Assembly (NCBI RefSeq): GCF_001027745.1
Contig: NZ_LECU01000006.1
Location: 620,001 to 684,000, forward strand
Source of the DNA: Pedobacter sp. BMA
GTDB taxonomy: Bacteria > Bacteroidota > Bacteroidia > Sphingobacteriales > Sphingobacteriaceae
Direction of reading: 5' to 3'
Length of the DNA stretch: 64,000 nucleotides
The translations under genes and the position numbers were made by a program. Each line of letters begins with the position of its first letter. Position 1 is the stretch's first letter. Positions 1-64,000 of the stretch are shown in pieces. The notes under the pieces are model-generated. The model made no database searches. It had not been told where the DNA came from and saw nothing but the letters and a program-made list of their open reading frames with translations.

Positions 1-2089
1 ATTTACCCCAGCGTAATTTAATCAGTTGAGACTGTCCGCCAACAGGGTTTGCTGAACCATGCAAAATATGCGAAGTGGTGACACCACCTGCCAGCTGGCG
101 ATAAATATTGACATCCTCCGAATTAATAATATCAGCTATGCGAACCTCAGCGGATACCGATTGAGCGCCTTCGTTTATCCCTCCGCTACCGGCAATGTGT
201 GAGTGTTCGTCGATAATTCCGGCAGTAATGTGTTTGCCTGTTGCATCAATTACTTTCGCGCCCACGGCAGAAAGGTTTTTACCAACTGCCTTAATCTTTC
301 CGTTCTCCAGCAAAACATCCGCATTTTGCAAAACACCGTCTTTTTCATTCGTCCATACTGTACCATTTTTAATCAAAACAGTTTCTTGTTTAGGCAACTC
401 AACACTGCCAAATGCGGTGAACGGGTAAATTACCGGGCCAACAGCTAATGCAGGTTTGGGTTCATCTTTTTTAGGCATTTCTTTAGCAGCTTCTTTGTAG
501 CTGGCCGTAAATTTACCTGCCGAACCATCAGCAAGAGCAGATTCACCTTTAATGGTGATCGGATTTGCCGAGGTAATATATCCGCTTAAGCGAACATCAC
601 CTTTAGGGTTTTTCTTAAGGTTGAAGTTAATGCTCACCCAGTCGCCATTGCGTGTAAAGGTAGCAGTCGTTTTTACACTATCTGCACCTGTCCTTTCAAT
701 CGCTGCAGCAGAGCCTCCACCCGTTCCGGTTATTTTTAAGGTTAAGGCACCTACACCATCAATGTTCAGGTTATATGTTCCGCGAACATCACTTACGTCC
801 ATTTTGTTAACGATGAAGCGTTTTCCCTGAACCCAGTTTTCAAAAATGATGTTGCCGTTTTTGAATAGGTTATCAGAAGAGATCAGAAAGTTGGCCACTT
901 TACCTTTCTCCAGTGAGCCTACTTTATCGCTGATTCCTAAAAGTTCTGCAGGAATAGTTGTGGTTGCTAGTAAAGCCTGTTTTTCGGTTAATCCGTTTTC
1001 TATTGCAGAGCGGATGTTGCCCCAAAAATCGCGGCTATTCTCTAAACCGAATGCAGTTAGCGCAAACTTTACACCTGCTTTTTCCAAAACTGCAGGATTG
1101 GTGGGTGCCAGCTCCCAGCCCTTCATCTGCGATAAGGAAACGTTTCTGGCCTCCGCAGGATCTTCCACATCATATGCTTTTGGGAAAGATAAGGGAATAA
1201 TTAAGCTCGCTCCTGTGGCTTTAACTTCATTGATTCGCTGATACTCATCTCCCGCGGATTTGATGATGAATTTTTTACCAAACTCCTTACCAATCTTATC
1301 CGCACGGAGGATATTTGCCCAACCGTCCACTTCAAAAATCTGCGGCATGGCCTGCTGTTTCCCAAACTCATCTAAAGAAATATTATATTCCTCTTTTTGT
1401 TTGCTATACCATTGTGCATCATAATAGGTTTGGCGGAGTAAGGCGATCGACCCCATTAAAGAGGTAGGATAATCATTTGATGATGTGCCTTTGTTAAACG
1501 AATAGTTAGCTGCGGTCTGATCTTTCAAAATAAGGTTATTGTCAGCATCATCGTTCAGTGTAACAGCGGCAGAAACCCCGCGCGCAATACCATCACGGCT
1601 GATGACATTAACACTCCCAAAACCCACTTTGCGTAATTCATCCGCTTTTTTACTGTCGGCAGAGAATATACTTTTGACGTAAGTTTCTGGTCTGATGGCC
1701 TCATTCCATCCGTAAGCCCCCTTTTTGGTCGAAACGAAAATAGATTGACGCTGGCCTCCAAAACCTCGTCCCTGCGCCGGAGTTTCGGCAATTCCATAAC
1801 TGGTAAAGGCATCAACCAGTGAGGGGTAAATAAATTTTCCTTTTAAATCTACAACAACATATCCTTTTGGTACAGCAACTCCAGCTCCAACCGCCTGGAT
1901 GGTTTGGCCTTTAATTAACAGTGTTGCATTGGTGAGGGTTTGGTTAGCATTCACTACAATAGTTGCATTAGTAAAAGCAAACATTCCAGGTCGGGTATCA
2001 TACGAACCATTAACAGGGAAAGTAGTTTGTTGTGCAAACATTATCGTAGTAGAAAACACCAGCCCAAGGGCAAGTAAAATTTTCTTCAT
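1..2089 (-). CDS. Secreted tandem-domain amidohydrolase (partial, C-terminus off left edge)
   Basis: The reverse strand is open from an ATG at 2089 to the window edge (696 codons seen). It starts with a signal peptide ending near MFAQ (residue 20). Two amidohydrolase-like modules follow. The first (about 30-350) keeps the small beta-sandwich entry and the closing GSLEKGKVANFLI element, but has DAFTSYG near residue 96 where the metal-binding D-x-H-x-H is expected. The second begins near 565 and keeps DEHSH near 627-631, so it is probably the catalytic one; its remainder is missing. A region of about 150 residues between them looks like beta-rich linker. Substrate unknown; family members hydrolyse cyclic amides, imidazolones or dipeptides. 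The export signal places it in the periplasm. The gene is divergent from the 2201 gene. Confidence 0.85.
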   Translation of the reverse strand, partial: MKKILLALGLVFSTTIMFAQQTTFPVNGSYDTRPGMFAFTNATIVVNANQTLTNATLLIKGQTIQAVGAGVAVPKGYVVVDLKGKFIYPSLVDAFTSYGIAETPAQGRGFGGQRQSIFVSTKKGAYGWNEAIRPETYVKSIFSADSKKADELRKVGFGSVNVISRDGIARGVSAAVTLNDDADNNLILKDQTAANYSFNKGTSSNDYPTSLMGSIALLRQTYYDAQWYSKQKEEYNISLDEFGKQQAMPQIFEVDGWANILRADKIGKEFGKKFIIKSAGDEYQRINEVKATGASLIIPLSFPKAYDVEDPAEARNVSLSQMKGWELAPTNPAVLEKAGVKFALTAFGLENSRDFWGNIRSAIENGLTEKQALLATTTIPAELLGISDKVGSLEKGKVANFLISSDNLFKNGNIIFENWVQGKRFIVNKMDVSDVRGTYNLNIDGVGALTLKITGTGGGSAAAIERTGADSVKTTATFTRNGDWVSINFNLKKNPKGDVRLSGYITSANPITIKGESALADGSAGKFTASYKEAAKEMPKKDEPKPALAVGPVIYPFTAFGSVELPKQETVLIKNGTVWTNEKDGVLQNADVLLENGKIKAVGKNLSAVGAKVIDATGKHITAGIIDEHSHIAGSGGINEGAQSVSAEVRIADIINSEDVNIYRQLAGGVTTSHILHGSANPVGGQSQLIKLRWGK

Positions 2090-2173
2090 AATAAGTTTAG
2101 TGGTTATTTTGTTTAAAACTAATATAAATTAGTGTTGGAAGTGCTGAATATCCTATTTTTTACAATTAATGAC

Positions 2174-2181
2174 TATTTTTG
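2174..2181 (+). promoter_or_regulatory. Candidate -7 promoter element (TATTTTTG)
   Basis: The sequence matches the Bacteroidetes -7 consensus TAnnTTTG and ends 20 nt before the ATG at 2201. No TTG lies at the usual -33 distance, so support is partial. Confidence 0.4.
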
Positions 2182-2200
2182 AAGAAACATATTTGGAAAA

Positions 2201-2644
2201 ATGTATAGTATTTTAAAATCTGCGCACTCAGGGTGGCGCTACATCGTATTAATTTTATTAGTTGTTGCCGTAATTAATGGCCTGCAGGGGTGGTTAGGTA
2301 AAAAAACGTATACAGAAGGTAACCGTAAGCTAAATGTCTTTACCTTAATCAGCGCGCATATTCAGTTTCTGATCGGATTAGTGCTTTATTTTTTAAGTCC
2401 GCTAACAAAACTTCCGATGAGCGACACGATAGGAAGATACTTCAAAGCTGAGCATACCAGCATGATGCTGATTGCCATTATTCTGATTACTATTGGGAAC
2501 TCAAAATCGAAAAAAGTGGCAGATGCTGTGGCAAAACACCGCACTATAGCTATTTTCTTTGGATTGGCCTTAACTATTATTATTGCGGCCATCTCACTAA
2601 TGATCAAAGAAGTTCCCGGAAGATCATTTTTTGGAGTTTCTTAA
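2201..2644 (+). CDS. Small four-helix membrane protein, cytochrome b-like
   Basis: This 147-residue protein has four hydrophobic segments (about 12-30, 47-65, 87-100, 113-135) and no signal peptide. Each segment carries one histidine near its start (H9, H53, H85, H113), a layout that would suit b-type heme ligation in a four-helix bundle. Similar Bacteroidetes proteins are often labelled cytochrome B, but I recall this from annotation practice, not from biochemical proof. It stands alone, between the divergent amidohydrolase and the trp leader, and is followed by a hairpin at 2716-2745. Heme binding is an inference. Confidence 0.65.
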   Translation: MYSILKSAHSGWRYIVLILLVVAVINGLQGWLGKKTYTEGNRKLNVFTLISAHIQFLIGLVLYFLSPLTKLPMSDTIGRYFKAEHTSMMLIAIILITIGNSKSKKVADAVAKHRTIAIFFGLALTIIIAAISLMIKEVPGRSFFGVS

Positions 2645-2715
2645 AAAATGATTGCTTTCTGAGTTAGCCGAAGTGTATTTTGCAACAGAAACTCTGGAAT
2701 ATTGATAATATTTTA

Positions 2716-2745
2716 AATAAAGCCGCCCTGCCAGCCGGCTTTATT
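2716..2745 (+). terminator. Hairpin terminator after the 2201 gene
   Basis: AATAAAGCCG (2716-2725) pairs with CGGCTTTATT (2736-2745) around a 10-nt loop. The run of T is inside the arm and no long T tract follows, so it is a weak or partial terminator. Confidence 0.5.
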
Positions 2746-2799
2746 CGTGAACAAATAAAAGTTTAACATAAAATATATTGAATTAATTGTGGTAAATAT

Positions 2800-2829
2800 T
2801 TTGCTTTTTCAAATTTCTTTATATTTTTG
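2800..2829 (+). promoter_or_regulatory. trp operon promoter
   Basis: TTTG at 2800-2803 (the -33 element) is separated by 18 nt from TATTTTTG at 2822-2829 (the -7 element). Both match the known Bacteroidetes sigma-ABfr consensus and spacing. The predicted start of transcription is about 2833-2837, which coincides with the leader-peptide ATG at 2836. Confidence 0.75.
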
Positions 2830-2835
2830 TCGCTC

Positions 2836-2904
2836 ATGATCAGCAAGATACATACATGGCTTTGGCGCGGTAATTCTAAAAAGAGTTGCGCTGGCTGCGT
2901 ATGA
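2836..2904 (+). CDS. trpL: Putative tryptophan leader peptide, near leaderless
   Basis: This 22-codon frame starts MISKIHTWLW and ends CAGCV before TGA, with Trp codons at positions 8 and 10. It lies directly after a good promoter and 42 nt before a strong terminator hairpin that precedes trpE. GGCGC within and after the second Trp codon (2864-2868) can pair with GCGCT (2888-2892). CGCTGGCT (2889-2896) can instead pair with AGCCCGGCG (2948-2956 region, one bulged C), the left arm of the terminator. That is the mutually exclusive geometry of transcription attenuation. Only two Trp codons and the lack of a 5' UTR are unusual. Expression of the peptide is inferred. Confidence 0.7.
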   Translation: MISKIHTWLWRGNSKKSCAGCV

Positions 2905-2945
2905 GAAAAATATAGTTTATCAACCTAAACCTTAATTGAACCAAT

Positions 2946-2988
2946 AAAGCCCGGCGTAGAACCACACGCCGGGCTTTTATTTTTTTAA
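2946..2988 (+). terminator. trp attenuator terminator
   Basis: A 12-bp perfect stem (2946-2957 with 2966-2977) surrounds an 8-nt loop and is followed by TTATTTTTTT. It stands between the leader peptide and trpE with no other gene to end, so it fits an attenuator rather than an operon end. Confidence 0.85.
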
Positions 2989-2998
2989 AAAATTACAA

Positions 2999-3036
2999 AG
3001 GGGAGATGCCTACATTGTTCCTCCCCGCAATGACGA
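2999..3036 (+). repeat. REP-like palindromic remnant before trpE
   Basis: GGGGAG (3000-3005) and CTCCCC (3021-3026) form an inverted repeat, followed by GCAATGACGA. The stretch resembles the dispersed palindromes containing CATTGCGAGGAGG and its complement that are common in Bacteroidetes intergenic DNA. The likeness is from memory. If right, the ATGs at 3006 and 3030 belong to the repeat and not to trpE. Confidence 0.4.
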
Positions 3037-3041
3037 TAAAA

Positions 3042-4439
3042 ATGTTTAAAATTAATACCACCTATAAAAAAATGCTTGCTGACACCACAACGCCTGTTAG
3101 CATTTATTTACGATTACGCGATGTTTATCCAAACAGCATCTTACTCGAAAGTTCAGACTATCACAGCCGTGAGAATTCTATGAGTTTCGTTTGTGCTGAA
3201 CCTGTAGCCGGAATTATTTTGAAAGGCAAACGGCTGGAAACCTATTTTCCGGATGGAACCGTTGCGATCAAAGAAAGTAAAAACCTTACTGAAGAAATAG
3301 CCGAATTTAAGGATCAGTTTAAACAAACAGACTTTCCTGAAATTAAGTTCATTTCCAGTGGTTTATTCGGTTATTTCACCTGGAATGCCGTACAGCATTT
3401 TGAAGATATTCAGTTCACATCCGAAACTCCCGAAGGAGAGGAAATTCCGGAGATGCAATATCATTTGTATCGTTATCTGATTGCTATCGATCATTTTAAA
3501 AATGAAATCACTTTGTTCAAGAATACTTTCGAAGGGGAAGAGGAAGGCGGACTGGAAAAAATGGAGTACCTTATACAGAATAAAAACTATCCTGAATATA
3601 AATTCCAGCTTCGGGGGGAGGAAAGCTCAAATTTAACCGATCAGGGCTTTATGGAGCTGGTGGAAAAGCTCCAAAAACATATTTATCGCGGTGATGTTTT
3701 TCAGATAGTTCCGTCGCGGGCATTTAAACAAGCTTTTTCGGGTGATGAATTTAATGTATATCGTTGCCTGCGTTCCATCAACCCATCGCCCTATCTTTTC
3801 TATTTTGATTACGGTAACTTCAAGCTCTTTGGATCATCACCAGAGGCTCAAATTACGATCAAAAATAACACAGCCAATATTTTTCCAATAGCGGGGACTT
3901 TTAAGCGAAGTGGAAATGATATCGAAGATGCAGAACAGGCCCGTAAACTGGAGCAGGATCCGAAAGAAAGTGCTGAGCATGTGATGCTGGTTGATTTAGC
4001 CCGTAATGATTTAAGCAGGCATTGTAACCGTGTGGAAGTAAAATCATTTAAGGAGGTTCAGTATTACTCGCACCTTATCCATTTGGTAAGTAAAGTGAGT
4101 GGCCACCTTCAGGAAGATGTAAGTGCTTTTAAAGTTGTTGCCGATACTTATCCGGCAGGGACACTTAGCGGGGCGCCTAAATACAAAGCCATGCAGCTGA
4201 TTGATGAGAATGAAAAACTGGGGCGCAATTTTTATGCTGGCGCCATTGGTTTTATGGGCTTCAATGAAGATTTTAACCATGCCATCATGATCAGGACTTT
4301 CATGAGTAAAAATAACGAATTGCATTACCGTGCCGGGGCAGGTATTGTGGCAGACTCTGTTCCGGAAACTGAAATGCAGGAAGTGAACAATAAAATTGCC
4401 GCCTTAAGAAAAGCACTGCAAATGGCTGAAGGCATCTAA
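3042..4439 (+). CDS. trpE: Anthranilate synthase component I
   Basis: TrpE converts chorismate and ammonia (from TrpG) to anthranilate, the first step of tryptophan synthesis. The C-terminal chorismate-binding domain shows GDVFQIVPSRAF, LVDLARNDLSR and PAGTLSGAPK; the N-terminal part has LLESSDYHSRENSMSF, in the region that usually carries the Trp-feedback site. The frame is open from 3006, but I prefer ATG 3042 (MFKINTTYKKML, 465 residues) because upstream codons lie in a palindromic remnant and read unlike the family. It is preceded by a leader-peptide attenuator and followed after 47 nt by trpG. Confidence 0.95.
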   Translation: MFKINTTYKKMLADTTTPVSIYLRLRDVYPNSILLESSDYHSRENSMSFVCAEPVAGIILKGKRLETYFPDGTVAIKESKNLTEEIAEFKDQFKQTDFPEIKFISSGLFGYFTWNAVQHFEDIQFTSETPEGEEIPEMQYHLYRYLIAIDHFKNEITLFKNTFEGEEEGGLEKMEYLIQNKNYPEYKFQLRGEESSNLTDQGFMELVEKLQKHIYRGDVFQIVPSRAFKQAFSGDEFNVYRCLRSINPSPYLFYFDYGNFKLFGSSPEAQITIKNNTANIFPIAGTFKRSGNDIEDAEQARKLEQDPKESAEHVMLVDLARNDLSRHCNRVEVKSFKEVQYYSHLIHLVSKVSGHLQEDVSAFKVVADTYPAGTLSGAPKYKAMQLIDENEKLGRNFYAGAIGFMGFNEDFNHAIMIRTFMSKNNELHYRAGAGIVADSVPETEMQEVNNKIAALRKALQMAEGI

Positions 4440-4486
4440 TATAAAAAGCTGCAAGGTAAATCACCCGAAAAAAAGAAGAAATCAAG

Positions 4487-5071
4487 ATGGAAAATAAAGA
4501 TAAAAAGCCAGTTTTAGTGATAGATAATTACGACAGTTTTACTTATAACCTGGTTCATTTAATTAATGAAGTTGGATACGACGCTGTGGTATGGAGAAAT
4601 GATAAGTTTGATTTGGCAGACGTATCACAATACGATAAAATTTTGCTTTCCCCGGGTCCCGGTATTCCGGAAGAGGCTGGTTTACTTCTGGATGTAATCA
4701 AAACCTATGCTCCGAGCAAAAGTATTTTCGGAGTATGTTTAGGGCAACAGGCAATTGCAGAGGTTTTCGGTGGAACTTTGCTAAACCTCGGACGTCCTAT
4801 GCATGGTATTGCGACACCCGTTACTGTTGTCGACGGCGATGAGCCCTTGTTCTGGGAATGTCCCCAAACCATCAATGTAGGACGCTACCATAGCTGGGTA
4901 GTGAGTAAGGAAAACTTTCCTTCCTGCCTGAAAATTACTGCAAGAGACCACAAAAGTGAAATTATGGCATTAAGGCATGAGTCGCTCGACGTTCGCGGAG
5001 TACAATTCCACCCCGAAAGTGTACTTACAGAATATGGTAAGCAAATGATGGAGAACTGGTTGACGAGTTAA
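4487..5071 (+). CDS. trpG: Anthranilate synthase component II (glutamine amidotransferase)
   Basis: This 194-residue class I glutamine amidotransferase supplies ammonia to TrpE. It has the oxyanion motif SPGPGIPEEAG, the nucleophile loop FGVCLGQQA (Cys84) and the catalytic HPES near residue 174. The length is normal for a free-standing TrpG, and it is not fused to TrpD. It lies 47 nt after trpE and 15 nt before trpC, in one transcription unit. Confidence 0.95.
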   Translation: MENKDKKPVLVIDNYDSFTYNLVHLINEVGYDAVVWRNDKFDLADVSQYDKILLSPGPGIPEEAGLLLDVIKTYAPSKSIFGVCLGQQAIAEVFGGTLLNLGRPMHGIATPVTVVDGDEPLFWECPQTINVGRYHSWVVSKENFPSCLKITARDHKSEIMALRHESLDVRGVQFHPESVLTEYGKQMMENWLTS

Positions 5072-5086
5072 CAAACAAGAAATTAC

Positions 5087-5869
5087 ATGAACATTTTAGA
5101 TAAGATCGTACTACGAAAAAAGGAAGAAGTTGCTGATGCGAAGCGATTAATTTCTGCTGATGATTTAACGCAATCGGTTCACTTCAACAGAACGCCATAT
5201 TCCTTCAAAGAGTTTTTACTGGCCGAAGATCGTACCGGCATTATTGCCGAGTTTAAGCGACGCTCTCCTTCAAAAGGATTAATAAACGGTATAGCCGATG
5301 TAGCTGAGGTGACCCAGGCTTATAATCATGCGGGGGCATCGGCACTTTCCGTATTAACCGATGTTGAGTTCTTTGGTGGTAAAACCGATGATATCCTGGC
5401 AGCCAGAGCTGCAAATCAAATTCCAATCCTGCGTAAAGATTTTATGATTGATGAGTACCAGATCTTAGAAGCTAAAGCCTGGGGAGCGGATATCATTCTG
5501 CTCATCGCTGCAATCCTTAGCCCTCAACAAATTAGTGATTTTGGAAAGTTTGCTCAAAACCTTGGTTTAAATGTGTTATTGGAGGTACATAATTTAGAGG
5601 AACTTGAAAGAAGTATCTGCCCGCACCTGGATGCTATCGGTGTTAATAACCGGAATCTTGCAGATTTTACGGTAGATATACAAACTTCATTTGATCTGGT
5701 GAATACTATTCCAAACGAGTTTTTAAAGATCTCTGAAAGTGCAATCAGTAACCCTCAAACCATTAGGGAGCTTAAAGCTGCCGGCTTTGACGGCTTTTTA
5801 ATTGGTGAAAACTTTATGAAAACAGATGATCCGGGTACGGCGATAAAAGATTTTGTAGCACAGATATAA
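5087..5869 (+). CDS. trpC: Indole-3-glycerol phosphate synthase
   Basis: TrpC closes the indole ring, turning carboxyphenylaminodeoxyribulose phosphate into indole-3-glycerol phosphate. The 260-residue TIM barrel shows IIAEFKRRSPSKG, LSVLTDVEFFGG, ILRKDFMIDEYQ, GVNNRNLADF and ISESAIS in the family order, so the catalytic Lys and Glu positions look intact. It lies 15 nt after trpG. trpD, which would act between TrpEG and TrpC, is missing from the cluster. No TrpF domain is fused. No clear terminator follows. Confidence 0.95.
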   Translation: MNILDKIVLRKKEEVADAKRLISADDLTQSVHFNRTPYSFKEFLLAEDRTGIIAEFKRRSPSKGLINGIADVAEVTQAYNHAGASALSVLTDVEFFGGKTDDILAARAANQIPILRKDFMIDEYQILEAKAWGADIILLIAAILSPQQISDFGKFAQNLGLNVLLEVHNLEELERSICPHLDAIGVNNRNLADFTVDIQTSFDLVNTIPNEFLKISESAISNPQTIRELKAAGFDGFLIGENFMKTDDPGTAIKDFVAQI

Positions 5870-5955
5870 GTGGTCTAACTTCATAAATTTCAAAAACCGG
5901 CAAGGTTTGTTGATCTGCGTTTTTCGTTCGCTAATTTACAGCTGATCAATTTTCG

Positions 5956-5963
5956 TATATTTG
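5956..5963 (+). promoter_or_regulatory. hflX promoter -7 element (TATATTTG)
   Basis: A perfect TAnnTTTG whose G is 10 nt before the hflX ATG at 5973, giving a predicted 5' UTR of only a few bases. A -33 TTG is not evident. Confidence 0.55.
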
Positions 5964-5972
5964 TATAATTAC

Positions 5973-7163
5973 ATGGGAAAAAAGAAATTTTATGATACTG
6001 CTATCAAGCAGGAGCGGGCAATATTAGTTGGCGTGGTAACACCCGATGAAAAAGAAGAGCAGACTAAAGAATATTTAGATGAGCTTGCCTTTTTAGTTGA
6101 TACAGCCGGAGGAAAAGTGGAGAAGGTTTTTACTCAAAAAATGCTTAAACCTGAACGGGCAACTTTCGTAGGTACAGGAAAACTGGAAGAAATTAAAGCC
6201 TATGTGAAGTCGGAAGAGATTGATACTGTTGTGTTTGATGATGAGCTCTCGCCTTCACAATTGAGAAATATTGACCGTGAACTCGGTGTAAAGGTACTCG
6301 ATAGAAGCAATTTAATCCTCGATATCTTTGCCAGCAGGGCACAAACCGCACAGGCAAAAACACAGGTTGAGCTCGCCCAATTACAATACGTTTTGCCTCG
6401 TTTAACGGGGATGTGGACTCACCTTGAGCGACAAAAAGGAGGGATTGGTATGCGTGGACCAGGGGAAACGCAAATTGAAAGTGACAGGCGTATTATTCTA
6501 AATAAAATATCACTGCTAAAAGAACGCCTGAGGAATATTGACAGGCAGAATGAAACCCAGCGCAAAAACCGAGGGCAGCTTATTCGTGTAGCGTTGGTTG
6601 GTTATACTAACGTAGGAAAATCAACCATCATGAATATGCTTTCCAAATCTGAAGTTTTTGCAGAAAATAAGTTATTTGCCACATTGGATACTACAGTGAG
6701 GAAGGTGGTGATTGAAAATCTGCCCTTTTTGCTGTCTGATACTGTGGGTTTCATCCGCAAACTTCCTCACCATCTGGTAGAATGTTTTAAATCTACCCTG
6801 GATGAGGTTCGTGAGGCGGATTTATTGATCCATGTTGTGGATGTTTCGCATCCCAATTTCGAAGACCAGATTAATACCGTTAATGAAACTTTAAAAGATC
6901 TTGGCGCTGTAGATAAAGATACCATCCTGGTATTTAATAAAATAGATGCATATGTATCTCCTGAAGTTGACAACGAAGAAGATGATGGAAAACTAACACT
7001 CGAGGATTTTAAGCGCAGCTGGATGAGTCACGATAAGGTGCCTGTTCTCTTTATTTCGGCAACAGAAAAAGAAAATATTGAAGAATTTAAAACACTGTTG
7101 TACGATAAAATCAAAGCTGCACACGTAGCGAGATACCCGTATGATAGTAATTTGTTATATTAG
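5973..7163 (+). CDS. hflX: Ribosome-associated GTPase HflX
   Basis: HflX binds the 50S subunit and rescues or splits stalled ribosomes under stress. The N-terminal HflX domain ends with GGIGMRGPGETQIESDRR; the G domain has GYTNVGKST (P-loop, about 210-218), DTVGFIRKLP and NKID. It has 396 residues from ATG 5973. An upstream TTG at 5961 extends the frame but lies inside the promoter element, so I reject it. rbfA follows after 3 nt, a ribosome-themed operon. Confidence 0.93.
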   Translation: MGKKKFYDTAIKQERAILVGVVTPDEKEEQTKEYLDELAFLVDTAGGKVEKVFTQKMLKPERATFVGTGKLEEIKAYVKSEEIDTVVFDDELSPSQLRNIDRELGVKVLDRSNLILDIFASRAQTAQAKTQVELAQLQYVLPRLTGMWTHLERQKGGIGMRGPGETQIESDRRIILNKISLLKERLRNIDRQNETQRKNRGQLIRVALVGYTNVGKSTIMNMLSKSEVFAENKLFATLDTTVRKVVIENLPFLLSDTVGFIRKLPHHLVECFKSTLDEVREADLLIHVVDVSHPNFEDQINTVNETLKDLGAVDKDTILVFNKIDAYVSPEVDNEEDDGKLTLEDFKRSWMSHDKVPVLFISATEKENIEEFKTLLYDKIKAAHVARYPYDSNLLY

Positions 7164-7166
7164 AAT

Positions 7167-7544
7167 ATGGAAAGTAAACGTCAGCAGAAATTTGCAGGGG
7201 TACTGCAAGAGGAGTTAGCACAGGTTTTTCAGCGTGAGGGTGCTGCATTTTTACCAAATACACTGGTAACCATTACCCGCGTTCGCGTATCGCCGGATTT
7301 AGCTGTGGCAAAGGTTTATCTAAGCTTTTTTAATACCAATAATACTACGCTTTCAATCAACACTGTGAATGCACATGCTGGTGAAATCAGATATAAGCTG
7401 GGCAGCAGAATCCGTCACCAGGTACGGGTAGTGCCCGAGTTAACATTTTTTGTTGATGATACAAACGAATATGTAGAACGCATGGATCATCTTTTCGAAA
7501 AGATTGCCAAAGAGCCCAGACAAAAAGACGAAGACGAAGAATAA
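7167..7544 (+). CDS. rbfA: 30S ribosome-binding factor A
   Basis: RbfA is a small KH-fold protein that helps mature the 16S rRNA 5' end in the 30S subunit. The 125 residues show the family pattern RQQKFAGVLQEELAQVFQ, the VTITRVRVSPDLAVAKVYLSF strand region and the late ELTFFVDDTNEYVERMD segment. The C-terminus is acidic (KDEDEE). It begins 3 nt after hflX and is probably translated with it. Confidence 0.92.
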   Translation: MESKRQQKFAGVLQEELAQVFQREGAAFLPNTLVTITRVRVSPDLAVAKVYLSFFNTNNTTLSINTVNAHAGEIRYKLGSRIRHQVRVVPELTFFVDDTNEYVERMDHLFEKIAKEPRQKDEDEE

Positions 7545-7567
7545 TTCTAAGCAGTATCGCAGTAAGT

Positions 7568-8272
7568 ATGTCCAACTTTTCGAAGCCATCTTTTGAACAG
7601 ATCATTGAGTCTAACAGACTGTTAATTCAGCCTGTTATAGATTTCGACACTTCGAAAGACCGTTTACTTCAGATGGATTTCACAGCCGCTAATACCGAGC
7701 TGACCAATGAGATTTTAGATGATACTGCATTATTTTCTGCCTGGGTAAATCAAAAACTTGCCACCCGTGATGCCCGCTATGGAATTGGTGGCTATGATGA
7801 GCATAGAACCATTTATTCCCGAAGTGCTCATTTTGATACTGGCGAAGAGCCCAGGAGATTGCATTTAGGGGTTGATATATGGGCGCCGGCAGGCACTACG
7901 GTTTATAATTTTTTTGATGCCACTGTGCATAGTTTTGCCAATAATAACCATTTCGGCGACTATGGTGCTACGATTATTCTGACCTACGATATCGAAGGCA
8001 TTCAATTTAACGTGCTTCACGGACATTTGAGTCTCAGTTCCCTGGACGGACTAACTGCAGGAAAGTTCATTCCGGCAGCCACTCCTTTTGCCACTTTAGG
8101 GGTAAAAGAAGAAAACGGCTACTGGCCTCCGCATCTGCATTTTCAAGTCATTCAGGATATGGAAGGCCTTAAAGGTGATTATCCTGGTGTATGCAAGTAT
8201 AGCGAACGGGAGAAATATCTGGCCAACTGCCCTGATCCGAATATTATTCTGCAATCAACTTTTATTGCCTGA
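7568..8272 (+). CDS. M23 metallopeptidase-like protein without export signal
   Basis: This 234-residue protein holds a LytM/M23 fold: HLGVDIW (H-x3-D metal pair, about 98-102), FGDYGATIIL, HGHL and HLHF. These are the usual zinc ligands of glycyl-glycine endopeptidases. There is no signal peptide or membrane segment, so it appears cytosolic and is unlikely to act on the wall. Close relatives, as I recall, form the middle domain of phosphotransferase/M23/aminotransferase III fusions, which suggests a small-molecule or accessory role. It follows rbfA by 23 nt. Confidence 0.75.
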   Translation: MSNFSKPSFEQIIESNRLLIQPVIDFDTSKDRLLQMDFTAANTELTNEILDDTALFSAWVNQKLATRDARYGIGGYDEHRTIYSRSAHFDTGEEPRRLHLGVDIWAPAGTTVYNFFDATVHSFANNNHFGDYGATIILTYDIEGIQFNVLHGHLSLSSLDGLTAGKFIPAATPFATLGVKEENGYWPPHLHFQVIQDMEGLKGDYPGVCKYSEREKYLANCPDPNIILQSTFIA

Positions 8273-8288
8273 TAAAGCGTAAATTAGT

Positions 8289-8945
8289 ATGATGAGAAAG
8301 TTGATTATCCTTTGCCTGCTGCTTTATAGTGGTGCCAGCATGGCCCAGCTGCAGTTTAAATCTGGCAAAACCGGCTTTGCTACTTTTTTGAGAGACAAGA
8401 TGATCTATCCCGGCTTTTCAAAAGATAACTGTATTCAGGGCACCGTAAATATCAGTTTTAAACTAGATGAAAAAGGAAGGGTGTATTCTTCGAAAGTGAG
8501 CAAAGGAATACTGAGTGAGCTGGATGAGGAAGCCCTTAGGCTTGTGAGAATGAGCAGTGGAAAATGGCAGGTTCCTGCAGGTTACGATACAACTGCTTCT
8601 GTTGTGGTACCTGTTAATTTCAGGCTTTCGGGTTACAACTGCGAAGGTAAATCCAGTTCAGATATTCAGGAAGCCATACGCAACTACCAGGCTGAAGAAG
8701 GGTTGACCAATTCCGTAATCAACTTTTATAAAAATATAGATCAGGCCAAACCAGGTCAGGAGGCGCAGATTATCTCCATCAAAAATCAGTTGGGTATAGA
8801 TGATGATTACCTCAAATCGCGTATCGATAGCGGAATGAAAAAAATGAAGCAGGGCGATAAACAAGGCGCGTGTGAAGACTTTTTGTTTGTTAAATACATG
8901 GGGAGCAAACTAGCGGATGAATACCTGGTTAAATATTGCAAGTAG
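8289..8945 (+). CDS. Secreted TonB C-terminal-domain protein
   Basis: A signal peptide ending SMAQ (about residue 19) is followed by a TonB C-terminal domain: GFATFLRDKMIYPGFSKDNCIQGTVNISFKLDEKGRV, with the EEALRLVRMSSGKWQVPAG turn. Unlike true energy transducers it has no membrane anchor and no Pro-rich linker, and about 100 residues of unknown charged sequence follow the domain. It may be a soluble adaptor or a periplasmic scaffold. Two ATGs overlap (8289 and 8292). The next gene follows after 18 nt. Confidence 0.75.
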   Translation: MMRKLIILCLLLYSGASMAQLQFKSGKTGFATFLRDKMIYPGFSKDNCIQGTVNISFKLDEKGRVYSSKVSKGILSELDEEALRLVRMSSGKWQVPAGYDTTASVVVPVNFRLSGYNCEGKSSSDIQEAIRNYQAEEGLTNSVINFYKNIDQAKPGQEAQIISIKNQLGIDDDYLKSRIDSGMKKMKQGDKQGACEDFLFVKYMGSKLADEYLVKYCK

Positions 8946-8963
8946 GTTTATATAAATCGCTTA

Positions 8964-9371
8964 ATGAGAAATACAAGCAGACTTTTTGCATTGCTGGATG
9001 TAATCAGCATTATATTATTGGCCACGCAATTCTGGAGTATGGTCACTCACTTAAATCAAATTCCAGATCAGCTGCTCTCTCAAATCAAGGTAGCGTTATT
9101 AATCCCACTGTTTTTATCATTATTTGTTTCTGCTGCAGGACTCTTTCAATATAAGCGCTTTGGTTTTATTACCTATTATGTGCAGTTCCCATTCAGATTA
9201 ATCGTATGGGTATTTTCTATCGGGTTTCTCACTTACCTCCCTGAGTTGTTTCAGGTTAGTTTAAGTGAAAAATGGTTTTATATCCTGCTCAAAGTATGCT
9301 TTGTCGCAGAGTTTTTCAGACTATACTTCACGATCCAGACTCACCGCGATCAATTAAGGAACAATTACTGA
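8964..9371 (+). CDS. Four-helix membrane protein, unknown function
   Basis: The 135-residue product has four hydrophobic segments (about 7-25, 43-64, 72-93 and 102-125) with short charged ends. I do not recognise a family. Its last 18 nt overlap the 3' end of the convergent lipid-kinase gene. It may be co-transcribed with the TonB-domain gene 18 nt upstream. Confidence 0.65.
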   Translation: MRNTSRLFALLDVISIILLATQFWSMVTHLNQIPDQLLSQIKVALLIPLFLSLFVSAAGLFQYKRFGFITYYVQFPFRLIVWVFSIGFLTYLPELFQVSLSEKWFYILLKVCFVAEFFRLYFTIQTHRDQLRNNY

Positions 9372-10211
9372 TATCGCACGTGGTATCACTTCCGCACTTA
9401 CTTCATTTACCCTCCCGATATATTCTCCGTCTACCTGAAAGTGAACCTGATGTTTTGAAAATATTTTTACTGATGCTGTTTGAAATACTTCAATCTTTTT
9501 AGGATTAAAAGGCAGTCTGGTTAACCATATCTTTATAATCTCCAGATAGGAATAATCTTTCACCAGGATAATTTCAAACAGCTCATCATCAAGTTTTCCA
9601 TCTGGATTTATTTTGAGGCCTGTTCCATACATGGTGGCGTTGGCAATGGCCACCATTGCGGCCTTTGACTTTATTTTCTCGCCTTTCAGCGAAAGCTCCA
9701 CTTCCATCCTTTTATGGTTCCAGAGCGCATGCCAGGTAGCTTTAGCATAACCCCACATCCCCCTTTCCGGCAGCGCATCGAATTTTTTAACCAGATAAGC
9801 ATTAAATCCCAGGTCTGCCAGATGGATGCAGATCTCATCATCAATCTTAATCACGTGGATTTGTTTGGCAGTTCCATGCTCAATCAGGCTCAGTGCCTCA
9901 CTGATATCTGTTGGGATACCAAGTTCTTTTGCCATACCATTTGCCGAGCCTGCAGGGATAATCCCAATGGGTGTTTGTGATTTTAATAAACAACTCGCAA
10001 CCAGTTTCAAAGTACCGTCACCTCCAACCGCAATCACCCTGTCTGCCTGAACAGATTCAATTTGTTCTTTAATTTTTGCAAGCGAACAATTATCCGGTAG
10101 TTCATAAATCACTACATCTGCTTCTCTGTTCGCAAAATGCGAAGTGATTGCCTCTTTAAGGTCAATATCGTGACTTCCTGAACCTGGATTGATGATGAAT
10201 TGAAGTTTCAT
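9354..10211 (-). CDS. Diacylglycerol/lipid kinase family protein
   Basis: This 285-residue protein has the DAGK catalytic fold: FIINPGSGS at the N-terminus, VGGDGTLKLV (about 62-71, the nucleotide-binding loop) and PIGIIPAGSANGMAKELGIP. Family members phosphorylate diacylglycerol, sphingoid bases or related lipids at the membrane face. A C-terminal beta-domain with VDGEYIG is typical. It is divergent from an App1-like phosphatase gene, which could run the reverse reaction. The exact lipid is not predictable. Confidence 0.88.
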   Translation of the reverse strand: MKLQFIINPGSGSHDIDLKEAITSHFANREADVVIYELPDNCSLAKIKEQIESVQADRVIAVGGDGTLKLVASCLLKSQTPIGIIPAGSANGMAKELGIPTDISEALSLIEHGTAKQIHVIKIDDEICIHLADLGFNAYLVKKFDALPERGMWGYAKATWHALWNHKRMEVELSLKGEKIKSKAAMVAIANATMYGTGLKINPDGKLDDELFEIILVKDYSYLEIIKIWLTRLPFNPKKIEVFQTASVKIFSKHQVHFQVDGEYIGRVNEVSAEVIPRAISVIVP

Positions 10212-10269
10212 ATTTTTACCTTAATGATTTACAACACAAACAAGTTTTAACAAACACTGTTTTACAACA

Positions 10270-11244
10270 ATGAATAAATCTGCAAGTGTAAAAGTTTATC
10301 ATGGATACGGACACAAGCATAATCTGGTAGTTTATGGGCATGTTTTCAAACGCAGGGCGAAAAGCCGGCAGATTTACAGCAACAAAATATTTGTTAATAT
10401 TCTACACCTGTTAAAGCTTTTCATCCTGAAGCCCTATCCATTTATAAACGTAAGGCTGCAGTTTTTTGATCAAACCATTTATAACCGTACGGAACAAGAC
10501 GGCTTTTTCAGGTTTGAATGGGAAGCTACTGAAGATGTGAAAGCGGGATGGCATTTTGTAAAAGTTGAGGCGGTGGATGAGGCCGGAAATGTGTTAAGTG
10601 CAGGTGAAGGGAAAGTGTATGTTCCTCATATCACACAGTATGCTTTTATTTCTGATGTGGATGATACCGTGATGATTTCTCACTCGGCTACCATTGCCAG
10701 GAGGTTAAGAGAACTTTTTATTAAAAATCCACATACACGAAAAACGTTTCCGAATGTTGCAGAACATTACCGGCAGCTTGCTTTATCACATACGCAGGAG
10801 GATCAGCCCAACCCTTTTTTTTATGTCAGCAGCAGCGAATGGAACCTTTACGATTATTTAATTGAAACATTTCATTTCCATAAACTGCCAGATGGGGCTT
10901 TTTTACTGAACACATTAAAAAGATGGAAGGATTTAATAGCTACAGGTAAAACCGGACACGAGGGCAAGTTACTTAGGGTTATGAGGATACTTGATGCTTT
11001 CCCGAACCAAAAATTTGTTTTCTTTGGCGACAATTCTCAGCAGGATCCCACTATATATGCGGCTATCGTAGAAAAATATCCACAAAATATAGCTGCGGTC
11101 TACATCAGGAACATCAGGCCTGAAAAATTCATAGATGCAAGGTCCGCTTTAGACAAAATTGAGCTTAAGGGGGTGGAAACCTGTTTGTTTAACAGTAGTG
11201 AGGAAGCCATCAGCCATTCAAAAAAAATAGGCCTGATAAAATAG
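10270..11244 (+). CDS. App1-like phosphatidate phosphatase (DUF2183)
   Basis: The 324-residue protein has an N-terminal beta-rich domain (about 1-120) and a HAD-type catalytic domain starting with FISDVDDTVM (the DxDxT motif, about D128), then FYVSSSEWNLYDYL and FFGDNSQQDP. These match the DUF2183 catalytic domain of yeast App1, a magnesium-dependent phosphatidate phosphatase. No signal peptide. It is divergent from the DAG-kinase-like gene across a 58-nt gap. Substrate in bacteria is an inference. Confidence 0.85.
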   Translation: MNKSASVKVYHGYGHKHNLVVYGHVFKRRAKSRQIYSNKIFVNILHLLKLFILKPYPFINVRLQFFDQTIYNRTEQDGFFRFEWEATEDVKAGWHFVKVEAVDEAGNVLSAGEGKVYVPHITQYAFISDVDDTVMISHSATIARRLRELFIKNPHTRKTFPNVAEHYRQLALSHTQEDQPNPFFYVSSSEWNLYDYLIETFHFHKLPDGAFLLNTLKRWKDLIATGKTGHEGKLLRVMRILDAFPNQKFVFFGDNSQQDPTIYAAIVEKYPQNIAAVYIRNIRPEKFIDARSALDKIELKGVETCLFNSSEEAISHSKKIGLIK

Positions 11245-11274
11245 TTCTTACGCTTTATCGTCAGTTATAGTTTT

Positions 11275-11643
11275 TCAGGAAATGGATTTTCCAAAGGGTG
11301 TAAACGCCAGATTCATGAGCTTGAAATGCTGACGTCCGAACGGGATACCTACGATGGTGATACAAAGTAATATCCCAAAGAAAAGATGTGTCAGTGCAAT
11401 CCAGAATCCTCCACAGAGAATCCAGATCAGGTTCATAATGGTTGACAGGCAGCCGGTGTTAGAAGATGTATCTTTAATTTTGACGCCAAAAGGCGCAAGG
11501 CCAACTATCGCAAATTTAAAACATTGAATGCCAAAGGGTATGCCAACAATAGTGAGGCATAAAATTAATCCGCCAATAATATATTCGAAAAAGATAAATA
11601 TACCGCCAAAAATAATCCAGATGATATTGCCTAAAAAGTTCAT
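11275..11643 (-). CDS. YccF-family inner membrane protein
   Basis: The 122-residue protein is an internal duplication: NIIWIIFGGIF...IVGIPFGIQCFK...PFG repeats as NLIWILCGGFW...IVGIPFGRQHFK...PFG. This is the hallmark of the YccF family (DUF307). Two to four membrane segments are expected. Function is not established. It lies 64 nt after dapF on the same strand. Confidence 0.88.
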   Translation of the reverse strand: MNFLGNIIWIIFGGIFIFFEYIIGGLILCLTIVGIPFGIQCFKFAIVGLAPFGVKIKDTSSNTGCLSTIMNLIWILCGGFWIALTHLFFGILLCITIVGIPFGRQHFKLMNLAFTPFGKSIS

Positions 11644-11707
11644 GTTTTGCTTTTAGTTAAGATATCGAATGGCTGGCTTTGTTACAACTGGATACTTAAA
11701 GGCCAGG

Positions 11708-12490
11708 TTATTCAACCTCGCCTTCAAATACTAATTTTGCCGGACCGCATAAAAATACATTGGTAAATTTATGTCCGTCGTAATCGAATTCTATTTTAAT
11801 GTCGCCGCCCAATACTTTGATCGCAGTTGTAATATGGCCTGTCTGGTTTTTGTATTTCGCCATTGCCATTGCAACAGCGGTAACACCAGTGCCACAGGCA
11901 TAGGTTTCATCTTCAACGCCACGTTCGTAAGTACGCACAAATAAATGGTCGCCATTATCTTCAACGAAATTTACATTAATTCCCTTTTCGTTATAGTTGG
12001 TATTATAGCGGATGCTTTTTCCGGCATTAAAAACATCAAAACTGCTTAAGTTATCCTGTATGGCAACATAATGAGGAGAGCCTGTGTTTAGTACGAAAGC
12101 CTCGCCATCATTTGTGATGGAATCCACATCAATCATCTGAAGGTCAACCCAATCTCCCGATTCTGAAATTCTGGCATAATGAGGACCGTCTACTGCCAAA
12201 AAGTTAGTCTCTTTGCCAATGATGCCCAGGTGCTTAGCAAAGGCCACAATGCAGCGGCCACCGTTTCCACACATACTACCTAATTTTCCATCAGCATTAA
12301 AGTAGTGCATCTCAAAATCATAATCAGGATGTTTGGTCAGAAACATGAGCCCATCTGCGCCCACACCAAAACGTCGGTGACATAGTTTTTCAACCAGTTC
12401 ATTATCAATGTTTTTTAGTGGTCCTGCAGTGTGATCAATCAAAATAAAATCGTTACCTGCACCCTGATATTTTAAAAAATTGATTTTCAT
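11708..12490 (-). CDS. dapF: Diaminopimelate epimerase
   Basis: DapF interconverts LL- and meso-diaminopimelate for lysine and peptidoglycan synthesis. The two half-domains each carry a catalytic cysteine: MCGNGGRC (about 74-81) and ACGTGVTA (about 200). YQGAGNDFILID at the N-terminus is the substrate-side motif. At 260 residues its length is normal. yccF follows. Confidence 0.95.
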   Translation of the reverse strand: MKINFLKYQGAGNDFILIDHTAGPLKNIDNELVEKLCHRRFGVGADGLMFLTKHPDYDFEMHYFNADGKLGSMCGNGGRCIVAFAKHLGIIGKETNFLAVDGPHYARISESGDWVDLQMIDVDSITNDGEAFVLNTGSPHYVAIQDNLSSFDVFNAGKSIRYNTNYNEKGINVNFVEDNGDHLFVRTYERGVEDETYACGTGVTAVAMAMAKYKNQTGHITTAIKVLGGDIKIEFDYDGHKFTNVFLCGPAKLVFEGEVE

Positions 12491-12867
12491 TTAATCTTCA
12501 TTATTTTATGCAATATTTGAGTTGCAATATTTCTTAGGCTCCTTATGTTTTGTAATTTAACATTTTTTAACAAGGTTTAAAGCGCTTTGAAGATGCAAAT
12601 ATCGTTTATATGGTATTAAATTTGAATAAACTTACAAAAGAAAATTTGAGCAGATAAAAACTGCCTGAGCATCCTGCTTAAATCAAAGTGACCAGGTGCT
12701 TAAGCGAATTGACCGAAATCGATTATAGGCAAACCATTAGCTAGCAAATTAGTTTATAACAGATCAGGTTTTTAAATTAACATTATCAAACAAGTGAAGT
12801 TACTAGAGTCTAACCAATCAATAGGTTTTAATGGCTTCATGACTATTAAAAAACAATATACAAACAC
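12491..12867. other. Intergenic region between dapF and degP
   Basis: No coding frame is convincing. It holds a 10-bp direct repeat TGCAATATTT at 12509-12518 and 12523-12532, close to the dapF start and possibly an operator, and a TAAATTTG (-7-like) at 12617-12624 facing degP, which would give a long 5' UTR of about 240 nt. No -33 partner lies at the usual distance, so the degP promoter remains uncertain. Confidence 0.4.
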
Positions 12868-14421
12868 ATGAAAAAAATATTAGGAGTTACCGTATTAGCT
12901 GCCTTTATAGGTGGGGTAGCAGCGGTTGGGGGTTATAAGCTATTTGAGCGCAACCAAACAGGCAGTACAATTTCTGAAAAGCAGAATTTGTACTTTGCCA
13001 ATAACCCGTTAAAGGTTTCATCTGCGGGTACTGCAGATTTTACTCAGGCAGCGGCTGCGGTTGCGCCAGGCGTAGTCCACATTAAAACAACATACGAAGC
13101 TAAGAGTGGTGGTAATGAACGCAGTTCATCTCCTTTTGATATGTTCGATGATTTCTTCGGAGGCGGTGGCCGTCAGGCACAACGTCAGCCAAGGGCGGCA
13201 TCCGGATCGGGTGTCATCATCAGCCAGGATGGATATATCGTAACGAATAATCACGTAGTAGAAAATGCTTCGAAAGTGGAAGTAGTGTTAACCGACAGAA
13301 GAAAGGTAGAAGCTAAGGTAATTGGTCGTGACCCTAATACAGATTTAGCCTTGATCAAAGTAAACGCTACAGGATTGCCGGTAGTGAAAATGGGTAACTC
13401 TGATAATGTTCAGGTTGGTGAATGGGTGCTGGCAGTAGGTTTCCCGTTAGATTTAAATACAACTGTTACAGCAGGTATTGTAAGCGCAAAAAACCGGAGC
13501 ATAGGTATTATTGGTCAGGAACAACGTGGAAATGAAATGACAGAGCAGGAATACCGTGAATATCAGCGTACAGGTAAAAGACCACAGGCACCGGCGAACA
13601 CGAGTATCGAATCTTTTATCCAGACAGATGCTGCCATTAATCCCGGAAACAGTGGTGGCGCATTGGTAAACGCAAGTGGCGAGCTTGTAGGTATCAATTC
13701 AGCTATTGCTTCTCAAAGTGGTTATAACCAGGGTTATGGTTTTGCTATACCGGTTAACCTCGCCCGTAAAATTGTTGATGATTTTATGAAATATGGCTCT
13801 GTTAAACGTGGTTATATTGGTGTTAACTTCTTCCCGCTTAGTGCAGAGGAAAAACCAGATAATATCAAGACAAACGAGGTGAGCGGCTTATACGTGAGTG
13901 ATGTGGTTGCTGGTGGCGGTGCTGCTGCAGCTGGTATTAAACCAGGCGACATTATCAAAAAGGTAGAGGGTGTGGTTATTAACGACTCACCTGATTTACA
14001 GGAGAAAATTGGCCGCCTAAATCCAGGTGATAAAGTGAAATTAAGCGTATTGAGAGATGGTTCATTAAAAGACATTACCGTAACCTTAAAAGGTGAATCA
14101 AGTGTTGGTTTAACCGCAACCAATACTGCTGCGAAAAGTGTTGAGGTTTCTAAGTTGGGCGCAACGTTTGCTCCTGCTACGCAAGCCCAGAAATCTAAGT
14201 ATGGAATTAATAGTGGGGTTGTAGTGACTTCAGTTGTTACTGGTAAAGCTTTCGATAACATTGGTGTAGAAAAGGGATTAATTATTACGAAAGTTAACGG
14301 ACAGCCGGTAAGCTCTGTTGCAGATGTGCAGAAGGCATTGCCAATGGGCAGAAATAATATGATCAATATTTCTGGTATTGGTGAGCAAGGAACTTACAAT
14401 TTCAGCTTCCCTGCACAGTAG
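12868..14421 (+). CDS. degP: Do-like periplasmic serine protease
   Basis: DegP/HtrA degrades or refolds damaged envelope proteins. The 517-residue protein has an N-terminal membrane or signal segment (about 4-22), a Gly-rich loop (GGGGRQAQRQ), and a trypsin-like domain with His in TNNHVV (about 129), Asp in NTDLALIKV (about 159) and Ser in PGNSGGALV (about 262). Two PDZ domains follow (about 325-415 and 430-517), the first with RGYIGVNF and AGIKPGD. A GC-rich hairpin terminator lies 20 nt after the stop. Confidence 0.94.
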   Translation: MKKILGVTVLAAFIGGVAAVGGYKLFERNQTGSTISEKQNLYFANNPLKVSSAGTADFTQAAAAVAPGVVHIKTTYEAKSGGNERSSSPFDMFDDFFGGGGRQAQRQPRAASGSGVIISQDGYIVTNNHVVENASKVEVVLTDRRKVEAKVIGRDPNTDLALIKVNATGLPVVKMGNSDNVQVGEWVLAVGFPLDLNTTVTAGIVSAKNRSIGIIGQEQRGNEMTEQEYREYQRTGKRPQAPANTSIESFIQTDAAINPGNSGGALVNASGELVGINSAIASQSGYNQGYGFAIPVNLARKIVDDFMKYGSVKRGYIGVNFFPLSAEEKPDNIKTNEVSGLYVSDVVAGGGAAAAGIKPGDIIKKVEGVVINDSPDLQEKIGRLNPGDKVKLSVLRDGSLKDITVTLKGESSVGLTATNTAAKSVEVSKLGATFAPATQAQKSKYGINSGVVVTSVVTGKAFDNIGVEKGLIITKVNGQPVSSVADVQKALPMGRNNMINISGIGEQGTYNFSFPAQ

Positions 14422-14441
14422 ATTTCTTTAGTACAATACTG

Positions 14442-14476
14442 AAGCTCCTTGATGTTATGTCAAGGAGCTTTTTTAT
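14442..14476 (+). terminator. degP terminator
   Basis: AAGCTCCTTG (14442-14451) pairs perfectly with CAAGGAGCTT (14461-14470) and is followed by TTTTATTT. Confidence 0.85.
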
Positions 14477-14509
14477 TTATACCCGTTTTTTGTAACGGGC
14501 TTAGATTGA

Positions 14510-14602
14510 CAGGGGCTTGGCAGGGGCTTAACAGGGGGTTAACAGGGGGTTAGTAGGGGCAAATGCCTGTTAACCCCCTCTCGATTCCCTGTTGAGCCCC
14601 TG
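14510..14602. repeat. 11-bp tandem repeat folding back as a large inverted repeat
   Basis: Units CAGGGGCTTGG, CAGGGGCTTAA, CAGGGGGTTAA, CAGGGGGTTAG and TAGGGGCAAAT run in exact 11-bp register from 14510 to 14564. The complementary form (CCTGTTAACCC, CCTCTCGATTC, CCTGTTGAGCC) continues in the same period to 14602. The 37-nt arms 14521-14557 and 14566-14602 pair with a few mismatches around an 8-nt loop. It sits between convergent genes and between two ordinary terminators. Confidence 0.85.
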
Positions 14603-14660
14603 TAAATAAACTATCAGTATTGGGCTGGAATGGAACAAAAATGCTGAGGTTGCAAAACGA

Positions 14661-14696
14661 AAAAGGCGGCAATCTGTAATCCAGATGCCGCCTTTT
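14661..14696 (-). terminator. Terminator of the lipoprotein operon, probably bidirectional
   Basis: AAAAGGCGGC (14661-14670) pairs with GCCGCCTTTT (14687-14696), with an inner ATCTG/CAGAT stem and one bulged A. T or A runs flank both sides. Confidence 0.8.
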
Positions 14697-14716
14697 ATAT
14701 ATTGGAAATTTCTATC

Positions 14717-15100
14717 TTATTGAGAACAGGATCCGTCGGGGATCTCTTTACTGATTTTTACCACTTTGGTTACAACCAGTGTAGAATCAAAGTCCTGGGA
14801 AACGGTAGCGGTATCAGATTTTGTAAAATAGCCTTCTAATTCAACGTAAACCGGTTCATAAGGTTTTTCGAAGCCAAGGTTGTTGTATTGCAGTTCAAGG
14901 TTTTTAATACTATCGGTAACCCAGTATTCACGTCCGTCCTCACAAAGTGTAAAGGACTTCATTTCCGGGCCAAAGGTATACAAGCCTTTAACCATTTTTA
15001 CATTCGTTTTATCACCCTCGGCTTTATTATCCCTATTACAAGCTGTAACGGCTACGCCAAGGAGCACAACGAATACTATTGCTTGCTTAAAAAACTTCAT
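14717..15100 (-). CDS. NlpE-like lipoprotein
   Basis: A 127-residue lipoprotein: hydrophobic leader, lipobox AVTAC (Cys about 21), then a small beta-barrel-like domain with KGLYTFGPEMKSFTLCEDGREYWVTD, resembling the C-terminal OB domain of NlpE. NlpE senses envelope and copper stress in enterics, but the role here is not known. The start lies 1 nt after the stop of the LolC/E-type permease, so the two are translationally close and probably co-expressed. Confidence 0.75.
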   Translation of the reverse strand: MKFFKQAIVFVVLLGVAVTACNRDNKAEGDKTNVKMVKGLYTFGPEMKSFTLCEDGREYWVTDSIKNLELQYNNLGFEKPYEPVYVELEGYFTKSDTATVSQDFDSTLVVTKVVKISKEIPDGSCSQ

Positions 15101-15101
15101 G

Positions 15102-16328
15102 CTATATAGTTTGATTTATTTGATCGATCTTCTTTACACTTAAATTAGATGACAAAGCAGATGCCAAAAATGAGAAAATACCAACCGTAATGAAAACTAA
15201 TACAAAATCTTTCCATTTCAATCCTATCGGATAGGAATTCAGCATTGAACCCTCTCCCATTTTTATGATGCCGAAGGTATGTTGGAGGTAATAAAATATT
15301 ACACCAATGATTAAACCCAGCACGCAGCCCGACATCGTAATCATCATGCCTTCAATCAGGAAAATACGTTTAATTAATTTTCTTCCTGCGCCCAGGCTAC
15401 TGAGGATGGCAATGTCCTTTACTTTATCAATTACCAGCATCGTTAATGAGCCCACAACGTTAAAAATGGCAATGATCAGAATAAAGGTGAGGATGATATA
15501 AACCATGCTTTTTTCCGAATTGAAAATATGATGCAAAGAACTATTTTGTTCAGCCCGGTTTTTCACTGAAAAAGTATCACCAAGTTTACTGGCAATTTCA
15601 CTTTTGAAATCATCAACGTCTACTCCCTGATTAAGATTGATTTCGAGTGATGAAACATTTACAGGCTCATCAAGTAATTCACGGGCAAATTCGAGCGGCA
15701 CAATGATGCCATTGTCAAACTCTTCCTGCACTTCGAAAACACCGCTAACAGGTATGCTCTTTAAATTGAAATCTTCAGTCGGATTGATAGAATTCACCGC
15801 AATCGTTTTCTTTGGGGAGTATAATTCCAGTTCGGTGAAGGGGTCGAAAGTATTAATCGCCAGATAACTTTGCAGGCCATTACCGATCACTGCGTGGTTG
15901 CCGCTCTTGCTTTTTAATACAAACTTTCCTTCTCTAATCGTACTGTCTAGTTTTGGATTTTTTAAATAAGCATCACTTACGCCTTTCACCATACCTACGG
16001 CCTGCTTGTTATTGTATTTTAACAAGGCATTTTCCTGCAGTACTTCAGCGAAAGCGTAAACAGCTTTGTTTTTTCTGAGGGAATTGAAATAAGTAGTGTT
16101 GGGGTCAAAGGTTTTGCCTTTTGCAGGCGTAATCTGGATTTGTGGGGTAACGGTATCAAACATTCCCAAAACCACCGTTTCCAGTCCGTTAAAAACCGAA
16201 AGTATAATAATTAGTGCGGCGCTTCCAACCATAACACCAACCATTGATATGCCTGATATCAGATTGATGGCATTTGTAGACTTCTTTGCGAACAAATACC
16301 TTTTGGCAATATAGAACGACGCATTCAC
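15102..16328 (-). CDS. LolC/LolE-type ABC transporter permease (FtsX family)
   Basis: The 408-residue protein has an N-terminal helix (AINLISGISMVGVMVGSAALIIILSVF is one hydrophobic span), a large periplasmic MacB-like domain, and three C-terminal helices around SLTMLVIDKVKDIAILSSLGA, a sequence typical of lipoprotein-releasing permeases. In the LolCDE system such permeases extract lipoproteins from the inner membrane. No ATPase gene is adjacent. The next gene encodes a lipoprotein. Confidence 0.9.
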   Translation of the reverse strand: MNASFYIAKRYLFAKKSTNAINLISGISMVGVMVGSAALIIILSVFNGLETVVLGMFDTVTPQIQITPAKGKTFDPNTTYFNSLRKNKAVYAFAEVLQENALLKYNNKQAVGMVKGVSDAYLKNPKLDSTIREGKFVLKSKSGNHAVIGNGLQSYLAINTFDPFTELELYSPKKTIAVNSINPTEDFNLKSIPVSGVFEVQEEFDNGIIVPLEFARELLDEPVNVSSLEINLNQGVDVDDFKSEIASKLGDTFSVKNRAEQNSSLHHIFNSEKSMVYIILTFILIIAIFNVVGSLTMLVIDKVKDIAILSSLGAGRKLIKRIFLIEGMMITMSGCVLGLIIGVIFYYLQHTFGIIKMGEGSMLNSYPIGLKWKDFVLVFITVGIFSFLASALSSNLSVKKIDQINQTI

Positions 16329-16347
16329 GCTGGTAAAGATAGTTAAA

Positions 16348-16371
16348 ATGTAAGATGTATCATGTAAGATG
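16348..16371. repeat. Short direct repeat ATGTAAGATG
   Basis: ATGTAAGATG occurs at 16348-16357 and 16362-16371, in the spacer upstream of the permease gene. It resembles a fragment of simple repeats seen in Bacteroidetes spacers. No function assigned. Confidence 0.5.
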
Positions 16372-16402
16372 GAAAATGCAACCTGCCCTAACTCACTTTT
16401 CG

Positions 16403-17041
16403 CTAAAAGAAAGGATTGTGTTTTTTTTCAAACTCAATAGTTGTTGCCGGACCGTGGCCAGGGTAAACTTTGGTTTCTTCTGGTAATACAAAAAGTTTGG
16501 TTGAAATGTTTTCGATAAGTTGCTGATGGTTCCCGCCGGGAAGGTCGGTTCGGCCAATGCTGCCATAAAATAATACGTCGCCCCCCATTAGGATATGATC
16601 TTCTTTGTTATAAAAACACAGGTGAGCAGGAGAATGTCCCGGTGCGAAAATCAAATCCAGCGTACTATTGCCGAATGATACTGTACCTGATTGAGGAAGA
16701 AAAACATCTGGTAAAGGTGAAAGCTCATAGCGGGTAAATCCCATTGAGGGTGCATAACCCGGGATTGCACTGATAATTGGTAATTCTCCCTCGTTAAACT
16801 GAGGCTTTAGTCCGTAAGTATCAAAAATAAACTTATTGCCAAACACGTGGTCCAGGTGGCAGTGTGTGTTAAGAAGCAATACCGGTGTTAATTCATTTGA
16901 TTTTATAAATGAAGAAATTTCGTTCTGCTCCGAGGCATCATACATCCCGGGATCGATGATTACACATTCCCTGGTTTCATCGAAAAGCAGGTATGTGTTT
17001 TCACTGTACGCGTTAAATGTGAATGTTTTTACGGTAATCAT
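16403..17041 (-). CDS. Metallo-beta-lactamase-fold hydrolase, glyoxalase II-like
   Basis: The 212-residue protein has the metal motif THCHLDHVFGN (HxHxDH), APGHSPAHLCF, GGDVLFYGSIGRTDLPGG and a terminal GHGPATT histidine, all as in small glyoxalase II-like hydrolases that act on thioesters. No signal peptide, so cytosolic. It lies 6 nt after gldD. Confidence 0.88.
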   Translation of the reverse strand: MITVKTFTFNAYSENTYLLFDETRECVIIDPGMYDASEQNEISSFIKSNELTPVLLLNTHCHLDHVFGNKFIFDTYGLKPQFNEGELPIISAIPGYAPSMGFTRYELSPLPDVFLPQSGTVSFGNSTLDLIFAPGHSPAHLCFYNKEDHILMGGDVLFYGSIGRTDLPGGNHQQLIENISTKLFVLPEETKVYPGHGPATTIEFEKKHNPFF

Positions 17042-17047
17042 AGTTCT

Positions 17048-17635
17048 TTAGTTTTTCCACTTAAATGTTGAAATAAGGGTATCGATATCAGTTTTAATGA
17101 ATTTTATCACGGGTGCTATGGAATCATACTGCGGGCGTTCATTAAAATAAAGTGCACCCCTGAAATAATGTTTCACACTATCGGTTAAGAAAAACTGTAC
17201 GGATGATGCAGTATTTCCTTCTATCGCGTAATATACTCCATAAACCCTTTTCTCTGGATAATTAATCAGTTTCTGATCGATTGCACTTGCTTTAATGGTA
17301 TGCTTGAAAGCTAGTTTCCTTGCATCTTCCACCATTTCATTGAAGGCTTCTTTCCCGGAAACATCATAATAGGTTAAGTGTAGATAACCATTAAACTGCT
17401 TAAAGTGTAAATTATACCAGTTATTTTGTGCGTCTCGGCTTTTATCTTGTTCAACTGAAGCGTAAGCAGGGTAAGAAAATGAGAAGGGCACAGGTGCCTT
17501 TAGTGCCTGATATGATTTTTCCGGAAATTCAATTCTGTAATAAGCCTTTGGTTTTGGACTATAATCATTATTCCGACAGGCCGAAAAACCCAGCAGTAGT
17601 GCAAACGGTAAAAAGATTATCTGTTTTATTTTCAT
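17048..17635 (-). CDS. gldD: Gliding-motility lipoprotein GldD
   Basis: GldD is a Bacteroidetes lipoprotein needed for gliding in Flavobacterium johnsoniae and is also present in many non-gliding species. The product starts MKIKQIIFLPF (ATG 17635; an in-frame ATG at 17647 would add four residues), has the lipobox FSAC, and then YSPKPKAYYRIEFPEKSYQ, the family's signature entry. The C-terminal half has RPQYDSIAPVIKFIKTDIDTLI. It is followed after 6 nt by the MBL hydrolase. Confidence 0.9.
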   Translation of the reverse strand: MKIKQIIFLPFALLLGFSACRNNDYSPKPKAYYRIEFPEKSYQALKAPVPFSFSYPAYASVEQDKSRDAQNNWYNLHFKQFNGYLHLTYYDVSGKEAFNEMVEDARKLAFKHTIKASAIDQKLINYPEKRVYGVYYAIEGNTASSVQFFLTDSVKHYFRGALYFNERPQYDSIAPVIKFIKTDIDTLISTFKWKN

Positions 17636-17692
17636 AGCATTAAACACCTGATTTGATTGACCCGCTTTTCAAATGATTAATCACCAGCATCA

Positions 17693-18436
17693 TTATTTAT
17701 TCCAGATGGCCCAGGCTTTCTCTGCCTGTTGATATAACATTTCTAAACCGTTTTTGATTTGGGCACCCTGTGCAGCGGCCTTTGCCAAAAAGGCTGTTTC
17801 TAAAGGATTGTACACCAAATCATAAGCCAGGTAGCTCGAATCGATTAAGCTGTAATCTATTTCAGGATAAGTATCAATATTTGGCGACATGCCCAAAGGC
17901 GTGGTATTAATTAGCAGCTTATGCGAGGCTAAAATTTCGGGCGTAATCTCGTTATACAATATCGCACCTGGAGTGGCTTTTCGCACCACAATCTGGTAGG
18001 TGATATTCAATTTTTTCAGTACATACTTTACCGCTTTGGCTGCTCCGCCATCTCCAAACACCAACGCCTTTTGATGGTGGTCTGCCAGCAATGGTTTAAG
18101 CGACTCTTCAAAGCCAAAAGCATCGGTATTGTATCCTTTTAAATAGTTTTCTCCGTCGAATGATTTAATGGAAATGCAATTTACGGCTCCTATCTGATCT
18201 GCTGCCTCATCAACCTCATTCAAATAACAAAGCACATTTACCTTATGTGGAATGGTCACGTTCAATCCACACAATGTTGAATTTGCATTTAGTAAATCTG
18301 GTAGAGCTTTAATATCTTCAATAGGGAAAAGTTCGTAATGATGATCACCAATCCCTTCATTCAGAAATTTTTCTGTGAAGTATTTTTTGGAGAAAGAATG
18401 TGATAAAGGATATCCGATTAGTCCGTATGTTTTCAT
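17693..18436 (-). CDS. aroE: Shikimate dehydrogenase
   Basis: AroE reduces 3-dehydroshikimate to shikimate with NADPH. The 247-residue protein has GYPLSHSFSKKYF (substrate loop), NVTIPHK with the catalytic Lys, GDGGAAKAV (a variant of the GxGGxx nucleotide loop), and NTTPLGM. Chorismate from this pathway feeds the trp genes found at 3 kb, though the loci are separate. Its promoter element lies inside the preceding terminator hairpin. Confidence 0.94.
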   Translation of the reverse strand: MKTYGLIGYPLSHSFSKKYFTEKFLNEGIGDHHYELFPIEDIKALPDLLNANSTLCGLNVTIPHKVNVLCYLNEVDEAADQIGAVNCISIKSFDGENYLKGYNTDAFGFEESLKPLLADHHQKALVFGDGGAAKAVKYVLKKLNITYQIVVRKATPGAILYNEITPEILASHKLLINTTPLGMSPNIDTYPEIDYSLIDSSYLAYDLVYNPLETAFLAKAAAQGAQIKNGLEMLYQQAEKAWAIWNK

Positions 18437-18453
18437 ATTCTTATCATATTAAA

Positions 18454-18499
18454 CAAGGCAAAACTAATCTGTCTGATAAGAAAGATTAATTTTGCCTTG
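18454..18499 (-). terminator. comA terminator hairpin overlapping the aroE promoter
   Basis: Arms 18454-18470 and 18483-18499 pair at 16 of 17 positions and are followed on the reverse strand by TTTAATAT. The 3' arm of the transcript contains TAGTTTTG (18459-18466), a perfect -7 element for aroE. Confidence 0.75.
18459..18466 (-). promoter_or_regulatory. aroE promoter -7 element (TAGTTTTG)
   Basis: Reads TAnnTTTG on the reverse strand, with its G 23 nt before the aroE ATG at 18436. It is embedded in a terminator arm. Confidence 0.5.
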
Positions 18500-18515
18500 C
18501 CAAAAGAATTTGTGA

Positions 18516-19283
18516 TTATTTAGTTTTATTAAGGAAATAATCAAAGGTATCTCCTCTAAGTCCTAAGCGAATGGTTTCCAGTGGAATTACTTCAGCTGGC
18601 GCAATATTTCCTAAGTTTACATTGGTTCCAATTAATTTGATGAACCAAACCTGTTGTTCTTTTTGTGGTGCTTCCCAGATAATGGTTTCCTCAGGAATTT
18701 GAGTCAATATCTCATCAACCAAACCTTCGCGTACCTCACCGCTTCCACGGTATATACCCACATTTCCGCCTTCACGCGCTTCGGCAATTACTTTCCAGGA
18801 ACCTGCTTCAATTTCTGCCTGCATTAATTTTATCCACTTATAAGGGGCAAATATTTTTGCTGCGTCTTTGCTTCCTACTTCAGAAATAACCGTAACCTGT
18901 TTTGATAGTTCGCTTATGAAAGCGCATTTTTTATCATGTTCAATTTCAATAGAACCATCAGAAACCTCGGCATACTCCATTCCATACTGGTCTAAAATAC
19001 GTTGATAATCTGTAAATTGATCACGGATGATAAATGCTTCGAACAAAGTTCCACCAAAGTAGGTAGGAATGCCCGCACTTTTATATAAAGCTAATTTTTC
19101 TTTAAGATTCGGGGTAACATGCGATGTTGCCCAACCTAATTTTACGATATCGGTATGTACGCCAGCTACTTCAATAAAATCTTCCACCTGGCGTAGGCTT
19201 AATCCCTTATCCATAACCATTGTTAAGCCTTTCTGGCGCGGTTTTGATGGACGTTCAGGAACGTTTAATAATGGGTAATTCAT
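18516..19283 (-). CDS. comA: Phosphosulfolactate synthase family protein
   Basis: ComA joins sulfite to phosphoenolpyruvate to give (2R)-phosphosulfolactate, known from coenzyme M synthesis in methanogens. The 255-residue TIM-barrel protein has GLTMVMDKGLSLRQVEDFIEVAG, DIVKLGWATSHVTPNL, IPTYFGGTLFEAF, EVSDGSIEI and AREGGNVGIYRG, in family order. A comB homologue is at 53 kb. In Bacteroidetes the product may feed sulfonate or sulfonolipid synthesis; that is an inference. A near -7 element (CACTTTTG at 19291-19298) ends 8 nt before the ATG. Confidence 0.88.
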   Translation of the reverse strand: MNYPLLNVPERPSKPRQKGLTMVMDKGLSLRQVEDFIEVAGVHTDIVKLGWATSHVTPNLKEKLALYKSAGIPTYFGGTLFEAFIIRDQFTDYQRILDQYGMEYAEVSDGSIEIEHDKKCAFISELSKQVTVISEVGSKDAAKIFAPYKWIKLMQAEIEAGSWKVIAEAREGGNVGIYRGSGEVREGLVDEILTQIPEETIIWEAPQKEQQVWFIKLIGTNVNLGNIAPAEVIPLETIRLGLRGDTFDYFLNKTK

Positions 19284-19343
19284 ATGTGTACAAAAGTGAA
19301 AAAAATTTTCAGATTTATTAGTTAAATTTTTCTCACAAGACTG

Positions 19344-20747
19344 TTACCGAATATATCGGTTTATAACGTTGATAATGGCGCTGTTATCCTGTAGTTGAGG
19401 CAGGTATTCAAATAAAATATAATGTTTCTCCGGATCTGTAGTCAATGCGGTTTCCAGATAACCCAATGCATCGGCATAGCTTCCTAATGCAAACAGATAG
19501 GCTACCATGCGGTAGTAAAGTTCGGCAGCTTCAGGATTATTTTTGATCGCTTCGGCCATCGTTTCTGAAGCCTCTAATAATTTTCCCTGCTCGTAAAGTA
19601 CGGTGCTGAAATCCAGCCAGGCTTCAACATCCAGAGGATTATATTCGAGAACCTTCTCATATGCGGCTATAGATTCTTCAATCTGGCCCAGCTTGTAGTA
19701 TGCATCAGCCATTGCAAACCAGAAATCGGCATTCTCTGCTTCTAAATCAATTGCTTTTTTGTAAAAATGTAAGGATTCGAAATAACGCTCCTCATGATTT
19801 AGGGTAACCCCTATTCCAAACCAGGCATCAGCCATCTTCGGATCCATTTTTACTGACTTTTTATAGTATGAACGGGCCTCGTCCATTTTTTCCAGTTTCT
19901 CGCAGCATTCGCCTATGGCACAGTAGGTGTCGGCATTTGGTTGCTCATATTCAAATGTTTGTTTATAAACTTCAATAGCCTCGTCATATTTGTCTAACTG
20001 CACCAACGCATTTCCTTTATTAAAATAAGCAGAACTGAAATCTTCCTTGATCAGAATAGCATAATCATAGGCATCAATCGCTTTCTCAAAAAGATTTAAC
20101 TTGTGAAAGCTGTTCCCCAGGTTATACCATGCAGCATAAGAATAAGGATCGGTGTCGATATACTGCTGATAGAATTTAATGCTTTCTTCCTGTTTATCCA
20201 GCACATCATAACAGAATGCCAATTCATATAAGCCATCCTGGTTTTCCATGTTTTGCTCCAGGCTCTGTTTAATATAGTTGATGGCATTCTCATAATCGCC
20301 CATGCTTTGATATACATAAGCCATCTGCAAAAGAATTTCATCAGTGCTTTCAGCCAGGCCAAGGGCCTTTTCGTAATTTTCCAGTGCCTCGCTAAAGCGT
20401 TCGGTATTCTGGTAAATATTTCCCCTTAACAAATAGATGTCGGGCTCTGATGATTCCAGTAACTCTGCTTTTTGCAGGGAAATAAATGCCTGTTCGTGAT
20501 TGTTGGTGAGAATATATAAATGTGCTTGTTTAATTAAAAACACTGTTGCATATGGGTGCTGATTGATTGCAAAATCAACCACCTGTAATGCCTTAACAGG
20601 ATCATTTTTCTCGATGTAAAAATCTACGATGTATTCGAATGCACCAGCATCAAAAAAATACTGATCCTGATTACGAAGCATTTCTTCATAACGTTCTACA
20701 GAACGTTGTGCGTCTTCGTTGGATTCAAAAAAGAATTCTTCTTCCAT
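19344..20747 (-). CDS. Tetratricopeptide-repeat protein
   Basis: The 467-residue protein is almost wholly TPR units, about eleven to twelve, for example AWYNLGNSFHKLNLFEKAIDAYDYAI and ADAWFGIGVTLNHEERYFESLHFYKKAI. There is no signal peptide or membrane segment, and the N-terminus is acidic (MEEEFFFESNED), so it is likely a cytosolic scaffold. Partner unknown. It is the first gene of the leftward run with comA, 60 nt before it. Confidence 0.88.
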   Translation of the reverse strand: MEEEFFFESNEDAQRSVERYEEMLRNQDQYFFDAGAFEYIVDFYIEKNDPVKALQVVDFAINQHPYATVFLIKQAHLYILTNNHEQAFISLQKAELLESSEPDIYLLRGNIYQNTERFSEALENYEKALGLAESTDEILLQMAYVYQSMGDYENAINYIKQSLEQNMENQDGLYELAFCYDVLDKQEESIKFYQQYIDTDPYSYAAWYNLGNSFHKLNLFEKAIDAYDYAILIKEDFSSAYFNKGNALVQLDKYDEAIEVYKQTFEYEQPNADTYCAIGECCEKLEKMDEARSYYKKSVKMDPKMADAWFGIGVTLNHEERYFESLHFYKKAIDLEAENADFWFAMADAYYKLGQIEESIAAYEKVLEYNPLDVEAWLDFSTVLYEQGKLLEASETMAEAIKNNPEAAELYYRMVAYLFALGSYADALGYLETALTTDPEKHYILFEYLPQLQDNSAIINVINRYIR

Positions 20748-21000
20748 ATCTATAACCTATTAAAGAACCGTGCCAGTATCAGATAAACACATTATAAGTT
20801 TAATAATTTAAATTGTTCATTTTACAAATAATTATTAACATCAATTGTTAAAAACAATGTAAATGACTGAAAATAAAGCTTATTGAGTGTGATTATCATG
20901 TTTAGATAATCTGTTGTTTTTTCAACATCGCGGTTCCTTCCTCCCTACTTTTACAAAAATAAGATAAATATATTGGAGTATGGTAATGAGTGGGTCATGA

Positions 21001-21025
21001 AAAAATGGCTGTTACAGCCATTTTT
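21001..21025. terminator. Second hairpin, AAAAATGGCTG/CAGCCATTTTT
   Basis: A perfect 11-bp stem with a 3-nt loop (21012-21014) and T runs in both directions. It lies beyond the M1 peptidase terminator and could back it up or end an unannotated short RNA. Confidence 0.65.
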
Positions 21026-21066
21026 ATCGGAACTTCAGTTATATGATTGGTATATACTTATTGCAA

Positions 21067-21106
21067 AAAAAAGCCTGACGATAAGCTTACACCGTCAGGC
21101 TTTTTT
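21067..21106 (-). terminator. M1 peptidase terminator
   Basis: AAAAAAGCCTGACG (21067-21080) pairs perfectly with CGTCAGGCTTTTTT (21093-21106), 16 nt after the peptidase stop codon. Confidence 0.88.
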
Positions 21107-21121
21107 ATTTAATCCACCAGT

Positions 21122-23632
21122 TTATTCTTTGTTCAATTCTGCCGCAGCTTTATTAAATATCTCTGCCTGCTTATTTAAGTTGGTTTTTGCTGTACCGCTT
21201 GCAGATGATGCTTGCTGTGATTTGCCTTGCGCTGCAGCTGAGTACGCACCTGAAAGTTGCTTGTTCAGGTAGCTTTGAAGTTTTAACCGTTCAATAACAT
21301 TTTTGATATCCCCAATGCCTTTTTCAGTAACAGCGGGGTTATTGTTAGCACGTAAATACTGGAAATACTGACCGATTACCGCAAAGATTTTATTGCGATC
21401 GCCTTTACTCATAATGTCGGTGTAAAACGCCTGATGCCCATCTTTCGGATCTGCAACATATAACGCTGCAATTGAGCTTGAAATATGATCTTTTGTATCC
21501 TGATCCAAGGATGCCAAAGCCGCTGAACTTTGCTCTGGCGCCAGCTTGGAAAGACCAGCAATCCCTGCCGCTATCACTTTGTAAGATCTGTCTTTTACAC
21601 TCTCGTTCATCAGCGTGGTGTACGCTTGATCTCCTGTTTCAGCAAGTTTGGATATTGCAGCTGATCTGACTTCTGTGTCTTTATCAGCTTTGGCCATTTG
21701 CAGTAGAACGGGTAAAGCGGCTGCTTTAATCTCCGCATCTTCGAGGTTTAAACCGTCAATGCTCAATGCGCGTAAATCGCCTGAGATATCTTTTAATCCG
21801 GCAAGTAAAACCTGCTGACCGCTTTTGGCTTTGCTTTGCATAATGAATTGTAAAGCCTCTATTCTGTTGGCATAGGCAGGTGCGTTTTTATACTGGAAAT
21901 AATAGTTTTCTGCCGTTTTATTGTCATTGATTTCGCCTACAATAATTTTATCTACATCGAAATCGATTAGTGCTGGCTTGGCCGCTACCTCAAAAGAAAA
22001 ATCCTGTTCACGCTGATTAATCAGAATCTCTTTTCGGATTTTCTGCCCGTTAGCATAGATGTCGATCTTAACAGGTAAAGTAAAGGTTTGAACGGTGGCA
22101 TCTTGTGTTTGTTTTATTTTTATGGTTGCTTTTCCATTGCTATAGCCGTAGTCTACTGCTAAAATGGGGTGTCCACCGGCATAATACCATTGATTAAAAT
22201 AAGGACTCCAGTCTCTGCCTGAAATGTCTTCAAAGGCTAATCTTAGCTGATGGGTTTCGCCATTTTTGAATGCATTGGTGGTGAGGTATCTATTAAGGCC
22301 TTTATAAAAGGCTGCATCGCCAAGCTGATTTTTTAAGGCATAAAGAATAACAGAGCCTTTTGCATAACTCACGTTATCGAACATGTCTTCTTTATCGGCA
22401 TAATGAAATCTGGCTAAAACAGGACTGTCTCCGTTTTTAGTAGAACTGATATACGACTGCAATTTTTCATATCTCGATTTGTCTTCGGCATCTTTCCCGG
22501 CATCATATCCATGCCAGATGATTTCACCAAAAGTGGCAAAAGATTCATTCATGGTAAGGTTAGACCAGGATTCTGCGGTAACGTAATCACCAAACCACTG
22601 ATGAAAAAGTTCGTGTGCTATCGTTCCTTCTTCATTTCCATCCAACAGTTCACGGTCAGTTTTTTGAACATGTTCGCCATGCAGGGTAGCTGTAGTGTTT
22701 TCCATTGCGCCAGAAACGTAGTCCCTTGCAACTACCTGCGCGTACTTATTCCAGGGGTAATCTAAACCTAAGATATTGCTGTAGAATTTCATCATAACCG
22801 GAGTTTTACCGAAAATCTGCTTTGCATAAGGCGCGAATCTAGGTTCGAGGTAATAATTTACTTCTTTGCCTTTGTAAGTATCTTTTGTGATTTTGAAATC
22901 ACCAACAGCCATCATAAACAAATATGGCGAATGCGGTAGGTCCATTTTCCAGGTATCAGTTCTGGTACCGTTGGCATTTGCTTTTTGGGTAATTAGTTTA
23001 CCGTTTGAAAGAGTGGTATATTTAGACTGGACAGTAATTGAAATTTCTTGAGTTGTTTTTTGGTCAGGCTTGTCAATGGTAGGGAACCAGGCAGAAGAAG
23101 ATTCTGTTTCCCCCTGTGTCCAGATTTGTGTTGGTTTGTTAAGGTCGGTTCCGTCTGGATTAATAAAATAAAGGCCTTTAGCATCGGTTATTGCCGCGCT
23201 GCCCTTTACCTTAAGCTCATCTGGTTTAGCAATATAGGCAATGTAAATGGTATACTTTTCCGCATTAGTGTACTTCTTATTGAGTACTACAAATAATTTA
23301 TTATCATGATAGGTATACTTTAAAGGCGTATTTCCTTTTGCGCCAACCAACGCTACAGTCTTGATGTCCATTCCCTGTGCATCGAGAGTTAGTGAATCGG
23401 TAGCATAAAAATGAGGCTTTAAGGTTAGCCATTCTTTACCATATAAGTATCGTTTCGCATAATCAAAAGATACATCGAGTTTAGTGTGTATCAAATCATT
23501 GACCTTGGTTGCTGTGACGCGGTAAGGCGAAAGACCGGCAGACTTTTCCGGTGACTGTTCTTGTGCAAAAACGGCATTTGAGAGGAGTGCAATAGCCAGG
23601 AAAAGGCTAATGCGTAGGGATTTTTTATTCAT
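21122..23632 (-). CDS. M1 family metallo-aminopeptidase, secreted
   Basis: An 836-residue protein with signal peptide (cleavage near VFAQ, about 24). It carries the exopeptidase motif GAMENTT, the zinc site HELFHQWFG and the downstream glutamate in NESFATFGE, as in aminopeptidase N. The C-terminal 280 residues look helical and HEAT-like. It removes N-terminal residues from peptides, here in the periplasm. Monocistronic, with its own -7 element and terminator. Confidence 0.93.
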   Translation of the reverse strand: MNKKSLRISLFLAIALLSNAVFAQEQSPEKSAGLSPYRVTATKVNDLIHTKLDVSFDYAKRYLYGKEWLTLKPHFYATDSLTLDAQGMDIKTVALVGAKGNTPLKYTYHDNKLFVVLNKKYTNAEKYTIYIAYIAKPDELKVKGSAAITDAKGLYFINPDGTDLNKPTQIWTQGETESSSAWFPTIDKPDQKTTQEISITVQSKYTTLSNGKLITQKANANGTRTDTWKMDLPHSPYLFMMAVGDFKITKDTYKGKEVNYYLEPRFAPYAKQIFGKTPVMMKFYSNILGLDYPWNKYAQVVARDYVSGAMENTTATLHGEHVQKTDRELLDGNEEGTIAHELFHQWFGDYVTAESWSNLTMNESFATFGEIIWHGYDAGKDAEDKSRYEKLQSYISSTKNGDSPVLARFHYADKEDMFDNVSYAKGSVILYALKNQLGDAAFYKGLNRYLTTNAFKNGETHQLRLAFEDISGRDWSPYFNQWYYAGGHPILAVDYGYSNGKATIKIKQTQDATVQTFTLPVKIDIYANGQKIRKEILINQREQDFSFEVAAKPALIDFDVDKIIVGEINDNKTAENYYFQYKNAPAYANRIEALQFIMQSKAKSGQQVLLAGLKDISGDLRALSIDGLNLEDAEIKAAALPVLLQMAKADKDTEVRSAAISKLAETGDQAYTTLMNESVKDRSYKVIAAGIAGLSKLAPEQSSAALASLDQDTKDHISSSIAALYVADPKDGHQAFYTDIMSKGDRNKIFAVIGQYFQYLRANNNPAVTEKGIGDIKNVIERLKLQSYLNKQLSGAYSAAAQGKSQQASSASGTAKTNLNKQAEIFNKAAAELNKE

Positions 23633-23695
23633 TTTTTATGATTTTAATGCAGTTACCAGGTCACAACCTTTAACAATTGTGATAAAGTAAAGACT

Positions 23696-23703
23696 CAAAT
23701 GTA
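23696..23703 (-). promoter_or_regulatory. M1 peptidase -7 element (TACATTTG)
   Basis: Matches TAnnTTTG on the reverse strand, about 64 nt before the ATG at 23632. No clear -33 element. Confidence 0.4.
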
Positions 23704-23751
23704 GGCTGCTTTACTTTAATTTTTCGTTTTTTTGTGTAAATCGTTAGATAT

Positions 23752-25293
23752 ATGAATACAGATATTCAGTCTATTTTAAATGAGCTTGGTATAGAAACCA
23801 ACAATGCCGCTTTCAGTACCGGAAAGGTTTGGGGAGGCAATTTAAACAATGAAAGTTTAGCAAGCTTCTCTCCTGTTGATGGAAAACTCATTGCTACAGC
23901 TAAAGTAGCCAGCCCTGGAGACTATGAAACCATTGTAGAAAAAGCAAAAACTGCTTTTGCTCAATGGAAAACCGTTCCTGCACCGAAAAGAGGTGAAGTG
24001 GTGCGCCAGTTTGGTGATGCATTGAGGCAGAAGAAAGAAGCTTTAGGAACACTGGTTTCTTATGAGATGGGTAAAAGTCTTCAGGAAGGGCTTGGGGAAG
24101 TTCAGGAGATGATAGATATCTGCGATTTTGCAGTAGGACTGTCACGTCAGCTTTATGGTTTAACCATGCATAGCGAAAGGCCGGGCCACAGGATGTATGA
24201 GCAATGGCATCCGCTTGGGATTGTAGGTATCATTTCAGCATTCAACTTCCCTGTGGCGGTGTGGAGCTGGAATGCTGCCCTGGCATTAGTCTGTGGCAAT
24301 GTTTGCATCTGGAAACCATCAGAAAAAACACCGCTAACCGCAATAGCCTGTCAGCACATTATTGCGGATGTTTTTAAGCAAAATGATGTAGCAGAAGGCG
24401 TTTGCAACCTGATTTTAGGTGACCGGGTAGTTGGTGAATTAATGACAAATGACAGCAGGATTCCTTTAATTTCGGCAACAGGATCTACCCGGATGGGTAA
24501 AGAGGTTGCTGCTACAGTGGGCGCACGCCTGGGGAAAAGCCTTTTAGAATTAGGTGGTAATAATGCGATCATCATTTCTGAACATGCGGATTTGGATATG
24601 AGTTTGATAGGCGCGGTGTTCGGTGCGGTAGGTACTGCCGGGCAACGTTGTACATCCACCCGGAGGTTGATTATTCACGAAAGTGTGTATGACGCGTTTA
24701 AAGAGAAGCTGGTTAAAGCTTATGATCAGTTACGTATCGGCAACCCCCTTGATGAGCATAATCACGTGGGGCCACTTATAGATCAGGATGCTGTTGCAGC
24801 TTATCTCGATTCGATACAGAAATGTAAAGTGGAAGGTGGTAATTTTATTGTAGAGGGCGGCGTTTTAACAGGTGATCATTATACCAGTGGCTGTTATGTG
24901 AGGCCTTGCATCGCTGAAGTAAAGAATGAATACAAAATTGTGCAGCATGAAACCTTCGCTCCTATCCTGTACCTGATTAAATATAGTACACTGGAAGAGG
25001 CGATTGCGCTACAAAATGGCGTGCCCCAGGGTTTGTCATCGGCAATTATGACTTTGAACTTAAGAGAAGCCGAGCAATTCTTATCTGCTATAGGTTCTGA
25101 TTGTGGTATTGCAAATGTGAACATCGGCACATCAGGCGCCGAAATTGGTGGCGCTTTTGGTGGTGAAAAAGAAACAGGCGGCGGTAGGGAAAGCGGATCG
25201 GATGCCTGGAGAGCCTACATGCGCAGGCAAACGAATACCATCAATTATTCGGATACTTTGCCCTTGGCACAGGGGATTAAATTTGATTTGTAG
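23752..25293 (+). CDS. Aldehyde dehydrogenase, ALDH7/antiquitin type
   Basis: The 513-residue protein has the ALDH cofactor motif [35 protein letters not shown], and the nucleophile in [10 protein letters not shown] (Cys about 300). The layout fits the ALDH7 family, including piperideine-6-carboxylate (aminoadipate semialdehyde) dehydrogenase of lysine catabolism. No other lysine-degradation gene is near, so the substrate is uncertain. An SDR follows 19 nt downstream. Confidence 0.88.
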
Positions 25294-25312
25294 TAAAAAT
25301 AACATCAATAAA

Positions 25313-26029
25313 ATGGAAAATATATCAGGGAAAAATGCATTAATTACTGGTGCAGGAAGAGGGATAGGCAAGGCAATTGCCATTGCCCTGGCGAATGAAG
25401 GTGTAAACGTTGCGCTGGTTGGCAGAACCCAAAGTCATCTGGATCAACTTGCTGAAGAGTTAAAGACATATCATGTTAAGGTGGCTACAGCTACGGCTGA
25501 TGTAGCAAATCTGGACTCGGTAAACAGTGCTGTTGAGAAAATACAGTCAGAACTTGGATTTATTGATATCCTGATCAACAATGCCGGAATCGGAAAATTT
25601 GCAAAGTTTTTAGAGCTTGATCCAACCGAATGGCAGGAAGTAATACAAACCAATTTAATCGGTACTTATTTCGTGACCCGTGCTGTTGTTCCGCAAATGA
25701 TGGAGAAGCAAACCGGAGATATCATTAATATTTCCAGCTCATCTGCTTTTAGTCCTGCGGCTGTAACCAGTGCTTATTCTGCCTCAAAAGCAGCGGTTAA
25801 TGCATTTTCGACTTCTCTGATGCAGGAAATGAGGAAGCATAACATCAGGGTTACTGCACTAGCACCAAGTACCACTGCTACGGATATGGCAATTGATCTG
25901 AAGTTAACAGATGGCAACCCGGATAAGGTGATGCAACCTGAAGATCTGGCGGAAGTGATCATCGCACAGCTGAAGTTAAACAGAAGGATTTTTATTAAAG
26001 ACGTTTCTGCCTGGTCTACCAATCCCTAA
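25313..26029 (+). CDS. Short-chain dehydrogenase/reductase
   Basis: A 238-residue classical SDR, FabG-like, starting [21 protein letters not shown] (cofactor loop TGxxxGxG), with NNAG, the Ser in INISSSSA, and YSASK (catalytic Tyr and Lys). The frame is open upstream to 25145, overlapping the ALDH gene in another phase, but ATG 25313 gives the standard family start. It probably forms an operon with the ALDH; a strong palindrome follows. Substrate unknown. Confidence 0.9.
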
Positions 26030-26033
26030 ACTG

Positions 26034-26067
26034 ATAGCGTTACTAAATGACCATTTAGTAACGCTAT
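26034..26067. terminator. Perfect 16-bp palindrome between convergent genes
   Basis: ATAGCGTTACTAAATG (26034-26049) pairs with CATTTAGTAACGCTAT (26052-26067). It lies between the SDR (+) and the DUF4153 gene (-) and can serve both. Confidence 0.75.
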
Positions 26068-26079
26068 TGATATTTTTTG

Positions 26080-27906
26080 CTAAAGCTTTTTAATAAGTAA
26101 ATAGCTTTTGGAATCTCCCCAGTTTCTCGCAATCTCCGTGTCATCGTCAGGATAATAGGTTTGTTGCAGCGAAGTAATAACAACTGTGTATTCATAACCT
26201 GCCAGTGTTTTGCTAAACTGCATCAGCTTTCCGGGATAATAAAATTCCTGCTTATTTTTTGTTGCTTTCAGGCTATCTCTCTTGAAGGCGAGTATGGCTT
26301 CTTTGAAAATTTTGTTTACGTCAATGTATAAGACTTCTATTGCATCTACTGATAAGGTCAGGTTGTTTCCTGCATTATTGCTATTGGTTTCTATTTTATG
26401 GCCATTTACCACGAAATTTTTAGGCTGCGGGTAAGTGTTCATCTCTATTGCATAATCATAGCCCTTAACCTTTAAAATCTCATTTTCATCATTCACCAGT
26501 GTGAAACTAATGCTCTTTCTGGCAGTCTCTCCTTCGTCTTTTATCTTTAGCAAGGCCATTGCCGTATCTATTTTATCTTCCCGCTGCTTATAGACGTAAT
26601 CATTTTTAAGTTCTATTTTACGTTCAATTTCAGAAAGGTCTTTTTTAACAAATGGCTGAAGGATGGCTAACCCATGGGCTTGTATGAGGTATCTGATTAC
26701 GGATGGTTTCTCTTTCAGGTCTTCAGGTTTCTTCGATTTCAACATTCTTTCCAGTCGGTTCAGCTGCGAATACTTTGAAACTGAAAACGCACTCTGCGGG
26801 CCATAAGTAGCCAGCAGAGCAATGAGGCAAAGGCTTACAGGAATGGTTTTGATGTTTTGCTTTTTACTGAACAGGAAGTAGATTGTAATGGCTGCCAGCC
26901 ACAAAGCCAATACGATGATGATGTACCGGCTTTCGGTAATTCCATAATGCCCCACACGTTTTGATACGGCAAGTGTTAGCAGTATGATTAATGGGATAAG
27001 CATGACGTAAAAAAACTTAGAAAATAATTTAATCCAGCCATTGCCGGCAGTATCCTTTATTGGGTAAATTAACAGCAACGATAATATGCCAAAAACAGCG
27101 TAACCCAATACTAAGCTCGATACAAGGCCTTTGGGTAATTGCCAAAGGATGATGATCTTAATTTCATAAACCAATAGTATGGCCAGGTAAATGGTCATCA
27201 GCGGAATGAGCACGAACTGGGTAAATATTTTTAAACCTTTTGGATAACTGTGATCTTCATTTAGGCCGGGAATATCTGTAGGTAGCCCAGAAAGGAAGAA
27301 TATGGTATTGAAGCCTGCAGTAATAATGGCAAAAACTATCATGTAGGTAGACCATCTGATATCTGCTGCAAATAGACCGTCTATGGCAACCAGGGCAATT
27401 GCCAGTCCTGCAAACAGCACCGCCGAATATAAGGCTGATGTTAGAAACCGCAGGAAGAGGATTTTATTAAACTGCCAGAACCCCTGAGTATTGTCACTGC
27501 CCGTAAATGGGGAAAAAGCGACTAAAAGATGAAATGCGAAGGCCAGCAGCACAATCCTGAACATGTCTGCAATTCGATGGATTGGGTCAAGCAGAAAGAA
27601 AAGCAGCACGCAAAAGGCGAGCGCAACCATTCGTAACATCCATTTTTTTACAATTGGATAATTGTTTCGTTCTGCAAATAAATCCAGTGCCAGCATAAAT
27701 GCCAGTGCCAGGTTCATCATCATGATACACTTTATGAGCGTATCACGAAGTTCTTCGTGTAATTCAGTTCGCTGCCTGTAATCGGAAAGGTGAATATAAT
27801 AACACCAGCAAAATGTAGCGCAAAGCGCAAATAAAAATTCAAGCGGGAACCGTTTAATGACGTTTATTAATCCGGTATAAAGATGATTTAGAGATGGAAG
27901 CTTCAT
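26080..27906 (-). CDS. DUF4153 polytopic membrane protein
   Basis: The 608-residue protein has about eleven membrane segments in the first 370 residues, then a soluble C-terminal domain of about 230 residues. The segment ADIRWSTYMIVFAIITAGFNTIFFLSGLP matches the DUF4153 pattern as I recall it. Function unknown. It is divergent from the outer-membrane barrel gene. Confidence 0.8.
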   Translation of the reverse strand: MKLPSLNHLYTGLINVIKRFPLEFLFALCATFCWCYYIHLSDYRQRTELHEELRDTLIKCIMMMNLALAFMLALDLFAERNNYPIVKKWMLRMVALAFCVLLFFLLDPIHRIADMFRIVLLAFAFHLLVAFSPFTGSDNTQGFWQFNKILFLRFLTSALYSAVLFAGLAIALVAIDGLFAADIRWSTYMIVFAIITAGFNTIFFLSGLPTDIPGLNEDHSYPKGLKIFTQFVLIPLMTIYLAILLVYEIKIIILWQLPKGLVSSLVLGYAVFGILSLLLIYPIKDTAGNGWIKLFSKFFYVMLIPLIILLTLAVSKRVGHYGITESRYIIIVLALWLAAITIYFLFSKKQNIKTIPVSLCLIALLATYGPQSAFSVSKYSQLNRLERMLKSKKPEDLKEKPSVIRYLIQAHGLAILQPFVKKDLSEIERKIELKNDYVYKQREDKIDTAMALLKIKDEGETARKSISFTLVNDENEILKVKGYDYAIEMNTYPQPKNFVVNGHKIETNSNNAGNNLTLSVDAIEVLYIDVNKIFKEAILAFKRDSLKATKNKQEFYYPGKLMQFSKTLAGYEYTVVITSLQQTYYPDDDTEIARNWGDSKSYLLIKKL

Positions 27907-28026
27907 ATTTGCGTTTCATAGAATATGTAGTGAAGATAATACATTATTTTTTTGTTAAAAAAGGTTAAAACGTTTTATAAAACTAAGGGATTAGTTTACC
28001 TTAGGAAAAACAAAACAATCTACTTA

Positions 28027-30840
28027 ATGAAACGACTCTTACTCTCTATGTGCCTGCTGTTTTCCTTTGGCACATGTTTAAAGGCGCAAACCCAGCAGCA
28101 CAGCATTAAAGGCCGCACGATCGATACTGCTTCAACAACATTACTGTCTGGAACATCCGTGGCGATTTTAAATGCCAAAGACTCTACACTGGTGAAATTT
28201 ACACGCACATCTGAAAATGGGACTTTTGAACTCAATGGCATAAAAAACGGTAAGTTCATTTTATTAGCCTCTTATCCAAAATACGCCGATTTTGTGGAGC
28301 ATTTTACCCTCGATTCAACTACCCAGGTCAAAGACTTTGGGAAGATAAATTTAACAGGCATGGCAAAGCTTTTAGCCGATGTCATTATTAAGGGTAACCG
28401 CGCAGCGATGAAAATAAAAGGGGACACAGTTGAGTTTGACCCTAAAGCTTTTAATATCGAGCCCAATTCGAAAGTAGAAGATTTGCTTAAGCAGTTTCCA
28501 GGTATACAGGTAGATAAAGACGGAAAGATTACCGCACAGGGTAAAACTGTTCAGAAAGTATTGGTTGATGGGGAAGAGTTTTTCGGCGACGACCCAACGC
28601 TGGTAACCAAAAACCTGCGCGCAGATATGGTTGAATCTGTTCAGCTTTACGACAAAGCGAGTGATCAGGCCAGTTTTACCGGTATCGACGACGGTGAAAA
28701 AACCAAAACAATTAATGTGAAACTGAAAGAGGATAAAAAGAATGGTTATTTTGGTAAAGCACAGGGCGGGTATGGAACTGATGATTATTATACCGGACAA
28801 TTGATGCTAAACAAGTTCTGGGGTAAAAAGAAGTTTTCTGCCTATGGTATTTTTGGCAATAACGGTACAGTTGGTTTAGGATGGGATGACCGGGATAAAT
28901 ATAGCGGTAGCGCCATGACGATGAGCGACGATGGATATATGTATTTCAGTTCAGGTGGCGATGATTTTGATAGTTACGACGGGCAATATAACGGTGAGGG
29001 CTTACCGGTAGCACGAACGGGAGGTTTGCATTTCGACAGTAAGTGGAATAAAGACAAAGAATCGCTAAATACGAACTACAAAATCGGATCAATACGGGTA
29101 AGTGGCGACCGGAATACCATTAGCCAGAATAATCAAACTGCTGGGGTGATCAATAACGTGTCGGATCAATATAACAATAATGATATGTTCAGGCAGAAAC
29201 TGGATGCCACGTACGAAATTAAATTAGATACCACCTTAACGCTTAAAGTAAGTGTTGATGGAACCTTAAAAGAAAGTAACACCTTCAATAGATATAACAC
29301 TGAAAGCCGGAATGGCGCTGGTTCGCTTATTAATTCAACCGACAGGAAGCTCGAGAACAATGTAAAGGATCAGGTGTTTAATGCCACTGCTTTACTAACC
29401 AAGCGGCTTAAGAAAAAAGGACGTACCCTTTCGTTAAGTTTAAGTGAATCAATCAACAAAAGTGATACGGAAGGTTATCTAAACTCGGATAATAAATTTT
29501 ATGCAACAGGTAGGCCTGACAGTTTGATTAATCAGTATAAGGTTAACCAGATTACCAATTCCACTTTCAGGTCTAATCTGGCTTATACTGAACCCATAAC
29601 GGCTTCTTTAAGTGTGATTGTGAATTATGGATTAAGTTTAATGAATGGTCAATCAGACCGTAAATCTTTTAATCAATCTGTAAATGGTGTTTACAATATT
29701 TTAGATACTGAGTTTAGTAATGATTATGAACTGGACCAGATCATTAATCAGGGCGGGGCTGTATTTAATTATAAAAAAGGAAAATCAATTGCAACCTTAG
29801 GCTCCAAGTTCAGCGGGGTTAACTTCAAACAGTTCGATGTATATAACAACAGGTCGTATACGCGCAATTTTGTCAATTATATGCCTCAGGCTTCCTATCA
29901 GTATCGGTTTTCACAGCAGAAATCATTAAGGTTTAATTATAACGGTAACACGAATCAACCTACCCTGGAGCAAATTCAGCCTATTCGTGTCAATACGGAT
30001 CCATTGAATATTACGCTTGGTAACCCCGAATTGCGTCCATCTTTCAGAAGCAGTATAAGCGCAAATTATAACTCTTATAAAGTGATTTCCGATCAGTCAA
30101 TCTGGCTAAGCGCCTATTACAGCTTTACTGCAAATCCGATTGTGAGCGATGTGGTTACGGAGACGTCGACAGCAAAGAGTACTTATAAATCTGTCAATCT
30201 TTCTAATGAAATACCATCAAACTTTTCATTTAATGGTCAAACGAGCAGAAAAATAAAAGGCATTGATATGAACGTTGGTATTAATGGTTATGTATACGGA
30301 AATACCTCTTACAATTACATTACCAGCCTTGTAAATGGTGTTGGTAACCGGGTGTTAAACAATACAAAAAATTATACTTATCAGGGTGGGGTTAACATTT
30401 CAAAATATAAGGAGAAAAAGTATAATTTCTACGGACGTTTTGGGCCTACCTACAATGTTGCCAGGGCGAGTGTGAATACTTCCAGTAACAGTGATGGATG
30501 GGGATGGGACGGTTATGGAAGAATTGAAGTCCAGCTTCCGGGTAAATTTGAGGTTTATACTGACGGGCAATACGAGTTTAAGGGAGCAACCCAAACCTTT
30601 AACCAGGATTTTTCGCGTTTTCTCTGGAACGCTTCGGTATCTAAAAAGTTTTTCAAATCGCAAAATTTGAAGGCCTCTTTAGCAGTGAACGATATCCTTA
30701 ATCAAAATGTTGGTTTTGACCGTTCTGCATCGAATGGGAACATAACACAAAGTAGCTATACTACTATTCAACGATACTTTTTGTTCTCCTTAATATGGGA
30801 TTTTAGTAAAATGGGTGGTGGTCTTCAAACAAAAAAATAA
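28027..30840 (+). CDS. Outer-membrane beta-barrel protein, TonB-receptor type
   Basis: From ATG 28027 the product has 937 residues with a signal peptide (MKRLLLSMCLLFSFG..., cleavage near LKAQ). A carboxypeptidase-regulatory-like domain follows (about 22-110), then a plug-like domain (VEDLLKQFPGIQVDKDGKI, KVLVDGEEFFGDDP), and a long barrel ending FSLIWDFSKM. A TTG at 27952 extends the frame by 25 residues but spoils the signal peptide. The GLPGLI gene starts 2 nt after its stop, a frequent pairing in Bacteroidetes. Substrate unknown. Confidence 0.88.
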   Translation: MKRLLLSMCLLFSFGTCLKAQTQQHSIKGRTIDTASTTLLSGTSVAILNAKDSTLVKFTRTSENGTFELNGIKNGKFILLASYPKYADFVEHFTLDSTTQVKDFGKINLTGMAKLLADVIIKGNRAAMKIKGDTVEFDPKAFNIEPNSKVEDLLKQFPGIQVDKDGKITAQGKTVQKVLVDGEEFFGDDPTLVTKNLRADMVESVQLYDKASDQASFTGIDDGEKTKTINVKLKEDKKNGYFGKAQGGYGTDDYYTGQLMLNKFWGKKKFSAYGIFGNNGTVGLGWDDRDKYSGSAMTMSDDGYMYFSSGGDDFDSYDGQYNGEGLPVARTGGLHFDSKWNKDKESLNTNYKIGSIRVSGDRNTISQNNQTAGVINNVSDQYNNNDMFRQKLDATYEIKLDTTLTLKVSVDGTLKESNTFNRYNTESRNGAGSLINSTDRKLENNVKDQVFNATALLTKRLKKKGRTLSLSLSESINKSDTEGYLNSDNKFYATGRPDSLINQYKVNQITNSTFRSNLAYTEPITASLSVIVNYGLSLMNGQSDRKSFNQSVNGVYNILDTEFSNDYELDQIINQGGAVFNYKKGKSIATLGSKFSGVNFKQFDVYNNRSYTRNFVNYMPQASYQYRFSQQKSLRFNYNGNTNQPTLEQIQPIRVNTDPLNITLGNPELRPSFRSSISANYNSYKVISDQSIWLSAYYSFTANPIVSDVVTETSTAKSTYKSVNLSNEIPSNFSFNGQTSRKIKGIDMNVGINGYVYGNTSYNYITSLVNGVGNRVLNNTKNYTYQGGVNISKYKEKKYNFYGRFGPTYNVARASVNTSSNSDGWGWDGYGRIEVQLPGKFEVYTDGQYEFKGATQTFNQDFSRFLWNASVSKKFFKSQNLKASLAVNDILNQNVGFDRSASNGNITQSSYTTIQRYFLFSLIWDFSKMGGGLQTKK

Positions 30841-30842
30841 TC

Positions 30843-31625
30843 ATGAAAAAAACGCTTAAATATCTCATCATTACTACAATTACTTTCTTTAATGCAAACC
30901 TGTTTGCTCAAAATGTACACTTCGTTCAAAACGGGGTAATCGAGTTTGAGAAAAGATCGAATATGTATGCCATTATCAAAAAGAAGATTAATAAGGAAAA
31001 CGAGTCCTGGTACGGACCGGCTTTTGATCAGTATAAGAAAAATTTTCCTCAGTTTAAAGTCTCAAAAAGTAGTCTGAGTTTCACAAAAGACAGAAGTTTA
31101 TATAAATGGACTTCGCCTGAAGAGACGATGAGCAACAACTGGGCAACAAGAGATTTGTTTGCTGATTTAAAGAATACTATTGCTACTGATTTTAATACAC
31201 AAACAAGTACTTCCCAAAAACGAGTTTACGAGGAAACCTATCTGGTTAAGGATAGTTTGCGTAAAATTAACTGGAAAATTACCGATGAAACACGTGAGAT
31301 TGCAGGGTATGAATGCAGACGGGCAAATGCGGTGATTATGGATTCAATTTATGTCGTAGCTTATTATACTAATCAGATTGCAGTGTCTGGTGGCCCTGAA
31401 TCTTTTACAGGCTTGCCTGGCATGATTTTAGGCCTGGCTGTGCCTCATGAGAATATGACCTGGTTTGCTACTAAAGTAACCGAGGTTACTGTTCCTGAAA
31501 AAGATCTGACTGCACCAGTAAAAGGAAAACCTACTACAAACGCGGCCCTGGGTAAAATTGTAGCTGGCGCACTAAAAGACTGGGGTTCTGAGGCCTTATC
31601 AGCTTCGAAGGTTTTCAATTTTTAG
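30843..31625 (+). CDS. GLPGLI family protein
   Basis: The 260-residue secreted protein (signal peptide to about LFAQ, residue 22) carries FTGLPGMILGLAVP, the motif that names the GLPGLI family. Upstream are KINWKITDETREIAGYECRRANA and YTNQIAVSGGPESF, also family-typical. Function unproven; its partner is the outer-membrane barrel 2 nt upstream. A terminator follows. Confidence 0.9.
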   Translation: MKKTLKYLIITTITFFNANLFAQNVHFVQNGVIEFEKRSNMYAIIKKKINKENESWYGPAFDQYKKNFPQFKVSKSSLSFTKDRSLYKWTSPEETMSNNWATRDLFADLKNTIATDFNTQTSTSQKRVYEETYLVKDSLRKINWKITDETREIAGYECRRANAVIMDSIYVVAYYTNQIAVSGGPESFTGLPGMILGLAVPHENMTWFATKVTEVTVPEKDLTAPVKGKPTTNAALGKIVAGALKDWGSEALSASKVFNF

Positions 31626-31665
31626 GAGTTCATTGTATTATAGCAATCCCTTATTTAGATGGGTT

Positions 31666-31696
31666 AGCTCCACGGTAGGTATCCTACTGTGGAGCT
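31666..31696. terminator. Terminator between GLPGLI and GH43 genes
   Basis: AGCTCCACGGTAGG (31666-31679) pairs with CCTACTGTGGAGCT (31683-31696), one G-T pair, 3-nt loop. Convergent genes flank it; no long T tract. Confidence 0.7.
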
Positions 31697-31701
31697 ATTG
31701 A

Positions 31702-33339
31702 TTATTTATCTATTTTAAACCAATCATACTCTGCTACACCAGAATCATTGGTTTGAGTATCTCTGATAGAGAATAAACCTAATTTTGCACCGATCCATTG
31801 TCCGGCTGTTGCCTGAAATTCTTCACCAGCATTAACGAATTTTATTCCGTCTTCGCTATAACTGAACTGACACTTTGCTCCCTTGAAAACCTGTACACGC
31901 AATTGCAGCTGTCCGGATTTAAGTTTTATGATCTCTTTCTTATCTTCTGTTTTTCCTTTATCTGCATTGTGACATATGCTGTAAACAAGATACAGTCCTT
32001 CCTTTTTACTCTTAATACTGAGCTGAGCATAACTCCTGCCCATTACTACAAGTCCTGTTTGTTCATTCTCCAACTTCGGATTGGGTTTGAAGTAGACTTT
32101 TGTTGTCGCCACAAATTCCTCCGCAGGAAACTTCTGCATCAGTAAATTTGGCACATCCCAAAGGTTTTTTGCTTCATCCGGAACTTTTGCGCTGTAGAGT
32201 TTTATTACGCCTTTACATGCGTCAGTAAAATACCAGGCGGGTTGAGGATTGGCTTGCCATTGCCATTGCAAACCTAAATCGACAGTGTTGAATTCATCAC
32301 TTTCTGCTGGTGTTGTGACCGGATAAGTCTTACCAACATCGGGCTTTTTGTAAATCATTACAGGCTCACCCTTTCCATCACCGTCTTTATCTGTTCCTAT
32401 AACAGGCCAGTCGTTCACCCATTTCATGGGTTGCAGGTGCACAACTCTTCCGTAAGCATCTTTATCCTGAAAATGTAAAAACCAGTCTTCAGCCGTTTGT
32501 GTATTTACCCATGCACCTTGATGAGGGCCGTTAACTGTTGAATTACCCTGGTCCATCACTACTTTTCGTTCGTACGGACCGAATACATTTTTACTTCTCA
32601 GCACCAGTTGCCACCCTGTTGAAACACCCCCGGCAGGCGCAAACAAATAATAATATCCATTCCTTTTATAAAACTTAGGTCCTTCAATGGTAGGGTCGAG
32701 TTCATGTCCATCGTAAACAATTCTACCCCTCGCTGTTGCAGTTGTTCCATCGGCAGATAAGGGCATTATTGCCAACAGACTTTTAATCCCTGCGCGGCTT
32801 CCTGCATAGGCATAGGCCAGGTAGGCTTTTCCGTCATCATCCCACAGCGGGCACGGATCAATGAGGCCCTTTCCACTTGCTACCAGTTGGGGGGTGGACC
32901 ATTCGCCGGTAATGCGCTTTGCTTTGGTCAGGTAAATTCCGAAGTCCGGATCGGGGTAATAAATGTAAAACTCGCCGTTTCTGTACCGGATAGACGGTGC
33001 CCATACGCCATTTCCATGCTGTGTTTTTTCGAAATGTTCAAATGGTGGCTGGCGTTTCAAAGCGTGTCCGATGATTTTCCAGTTAACCAGGTCTTTTGAA
33101 TGAAGGATGGGTAGGCCAGGTATGGCATCGAAACTCGAAGCAACCATATAAAAATCATCACCTATGCGAATGGCATCAGGATCTGAATAGTCTGCATTCA
33201 GAACGGGGTTTTTATAGGTTCCGTTGCCCTGATCAGATACCCACACCTTTGATACTTGAGTTAGCTTTTGTGCATGGGTGGCACCATTCGCCAAAAGGCT
33301 GATAGCAAGCATGGAGTGCAATAAGTATTTCATTTGCAT
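31702..33339 (-). CDS. GH43 glycoside hydrolase with beta-sandwich C-terminus
   Basis: The 545-residue secreted enzyme (signal to about ATHAQ, 24) has the five-blade GH43 features: NADYSDPDAIR with the general base near Asp53, WDDDGKAYLAYAY, and ELDPTIEGPKFYKRNGYYYLFAP with the acid Glu. The last 190 residues form a concanavalin-like domain as in GH43 beta-xylosidases and arabinofuranosidases. It would trim arabinose or xylose side chains of pectin or hemicellulose. It is divergent from the pectin run and shares its regulatory gap. Confidence 0.9.
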   Translation of the reverse strand: MQMKYLLHSMLAISLLANGATHAQKLTQVSKVWVSDQGNGTYKNPVLNADYSDPDAIRIGDDFYMVASSFDAIPGLPILHSKDLVNWKIIGHALKRQPPFEHFEKTQHGNGVWAPSIRYRNGEFYIYYPDPDFGIYLTKAKRITGEWSTPQLVASGKGLIDPCPLWDDDGKAYLAYAYAGSRAGIKSLLAIMPLSADGTTATARGRIVYDGHELDPTIEGPKFYKRNGYYYLFAPAGGVSTGWQLVLRSKNVFGPYERKVVMDQGNSTVNGPHQGAWVNTQTAEDWFLHFQDKDAYGRVVHLQPMKWVNDWPVIGTDKDGDGKGEPVMIYKKPDVGKTYPVTTPAESDEFNTVDLGLQWQWQANPQPAWYFTDACKGVIKLYSAKVPDEAKNLWDVPNLLMQKFPAEEFVATTKVYFKPNPKLENEQTGLVVMGRSYAQLSIKSKKEGLYLVYSICHNADKGKTEDKKEIIKLKSGQLQLRVQVFKGAKCQFSYSEDGIKFVNAGEEFQATAGQWIGAKLGLFSIRDTQTNDSGVAEYDWFKIDK

Positions 33340-33461
33340 TATATTTGGTTAGCGGTAAATTGCTCAAAATCTGCAGCCACATGATGCTGGTAGTCTATAA
33401 CCGCAAATGTTGACTTGTAAACAAGATTAAGCATTTTTTATTTTATGCCAAATGTTTACTG

Positions 33462-33475
33462 TGCAATCGTTCCCG
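33462..33475 (+). promoter_or_regulatory. Candidate operator, site A
   Basis: TGCAATCGTTCCCG lies between GH43 and the pectinesterase gene. It matches 13 of 14 bases of the reverse complement of site B (34641-34654). A related half, ACATCGTTTGCG, follows at once. The central CG and the GCAA/TTGC ends resemble LacI-family sites. Confidence 0.45.
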
Positions 33476-33619
33476 ACATCGTTTGCGCTGTTTATTATTA
33501 ATTTTTTCTTTCTCCCGATTAATTATGTCTAACATTGTTTATCATATATTTTAAAACACGGCTGCGTGGTAAAGTTTATTCTTTTACGTGGCCGATTTTA
33601 TTTTAGCCTAACCAGATTT

Positions 33620-34570
33620 ATGAAATCCATTATCCTATTTTTATTAACCATCATTTCTTTTGCCGCAAATGCAATGGAGATTAAAGCAGATTTTGTAGTC
33701 GCTGCAGACGGAAGCGGTAACTTTAAAACTGTACAGGAAGCCATTCATGCCGTTCCTGATTTTAGAAATAAAGTAACTATAATTTTTATTAAAAAAGGGA
33801 ATTATAAGGAGAAGCTTATCCTTGCTGCATCTAAAAAAAACGTAAAATTTATTGGGGAGAGTTTGAACGAAACCATTTTAACCTATGATGATTATGCGCA
33901 GAAGAAAAACGCTTTTGGGGAAGAAAAAGGCACTTCCGGCTCATCGAGTTTCTACATTTATGGTGAGGGATTCTCTGCTGAAAACATCACCTTCGAAAAT
34001 TCGTCTGGTCCGGTTGGCCAGGCCGTTGCCGTTTGGGCAGGAGGAGATAAGTCTGTTTTCACAAACTGCCGATTTTTAGGGTTTCAGGATACATTGTATA
34101 CCTACGGAGGTAATAACCGCCAATATTATAAGAATTGCTACATTGAAGGAACAGTAGATTATATTTTCGGCGCGGCCACCGCCTGGTTCGAGAATTGTAT
34201 CCTTTTTTGTAAAAAACAGGGATATATTACCGCTGCTTCCACTGCCGATACGACGCGTTATGGTTATGTTTTCAATAACTGCAAGGTAAGGGGCGATGCC
34301 CCGGCAAACAGTTTTTATCTTGGGCGCCCATGGAGACCATACGCGAAGGTTGTCTTCTTAAATTGCGACTTGCCAGAGCTGATTCGCAGTGAGGGATGGC
34401 ATAACTGGGGCAAGGCAAGTAATGAACAAACAGCCTATTATGCAGAATATAAAAACAGAGGACAGGGTGCAAACTCTAAAGGCAGGGCAGACTGGTCACA
34501 CCAGCTTTCGGAAGCTGAATATAAAAGTTACATTTTGGAAAACGTTTTCCGAGGGTGGTTACCTGAATAA
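33620..34570 (+). CDS. Pectin methylesterase, CE8
   Basis: The enzyme removes methyl groups from homogalacturonan and opens it to GH28 and PL10 enzymes. From ATG 33620 (316 residues; an upstream GTG at 33566 is rejected because it precedes the signal peptide) it shows GQAVAVWAGG, FLGFQDTLYT (about 155), GTVDYIFGAATAWF (about 177) and LGRPWRPYAKVVF (about 234), the catalytic Asp pair and the Arg of the right-handed beta-helix. Exported by signal peptide. Confidence 0.93.
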   Translation: MKSIILFLLTIISFAANAMEIKADFVVAADGSGNFKTVQEAIHAVPDFRNKVTIIFIKKGNYKEKLILAASKKNVKFIGESLNETILTYDDYAQKKNAFGEEKGTSGSSSFYIYGEGFSAENITFENSSGPVGQAVAVWAGGDKSVFTNCRFLGFQDTLYTYGGNNRQYYKNCYIEGTVDYIFGAATAWFENCILFCKKQGYITAASTADTTRYGYVFNNCKVRGDAPANSFYLGRPWRPYAKVVFLNCDLPELIRSEGWHNWGKASNEQTAYYAEYKNRGQGANSKGRADWSHQLSEAEYKSYILENVFRGWLPE

Positions 34571-34640
34571 CGGTTGAGTGGTAAATAATTATCAATCAAT
34601 TATTTAAATTGTATTCGTTGCTTTTTTTTGTAATGTTTTC

Positions 34641-34654
34641 CGGCAACGATTGCA
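34641..34654 (-). promoter_or_regulatory. Candidate operator, site B
   Basis: CGGCAACGATTGCA on the plus strand; its reverse complement TGCAATCGTTGCCG matches site A at 13 of 14 bases. It lies 80 nt before the GH28 start and about 40 nt upstream of the candidate promoter. Confidence 0.45.
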
Positions 34655-34692
34655 TAGATTTCTTTTCTCTTTTACACCCAAACAACGTACAC

Positions 34693-34720
34693 TTGTTATT
34701 ACGATAACCAAGTATAATTT
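34693..34720 (+). promoter_or_regulatory. Candidate GH28 promoter
   Basis: TTG (34693-34695), a 17-nt spacer, then TATAATTT (34713-34720), 14 nt before the ATG at 34734. The last base differs from TAnnTTTG. Confidence 0.4.
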
Positions 34721-34733
34721 AACAGCACAAATA

Positions 34734-36407
34734 ATGAAACATATTTCTGGTAGTTTATGCCGTTCTAAAATAGCTCTCGCATGTATTTTTTTGCTGTCTG
34801 CAGGTTCGGTGATGGCACAGCAGATCCCTAAACTTCCAGTAATTCAGCAGGTTAAATTTAAAAACGATACGACAAATATTGTTTCTTCAGGTGCCAAAGG
34901 CGATGGTATTACTTTAAATACCTCAATGATTAATCAGACAATTTCTGCTGTAAGCAAAAAAGGGGGTGGTGTCGTTTTAATCCCTTCCGGACTATGGTTA
35001 ACTGGCCCTATTGAGCTTAAGAGCAACGTAAACCTTCATTTAAAACGGGATGCTATCCTTCAGTTTACCGATGACTTCAGTCAATACAAATTGGTTGAAG
35101 GAAATTGGGAGGGACAGCCGGCATGGAGAAATCAAAGTCCGATTTCAGGCACTAATCTCGAAAATATCGCCATTACAGGTTCAGGTATTGTAGATGGAAA
35201 TGGTGGCGCCTGGCGCATGGTTAAAAAAGATAAGCTTACGGAAACACAGTGGAAGAAATTAATTGCTTCAGGTGGTGTGGTTAGTGAAGACGGGAAAATG
35301 TGGTACCCATCCGAAAAAACAGTTAAAGGCTCGAAAACTAAAAATGCAGGGTTGATTGTTCCCGGAAAAACTGCTGCTGATTATGAAGATATTAAAGATT
35401 TCTTAAGGCCAAACCTGGTTGTACTTACCAATTGCAAAAAAGTTTTATTAGAAGGAGTTACCTTTCAGAACTCACCGGCATGGAACTTACATCCTCTGCT
35501 TTGCCAGGATTTAACGCTACGAAATTTACAGGTGAAAAACCCCTGGTATGCACAAAACGGAGATGGTGTTGATGTTGAATCATGTAAAAATGTACTCATT
35601 GAAGGCAGTACATTTGATGTTGGCGACGATGGGATCTGCATTAAATCCGGAAGGGATGAAGCCGGGCGCAAGCGTGGCGTTCCGACCGAAAATGTGATTG
35701 TAAGAAATAATGTAGTTTATCACGCACATGGCGGTTTCGTAATCGGTAGTGAAATGAGCGGTGGCGCCAGAAATATCTGGGTTTACGACTGTTCTTTTAT
35801 CGGTACTGACATTGGCCTGCGTTTTAAAACCACACGTGGAAGAGGAGGTGTAGTGGAAAATATCTACGTAAACAATATTAATATGATCGATATTCCCGGC
35901 GAAGCTATTCTGTTCGACATGTATTATGCTGCTGTTGATCCTGTTCCATTAGCAGGGGAGAAGCGTGAGGCAATTAAAACGGTGACAGTACCCGTTACTG
36001 AAGCCACACCCCAGTTTAAAAATTTTTATATCAAAGACATTGTTGCAAACGGTGCTGATAAAGCAATTTTTTTTAGGGGTTTACCCGAAATGAATATTAA
36101 AGATGTTCATCTTGAAAATGTGACCATCCAGGCAAAAAAAGGGATTGAAATCATCGAGGCTTCAGGTATCTCACTCAAAAATGTTAATGTCATTACCGAT
36201 GATACCAATCCGATTGTCAGGGTACAGAATGGTACAAACATCAGCTTCAACGGACTTCTATATAAAAACGGTGCTGATCTTCTGTTTGATATCAGTGGCG
36301 ATAAAACCAGGGGGATAAAAGTTACCGGAACAGATGTATCTAAAGCAAAGAAAACATCGGCATTTGGCGAAGGTATTGATCAATCGGTATTGGAGATTGC
36401 AAAATGA
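34734..36407 (+). CDS. Polygalacturonase, GH28
   Basis: The 557-residue secreted enzyme (signal ends near VMAQ) has the GH28 catalytic set: NGDGVDVESC (about 275), VGDDGICIKSG (about 296), AHGGFVIGSE (about 330) and RFKTTRGRGG (about 362). It hydrolyses demethylated pectin to galacturonate or short oligomers. ATG 34734 is chosen because it starts the signal peptide; the frame is open to 34650. Its stop overlaps the GH105 start by 4 nt (ATGA). Confidence 0.94.
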   Translation: MKHISGSLCRSKIALACIFLLSAGSVMAQQIPKLPVIQQVKFKNDTTNIVSSGAKGDGITLNTSMINQTISAVSKKGGGVVLIPSGLWLTGPIELKSNVNLHLKRDAILQFTDDFSQYKLVEGNWEGQPAWRNQSPISGTNLENIAITGSGIVDGNGGAWRMVKKDKLTETQWKKLIASGGVVSEDGKMWYPSEKTVKGSKTKNAGLIVPGKTAADYEDIKDFLRPNLVVLTNCKKVLLEGVTFQNSPAWNLHPLLCQDLTLRNLQVKNPWYAQNGDGVDVESCKNVLIEGSTFDVGDDGICIKSGRDEAGRKRGVPTENVIVRNNVVYHAHGGFVIGSEMSGGARNIWVYDCSFIGTDIGLRFKTTRGRGGVVENIYVNNINMIDIPGEAILFDMYYAAVDPVPLAGEKREAIKTVTVPVTEATPQFKNFYIKDIVANGADKAIFFRGLPEMNIKDVHLENVTIQAKKGIEIIEASGISLKNVNVITDDTNPIVRVQNGTNISFNGLLYKNGADLLFDISGDKTRGIKVTGTDVSKAKKTSAFGEGIDQSVLEIAK

Positions 36408-38344
36408 AAAACATGAAGAGAACAATTTTATATACAGCGGTAGCCATTTTAGGATGCTCATCTTTGGTTCAAAATAGTTTTGCTCAAAAGAAACTTTCTG
36501 AACAGTTGACATTAACTGCAATGGAAAAGCTATTTCAGGATACAACCGTTTTAAAAGGTGCAAAAGGCCCGAGATGGAGTTACGATATGGGAGTTGTGCT
36601 CGAAGGTGCAGCGGCGGTTTGGCGCAATACCGGTGATGGGAAGTATTTCAAATACATCCAGTCTTCCATGGATGCCTACCTGGATAAAGAAGGAAATATT
36701 GCCACCTATAAAGCTGAAGATTTTAATATCGACAATGTTAAAAATGGCCGCTCTCTCTTGCTGTTATATAAAGTAACTGGTCAGCAAAAATACTTACTGG
36801 CTGCTACTCGTTTATACGATCAGTTACAAAAACAGCCCCGTACCAATGAGGGAGGTTTTTGGCATAAAAAAATATATCCTAATCAAATGTGGTTGGATGG
36901 CTTGTACATGGGCGAGCCATTTTATGCTGAATACGCCAAACTGATGAAAAAAGATGCTGCTTTCGACGATGTGGCAAAGCAGTTTATCTTAATGGAAAAG
37001 AATGCACGTGAAGCAAAAACGGGCTTGCTTTATCATGGTTATGATGAAAGTAAAACAGAGCAATGGGCAGATAAAACTACAGGTCGTTCGCCTAATTTCT
37101 GGGCAAGGGCGATGGGTTGGTACATCATGGCTTTGGTTGATGTATTGGATAATTTCCCTGAAAATCATCCGCAACGGAAGGAATTGTTAGCGATATTGAA
37201 CCGTACGGCAACTGCAACAGTGAAATATCAGGACCAAAAATCAGGTGTTTGGTTTGATATCATGGATATGCCGGCAAGAAAAGGCAACTATCTTGAAAGT
37301 TCAGCATCAAGCATGTTCGTTTACGGCCTGGCAAAAGGTGTTCGGAAAGGCTGGTTACCTCAGTCTTTTATGGCTGCCGCAAATAAAGGTTATGCCGGAC
37401 TGAAAAAAGAATTTATTGAAAATGCCGGTGACGAACGTGTAAACTTAACCAAAACGGTTTCTGTTTCCGGTTTAGGGGGTAAGCCGAAATACCGTGATGG
37501 AAGTTTCGATTATTACATTAGCGAAAAGGTGATTACAAATGATCCAAAAGGCATGGGGGCATTTGTATGTGCTGCGGCAGAGATGGAAACAGATGCTTTA
37601 CCAAAAATTGGTAAAGGCTTAACCGTAACGGTCGATAATTTCTTTAACAACGAATATATAACCGGACCAACCGGGGATAAAATCCCCTTTCATTATGTTT
37701 GGGATGAAGATGATAACAACGGATTTTCCTTATTTGGTAAGGTATTCAACGACGCCGGTGTAAAAACAACTACACTGAAATCAGCACCTACAACTGCAAA
37801 TTTAAAGGGAACTAATATTTATATCATCGTAGATCCGGATACTGAGAAGGAAACTGCCAATCCAAACTTTATGACTGCAGAGCATGCGAAGCAGGTTAGC
37901 GAATGGGTAAAAGCTGGCGGCGTACTGGTATTGTTGTTAAATGATGCAGGAAACTGTGAAATCGCGAAATTCAATGTTTTGCCTGAAAGCTTCGGCATTC
38001 ACTTTAACGAGGATAGCCGCAATAAGGTGCAGGGTGCAAACTTTGAGCAAGGGGCTGTCCAGATACCCGCGGGAAATTCCATATTTAAAACAGCAAAAAA
38101 GGTTTACATCAAAGAAATTTCAACCATTGTTGCGAAGAATCCGGCAGCATCCGCTTTAACAGATAAAGGAGATGTAGTTATCGCAACCGCTAAATATGGA
38201 AAAGGAACCGTTTTCGCAGTTGGCGATCCCTGGTTTTACAACGAGTATATCGATGGAAGAAAGCTGCCCGCGGAGTTTGAAAACTTCAAAGCCACTAACG
38301 ATTTGGTTAACTGGTTAATTAAGCAGGTTCCAGGTAAGAAATAA
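36404..38344 (+). CDS. GH105 unsaturated glucuronyl hydrolase with an extra C-terminal domain
   Basis: Residues about 30-400 form the (alpha/alpha)6 barrel of GH105: RWSYDMGVVLEGAAAVW, MWLDGLYMGEPFYAEYA, RAMGWYIMALVDVLD and YLESSASSMFVYGLAKG. Such enzymes remove unsaturated uronic acid from oligogalacturonide or rhamnogalacturonan ends left by lyases. Residues about 410-646 add a Rossmann-like domain (GTNIYIIVDPDTE, WVKAGGVLVLLLNDAGN, VFAVGDPWFYNEYID) resembling DUF4350/glutamine-amidotransferase-like folds. A signal peptide is present. It overlaps GH28 by 4 nt. Confidence 0.9.
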   Translation: MKNMKRTILYTAVAILGCSSLVQNSFAQKKLSEQLTLTAMEKLFQDTTVLKGAKGPRWSYDMGVVLEGAAAVWRNTGDGKYFKYIQSSMDAYLDKEGNIATYKAEDFNIDNVKNGRSLLLLYKVTGQQKYLLAATRLYDQLQKQPRTNEGGFWHKKIYPNQMWLDGLYMGEPFYAEYAKLMKKDAAFDDVAKQFILMEKNAREAKTGLLYHGYDESKTEQWADKTTGRSPNFWARAMGWYIMALVDVLDNFPENHPQRKELLAILNRTATATVKYQDQKSGVWFDIMDMPARKGNYLESSASSMFVYGLAKGVRKGWLPQSFMAAANKGYAGLKKEFIENAGDERVNLTKTVSVSGLGGKPKYRDGSFDYYISEKVITNDPKGMGAFVCAAAEMETDALPKIGKGLTVTVDNFFNNEYITGPTGDKIPFHYVWDEDDNNGFSLFGKVFNDAGVKTTTLKSAPTTANLKGTNIYIIVDPDTEKETANPNFMTAEHAKQVSEWVKAGGVLVLLLNDAGNCEIAKFNVLPESFGIHFNEDSRNKVQGANFEQGAVQIPAGNSIFKTAKKVYIKEISTIVAKNPAASALTDKGDVVIATAKYGKGTVFAVGDPWFYNEYIDGRKLPAEFENFKATNDLVNWLIKQVPGKK

Positions 38345-38428
38345 AAATTTGTCGGGGAAATTCAGTAATCACGGTGATAAATTTCCGTGTTAATTGCCAG
38401 TTCCAGGACTAAAGATAAACTAGCAAAC

Positions 38429-39445
38429 ATGATGAGAATTAAAGTATTATTAACCCTTTTTTGTAGCATGCTGCTTGCGACATCTTACGCGCAGTTCGCA
38501 ACAGATTCTACTGCAGAAAAAATGCTGGTTTATCAACTCGGAAACGGGGGCTGGCCTAAGCAGCTTGAAGATAAAAGTGTGGTGAATTATGATGCTGCAC
38601 TCAGTCCGGAATTACTGGCTAAAATTAAGTCAACCAAAGATCTGCATGCAACCTTTGATAACAAAGCCACCAGCAGAGAAGTGATTTATTTGGTTAAGGC
38701 ATATAAAAAGACCGGGAACAAAGCCTATTTACAGGCTGCCGAAAAAGGGATAGATTATATTCTGACTGCTCAGTATGGAAATGGGGGCTGGCCGCAATAT
38801 TACCCGGATAAAGCATTGTACCGATCGGAAATTACTTTCAATGATGATGCAATGATCAACGTATTAAACATCCTTCAGGATGTTGCAACCAAAAGAAATG
38901 ATTTCGAAGCGGTAGATGCCAAATACGTTCCCAAAGCCGCCAAAGCAGTTACGGCAGGAGTAAATTGTATTTTACAAACACAGGTGAATCAGAATGGTCA
39001 GCTGACGATTTGGGCTGCTCAATATGACAAAGATTCCCTTCTGCCTGCAAAAGCAAGGAACTTTGAGCCTGCATCACTTGCCACAAGTGAATCGGTTGGT
39101 ATTGTCCGTTTTCTAATGTCAGTGGATAAACCTTCTGAAGGGATCAAAACTGCTGTAGCGGCTGCTTTGAAATGGTTTGAGACCTATAAGATAAAAGGTT
39201 ATCGTTTCGACAGGGAAAAAGGAAAAGTGGCAGCGCTCGTAGCCGATGATAGCAGTATGGTTTGGGCCCGGTTTTACGATCTGGAGAAGAACGCTCCTAT
39301 TTTTGGCGACCGTGACAATACCATCAAGTCTAAACTGGAAGAATTGAGCCCTGAAAGGCGAAGTGGTTACGCATGGTACGGAAACTGGGCGCAAAAATTA
39401 ATTGAAAAAGAATACCCGAAGTGGTTAGCTGCTAAGGGGAAATAG
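38429..39445 (+). CDS. Pectate lyase, PL10
   Basis: From ATG 38429 the 338-residue product has a signal peptide (to SYAQ) and an alpha/alpha-barrel lyase: QLGNGGWPKQ, DNKATSREVIYLVKAY, QYGNGGWPQYYPD, FNDDAMINVLNIL, EPASLATSESVGIVRFLM, WARFYDL and ERRSGYAWYG. It cleaves polygalacturonate by beta-elimination, making unsaturated oligomers. The frame is open to 38387, but those codons precede the signal. The enzymes for unsaturated monomers (KduI, KduD) are not in the window. Confidence 0.92.
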   Translation: MMRIKVLLTLFCSMLLATSYAQFATDSTAEKMLVYQLGNGGWPKQLEDKSVVNYDAALSPELLAKIKSTKDLHATFDNKATSREVIYLVKAYKKTGNKAYLQAAEKGIDYILTAQYGNGGWPQYYPDKALYRSEITFNDDAMINVLNILQDVATKRNDFEAVDAKYVPKAAKAVTAGVNCILQTQVNQNGQLTIWAAQYDKDSLLPAKARNFEPASLATSESVGIVRFLMSVDKPSEGIKTAVAAALKWFETYKIKGYRFDREKGKVAALVADDSSMVWARFYDLEKNAPIFGDRDNTIKSKLEELSPERRSGYAWYGNWAQKLIEKEYPKWLAAKGK

Positions 39446-39474
39446 AAAATTTATATAACGGAAATCGTAAGAAC

Positions 39475-40986
39475 ATGATTTTAAACAAGGAGAATTTACA
39501 GCACATCAATGGCGAAAAGGTTTTGAAGCCTACAGCAGAAATGTTGGAGTTACCAGAAAAAGTAATCCAATTTGGGACTGGTGTTTTATTGCGCGGTTTG
39601 CCTGACTACTTTATTGATAAAGCCAATCATCAGGGGATTTTCAACGGAAGAATAGTGGTGGTTAAAACAACTTCCAAAGCAGGTGTTGATGATTTCGCTG
39701 ATCAGAATGGTCTATATACGCTTTGCGTAAAAGGCATCGAAGATGGAGTTGTGGTAGAGGAAAACTCAATTAATTCATCTATTAGCCGGGTATTATCGGC
39801 TACTTCCGAATGGGAGGAGATTTTAAAAACAGCCCGTCAGCCAGAGATGAAAGTCGTTATTTCCAACACTACTGAAATCGGTATTGTAAAAAGTGAAGAT
39901 AAGATTACCGATTACCCGCCACAATCTTTTCCGGGTAAACTCCTCGCGTTTCTTTTTGAACGATATCAAGCTTTCAATGGCTCGGAGGAAAGCGGAATGG
40001 TTATCGTGCCTACTGAGTTAATCAGCGATAATGCAGATAAGCTCAAGGAAATTATCCTTGACCTCGCTATTCAGAACAAGTTAGGCTGGGATTTCGAAAA
40101 CTGGCTTAAAACGGCCAACTATTTTTGTAAAACATTGGTAGACCGGATTGTACCTGGCAAACTCCCTGCTGAAGAACAGAAGAAAATTGAGGCAGAATTG
40201 GGTTACAGTGATGGTTTAATGATTATGGCAGAGCCATTCAGACTTTGGGCAATTGAATCGTCGAGCGAAAAGGTGAAAGAAATTCTGTCTTTTGCAAAAG
40301 CAGACAAAGGTATTTTTATTGTTCCTTCGATAGATAAGTTTAAAGAGTTAAAACTTCGTTTATTAAACGGAACACATACCATTAGTTGTGGACTGGCTAT
40401 CCTGGCGGGATTTCATACGGTGAAAGAAGCCATGCAGGATGAGGAGTTCTCGGCACACGTACTTGAACTGATGAAAACAGAAATAGCGCCGGTGGTTGAA
40501 AATGCCGACATCACTGCTGATGAGGCTATTGCCTTTGCCAATAGTGTTGTAGACCGTTTCAGTAACCCTTTTCTGGAGCACCAGTGGCAGGCAATCACGC
40601 TAAACTATACTTCAAAACTGCAGATGCGTAACATGCCTTTAATCAGAGGGTATTACGCGCTTAAGAACGAAGTTCCACAGCTTACAGCTTTAGGTGTAGC
40701 AGCGTACATCATTTTTATGAATGTAACCAAAGATGGTGAATCATACAGTGCTCAGGTAAACGGTAAAAACTATCCTATACAGGATGAAATGGCGGATGTT
40801 TTGTTCGGTTACTGGCAGAACCCGGAAACGGTTGTAGATAATACGCTTGGCGACAGACGCTTATGGGATAAAAACCTCAATAATTATCCTGGCTTCAATG
40901 AAGCCGTAAAATCTTACGTTGAATTATTACAGAATAAAGGTGCAAAGGAAACTTTAAGTAACTTGCATACAGAAAGAACAGCTTAA
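39475..40986 (+). CDS. uxaB: Tagaturonate reductase (altronate oxidoreductase)
   Basis: UxaB reduces tagaturonate to altronate with NADH. The 503-residue mannitol-dehydrogenase-like protein has VIQFGTGVLLRGLPDYFIDKA at its Rossmann start, VVISNTTEIGI, and LRLLNGTHTISCGLAILAGFHTV, the family's active-site Asn-His region. Cytosolic. It starts 30 nt after PL10 and ends 4 nt before uxaA, so catabolic and secreted functions are coupled. Confidence 0.94.
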   Translation: MILNKENLQHINGEKVLKPTAEMLELPEKVIQFGTGVLLRGLPDYFIDKANHQGIFNGRIVVVKTTSKAGVDDFADQNGLYTLCVKGIEDGVVVEENSINSSISRVLSATSEWEEILKTARQPEMKVVISNTTEIGIVKSEDKITDYPPQSFPGKLLAFLFERYQAFNGSEESGMVIVPTELISDNADKLKEIILDLAIQNKLGWDFENWLKTANYFCKTLVDRIVPGKLPAEEQKKIEAELGYSDGLMIMAEPFRLWAIESSSEKVKEILSFAKADKGIFIVPSIDKFKELKLRLLNGTHTISCGLAILAGFHTVKEAMQDEEFSAHVLELMKTEIAPVVENADITADEAIAFANSVVDRFSNPFLEHQWQAITLNYTSKLQMRNMPLIRGYYALKNEVPQLTALGVAAYIIFMNVTKDGESYSAQVNGKNYPIQDEMADVLFGYWQNPETVVDNTLGDRRLWDKNLNNYPGFNEAVKSYVELLQNKGAKETLSNLHTERTA

Positions 40987-40989
40987 AAA

Positions 40990-42636
40990 ATGGTAACTAG
41001 AATTTTAAAAATCCATCCCAACGACAATGTATTGGTAGCCTTACAGGACCTGGCTAAGGGTGAAACAGTGATATATGATGGACAGGATTATATTTTGCAT
41101 GATGATATTCAGGCGAAGCACAAATTTTTTATGCAGGATATGAATCCGGGTGACCACATCATGATGTACGGGGTACTGGTGGGAAAGGCGCAGCATTTCA
41201 TTCCGAAAGGTGGATTGATGGATACCGAAAATACTAAACATGCTTCAGAACCTTTTGAGTTCAAACCTTACCATTATCAATGGCAGGCTCCTGATGTGTC
41301 GAAATTTGAGGGGAGAACCTTTAATGGATACCACAGAAGTGATGGCCGGGTAGGCACAGCCAATTACTGGTTGTTTATCCCGACAGTATTTTGTGAAAAC
41401 CGTAATCTTGATGTGATCCGTGAGGCTTTACACAATGAGCTGGGATATGCTGTAACCGATAAGTATAAATCTTATGCGCATCATCTGGTGGAGGCATATA
41501 AGAATGGAGAAAATATTGAAGATGCCGATACCACTTCCATCGGACAGGCAAATCCGGTTGCAAACCGTATTTTTAAAAATGTAGATGGCATTAAATTTTT
41601 GAATCATCAGGGAGGTTGCGGAGGTACCCGTCAGGATGCAGCGGTGTTAAGCAAGCTTCTTGCTGCTTATGCCGATCACCCAAATGTTGCGGGAGTTACC
41701 GTTTTGAGTTTGGGATGCCAGAATTTACAGGTAAAGGATTTTATGGACGACCTTAAACAGCGGTCTCCAAATTTTGATAAACCTTTATTTGTTTTTGAAC
41801 AGCAGCAGTCTCAAAGTGAAGAGCAACTGGTAAAAGAAGCCATCAGAAAAACTTTTATCGGCTTAACGGAAATCAATAAAATTGAGCGCCAGCCTGCACC
41901 AGTTAGTAAACTGGTTTTAGGTGTAAAATGTGGTGGCAGTGACGGCTTTAGCGGCATCAGTGCAAACCCTGCAGTGGGTTATACTTCAGATTTGCTGGTA
42001 GCACTGGGTGGAACCGTTCTTTTAGCGGAATTTCCTGAGCTTTGCGGTGCCGAACAGCAATTGATTGACCGCACAAAAGATGAAACCGCTGCACGTAAAT
42101 TTATTCAGTTGATGACCGCCTATAACCAGGCTGCTGAAAACGTTGGATCAGGCTTTTTCATGAACCCGTCTCCTGGAAATATCAAAGATGGATTAATAAC
42201 CGATGCGATTAAAAGTACCGGTGCAGCAAAAAAAGGCGGTACTTCACCGGTTGAAGACGTTTTAGATTACACCGAACCAGCCACGAAGCCAGGATTAAAC
42301 CTGGTATGTACACCTGGAAACGACGTAGAAGCGACAACGGGTAAAGCTGCATCAGGTGCAACCTTAATTTTGTTTACTACTGGTTTGGGTACACCTACCG
42401 GAAACCCTGTGTGTCCGACAATCAAAGTAGCCACTAATAATGTTTTAACCAAACGTATGGGTGATATCATTGATATCAACTGCGGTCCGGTTATCGAAGG
42501 GGAAAAAACCATTGAGCAAATGGGTGAAGATATTCTGGAATACTGCATCAGGGCGGCCAGTGGGGAAGTAATTCCTAAGGCGGTTCTTTTGAATCAGGAT
42601 GACTTTATTCCCTGGAAACGTGGGGTAAGTCTTTAG
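40990..42636 (+). CDS. uxaA: Altronate dehydratase
   Basis: UxaA dehydrates altronate to 2-keto-3-deoxygluconate with an iron cofactor. The 548-residue protein has an N-terminal SAF-like domain (ILKIHPNDNVLVALQDLAKGE) and a C-terminal domain with GYHRSDGRVGTANYW, HQGGCGGTRQDA, LGVKCGGSDGFSGISANPA and GTPTGNPVCPTIKV. Both domains are in one chain. It starts 4 nt after uxaB. Confidence 0.95.
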   Translation: MVTRILKIHPNDNVLVALQDLAKGETVIYDGQDYILHDDIQAKHKFFMQDMNPGDHIMMYGVLVGKAQHFIPKGGLMDTENTKHASEPFEFKPYHYQWQAPDVSKFEGRTFNGYHRSDGRVGTANYWLFIPTVFCENRNLDVIREALHNELGYAVTDKYKSYAHHLVEAYKNGENIEDADTTSIGQANPVANRIFKNVDGIKFLNHQGGCGGTRQDAAVLSKLLAAYADHPNVAGVTVLSLGCQNLQVKDFMDDLKQRSPNFDKPLFVFEQQQSQSEEQLVKEAIRKTFIGLTEINKIERQPAPVSKLVLGVKCGGSDGFSGISANPAVGYTSDLLVALGGTVLLAEFPELCGAEQQLIDRTKDETAARKFIQLMTAYNQAAENVGSGFFMNPSPGNIKDGLITDAIKSTGAAKKGGTSPVEDVLDYTEPATKPGLNLVCTPGNDVEATTGKAASGATLILFTTGLGTPTGNPVCPTIKVATNNVLTKRMGDIIDINCGPVIEGEKTIEQMGEDILEYCIRAASGEVIPKAVLLNQDDFIPWKRGVSL

Positions 42637-42725
42637 GCTTTAACGGTTATATCATTAATAAAAATATTTATAGTAAGCGGGCTTTAACAATCGCCCGCCC
42701 GCTTTCTCAACTCATAAAGAAAAGC

Positions 42726-44126
42726 ATGAAACCTTTTTTAGATGACAACTTCCTGTTGCAGAACGAAACTGCTGTAAAGTTGTACCACGATTACGCAAAA
42801 TCGTTACCCATTATCGATTATCATAATCATTTAATTCCGGAACAGATTGCCAACGATAAGCAGTTTGAAAACATTACTCAGGTTTGGTTAGCAGGCGACC
42901 ACTATAAGTGGAGAGCTATGCGTGCAAACGGGGTTGATGAAAGATATATTACAGGCGATGCTTCGGATTTTGAAAAATTCGAAAAGTGGGCAGAAACGGT
43001 GCCTTACACTTTACGAAACCCATTATATCACTGGACACATTTGGAGTTACAAAGGTATTTTGGTATTACCGACATTTTATCGGGTAAAACCGCACGTAAA
43101 ATCTATGATGAGTGTGCTGCCAAATTACAAACTCCGGAATATTCGGTACGTGGCTTACTGGCGAAAATGAATGTGGAAACCGTTTGTACTACCGATGATC
43201 CCCTCGATAGTTTGAACTTTCACCAACAGCTAGCCAGTGAGGGTGTAGCACTTAAAATGTTGCCTGCTTTCCGTCCGGATAAAGCCATGAACAGTGACGA
43301 TGTAGAAGGATTAAACGAATATATTGATAAGCTGGAAACTGTTTCAGGGATGTCGATTACAAACTTCCTACAGTACATTGATGCCTTAAAGGGCCGTCAT
43401 GATTATTTTGCTGAAAATGGTTGTTCGGTTTCTGACCATGGCTTGGAGCAAATTTATGCTGAAGATTATACCGATCAGGAGATCACCGCTATCTTCGATA
43501 AAATAAGAAGCAAACAAGCCATTTCATACGACGAGAATCTCAAATTTAAATCGGCGATGCTGATTTATTTTGCGGAGTGGGACCACGAAAAAGGTTGGGT
43601 ACAACAGTACCACTTAGGCGCATTGAGAAACAATAATGCCCGTATGCTGCGCCAGTTAGGGCCTGATACAGGCTGGGACTCGATAGGTGATTTTAGTCAG
43701 GCACGAATGCTCTCTAAGTTTTTAAACCGTTTAGATAATCAGGATAAACTGGCTAAAACCATCATTTACAATTTAAATCCTGCCGACAATGAATTAATTG
43801 CAACAATGATCGGAAACTTCAACGACGGATCTGTTGCCGGTAAAGTTCAGTTTGGATCAGCATGGTGGTTTTTGGATCAGAAGGACGGAATGATTAAGCA
43901 ATTAAATGCCCTGTCAAACATGGGCTTGTTGAGCCGCCTGGTAGGAATGTTAACCGATTCGCGAAGTTTCTTATCATTCCCTCGTCATGAGTATTTCAGA
44001 AGAATAGTTTGTAACCTGTTTGGAGAGGATATTGAAAACGGTGAACTGCCTGATGATTTAGAGTGGGTGGGTAAAATAGTGCAGGATATTTCGTACTTTA
44101 ACGCAAAAAATTACTTTACATTTTAA
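42726..44126 (+). CDS. uxaC: Uronate isomerase
   Basis: UxaC converts galacturonate to tagaturonate (and glucuronate to fructuronate), the entry step. The 466-residue amidohydrolase-superfamily TIM barrel shows PIIDYHNHLIPEQI (metal HxH), ETVCTTDDPLDSL, KMLPAFRPDKA and MLTDSRSFLSFPRHEYFRRI, the isomerase ending. It is 89 nt after uxaA. A hairpin lies between it and kdgK. Confidence 0.95.
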   Translation: MKPFLDDNFLLQNETAVKLYHDYAKSLPIIDYHNHLIPEQIANDKQFENITQVWLAGDHYKWRAMRANGVDERYITGDASDFEKFEKWAETVPYTLRNPLYHWTHLELQRYFGITDILSGKTARKIYDECAAKLQTPEYSVRGLLAKMNVETVCTTDDPLDSLNFHQQLASEGVALKMLPAFRPDKAMNSDDVEGLNEYIDKLETVSGMSITNFLQYIDALKGRHDYFAENGCSVSDHGLEQIYAEDYTDQEITAIFDKIRSKQAISYDENLKFKSAMLIYFAEWDHEKGWVQQYHLGALRNNNARMLRQLGPDTGWDSIGDFSQARMLSKFLNRLDNQDKLAKTIIYNLNPADNELIATMIGNFNDGSVAGKVQFGSAWWFLDQKDGMIKQLNALSNMGLLSRLVGMLTDSRSFLSFPRHEYFRRIVCNLFGEDIENGELPDDLEWVGKIVQDISYFNAKNYFTF

Positions 44127-44143
44127 CCATTATAAGGCTTTTT

Positions 44144-44188
44144 GAAAGGAAATCTTTTGAATGATATCATTTCAAACGTTTTCCTTTC
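44144..44188 (+). promoter_or_regulatory. Intercistronic hairpin uxaC-kdgK
   Basis: GAAAGGAAA (44144-44152) pairs with TTTCCTTTC (44180-44188), and an inner TTGAATGAT/ATCATTTCAA stem with one bulge fills the middle. It could stabilise or process the polycistronic mRNA; no T tract follows directly. Confidence 0.5.
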
Positions 44189-44219
44189 CTTTTCATACAG
44201 TTGATAGAAACTGCATAAA

Positions 44220-45296
44220 ATGCGCCACTTAAATATAAAAATGAGCGACCAGATATTAACCCTGGTAAAAAAGGGAGAAAAAGTTTTAAGTTTTGGGGAA
44301 ATACTTTTGCGCATCTGTCCGGATATGGATGGACAATGGCTTAAAGAAAACAAGCTGCCCTTTTATATTGGCGGTGCCGAACTTAATGTAGCTACAGCCT
44401 TAGCGCTTTGGGAAGTGCCCTCCACTTACCTGTCGGCTATGCCCAATAATTCAATTACCGAGGAAATTGTAGCTTATCTGAACGAAAGAAATGTAGATAC
44501 CACACCAATGGTTTTTCACGGAGACCGTTTAGGTTTATACTACCTTCCAAAAGGGAAGGATTTGAAAAATGCAGGTGTAATTTACGATAGGGCAAACTCA
44601 TCCTATGCCGATTTGAAAGTAGGCCAAATCAACTGGGATAGTGTTTTTGAAGGCGTAACCTGGTTTCATTTCAGTGCCATTTGCCCGGCGATAAATCAAA
44701 ATGTTGCCGATGTTTGTCTGGAAGCCGTTAAAGCAGCTCATGCCAGAAATATTACCATATCCCTTGATTTAAATTTCAGGGCCAAACTCTGGAAATATGG
44801 TAAGCAACCCATAGACATTTTACCACAGCTGGCGCAATACGCGACATTAATTATGGGAAATGTGTGGGCGGCAAATAAAATGCTCGGGACTGCTATACAT
44901 GAAGATTTATTACCATCCGAAGGTTATGCTAAAGAAACTTTGTTACAACAGGCTAACGATACTTCAGCAGAAATTTTAAAGTCTTATCCGTTGTGTAAAG
45001 CTGTGGCCAATACATTTCGTTTTGATCATGGTAAAGGCATCAAATATTACACTGCCCTATATGCAGGTAGTACCTTAACCGTATCTCCCGAATACGTATC
45101 GGAAGAGATTTTAGATAAGGTAGGCAGTGGCGATTGCTTTATGGCCGGACTGATCTACGGATTTTACCAGGGCCTTTCGGCTTCAGAAACATTGAATTTC
45201 GCTACAGCTGCCGCATACGATAAATTATACATTCCGAGTGATGCTACAACCAGCACCGTTTCGGATATAGAAAAAAGAATTATACGCCATGATTAA
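44220..45296 (+). CDS. kdgK: 2-keto-3-deoxygluconate kinase
   Basis: KdgK phosphorylates KDG to KDPG. The 358-residue PfkB-family kinase has FYIGGAELNVATALALW (substrate side), SLDLNFRAKLW, and the ATP/anion-hole signature DKVGSGDCFMAGLIYGF with the catalytic Asp. ATG 44220 or the in-frame ATG 44241 (MSDQILT) could start it; neither has a clear ribosome site. Its 3' end overlaps eda by 8 nt. Confidence 0.92.
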   Translation: MRHLNIKMSDQILTLVKKGEKVLSFGEILLRICPDMDGQWLKENKLPFYIGGAELNVATALALWEVPSTYLSAMPNNSITEEIVAYLNERNVDTTPMVFHGDRLGLYYLPKGKDLKNAGVIYDRANSSYADLKVGQINWDSVFEGVTWFHFSAICPAINQNVADVCLEAVKAAHARNITISLDLNFRAKLWKYGKQPIDILPQLAQYATLIMGNVWAANKMLGTAIHEDLLPSEGYAKETLLQQANDTSAEILKSYPLCKAVANTFRFDHGKGIKYYTALYAGSTLTVSPEYVSEEILDKVGSGDCFMAGLIYGFYQGLSASETLNFATAAAYDKLYIPSDATTSTVSDIEKRIIRHD

Positions 45297-45951
45297 CAAC
45301 AAACACAAAATATTAGATGCCATTCTGGAGCAGGGTATGCTCCCGCTTTTTTATCAGGATAGTGAAGCGGGGAGTGTAGAAATCCTTCGCACTCTGTATA
45401 AAGCAGGTGTTCGTGTCTTTGAATATACCAACAGAGGTAAGTCGGCATTGCCGAACTTTAAAAAGCTAAAAGAAGTTCGTGATGCAGAAATGCCTGATCT
45501 TTATCTGGGTATCGGAACGGTAAAAACCCCAGCAGAAGCGCATGCTTTTATCGATGCAGGGACTGATTTTATTGTAGCTCCGATTGTGAACCCTGCTGTT
45601 GCAGAAATTGCCAATAAAATTGGTATGCTCTGGATACCGGGGTGTATGACGCCAACTGAAATCAGTGTTGCTCAGGAACACAAAGCGATGTTAATCAAGA
45701 TTTTTCCAGCCAATATTCTTGGGCCTGACTTTATTTCATCAATCAAAGATTTGTTTGCCGGACAGCTATTTATGCCAACGGGCGGAGTAGAAATTAATGC
45801 TGATAACCTCAAAACCTGGTTTAAATCGGGTGTGTGCGCGGTTGGCATGGGTAGTAAATTAATCAGCAAAGAGGTAATGGCTAAAGGTCTTTACGAGGAG
45901 CTGCATGATAATACCGTATTAGCGCTGGATCTTATTCAACAAAGCAAGTAA
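45289..45951 (+). CDS. eda: KDPG aldolase
   Basis: Eda splits KDPG into pyruvate and glyceraldehyde-3-phosphate. The 220-residue TIM barrel has the general-base Glu in FEYTNRG (about 45), GIGTVKTPAEA, and the Schiff-base Lys in IKIFPANILGPDF (about 137), followed by MPTGGVEINADN. It overlaps kdgK by 8 nt, indicating translational coupling. The transporter gene follows after 19 nt. Confidence 0.94.
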   Translation: MINNKHKILDAILEQGMLPLFYQDSEAGSVEILRTLYKAGVRVFEYTNRGKSALPNFKKLKEVRDAEMPDLYLGIGTVKTPAEAHAFIDAGTDFIVAPIVNPAVAEIANKIGMLWIPGCMTPTEISVAQEHKAMLIKIFPANILGPDFISSIKDLFAGQLFMPTGGVEINADNLKTWFKSGVCAVGMGSKLISKEVMAKGLYEELHDNTVLALDLIQQSK

Positions 45952-45970
45952 CCCTTTTTAACCTAACCAA

Positions 45971-47410
45971 ATGAAACAACCAAAAACAGGCAGCTACAGG
46001 TGGACAATATGTTTGCTTCTGTTTCTTGCGACAACAATCAATTATTTAGACAGACAGGTACTTTCGTTAACATGGACTGATTTCATTAAACCAGAATTTC
46101 ACTGGGACAACAACGACTATGGTAATATTACAGCATTATTTTCAATTTTTTATGCTGTTTCTATGCTTTTCGCTGGCAGACTGGTTGATAAGTTAGATAC
46201 CAAGAAAGGTTTTCTCTGGGCTATCGGAGTTTGGTCGGTGGGGGCATGTTTACACGCTTTTTGCGGAATTGCCACAGCGGGTATCATCAACGGAAACTGG
46301 TTTGTTGGTTTTGAAGGGGCAAAAGAGATCATTGCCCGGGTTAATGATACAGGACTGGTTGTTTCAGTGAGTGTAACACTATTTATTTTTGCCCGATTTG
46401 TATTGGCTGTTGGTGAGGCTGGAAATTTTCCTGCTGCCATTAAGGCAACAGCCGAATATTTCCCTAAAAAAGACCGTGCATTTGCAACGAGTATATTCAA
46501 TGCCGGCGCAACTGTAGGCGCCCTGGCGGCCCCCATTACTATTCCTTTTATAGCCAAAGCTTATGGGTGGGAAATGTCCTTCATCATTATTGGTGCTTTA
46601 GGGTTTATATGGATGGGACTATGGGTATTTGTTTATAATAAGCCAGAGCTGCATAAACGGGTCAGTACGGAAGAGCTTGCATATATTCAGCAGGATTTGA
46701 TTAACGACCGCAAACTGGCAGATTATGTTGAAGAGACTAAAGAAAAAGTTTCCTTTATTGATTGTTTTAAATATAATCAGACCTGGGCCTTTGCTTTCGG
46801 TAAATTTATGACAGACGGAGTGTGGTGGTTTTTCTTATTCTGGACTCCTGCCTATCTGAAATCGGTTTATGGAATGGATTCAACACAAAGCGCATTACCT
46901 TTGTTCGTGTTGTATATGATTACCCTGCTTTCCATTATCGGAGGTTGGTTGCCAACTTATTTTGTCGATAAAAAAGGAATGAATCCATACGAAGGAAGAA
47001 TGAGAGCCATGTTGATTTTTGCTTTCTTCCCCCTTCTCGCACTGGCCGCTCAACCGCTTGGTCACATTACCTATTGGATTCCTGTAATTATTATTGGTAT
47101 TGCCGGTGCAGCACACCAGGCCTGGTCGGCGAATATCTTTTCCACTGTGGGCGATATGTTCCCGAAAAAAGCAATAGCGACCATTACTGGTATTGGCGGT
47201 ATGGCAGGTGGAATAGGGTCTTTTATTATCAATAAGGGATCAGGTTTACTTTTCGATTATACGGGTAAAAATAAAATTGTCTTCATGGGCTTTAAAGGAG
47301 AGGAAGCCGGTTATTTTATTATCTTCTCTATTTGTGCTGTTTGCTATTTAATCGGCTGGACCGTAATGAAAAGTCTGGTTCCGAAATATAAAGTGATCGA
47401 GCTAAAATAA
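45971..47410 (+). CDS. exuT: Hexuronate MFS transporter, ExuT-like
   Basis: The 479-residue major-facilitator protein has about twelve membrane segments and the ACS-family signature TTINYLDRQVLSLTW near the start, RFVLAVGEAGNFPAAIKATAEYFPKKDR in helix 4 and a late KKAIATITGIGGMAGGIGS. The position next to uxa/kdg genes indicates galacturonate/proton symport at the inner membrane. A roughly 30-residue loop (about 100-130) makes it longer than the E. coli protein. Confidence 0.9.
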   Translation: MKQPKTGSYRWTICLLLFLATTINYLDRQVLSLTWTDFIKPEFHWDNNDYGNITALFSIFYAVSMLFAGRLVDKLDTKKGFLWAIGVWSVGACLHAFCGIATAGIINGNWFVGFEGAKEIIARVNDTGLVVSVSVTLFIFARFVLAVGEAGNFPAAIKATAEYFPKKDRAFATSIFNAGATVGALAAPITIPFIAKAYGWEMSFIIIGALGFIWMGLWVFVYNKPELHKRVSTEELAYIQQDLINDRKLADYVEETKEKVSFIDCFKYNQTWAFAFGKFMTDGVWWFFLFWTPAYLKSVYGMDSTQSALPLFVLYMITLLSIIGGWLPTYFVDKKGMNPYEGRMRAMLIFAFFPLLALAAQPLGHITYWIPVIIIGIAGAAHQAWSANIFSTVGDMFPKKAIATITGIGGMAGGIGSFIINKGSGLLFDYTGKNKIVFMGFKGEEAGYFIIFSICAVCYLIGWTVMKSLVPKYKVIELK

Positions 47411-47419
47411 AAACCTTTC

Positions 47420-47441
47420 CAGGAGGCCTGCGCGCCTCCTG
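47420..47441 (+). terminator. Hairpin after exuT
   Basis: CAGGAGGC (47420-47427) pairs with GCCTCCTG (47434-47441). No T tract follows, so it may only partly stop transcription before gapN. Confidence 0.45.
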
Positions 47442-47507
47442 CACTACGAAAAGTTAATCTACTTGAACCATAGATTAACCTAATTATAAACCTAATAAAC
47501 AATCAAA

Positions 47508-49133
47508 TTGAGCACACCGCTAAACCTCGAAAGTATTTTCGTTGAAGAAAGCCAGATTCCAGATGAATTTAGGCTAAAGGAAGAAATCAATCAAAAAGAA
47601 TTTCTTTCTAATGGAGAGATGAAAACCTGGAGTGGACCTTTTAACGAAGTTTTCTCTCCCGTATGTGTTAAAACTCCTGAAGGTTATAAACGAAAACGGA
47701 TTGGCAGCTTTCCTGTTTGTACTGAAAAAGAATCGCAAGAAGCACTCGACGCCGCTGTTGCCGCTTATGATAATGGTCGCGGACAGTGGCCAACGATGAG
47801 TGTTGCAGCCCGCATTACCTGTGTAGAGAATTTTACCCATAAAATGGTTGAGCAAAAGGAAATAGTTGCGAAATTAATTATGTGGGAAATCGGCAAATCG
47901 TATGCTGACTCTGTAAAAGAATTTGATCGTACCGTTGAGTACATTTACGCAACGATCGATGCCTTAAAAGATATCGACAGGCAATCTTCGCGTTTTGAGA
48001 TAGAGCAGGGTATTATAGCCCAGGTTCGTCGTTCACCACTTGGAGTAGTACTTTGTATGGGACCATTTAATTATCCCTTAAATGAAACCTTTACTACGTT
48101 GATCCCTGCACTGATTATGGGCAATACCCTTTTGTTCAAACCGCCTAAACATGGTACGTTATTGCACTATCCTTTACTTGAGGCTTTTCGTTCAAGTTTT
48201 CCAAAAGGTGTAGTGAATACGATTTATGGCAGGGGCAATACTATCGTTCCGGGTTTAATGAAATCTGGTAAGATTAATGTGTTAACCTTAATCGGCTCTA
48301 GTAAAGTAGCTAACGAACTTAAAAAACTGCACCCTAAAGTAAACAGGCTAAGGGCAATTTTGGGTTTAGATGCCAAAAATGCAGCCATTATTACCAAAGA
48401 TGCAGATCTCGATCTGGCAGTTTCTGAAACTGTTTTAGGATCATTATCATTCAACGGACAGCGTTGTACAGCAATTAAAATTGTTTATGTACACCGTAGT
48501 CTGGCGCTGGAGTTTTTAAAACGTTTATCTGCGGAGATAGAGAAACTTAAGTTTGGTATGCCGTGGGAAAAAGGAGTAAACCTGACTCCGCTGCCTGAAC
48601 TGAATAAACCGGAATATCTGAAAGAGTGTATCGATGACGCTGTTGCGAATGGTGCAAAAGTGGTAAATAAGAACGGAGGACAAACGTTGGAGACATTTGT
48701 TTACCCTGCTGTGGTATACCCTGTAAACGGAAATATGAAACTGTACCGCGAAGAACAATTCGGCCCAATAGTTCCTGTGGTACCTTTTGATGATTTAGAA
48801 GAGCCTATCGAATATTTGATTGATTCTCCACATGGACAGCAGGTGAGTATTTTTAGCAATAATGCGGCAGTAATTTCTTCATTGATTGATCCCCTGGTGA
48901 ATCAGGTGAGCCGGGTGAACATTAATTGCCAATGTCAGCGCGGACCGGATGCATTCCCCTTCACAGGACGTAAAGACAGTGCCGAAGGAACGCTTTCTGT
49001 AGTAGATGCCTTAAGGTCGTTTTCTATTCGTTCGTTAGTAGCAACTAAGTTTACTGACGATAATAAGAAATTATTGAATGAAATTGTTAAAGGAGACGAT
49101 TCGAACTTCCTGAGTACAAAATATATCTTTTAG
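47508..49133 (+). CDS. gapN: NADP-dependent non-phosphorylating glyceraldehyde-3-phosphate dehydrogenase
   Basis: GapN oxidises glyceraldehyde-3-phosphate to 3-phosphoglycerate with NADP and no ATP gain. The 541-residue ALDH has VVLCMGPFNYPLNETFTTLIPALIMGN, LIGSSKVANELKKL, ILGLDAKNAAIITKDADLD and the nucleophile in FNGQRCTAIK (Cys about 320). The N-terminal 60 residues (ESIFVEESQIPDEFRLKEEI) are typical of Bacteroidetes GapN as I recall. The start is TTG at 47508; no nearby in-frame ATG keeps this N-terminus. It uses the aldehyde made by Eda upstream. Semialdehyde dehydrogenase is the alternative. Confidence 0.82.
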   Translation: MSTPLNLESIFVEESQIPDEFRLKEEINQKEFLSNGEMKTWSGPFNEVFSPVCVKTPEGYKRKRIGSFPVCTEKESQEALDAAVAAYDNGRGQWPTMSVAARITCVENFTHKMVEQKEIVAKLIMWEIGKSYADSVKEFDRTVEYIYATIDALKDIDRQSSRFEIEQGIIAQVRRSPLGVVLCMGPFNYPLNETFTTLIPALIMGNTLLFKPPKHGTLLHYPLLEAFRSSFPKGVVNTIYGRGNTIVPGLMKSGKINVLTLIGSSKVANELKKLHPKVNRLRAILGLDAKNAAIITKDADLDLAVSETVLGSLSFNGQRCTAIKIVYVHRSLALEFLKRLSAEIEKLKFGMPWEKGVNLTPLPELNKPEYLKECIDDAVANGAKVVNKNGGQTLETFVYPAVVYPVNGNMKLYREEQFGPIVPVVPFDDLEEPIEYLIDSPHGQQVSIFSNNAAVISSLIDPLVNQVSRVNINCQCQRGPDAFPFTGRKDSAEGTLSVVDALRSFSIRSLVATKFTDDNKKLLNEIVKGDDSNFLSTKYIF

Positions 49134-49149
49134 AACGTACCTAAAAAGT

Positions 49150-49197
49150 AAACCCCGGATGAACAGTAAATACTGTAAGTCCGGGGTTTTATTTTTA
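49150..49197. terminator. gapN terminator, bidirectional
   Basis: AAACCCCGGA (49150-49159) pairs with TCCGGGGTTT (49180-49189); an inner ACAGTA/TACTGT stem fills the loop; TTATTTTT follows. It also ends the convergent cold-shock gene. Confidence 0.88.
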
Positions 49198-49250
49198 ACG
49201 CTTCGCTATGCCTGTTGCATAGGAAAGGTCTGAGTTTTAATGATTGTAAA

Positions 49251-49703
49251 CTAAGCTTTAGTTACTTTCACCGCAGTCGGGCCTTTCTGTCCCATCTCTA
49301 CTTCGAAAGTTACTTTATCACCTTCTTTTATTTGCGTAATACAGCCATTTGCGTGAACGAAAATGCTATCCTGTGTATCTGTGTTTTTGATAAAACCATA
49401 ACCTTTACTGTCATTAAAAAAGCTTACTGTTCCTTTTTTAACAGGGTTTTCATCAATAATGTCCGCTTGTCGGGATACACCAATCTGAATGTCTTCAGTA
49501 TTAATAACCTTTTTCTTAGCCGGATCAGGTGGGGTTGATGAGATGTTTCCGTTCTCGTCAACATACGCCATCATATCTTCAAGAGCTAAGCCTTTTTTTG
49601 CATTGGCCTGGCGCTCTTCTCTCTTCTCCAGTTTTTCTTTCTGTTTTTTTAAACGTTTTTTTTCATTCTCCTGTTTGGTGTAGCTTGCCTGAGATTTAGC
49701 CAT
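49251..49703 (-). CDS. Cold-shock-domain protein with charged N-terminal extension
   Basis: Residues about 89-149 form a CspA-type domain with the RNA-binding motifs KGYGFIK and SIFVHANG. The first 40 residues are a highly basic, helical, coiled-coil-like stretch (QENEKKRLKKQKEKLEKREERQ is one charged run), and a Pro-rich acidic linker joins them. At 150 residues it is over twice the length of CspA. It probably binds RNA or single-stranded DNA; the extension may bind nucleic acid or ribosomes. Confidence 0.88.
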   Translation of the reverse strand: MAKSQASYTKQENEKKRLKKQKEKLEKREERQANAKKGLALEDMMAYVDENGNISSTPPDPAKKKVINTEDIQIGVSRQADIIDENPVKKGTVSFFNDSKGYGFIKNTDTQDSIFVHANGCITQIKEGDKVTFEVEMGQKGPTAVKVTKA

Positions 49704-49756
49704 ATTTTATTTAATCCTTTTCGATGTTATAATGTTGAGTAGTAATGGGAATTGAT

Positions 49757-49764
49757 CAAATATA
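49757..49764 (-). promoter_or_regulatory. Cold-shock gene -7 element (TATATTTG)
   Basis: Perfect TAnnTTTG on the reverse strand, its G 54 nt before the ATG at 49703. No clear -33 element. Confidence 0.4.
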
Positions 49765-49887
49765 GCAATAGTTATGCGAAAATAAGATTTTAATTATTCA
49801 GGATTTTTTACAGCCTGACATTATTTCCAATGTTATGAGACTCGCATTCCTCTTTTTGAGGGTCAGCCCGGCATATAATCAAATAAA

Positions 49888-49914
49888 AATGGCCGACGTT
49901 TTGCGTCAGCCATT
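49888..49914 (-). terminator. fabV terminator
   Basis: AATGGCCGACG (49888-49898) pairs with CGTCAGCCATT (49904-49914) with one mismatch; on the reverse strand TTTATTTG follows. Confidence 0.75.
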
Positions 49915-49956
49915 GGTTTACATATCGGTATCACTTTTAACGAATGACTGATTTCA

Positions 49957-51150
49957 CTAGCTCACCAAGCCTTCAATTTCCACTACCTCATTGGCATCTT
50001 TTTCATAGTCTACTCCATCAATTTCGAAACCAAATAAGCTCAGGAAATCCGAACGGTAACCCGCTAAATCGCCAATTGCCGGCAATGTTTCAGTCGTAGC
50101 ATCGTCCCAAAGCTTAGCCACTTTTGCCTGAACATCATCACGCATTTCCCAGTCGTCAATTCTGATTCTTCCTTTTTCATCAAGTGGGATATCGCTACCT
50201 GTATATAGGCGATCGGCATATAAACGCTGGATTTGCTCAATCGTTCCTTCGTGAATACCTTCTTCTTTCATTATTTTATATAACAATGAAATGTATAATG
50301 GGATAACCGGAATGGCCGAACTAGCCTGTGTTACCAATGCTTTGTTTACTGAAACATAAGCCTGACCGCTGATATCTTTCAGTTTATCTGTGATGGTGAA
50401 CGCAGTTGCTTCCAGGTTATCTTTCGCGCGGCCGATAGTTCCTTTACGGTAAACCGGTTCTGTTAATGCCGGGCCTATATATGAATAGGCAACAGTTGTT
50501 GCGCCCTCAGCTAACAGGTTTTCTGCTTTTAGTGCGTCAATCCACATCGCCCAGTCTTCACCACCCATAACGGCAACGGTGTTTGCAATATCTTCATCGG
50601 TAGCTGGCTCAATTGAAATTTCAGTTACATTACCGGTATGAAAATCTACAGTTTTATTGGTGTAGATTGTGCCGATTGGCTTCAGGGTAGAACGGTGTAA
50701 AACTTCAGTAACGGGGTGTTTTCTAACCGGGGAGGCTAAACTGTAAATGACCAAATCAATCTGACCTAAATCAGCTTTAATTAAATCAATAGTTTGTTGT
50801 TTGATCTCATTTGAAAAAGCATCTCCATTGATACTTTTAGCATATAAACCTGATGCGTGTGCTTCTTTTTCAAAAGCAGCACTATTGTACCAACCTGGCG
50901 ATGCTGTTTTGCCTGCTGATGGTGCTTTTTCAAAAAACACCCCTATCGTTGCAGCATCTGACCCGTAAGCAGCGGTAATGCGTGATGCAAGACCGAAGCC
51001 CGTAGACGCACCAATTACCAATACTTTTTTAGGACCATTGATAGCACCCTTAGATTTTACATATTCAATTTGGTTCTTTACGTTTTGAGCACATCCGTCC
51101 GGGTGTGCTGTTAAACAGATAAAGCCCCTCATTCTCGGTTCAATAATCAT
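49957..51150 (-). CDS. fabV: Enoyl-ACP/enoyl-CoA reductase FabV
   Basis: FabV reduces trans-2-enoyl-ACP in fatty-acid elongation with NADH and is naturally tolerant of triclosan. The 397-residue protein has KVLVIGASTGFGLASRI (cofactor loop), IDLVIYSLASPVRK, MGGEDWAMWI and the family's Y-x8-K active site, Tyr234 and Lys243 in PVYRKGTIGRAK. It is longer than FabI. Monocistronic, with its own terminator. Confidence 0.95.
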   Translation of the reverse strand: MIIEPRMRGFICLTAHPDGCAQNVKNQIEYVKSKGAINGPKKVLVIGASTGFGLASRITAAYGSDAATIGVFFEKAPSAGKTASPGWYNSAAFEKEAHASGLYAKSINGDAFSNEIKQQTIDLIKADLGQIDLVIYSLASPVRKHPVTEVLHRSTLKPIGTIYTNKTVDFHTGNVTEISIEPATDEDIANTVAVMGGEDWAMWIDALKAENLLAEGATTVAYSYIGPALTEPVYRKGTIGRAKDNLEATAFTITDKLKDISGQAYVSVNKALVTQASSAIPVIPLYISLLYKIMKEEGIHEGTIEQIQRLYADRLYTGSDIPLDEKGRIRIDDWEMRDDVQAKVAKLWDDATTETLPAIGDLAGYRSDFLSLFGFEIDGVDYEKDANEVVEIEGLVS

Positions 51151-51298
51151 TTTGTTCTTATTTTACGTTTTGTAATCTTAAAATTGACCTCTGCTAAAAT
51201 AGCAGTCAGGGCCAAATCTTTAACGAAGATAAATGTTTAATCGCTTAACGTTAAATGAAATTTAAATTAACAGCCTAAGCAACGGTAATTTTGACCCG

Positions 51299-51306
51299 TA
51301 TTTTTG
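51299..51306 (+). promoter_or_regulatory. DUF2490 gene -7 element (TATTTTTG)
   Basis: Perfect TAnnTTTG, its G 38 nt before the ATG at 51344. No -33 TTG at the usual distance. Confidence 0.4.
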
Positions 51307-51343
51307 TAATTTTAGCCCTTACAGATAACCGGAATATCTCAGG

Positions 51344-52048
51344 ATGAAGAAATTATTATTGTTGGCCCTGATATCATTCATGGCCAGTGCAAGTATTATG
51401 GCGCAAACACAATACCAGAACTCGGGCTGGTTTATGTTTTTAAACAATACAAAATTTAATAAAAAATGGGGTTTGCAGTTCGATTTTCAGGCACGTTCTG
51501 CAGATGACTGGAAATATGTGAGAAATACTTTGGTTCGTCCTGCCGTGCAATATTTTATTAATGATCAGCATAACGTTGCCCTGGGTTATTTATGGCAGGC
51601 TACCCAATCGCAATCTGTTATTGCAGGTAACACATTCCAACATGAACACCGGATTTTCGAGCAGTATATTTATACACACAAACTAAGCAGTATTTTCGCA
51701 AGCCAGAGACTCAGGGTTGAGCAGCGATTTATCGGCCGGGCAGGTGAAGACGTTTTTTCACAAAGATTCCGGTATTTCTTCAGGCTGATCCAACCATTAA
51801 AGAAGACAGAAGCGGCTTTTGTATCGGGGCCATTTATTGCCCTGCAGAACGAAGTGTTTTTGAACATCCAGAATAACGACAAAATTAATAATAGTGTATT
51901 TGATCAAAACAGGGCTTACTTAGCGTTAGGTTATCGTTTCTCAAAAAAATTTGATCTCGAAGCCGGATATATGAATCAGGCTCAGAAGAATATTTCGGGG
52001 CATACTAATAATAACATCATACAGCTTGCAGTCTACACCCGGTTCTAA
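51344..52048 (+). CDS. DUF2490 outer-membrane protein
   Basis: The 234-residue protein has a signal peptide (to IMAQ, about 20) and alternating beta-strands to a terminal aromatic (AVYTRF), as expected for a small barrel. WFMFLNNTKFNKKWGLQFDFQARSAD and HRIFEQYIYTHKL fit DUF2490. Function unknown. Another barrel gene follows about 96 nt later. Confidence 0.82.
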   Translation: MKKLLLLALISFMASASIMAQTQYQNSGWFMFLNNTKFNKKWGLQFDFQARSADDWKYVRNTLVRPAVQYFINDQHNVALGYLWQATQSQSVIAGNTFQHEHRIFEQYIYTHKLSSIFASQRLRVEQRFIGRAGEDVFSQRFRYFFRLIQPLKKTEAAFVSGPFIALQNEVFLNIQNNDKINNSVFDQNRAYLALGYRFSKKFDLEAGYMNQAQKNISGHTNNNIIQLAVYTRF

Positions 52049-52108
52049 TTCCGTTTTAATGATTTAAAGTCATATTTAATATTGGGGCGATTACAAAATG
52101 TTAAAGCA

Positions 52109-52140
52109 TTTGTAATAGTTCGTGCTTTTTGCTCAATTTG
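52109..52140 (+). promoter_or_regulatory. Promoter of the 52145 gene
   Basis: TTTG (52109-52112), a 20-nt spacer, then TCAATTTG (52133-52140), one mismatch from TAnnTTTG. Its G lies 5 nt before the GTG start, so the mRNA would be leaderless. Confidence 0.45.
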
Positions 52141-52144
52141 CTGC

Positions 52145-53035
52145 GTGAAAAGAATATCGATATTATTTCTTGCGGTGTTATTCGGAAAGAGAATGCAGGC
52201 CCAGGAAATCAAAACCTCATCAACTGAAAATACTCCGGCATCAAAGAGTTTATTTAATCCTGAACATAAAAGAAACTTCTCCCGTAAAGGTAATTTTTAT
52301 TTCCACTGGGGTTATAACCAATCCTGGTATGGCAAAAGCGATATTCATTTTCAGGGACCTAACTATGATTTTACCCTGAAGGATGTGGTTGCTCACGATC
52401 GACAGTCAAAACTTAGCTGGGATTATATCAATCCGGGATTAATTACTGTTCCGCAATACAATATCCGCGTAGGCTATTTCATTAAAGATAACTACAGTAT
52501 TTCTATTGGCTGGGATCATATGAAGTATGTAATGGATATTCCGCAAAGTGTGGCCATCACTGGCCACATTGGTGCTAATATTTCCCAGAATAACGTACCT
52601 ACAGGAAACATGGCGGGCGATTATAACGGGCAAACGATCAATGTTAAGGAAAGCATGCTGACTTACGAGCATACCGATGGTTTTAACTACGCCAATATTG
52701 AGATCGAAAGGTATGATGATATTTGGGTTGCTCCGGGAGGAAATACATCTCTAACCCTTGAAACCGGCCTTGGTGGTGGATTAATGGTTCCACGTTCTGA
52801 TGTGCGCTTATTTGGTGAGGGAAGAAATAACAATTTTAATGTTTCTGGTTATGGCGTTTCTGCCAAAATCGGTCTAAAGTTTTACGTCTGGAAAAATGTA
52901 TATCTCCAGAATACAACCAAAGTGGGAGCAACTAATTTAACAAATGTTCACACTACCGGATATGATAAAGTTGATAAAGCAAGCCAGAAAATCAATTACC
53001 TCGAAAATATGTGGGTAATTGGGGTTCAGTTTTAA
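52145..53035 (+). CDS. Outer-membrane beta-barrel protein, unknown family
   Basis: I place the start at GTG 52145, where VKRISILFLAVLFGKRMQAQ makes a signal peptide; a TTG at 52082 adds 21 unlikely residues and overlaps the promoter. The 296-residue product has beta-barrel-like strands (YNIRVGYFIKDNYSISIGWDHMKYVM; LGLKFYVWK-like ends) and finishes ENMWVIGVQF with a terminal Phe, typical of outer-membrane insertion. Family and substrate not recognised. Confidence 0.7.
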   Translation: MKRISILFLAVLFGKRMQAQEIKTSSTENTPASKSLFNPEHKRNFSRKGNFYFHWGYNQSWYGKSDIHFQGPNYDFTLKDVVAHDRQSKLSWDYINPGLITVPQYNIRVGYFIKDNYSISIGWDHMKYVMDIPQSVAITGHIGANISQNNVPTGNMAGDYNGQTINVKESMLTYEHTDGFNYANIEIERYDDIWVAPGGNTSLTLETGLGGGLMVPRSDVRLFGEGRNNNFNVSGYGVSAKIGLKFYVWKNVYLQNTTKVGATNLTNVHTTGYDKVDKASQKINYLENMWVIGVQF

Positions 53036-53076
53036 ACAACGAGAGGCCGGTTGATTTCAACCGGCCTCTTGTTGTT
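53035..53076. terminator. Bidirectional terminator
   Basis: The 19-nt arms 53035-53053 and 53058-53076 pair with one G-T wobble around ATTT. It separates the barrel gene from convergent comB. Confidence 0.88.
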
Positions 53077-53089
53077 TAAAGGCATTATC

Positions 53090-53806
53090 TTAAGCTTTAA
53101 GCTTTACCAAACGTTCTCCCTCTAAAACCGGTATGCTTTCGCAAATATTCAGCTGAAGGCAGAACACAACATCTTCTTCAATATTGAGTTGCGCAAGGCG
53201 GTTACTGTGCGAAGATTTATGGAGGTATTTTCTCAAGTCATCTTTAGCAAGATTGTATAAATCTTCTGCAGCCACACTGGAATCGTCAAAATGCTCAAAG
53301 CTTTGGCGTAATTTACGCACTACTGCTCCTGCAAATAAAGTGTCTTCCAGGTTAAACTGATCCTTCCATCCTGCGCAAAGCAGCAGTACATTTTTGTTCT
53401 GGCGCTGCAAGTAGTCACAGAGCGAATCTAAATTTAAAAATGAACCGATGACAACCTGAAATGCCCGCCTGTTAGCCAGATGCAATGCCTTTGTGCCATT
53501 GGTGGTGGTTAATACCACCGTTTTTCCTTCTACTTTTTCTTTGGTATAAGAGAATGGGGAATTACCAAAATCATAACCTGCAACTACTTCGCCGTTACGC
53601 TCTGCAGCCAGTAAATATCCTTTATCGCTATAGTTTAAACAATCTTCTACATTGGCAACAGGAATAATGGCTTCAGCACCATTTTCTATGCCATAAGTGA
53701 TGGACGATGTAGCTCTTAGTATATCAATCACCACCACGATACTTTGCTCAATATCGTAAAGATCGATCAGTGCGGGCGTTAAACAAACTTCTATTTTTTT
53801 TGACAT
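53090..53806 (-). CDS. comB: 2-phosphosulfolactate phosphatase
   Basis: ComB removes phosphate from phosphosulfolactate to give sulfolactate. The 238-residue protein has VVIDILRATSSITYGIENGAEAI, LLAAERNGEVVAGYDFGNSP, VVLTTTNGTKAL and CAGWKDQFNLEDTLFAGAVV, all ComB family hallmarks. With comA at 18.5 kb both early steps are present. It follows gcvT by 74 nt; that spacer holds a TATCAAG/CTTGATA inverted repeat. Confidence 0.9.
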   Translation of the reverse strand: MSKKIEVCLTPALIDLYDIEQSIVVVIDILRATSSITYGIENGAEAIIPVANVEDCLNYSDKGYLLAAERNGEVVAGYDFGNSPFSYTKEKVEGKTVVLTTTNGTKALHLANRRAFQVVIGSFLNLDSLCDYLQRQNKNVLLLCAGWKDQFNLEDTLFAGAVVRKLRQSFEHFDDSSVAAEDLYNLAKDDLRKYLHKSSHSNRLAQLNIEEDVVFCLQLNICESIPVLEGERLVKLKA

Positions 53807-53880
53807 ATCAGGAGATCTGAGTATTAGGCATCAAGGTGCCAGTATCAAGCAAAATCCGTCTTGATACCAGCCACTTCAAT

Positions 53881-54960
53881 CTATTTATAAAAAGGAAACT
53901 TCACTACTTTAGCCTTAATCGACGTATTGCGGATAGAAATGAAAATTTCAGTACCTTCTTTTGAGAAATCTTTAGTAACGTAACCCATACCAATGGCTTT
54001 TTGCAATGATGGAGCCTGTGTGCCAGAAGTTACTTTGCCAATCACATTACCTTCGGCGTCAACAATTTCGTAATCGTGGCGTGGAATTCCGCGGTCGATC
54101 ATTTCAAAACCTACCAGTTTCTTTTGTATTCCGGCCTCTTTTTGAGCCTGTAATGCTTCTGAATTGGTAAAGGGTTTTGAGAACTTGGTGATCCAACCCA
54201 GGCCTGCTTCAATTGGAGAAGTAGTATCATCAATGTCATTTCCATATAAACAGAATCCCATTTCCAGACGGAGCGTATCACGGGCACCCAGACCAATCGG
54301 CTTAATGTTGTAGGCGGCACCTGCTTCAAAAATCGCATCCCAGATCTGGTTTGCATATTGGTTTTCAAAATAGATCTCAAAACCACCGGCACCAGTGTAA
54401 CCTGTAGCAGAAATCACTACATTATCAACGCCAGCGAAAGTTCCTTTTACAAAAGTGTAATATTCCATCGATGCTAAATTCACATCGGTTAAGCTTTGCA
54501 AGGCATCAGCAGCTTTAGGACCCTGAATAGCCAGTAAAGAAGTCTGATCTGATATATTATGCGTTTCAACACCTTTATCATTAAACTGCTGGATCCAGTT
54601 CCAGTCTTTCTCGATGTTGGAAGCATTAACCACCAGCATGTAGGTTTTCTCGTCAATGCGATAAACCAAAAGATCGTCAACAATACCGCCATCCTGATTG
54701 GGAAGGCATGAATACTGGACCTTACCATCGTAAAGTTTAGCCGCATCGTTACTGGTTACCCGCTGAATCAAATCTAAAGCATTTTCGCCTTTCAGAATAA
54801 ATTCACCCATATGACTAACATCAAAAACACCCACTCCGTTACGAACGGTTGCATGTTCGGCATTGATACCTTCATAAGTTACAGGCATGTTATATCCTGC
54901 AAATGGAACCATCTTGGCTCCCAAGGCGATGTGTTTTTCTGTTAAAGCGGTATTTTTCAT
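53881..54960 (-). CDS. gcvT: Glycine cleavage system T protein
   Basis: GcvT takes the methylene from aminomethylated H protein to tetrahydrofolate, releasing ammonia. The 359-residue protein has [38 protein letters not shown] (folate-site glycine-rich segment) and [20 protein letters not shown], as in family members. gcvH and gcvP are not in the window. Promoter element and start are 21 nt apart. Confidence 0.95.
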
Positions 54961-54980
54961 GATTAAAATCTAGTTGGCGG

Positions 54981-54988
54981 CAAAAGTA
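54981..54988 (-). promoter_or_regulatory. gcvT -7 element (TACTTTTG)
   Basis: Perfect TAnnTTTG on the reverse strand, its G 21 nt before the ATG at 54960. Confidence 0.45.
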
Positions 54989-55126
54989 CTAAGAAAATGA
55001 GAATCTTTTCAGTTAAATTTTATTGGCTAAACCGGAGGGGTGAACAGGTCGTATCTGCTCTAATCCGAACATCAAAAAGATCAGTTTTGAGGCAAATTCA
55101 ATTTGGGATGGAAGAGTTGATACAGG

Positions 55127-56329
55127 TTAAGCGCTCATGAGCTCCTTATAAACCTGAAGCATTTTGATCGACACCAAATCTACAGCATGGTCATTCTCTA
55201 CCGTTTTTCTGGCATTTTCACCGATTTCCATCCATCGTTTTGGATTGATGACACATTGTAAAATTGAGCGGTAAAATTCGTCGGCAGTATCAGCAATTAA
55301 AATATCATACCCATGCCGGCAGTTGATCCCCTCAGCAGCCGTTGCCGTAGCAATGATGCATTTCTTCATGGCCATTCCCTCGATAATTTTTACACGCATA
55401 CCTGTTCCTGAAATTAAAGGAACAATCATAATGGCTTTGGAGTTGATAAATTCTATGGCATCAAAAACTTCACCTTCCACGATCAGGTTTTCAGAATCAT
55501 ATTCAAAGAAATGTTTCTGCATGTTCTTACCTGCAATATAAAACCGGAGGTCTTTATTCAACTTTTCAATATCAGGCCAAATATCATCAAGAAACCATTC
55601 CAATCCTTCCTGGTTTGGACGCCAGTCCATCGCGCCTAAATGAAACAATGTCGGGAAACTTGTTTTCGATTTATCAATCTTATACTTCTCCAGATCGATG
55701 GCTACAGGAAATACACTCATCGGCACTTTGCATCCGAACCGCAAAATGCTTTGCCTGTCGGGCTCGCTAATGGCAAAAATATGGTGAAAGCGGTTGATCT
55801 GATCTGTTTCGTAAGCTTTTAAACGCTGGGCAAGAAAGGCAAGATATTTTCTCCTGATCAAAAATTGTTCGGAGTGAGATAGACGCTCCCACAGCGTAAA
55901 CTCGATATTATGTGCGCGGTAGATCAGCCGCGCGTTACTGTTGGCCTTTACCACATCCAGGTAAGGGACTACAAAAAGGCCCTCAAACTGTATAATATCA
56001 AATGTGTTTTCGCGGAGCAGATTTTCCAGCTGACGGGCTGCATCTTCATTGTAGTAGCGGGATACGTTGTAAGATTCATTAGTGAAGATATTGAAAAATG
56101 CTGACCACACATTCACTTCGACATCCAGATCTACTGTGTGATGCTTAATTTGCTCAAATATGGGGTCGTAAATATCTTCTACGTCAACCCGGCCTTTTTC
56201 GGGGTTGAGGCTAAACAAAGTGATATCTGCGCCAAGTTGTAGCAGGCCTTTCATGGTGTTGTACACCACAATTGGATAACCACTGTTTGGTGGAAAAGGG
56301 ATTTTCTTGGTAATTAGCAGAATTTTCAC
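55127..56329 (-). CDS. Glycosyltransferase, GT4-like
   Basis: The 400-residue GT-B protein starts MKILLITKKIPFPPNSGYPIVVYNTMKGLLQLGADITLFSLN-like (donor-side loop of the N-domain) and has IIQFEGLFVVPYLDV, YRAHNIEFTLWERL, FHLGAMDWRPNQEGLEWFL and the donor-site GTGMRVKIIEGMAMKKCII. No signal or membrane segment. Sugar and acceptor unknown. It lies 22 nt after rnhB. Confidence 0.85.
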   Translation of the reverse strand: MKILLITKKIPFPPNSGYPIVVYNTMKGLLQLGADITLFSLNPEKGRVDVEDIYDPIFEQIKHHTVDLDVEVNVWSAFFNIFTNESYNVSRYYNEDAARQLENLLRENTFDIIQFEGLFVVPYLDVVKANSNARLIYRAHNIEFTLWERLSHSEQFLIRRKYLAFLAQRLKAYETDQINRFHHIFAISEPDRQSILRFGCKVPMSVFPVAIDLEKYKIDKSKTSFPTLFHLGAMDWRPNQEGLEWFLDDIWPDIEKLNKDLRFYIAGKNMQKHFFEYDSENLIVEGEVFDAIEFINSKAIMIVPLISGTGMRVKIIEGMAMKKCIIATATAAEGINCRHGYDILIADTADEFYRSILQCVINPKRWMEIGENARKTVENDHAVDLVSIKMLQVYKELMSA

Positions 56330-56351
56330 AATGATGTGAAAATACTAAAAA

Positions 56352-56960
56352 TTAGGCGTTGTTTGAAAACAAATCTAACTGCGGTGCGCTAACGTTGAAT
56401 GTCTTACGGTGAAAAGGAGACAAACCAATTTCGATTACCGCTTTGCGATGTGCAATGGTAGGATAGCCTTTATTTTTTTGCCATCCGTATTCGGGGTAAT
56501 CGGTGTGTAGATTACTCATGAATTCATCACGATGCGTTTTCGCCAGGATGGAAGCTGCAGCAATGTTCAGGTATTTTCCATCTCCTTTGATAATGCAGCT
56601 ATGTGGAATTTGAGGATATGCCTTAAAACGGTTACCATCTATAACAAGATATTCAGGTGGGGTATGCAATTTTTCTATCGCCCTGTGCATGGCCAGAAAG
56701 GATGCATTTAATATGTTAATGCGGTCTATTTCCTCATGATCGCACGAGGCTACGGCCCAGGCCAGGGCTTCTCTTTCGATAATGGGGCGGAGCAAATCCC
56801 GCTGTTCGTGACTTAGCTGTTTTGAATCGTTCAAGCCGTGCAGTATAAACCCTTTTGGCAATATCACCGCAGCGGCAAATACTGGTCCCGCCAGGCAGCC
56901 TCTTCCAGCTTCATCGCATCCTGCCTCTAAAAAATCCTCCTGAAAACAGCTTAATAACAT
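56352..56960 (-). CDS. rnhB: Ribonuclease HII
   Basis: RnhB cuts RNA in RNA/DNA hybrids and at single ribonucleotides in DNA. The 202-residue protein has [23 protein letters not shown] with the first Asp-Glu pair, VIDGNRF, and [15 protein letters not shown]; four acidic active-site residues are in place. The N-terminus is short. Confidence 0.95.
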
Positions 56961-56964
56961 GGTG

Positions 56965-56972
56965 CAAATTTA
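56965..56972 (-). promoter_or_regulatory. rnhB -7 element (TAAATTTG)
   Basis: Perfect TAnnTTTG on the reverse strand, its G only 5 nt before the rnhB ATG at 56960, implying a leaderless mRNA. Confidence 0.45.
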
Positions 56973-57140
56973 ATTATTAAGTATAATCTTTAAAATCATT
57001 TTCTAAAGGTTTATTTTTTACTAAACCGCTCAGTTTACGATTTCGTATCTTTATGTATTAAGGGTAAGCAATAATGCCGATATTATGGAATTGTGTAAAC
57101 CTGTGCATCATTAAAATGTTCAATAGTTAAAACACATATT

Positions 57141-57671
57141 ATGAAACATTTAAGAAGTTTTTTAGGATTGGCCCTGATTTCGATATCAGTTGCTTCCTAT
57201 GCTCAAACTGATAAGGAAACTACCGCAAAGATTGTTGGTAATAAAGCCTATAACTTCGTTGCCAATACAGCGCTGCCAATGGCTAATAATGACCTCAACA
57301 GAATTATGAGCGCAATGCCTGGCGCACAAAGTGGCACCATGATTAACCTGACAGGCTCGCAGTATGATGTTAAGGTAACAAAAGATAGTGTAGTCGCCTA
57401 CTTACCATATTATGGCAGAGCATTCAGTGCACCCTACAATTCCAACGAAGGAGGAATTAAGTTTACTTCCAAAAACTTTACCTATACAGAAAGTAAGAGT
57501 AGAAAAGGGGCTTACATCATCCAAATCAATACAAAGGATGTGACCCGGGAAAATTATCGGTTTACCATCAATATTTCACAAAACGGATATGCATCCTTAA
57601 CGGCAAGCAGTGTAAACAAGCAGCCTATCGTTTTCAATGGTTACCTGGATGAGCCCGTTAAAAAAGATTAA
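57141..57671 (+). CDS. DUF4251 secreted protein
   Basis: A 176-residue protein with signal peptide (to SYAQ, about 22). The rest, with LTGSQYDVKVTKDSVVAYLPYYGRAFSAPYNSNEGGIKF, is the DUF4251 pattern. Function unknown; periplasmic or outer-membrane. It is followed by a perfect 17-bp terminator. Confidence 0.85.
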   Translation: MKHLRSFLGLALISISVASYAQTDKETTAKIVGNKAYNFVANTALPMANNDLNRIMSAMPGAQSGTMINLTGSQYDVKVTKDSVVAYLPYYGRAFSAPYNSNEGGIKFTSKNFTYTESKSRKGAYIIQINTKDVTRENYRFTINISQNGYASLTASSVNKQPIVFNGYLDEPVKKD

Positions 57672-57716
57672 AACAATGAAGCCAGATCTGAGGATCTGGC
57701 TTCATTGTTATTTTTT
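57672..57716. terminator. Bidirectional terminator, 17-bp perfect stem
   Basis: Arms 57672-57688 and 57693-57709, loop TGAG, T tract 57710-57716. It abuts the convergent glutaminyl-cyclase stop codon at 57708. Confidence 0.92.
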
Positions 57717-58793
57717 AAATATTTTTACTTCAAAAATATGCGGCCATTTTTTACCGGTTACAAACAAGCGCTTGGTAGCTTTGTCGTAAGCGATTCCATT
57801 TAATACATTGTTGTTAACAGCATCCTCGGTTTTAAAGTAACCTTCAGGTAACAGGCCCGAAAGATCAATCTTTCCTTCTACCGCCCCTGTTGCAGGGTTA
57901 ATGATGAGGATATTATTGGTTGTATATACATTCGCATATATTTTTCCATCAATGTATTCCAGCTCATTTAGTTGTTGAATACTTCCTTTGTTATCAAAGA
58001 CATCAATAGATCCTGTTTTTTTGTAGGAATCCTTATCCAGGAAAAATATGGTATTTGAGCCATCGGTTTTTAGGATTTTCTGGCCATCAAAGTTCAAACC
58101 CCAGCCTTCCTGGGTTCCTTCGTTATAAGAAAACTGTGAAAGCTTTTTAAAAGTTGCTTTATCGTATACAAAGCCAACTTTCTCCCGGTAAGTGAGTTGA
58201 ATAATCTTATCACCAATCACTGTCATTCCCTCGCCAAAGTACTGCTTATCAAGGTCTGCTTTCTGAAGTACCTTTCCTGATGAGGGGTCAACCTTTCTCA
58301 AACTGGAATTACCATAATCTCCGGCGCTTTCGTAAAAAAAGCCGTCATGATATTCTAAACCCTCAACATAGGAAGAAGTATCATGAGGTAATGTTTTGAC
58401 TACTTTGTAGCCATATTCAACAGGTGGCTGAGCAGCAAGAATATTGATGTTAGAGGTGAGTTCTTCAGGTTCACCTTCGCCATAAATCCGGGCTGTGAGC
58501 AAATGGTTTCCCAATTTCAGCCCGTCCGTTTTTATTTTGACGGCTGCTGTATCTGCCTTGGCGGCAACAGTGGTGGTATCAATTAAGTAAACAACTGAGT
58601 CAACTTTCTTCTCTTTCCCGAATAGTACTTTGATTTCAAATTCATTGCCCGCAGATACATTCTGACCGATCATTGGTGAATCAAAGCTTCTGTAGGTTTT
58701 GGATTCATCATTACTGCAACCCGCTGCAAACGCTAAAATTGCACATACTAATAAGTTGTTTTTAATGTCTTTAATCTTGTGGCCAAAAAGCAT
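57708..58793 (-). CDS. Glutaminyl-peptide cyclotransferase, plant type, lipoprotein
   Basis: The enzyme turns N-terminal Gln into pyroglutamate. The 361-residue protein has a lipobox (FAAGC, Cys about 26), an Ig-like stretch (about 35-120) and a five-bladed propeller with SSYVEGLEYHDGFFYESAGDYGNSSL, YFGEGMTVIGDKIIQLTYR, EGWGLNFDG, LNELEYIDGKIYANVY and VLNGIAYD. Its start overlaps the yraN 3' end by 23 nt. Confidence 0.9.
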   Translation of the reverse strand: MLFGHKIKDIKNNLLVCAILAFAAGCSNDESKTYRSFDSPMIGQNVSAGNEFEIKVLFGKEKKVDSVVYLIDTTTVAAKADTAAVKIKTDGLKLGNHLLTARIYGEGEPEELTSNINILAAQPPVEYGYKVVKTLPHDTSSYVEGLEYHDGFFYESAGDYGNSSLRKVDPSSGKVLQKADLDKQYFGEGMTVIGDKIIQLTYREKVGFVYDKATFKKLSQFSYNEGTQEGWGLNFDGQKILKTDGSNTIFFLDKDSYKKTGSIDVFDNKGSIQQLNELEYIDGKIYANVYTTNNILIINPATGAVEGKIDLSGLLPEGYFKTEDAVNNNVLNGIAYDKATKRLFVTGKKWPHIFEVKIFKK

Positions 58794-59136
58794 CTTCTAT
58801 ATGGTTTAATTTATATTCTCTATTATTGGTAAACGTAATTGCAACAATATCAAACCGGATATCATACCTGTGATTCATGATCGCAACGTAGGCCGTGGCC
58901 GCTAATTCCATTTGCTTTTGTTTATGCCATTCAACAAAGTCTTCAGGCTCCCCAAATGCAGCAGAACTCCTTGTCTTCACTTCAACAAAAATAATTATCC
59001 GGTTTTTGCGTGCAATCAAATCTATTTCAGATTTTCCGCTCGTCCAGTTTTCGTCAAGAATTTCGTATCCCTGCTTTTCCAGATATATTTTTGCAATACT
59101 TTCTCCTTCTTTTCCTAATTCATTGTGTCTAGCCAT
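58771..59136 (-). CDS. yraN: YraN-family endonuclease-like protein (UPF0102)
   Basis: The 121-residue protein has the restriction-endonuclease-like core GKEGESIAKIYLEKQGYEILDENW, SEIDLIARK, and FVEVKTRS, i.e. the E...D...ExK pattern of the UPF0102 family. Function not established. It overlaps the cyclase gene by 23 nt. Confidence 0.9.
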   Translation of the reverse strand: MARHNELGKEGESIAKIYLEKQGYEILDENWTSGKSEIDLIARKNRIIIFVEVKTRSSAAFGEPEDFVEWHKQKQMELAATAYVAIMNHRYDIRFDIVAITFTNNREYKLNHIEDAFWPQD

Positions 59137-59266
59137 TTGATCAATAATTTAAATAAACTGATAGAATGGGATGACAGCGTTTGAAAGTATTAATTTTTGG
59201 ATCAGCTTCAAAATAAAACATCTATTTATTGCCTAAAACCGGAAATAAAATCCCTGAATGCTAATT

Positions 59267-61246
59267 TTATTTTACAATAACTGATCCAAGAAACTTAGAA
59301 ATCTCTCGTTCTACACCTTTAATTACACCGTATCGTTGCATTAAAATCATTTGATTATCGGTATCATTCTCCTCTTTTATTTCCTTGAGCAGATTGGTTA
59401 ATATCTTATCAACTTTACGTTTCTTCAAGTGAAAAATTCCGCCCAGTATGGTAGCTTTTAAATTCATGCTTTCATCTTTAACATAAATCAAATGCTTGTT
59501 TAACCAGTTTTCACTCAATGCATATTCGGATGTAGATAAAGTTATTGCCAGGTCAGCGATGTCACGTTCTTCATGTTTGATAAAATGATTGGCTGTAGGC
59601 AATCTGCCCTGGTCAATTTCTGAGCTGTAGTGATCTATAATTTTCTTGCATAACAAATTCTCAAACTCAACATCGGCCAGGTTTTGCATGATAAACGGGC
59701 CGATATACATATCATCAATTTTGTCCCAATTCACAAATTCGTGGCCGTATGCCAGCAAAAGGCGAACGATTTCCTTTTCCTGTATCTCATCAGTATTGGT
59801 CGTTTGCTGTTCTTGCCCAAGCGGACCTGCAGAATCGTCCCATAAATCATCCGGCGGACCGAGCGGCTCTGGCGGACCGGACGAGTAAGGGTTCTGATTT
59901 GAATTGCCTGATCTTTGAATGCCTTCGAAGTTTTTTTTCAACTTTGCCGAACGCATTTTGTTCAGCTCGCTCATTAAAATACTTTCTTCAATTTGCAGCA
60001 GGCTACTCGACTCGCGTACAAAAACCGAAGCTTTAATCGGATCGGGTATTTTGGCAATACTTTCTACAATGTCGCGTATAATGCCTGCACGCTTGATCGG
60101 GTCATTCCCAGCGTCTTTAAGGAGTACATTTGCTTTATACAGAATGAAGTCTTTCCGGTTGTTCTCCAGGTATGTTTTGAAGGCCCCTGCTCCAACATGG
60201 TGCATGTACGAGTCGGGGTCATGCCCATCGGGAAAAGAAACAATTTTAACGTTAAGTCCCTCTTCCAGAATCATGTCCAACCCTCTTAAAGAGGCCTTTA
60301 TCCCTGCAGCGTCGCCATCAAAAAGTATGGTTATGTTTTGAGTGAAACGACCAATAAGCTTAATCTGTTCAACAGTTAGCGAGGTTCCGGAAGAGGCCAC
60401 CACATTCTCAATTCCAGCCTGATGAACGGAAAGCACATCGGCATATCCCTCTGCCAGATAACAGTTATCCAGGTCGCGAATGGCTTTCTTGGCATGGAAT
60501 AAGCCATAAAGCACATTTGATTTATGGTAAATTTCACTTTCAGGTGAATTGACATATTTGGGGACATTTTTATCGGTTTTTAAAGTTCTACCTCCGAAAC
60601 CGATTATTCTGCCTGTGAAATTATGAATAGGGAACATTACACGGCCGCGGAAACGGTCGTAAATTTTTCCATTGTCGTTTTTGATGGATAATCCTGTGGA
60701 TTCCAGAAACTCCAGTTTATGTCCTGCTCCTGTTGCGCTTTGCGTAAGCGCATCCCAAACATCGGGTGAATAACCTACTTCAAATTTCTTTAGAATATCT
60801 TCTCTAAATCCCCGTTCTTTAAAATAGCTGAGGCCAATAGCCTTTCCTTCGGAAGTATCCCAAAGTTGTTTCACGAAGAATGCAGCCGCATATTGCGACA
60901 CAATGTAGAGGCTCTCTTTAGCACTTTGTGCTTCGGCTGCCTCAGGCGACAGCTCTGCTTCCTCAACCTCTATATTGTATTTATTGGCTAGAAATTTGAG
61001 TGCTTCAGGGTATGAGTATTTCTCATGATCCATAATGAACCTAACCGAATCACCACCCTTGCCACAGCCAAAGCATTTATAAATTCCTTTAGTTACCGAT
61101 ACGTGAAATGAAGGCGTTTTCTCGCCATGAAAGGGGCAGTTGCCAATTAAACTTGTTCCGCGTTTCTTTAAGTGCACAAAATCCCCAACTACCTCCTCAA
61201 TCCGGGCGGTATCCATTATCTTATCTATCGTTTCGCGGTTGATCAT
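59267..61246 (-). CDS. dnaG: DNA primase
   Basis: DnaG makes RNA primers at the replication fork. The 659-residue protein has the zinc finger CPFHGEKTPSFHV...CFGCGKGGD (C37, H40, C58, C61), the primase core with RGRVMFPIHNFTGRIIGFGGR, the TOPRIM LAEGYADVLSVHQAGIENVVASSGTSLT, FDGDAAGIKASLRG, and a C-terminal helicase-binding helical domain. Length is normal. Start at ATG 61246. Confidence 0.95.
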   Translation of the reverse strand: MINRETIDKIMDTARIEEVVGDFVHLKKRGTSLIGNCPFHGEKTPSFHVSVTKGIYKCFGCGKGGDSVRFIMDHEKYSYPEALKFLANKYNIEVEEAELSPEAAEAQSAKESLYIVSQYAAAFFVKQLWDTSEGKAIGLSYFKERGFREDILKKFEVGYSPDVWDALTQSATGAGHKLEFLESTGLSIKNDNGKIYDRFRGRVMFPIHNFTGRIIGFGGRTLKTDKNVPKYVNSPESEIYHKSNVLYGLFHAKKAIRDLDNCYLAEGYADVLSVHQAGIENVVASSGTSLTVEQIKLIGRFTQNITILFDGDAAGIKASLRGLDMILEEGLNVKIVSFPDGHDPDSYMHHVGAGAFKTYLENNRKDFILYKANVLLKDAGNDPIKRAGIIRDIVESIAKIPDPIKASVFVRESSSLLQIEESILMSELNKMRSAKLKKNFEGIQRSGNSNQNPYSSGPPEPLGPPDDLWDDSAGPLGQEQQTTNTDEIQEKEIVRLLLAYGHEFVNWDKIDDMYIGPFIMQNLADVEFENLLCKKIIDHYSSEIDQGRLPTANHFIKHEERDIADLAITLSTSEYALSENWLNKHLIYVKDESMNLKATILGGIFHLKKRKVDKILTNLLKEIKEENDTDNQMILMQRYGVIKGVEREISKFLGSVIVK

Positions 61247-61279
61247 ATACGCACAGTGCTTTCCTCTTCTTGTTCACCA

Positions 61280-61287
61280 CAAAGATA
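61280..61287 (-). promoter_or_regulatory. dnaG -7 element (TATCTTTG)
   Basis: Perfect TAnnTTTG on the reverse strand, its G 34 nt before the dnaG ATG. TTTG at 61311-61314, 23 nt further, is a possible -33 element and lies in the next terminator. Confidence 0.5.
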
Positions 61288-61293
61288 ACAGAG

Positions 61294-61332
61294 AAAAAAT
61301 ACAAAGAACACAAAGAAATATCTTTGTGTTCT
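61294..61332 (-). terminator. SGNH hydrolase terminator
   Basis: AGAACACAAAGA (61305-61316) pairs perfectly with TCTTTGTGTTCT (61321-61332), loop AATA; on the reverse strand TTGTATTTTTTCT follows. Confidence 0.75.
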
Positions 61333-61370
61333 GGTAAAATACATTGTTAAGGCTGAGGTTTTAAGAAATA

Positions 61371-62030
61371 TTATTTCACCAGGGGTAGTAACTGATCAGC
61401 AACCAACTGATTACCTGTCTCGTTTAAGTGAACGCGGTCTACAGTTAAAACACCTTTCTCTTTGTCTTCAGGATTATTTTTACCCTCGTATTCCGTAAAC
61501 ACTTTTCTCAAATCACATACCGGAAGGTTATTTTTTGCAGCGAGTTCGCGGATCCCGGCAGCATATTTATTCAAATCACCATCTAAAGCATTGGTGCCGT
61601 CTTTTTTCTCACCTACAACTGATGGCGTAACTAGAACTACTTTACTTCCCACACCCTGAATCTTCTTTATTAAAGCCTGGTAAAACTTCAGGTATTTGTC
61701 GTAATCTGTTCCTGTGTGTGATGATTGTTTGTGCCATACATCGTTGATCCCAACATATATCACCACTAAATCTGGTTTTTTATTTAAAACATCATCTTCT
61801 AAACGCAGATACAAATCGTATACTTTGTTACCGCCGATACCCGCACCGATAATGTCATATTTGGTTGAGTCCAGTGCCTTTTTGATTAATGTTACATAAC
61901 CGTTTTTAGATACGCCCTGCTGAGTGATGGAGTCGCCGAAGAATATAATTCGTTTGGGTTTAAATGTCATAGATGTGAACGCGATGAAGCAAAAGCTTAG
62001 TAAAATGGTGGCTCTGATTAATTTTTTCAT
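61371..62030 (-). CDS. SGNH/GDSL hydrolase, secreted
   Basis: The 219-residue esterase-like protein has a signal peptide (about 1-24), the Ser motif IFFGDSITQQG, GIGGNKVYDL, IYVGINDVWH and the DRVHLNETG Asp-His pair. Such enzymes often deacetylate glycans or act as lysophospholipases; the substrate is unknown. Confidence 0.88.
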   Translation of the reverse strand: MKKLIRATILLSFCFIAFTSMTFKPKRIIFFGDSITQQGVSKNGYVTLIKKALDSTKYDIIGAGIGGNKVYDLYLRLEDDVLNKKPDLVVIYVGINDVWHKQSSHTGTDYDKYLKFYQALIKKIQGVGSKVVLVTPSVVGEKKDGTNALDGDLNKYAAGIRELAAKNNLPVCDLRKVFTEYEGKNNPEDKEKGVLTVDRVHLNETGNQLVADQLLPLVK

Positions 62031-62119
62031 GTTGTTTAATAATATTATAGCTCTGGTTTTAAGCCTGATTAATAGTTTATGCTAATAAAGATAAGTCTTT
62101 TCAACTGGATGGCATATTA

Positions 62120-63061
62120 CTACTTACCCTTTTCAAGCTTATAATCTTTATGTACAATCAGGAAACTGGCCCGTTCTTCTTTTTTGAAAGGATAATCCCA
62201 GTTGCCCTGATAGGTAATTTTGGTAGGGAGTTTATCATCTCCGAAATAACCCATCTCAATATTCATCTGTACATCGAAATCGAAAAGCATATTACTGTAT
62301 TTCATATCTACGTATCTGCCCAGGATATTGAAATTCCGCTTGTCGAAAATGGTAACCAGATCTTTGATCATCAGTCCATCTTTGGTCCAGCTGCTTAAAT
62401 CAGGTTTAACAGATACTTTAAACCGGTATACCGGAATAGAATCCAGGTAGGTGCCACTTGAAAAGGCGTAGTCATAATACTGGCGCATATTAGCAGAAAA
62501 AATCTCAGTTTTACTGCCAATAAATGGAACTTTAACCGGTCGTCCGGGATTAAAAATCAATGTCTTGAGTTTATCCTTGTAGCTTTCGTTGGTGCCTCCT
62601 TTGCCATCACTGGCCGGGGCATTTGGAACGAAATCAGTATTGTAAGCATTCATAAAAATGTAATCGAACATTTCTATGGTATAAAGCTGATATTTGCCAT
62701 TCTTTTTATAAAGGTTGCCGCTTTCTTCTTTCGCAAGGTATTCCATCTTGTATTGACCTGCATTATTATGTTTTATTTTGCGGTAAATTTTTCCATCTAC
62801 CTTATTTTTCTTATCGTAGCTATAAATCCGGTTCTCAGCTATAAAACTGTAGCGTTTCATATCCCTGAAAGACTCATAGAAAGAGGTATCATTAACAATC
62901 CGGTTAATAAATGTTTCAATGTTCAATCGTTCCGCTTTGATACTAACAGCAGAATCCAGTGTAATGGTTTTGATCGTATCAGGATTAAAGCGCGGGATTT
63001 CCTGTGCATAACCAAAATAAGATAGGGTTAAAAATAATAAAGCCGATAATGTTTTTTTCAT
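62120..63061 (-). CDS. Secreted protein of unknown family
   Basis: From ATG 63061 the 313-residue product has a signal peptide (MKKTLSALLFLTLSYFGYAQ). The frame is open to 63112 but those codons precede the signal. The remainder is rich in Lys, Tyr and aromatic beta-strand patterns (YRKIKHNNAGQYKMEYLAKEES; FDKRNFNILGRYVDMKYSN), suggestive of a lipocalin- or beta-sandwich-like exported protein. I do not recognise a named family. It lies just downstream of the M20 gene. Confidence 0.7.
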   Translation of the reverse strand: MKKTLSALLFLTLSYFGYAQEIPRFNPDTIKTITLDSAVSIKAERLNIETFINRIVNDTSFYESFRDMKRYSFIAENRIYSYDKKNKVDGKIYRKIKHNNAGQYKMEYLAKEESGNLYKKNGKYQLYTIEMFDYIFMNAYNTDFVPNAPASDGKGGTNESYKDKLKTLIFNPGRPVKVPFIGSKTEIFSANMRQYYDYAFSSGTYLDSIPVYRFKVSVKPDLSSWTKDGLMIKDLVTIFDKRNFNILGRYVDMKYSNMLFDFDVQMNIEMGYFGDDKLPTKITYQGNWDYPFKKEERASFLIVHKDYKLEKGK

Positions 63062-63117
63062 ACTACATGATATGGCAAAAGTGCCATGAAAAATCCGGAT
63101 CCCATCGTCCATTTGTT

Positions 63118-64000
63118 CTAATCCAGTTGTTTCAAGGCGATATAGGCCATTAAGCCTGTAGATAACTGTAATGCATCCTCATCTACATCAAACCTTGGCG
63201 TATGCACCGAATACTGTGTATCTTTTTCTGCATTGCCTGTACCTAAGCGATAAAAACAGGCATCGGTTACCTGAGAGTAAAAAGAAAAATCTTCAGCAGC
63301 CATCCAGATATCCAGATCAACAACATTTTCCTTACCCAGATATTCCTCTGCAGATGTCCTGGCGTTAGCCGTTAGTTTTGCTTCATTAATAAGGAACGGA
63401 TAACCTTTATGGATGTCAAAATCACAGCTTCCCCCCATGCTTTCGGCAATTCCCTCTGCCATTTTTTTCATTCTTTTATGTGCTTCTGCTCTCCAATCTT
63501 CATCTAAAGTTCTAAAAGTACCTTCAATTTTTACTTCATTGGGAATAATATTCGTTGCACCGTTTGCTGTTACCTTACCAAAAGAAAGTACAGACGGCAA
63601 CCGGGGGTCGGCATTGCGTGATACAATTTGCTGCAATGCAATAATAATATGTGAAGCAATCAGTACCGGATCGATGTTTTGGTGAGGCTGTGCACCATGC
63701 CCACCTTTTCCGGTAACGGTAACATATAATTCATCTGTAGAGGCCATATAGATTCCGGAACGGAAGCCCACCTTGCCCGCGTCAATCAACGGCATTACAT
63801 GCTGGCCAACAATATAATCTGGCTTAGGATTTTCCAACACACCTTCTTTGATCATGATACTCGCCCCACCCGGAAGAAGTTCTTCGGCGGGCTGAAAAAT
63901 CAGTTTAATGGTTCCACCAAAATCATCTTTAAGTTGATTCAATATGTATGCTGTTCCCAATAAAGAGGAAGTGTGGACATCATGTCCGCAGGCATGCATT
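63118..64000 (-). CDS. M20 amidohydrolase (partial, N-terminus off right edge)
   Basis: About 294 residues are visible. They include the metal site MHACGHDVHTSS, LIFQPAEELLPGGASIM with the catalytic Glu pair, GKGGHGAQPHQNIDPV (dimerisation region start) and AAEDFSFYSQ, all as in aminoacylase/hippuricase or N-acetyl-diaminopimelate deacetylase relatives. Roughly 100 N-terminal residues are missing. Exact substrate is not predictable. Confidence 0.9.
   Translation of the reverse strand, partial: MHACGHDVHTSSLLGTAYILNQLKDDFGGTIKLIFQPAEELLPGGASIMIKEGVLENPKPDYIVGQHVMPLIDAGKVGFRSGIYMASTDELYVTVTGKGGHGAQPHQNIDPVLIASHIIIALQQIVSRNADPRLPSVLSFGKVTANGATNIIPNEVKIEGTFRTLDEDWRAEAHKRMKKMAEGIAESMGGSCDFDIHKGYPFLINEAKLTANARTSAEEYLGKENVVDLDIWMAAEDFSFYSQVTDACFYRLGTGNAEKDTQYSVHTPRFDVDEDALQLSTGLMAYIALKQLD

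Follow-up and report, generated by a model that had tools for sequence, protein, structure and literature searches.

Can a tryptophan attenuator operate with a leader peptide that begins where the transcript itself begins? The region upstream of trpE in Pedobacter sp. BMA raises this question, since a promoter there lies directly in front of a short reading frame with two Trp codons. We analysed a window of 64,000 nt of this genome (contig NZ_LECU01000006.1, positions 620,001 to 684,000), and all coordinates given below are window positions. A sequence-only reading had described a promoter that places the transcript start on or next to the ATG of a 22-codon peptide with Trp at positions 8 and 10, and direct reading of the letters confirms the promoter, the peptide frame and its Trp codons. 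We consider the element to be, very probably, a ribosome-mediated transcription attenuator of trpEGC whose leader ORF sits at the very 5' end of the transcript.

Architecture of the trpE leader

The element and the genes downstream of it comprise the following features.

2800..2803, + strand: -33 promoter element TTTG, read from the sequence
2822..2829, + strand: -7 promoter element TATTTTTG, consensus TAnnTTTG, read from the sequence
2834..2836, + strand: predicted transcription start; 2834 or 2835 from promoter spacing, 2836 if a purine is required
2836..2904, + strand: leader peptide ORF MISKIHTWLWRGNSKKSCAGCV, 22 codons, ATG at 2836-2838, stop TGA at 2902-2904
2858..2869, + strand: region 1, which can pair with region 2 (folds)
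2887..2896, + strand: region 2, antiterminator strand (folds and family comparison)
2946..2957, + strand: region 3, terminator left arm and alternative partner of region 2 (folds and family comparison)
2966..2986, + strand: region 4, terminator right arm (2966-2977) plus U-tract (sequence and folds)
3042..4439, + strand: trpE, anthranilate synthase component I (PF00425, PF04715)
4487..5071, + strand: trpG, glutamine amidotransferase of anthranilate synthase (PF00117)
5087..5869, + strand: trpC, indole-3-glycerol phosphate synthase (PF00218)

The two promoter elements, TTTG and TATTTTTG, are separated by a spacer of 18 nt and form a promoter of the Bacteroidota type, and only 6 nt lie between the end of the -7 box and the leader ATG. 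Trp 8 is encoded at 2857-2859 and Trp 10 at 2863-2865, and region 1 overlaps the Trp codons and extends 3' of them. The terminator has a stem of 12 bp (2946-2977) followed by the U-tract, and its hairpin folds with -22.4 kcal/mol, with a z of -6.1 relative to 200 shuffled sequences. In the window folds, region 2 pairs either within 2948-2958, that is with the terminator left arm, or with 2858-2869. The sequence-only reading had the left arm pairing with 2889-2896, which agrees with these folds, and had this segment sequestered by 2864-2868, which is largely so. Judged from the window sequence alone, the 1:2 and 2:3 folds are unexceptional (z -0.87 and -0.84), and the support for both pairings is therefore comparative. 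The trpE ORF contains a further ATG at 3006, and the sequence shared with relatives starts at about the ATG at 3042; the closest TrpE matches among named genomes are from Pedobacter, with at most 97% identity. The region 5' of the attenuator holds a 147-aa ORF (2201-2644) without a Pfam match.

Promoter spacing and the predicted 5' end

Transcription start sites of flavobacteria allow a prediction of the 5' end. In F. johnsoniae the distance from the box to the transcript start is 4 or 5 nt (PMC6847099), and in F. psychrophilum the -7 element is placed at -12 to -5 (PMC9723704). From this mapped box-to-start spacing, the window transcript would start at 2834 or 2835, leaving a predicted 5' UTR of 1-2 nt. 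The first purine from 2834 onward is the A of the ATG (2836), a purine being a usual base at which transcription starts.

The spacing was followed through the family. TrpE was matched in 86 of 101 Sphingobacteriaceae genomes, and 85 loci were retained after exclusion of G007, which has internal stops. A Trp-bearing leader ORF is present in all 85 (with a single Trp in L068), a number that is partly given by construction because the selection rule asked for a short frame containing Trp and gave extra weight to a box; the counts of spacing, frame and exact boxes depend less on this rule. For L003 and L076 the leader was assigned by hand, as an upstream in-frame Trp misled the automatic choice. 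In 83 of the 85 loci, which represent 21 genera, the leader start follows the end of a -7 box with no more than one mismatch at a distance of 4-10 nt. The box carries a mismatch in 15 of these 83, and it is exact at this distance in 68 of the 85, while only 6 have an exact box farther out, at 11-70 nt. A TTTG element precedes the -7 box at a distance of 16-20 nt in 62 of 84 loci, with 18 nt in 40 of them, and a purine is available between the fifth nucleotide past the box and the A of the ATG in 59 of 83. In one deviating locus, L063, box and start are 20 nt apart. Another member of the same genus as the window, L009, possesses leader and terminator, has no recognisable -7 box and shows a longer distance to trpE.

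In 80 of 84 loci an ATG that shares the frame of the Trp codons follows the box at 4-10 nt, compared to a mean of 1.7 and a maximum of 7 when the box-to-Trp segments of 83 loci were shuffled. The distance from box to Trp codons nevertheless falls into all three phase classes (33, 30 and 21 loci), and in 58 of 84 loci the stretch from 4 nt past the box up to the first Trp offers a single start codon. The near-box spacing was found again in 79 of 80 loci of a second sample, the named loci, in which the search for the box was confined to 4-22 nt before the start and its presence weighed in the selection of the ORF, and which partly overlaps with the 85-locus set, some species being common to both. 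Across the Sphingobacteriaceae, promoter spacing predicts a 5' UTR of about 0-6 nt, which would make many members near-leaderless and not leaderless in the strict sense. The prediction of a near-leaderless start of the trpE leader is, judged by such comparison of sequences, well supported.

Genome-wide, the strict pattern of promoter plus near ATG by itself gave 19 matches versus 14 for the pattern read backwards, which is near chance, and the claim of a near-leaderless start hence rests on conservation; a genome-wide leaderless class defined by this pattern was rejected on the same numbers. Matches to the pattern were also seen 5' of ORFs of 96-358 aa (L133, L135, L130 and L140). A gene control, made up of 20 stretches of 20 kb and the window, contained 13 exact boxes at a gap of 4-10 nt before 351 ORFs (at least 120 aa, with the first ATG taken as start). 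The count was 0 of 15 when an upstream TTG was required as well. A separate, stricter version of the control is uninformative, having only 2 promoters before 357 ORFs.

Outside the family the picture is mixed. The class set consists of 67 further loci from other families of the class (without G247, G293, G397 and the second match in G253), and 53 of them have leaders; L213 and L216, with only 99 and 151 nt of upstream sequence, were scored as without leader. Among the 53 Trp-run leaders, the box lies 4-10 nt before the start in 27 (15 families; 23 exact by hand count) and at 12-35 nt in 22 (19 exact by hand count, those at 12-33 nt), and 4 are without usable box or start. The 13 matches of the Bacteroid-trp motif RF01692 in 148 genomes of the phylum are likewise divided, with gaps of 16-20 nt in 8 and 4-7 nt in 5. 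The arrangement is thus common, not obligatory.

Leaders of other amino acid genes in the family served as controls. For his, hisG is present in 48 genomes; the best 30 were taken, and 28 of these gave a leader (L146 and L148 did not). An exact box stands at 4-10 nt in only 1 of the 28, which also has one at 34 nt; 19 carry an exact box at 20-40 nt, and 26 at 20-48 nt (hand count). The genome under study has its own His-rich leader before hisG, MKLTLNHHLHLHHRR (L153, C1; set L141-L170), with the box 45 nt upstream. For phe/tyr leaders before pheA, 13 of the best 30 of 36 genomes passed the score, several of the rejected ones resembling the same leader. None of the 13 has an exact box at 4-10 nt, 12 have it at 12-28 nt and 1 has no box; L377, below the score, has a box at 10 nt. 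These leaders are rich in Phe and Tyr with the pattern AYWFFGYFYFSSKSRD, in the own genome MKLFNTYYFGYFYFFSKSRG (L366, C5; set L351-L380) with a box at 19 nt. A second leader resembling a trp attenuator precedes trpD, in the own genome MIIKNLNNNWWWHNEIR (L268, C5; set L241-L270). Taking 30 of the 50 genomes with a trpD match, 28 have Trp-run leaders (L252 and L261 have none), usually with a box of the CATATTTG type. Box and start are both present in 27 of the 30, L241 having no start codon after its box; the median gap is 11 nt, 13 of the 27 fall within 4-10 nt, and the box is of the one-mismatch type in 25 of the 27 (hand count). The 30 ilvD loci yielded 1 doubtful leader candidate, and branched-chain leaders are uninformative. 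Among the leaders examined, the predicted near-leaderless start marks trpE, while trpD shows it in a weaker, intermediate form and his and phe/tyr are without it.

What this spacing means can be read in different ways. Compatible with the preferred reading, and only slightly short of an even chance, is the view that the attenuator is real while the 5' position of its start codon arose neutrally from the compactness of the leader and plays no part in sensing. The class leaders with a box at 12-35 nt (22 of 53) indicate that the arrangement is not required, and the intermediate trpD leaders (n = 27) point in the same direction; yet the trpE spacing is held across 21 genera, and the exact box stays well upstream in nearly all his leaders (26 of 28) and nearly all phe/tyr leaders (12 of 13). 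More tentatively, the 5'-terminal start codon may be a working part of the sensor, which selection would have kept for trpE and not for his or phe/tyr. In bacteria whose initiation is independent of Shine-Dalgarno pairing, ribosomes could then load in the leaderless manner as soon as the start codon emerges from the polymerase, and both leaderless initiation and charged tRNA-Trp would govern the switch. The RNA left after termination would itself be a short leaderless message, with a possible action in trans like that of Sinorhizobium.

A leadered Trp attenuator, in which transcription is driven by a promoter farther upstream and the near-ATG box arose by chance or belongs to a secondary promoter, appears improbable. 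Exact boxes upstream do exist, in the 6 family loci mentioned above and, at 12-33 nt before the start, in 19 of the 53 class leaders. Against this, the near box is held at 4-10 nt in all but two of the family loci with no consistent alternative, and in most of them it is accompanied by a TTTG element at 16-20 nt.

Probable leader translation and terminator switch

Under the preferred reading, a ribosome-mediated attenuator with its leader peptide at the 5' end, the leader has to be translated. The layout with Trp 8 and Trp 10 recurs in 48 of the 80 named loci, corresponding to 23 distinct leader starts. Within these 23 distinct Pedobacter-type leaders the ATG and both Trp codons are invariant, and heterozygosity rises from 0.083 and 0.149 at the first and second codon positions to 0.270 at the third. 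The sequence-only reading had made its case dependent on conservation of the frame and of the Trp codons, and both are conserved. Downstream of the Trp codons, the frame of the leader C-terminus (2887-2904 in the window) differs between close Pedobacter relatives (L273, L274, L278, L288) while the RNA is unchanged: leaders end in CAGCV, ELRWLRMNKI or RIALAAYAKI, and the RNA ATTGCGC-GGCTGCGTATG is retained (L273, L274, L288). The comparison indicates that the peptide matters as far as its Trp codons, and beyond these the RNA seems more important than the peptide. The sequence-only reading was also right that a Shine-Dalgarno site is absent, but this is not an oddity, since mRNAs without Shine-Dalgarno sequences are the norm in Bacteroidota (PMC6847099). 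An untranslated leader, be it a plain terminator, a riboswitch or a protein-bound attenuator with an accidental short ORF, is hardly credible: the lack of a Shine-Dalgarno site, the almost absent UTR and the frame shifts past the Trp codons with the RNA kept would suit it, but an open frame with Trp codons runs from the near-box start, its ATG and TGG codons do not vary, third codon positions vary most, region 2 follows the last Trp codon at 10-24 nt in 84 of 85 loci as stalling needs, and Rfam matches at gathering score are absent throughout the window.

An intrinsic terminator is located between leader and trpE in all 85 loci, mostly with the core CCCGACG or CCCGGCG. Region 2 was sought in the 34 nt beginning 6 nt past the last Trp codon, and its placement in these 84 loci suits a release by ribosomes stalled at Trp, although the antiterminator is weak in some members. 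The cognate 2:3 pairing has a mean of -11.8 kcal/mol, compared to -9.6 kcal/mol with the arms of other genera and -2.1 kcal/mol for a decoy, the next 34 nt. The permutation test of cognate versus swapped pairing gave p 0.001-0.003 with one locus per genus, and against the arms of other genera the cognate arm paired better in 68% of the comparisons (4519 of 6674). Weak 2:3 pairing is seen in L009, L063, L051, g18 and some members of g21. Compared with dinucleotide shuffles covering the full segment from leader to terminator, region 2 reached p 0.05 in 53 of the 85 loci and missed it in 32. At arm offsets -1, 4 and 5 the 2:3 and 3:4 pairs covary jointly, with several standard pair types including reversed G-C/C-G; each offset owes its reversed type to 2 loci of a single genus, and the 2:3 pair types, taken from the best duplex of each locus, are biased towards pairing. 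A left arm that covaries with two partners fits what an attenuator requires. Covariation of these pairings across the trpE upstream regions of the Sphingobacteriaceae had been named by the sequence-only reading as a check on its proposal, and its overall interpretation is supported.

The switch could work as follows. RNA polymerase would begin 0-2 nt upstream of the AUG, and a ribosome would load at this 5'-terminal or near-terminal AUG and translate the 22 codons. With charged tRNA-Trp scarce, the ribosome would stall at Trp 8 or Trp 10 and mask region 1 (2858-2869), leaving region 2 (2887-2896) available to region 3 (within 2948-2958); the paired 2:3 structure would block the terminator and trpEGC would be transcribed. 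With plentiful Trp, the ribosome would reach the stop codon just 3' of region 2 and the 3:4 terminator would form. Promoter spacing, the open leader frame, its Trp codons, the terminator and the covarying alternative pairings are conserved; from these we infer the exact transcript start, initiation of the leaderless type, stalling and the response to Trp. That the element is an attenuator is close to certain as far as a sequence can tell.

Relation to known attenuators and leaders

The pairing logic is a familiar one. The trpL leader of E. coli follows the 1:2, 2:3, 3:4 scheme with Trp codons adjoining region 1, and the window leader would share this logic; trpL differs in carrying a 5' UTR and a Shine-Dalgarno site. 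Leaderless short ORFs encoding polycysteine in mycobacteria, described by Canestrari in 2020, reportedly act as amino-acid-responsive attenuators; they are similar in being leaderless, and differ in that they respond to cysteine and belong to Actinobacteria. In Corynebacterium glutamicum, likewise an Actinobacterium, leader peptides precede the amino acid genes ilvBNC, trpE, leuA and aroF, possibly as attenuators (PMC3890552), and initiation of the ilvBNC leader has been discussed as being of the leaderless-mRNA type (PMC11857589).

Short leaders form a minority in those Bacteroidota that have been mapped. Leaderless or near-leaderless mRNAs account for 5.5% in F. psychrophilum (PMC9723704) and 5' UTRs below 10 nt for about 3.7% in B. 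thetaiotaomicron, and leaders of up to 10 nt for about 13% of the transcripts of F. johnsoniae (PMC6847099), so that leaders of 10 nt or shorter are not rare everywhere. The flavobacterial map has also given strong clues for leader peptide attenuation before amino acid operons (PMC9723704).

Within the phylum, the published Bacteroidetes motif Bacteroid-trp, RF01692 (PMC2864571), which has been compared to the E. coli trp leader (PMC6414381), is similar in having a leader with Trp codons and a terminator 5' of trp genes. The RF01692 model (cut-off 49 bits) found no match at gathering score in the window and none at E up to 5 within 2600-3200. In 41 genomes of the family, searched with stricter filters, it matched no trpE leader and nothing in G000; it gave three matches there, one above the cut-off, and two of the three lie before trpD. 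The match above the cut-off (L086, G015:C41) coincides with a Trp-run leader away from the trpE locus and the best trpD locus of that genome. The trpB ncRNA motif RF04312 scored 25 bits (E 0.34), below its cut-off of 59 bits, and was taken as a chance match. A known Rfam riboswitch or leader family was rejected, since the window has no match at gathering score.

A close counterpart is the trpL/trpE(G) attenuator of Sinorhizobium meliloti (rnTrpL, peTrpL), whose RNA starts at the leader ATG (PMC7298713). The Pedobacter element would likewise be a ribosome-dependent trp attenuator before trpE, with its start predicted at 2834-2836; S. meliloti is an Alphaproteobacterium with a leader of 14 aa, whereas the leader described here has 22 aa, a TAnnTTTG promoter and a predicted 5' UTR of 1-2 nt. 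In a literature search that covered few subscription journals, near-leaderless trp leaders of Sphingobacteriaceae or other Bacteroidota were not encountered. The sequence-only reading had left open whether the class has been described; in part it has, by the leaderless trp attenuation of Sinorhizobium and by RF01692, and what appears to be new is the predicted near-leaderless trpE form in Sphingobacteriaceae. Trp attenuation thereby comes to include loci not recognised by the present Rfam model. With a predicted near-leaderless start that is kept across the family, and attenuator-like his and phe/tyr leaders with longer predicted UTRs as controls in the same genomes, the effect of leaderless initiation in Bacteroidota becomes directly testable.
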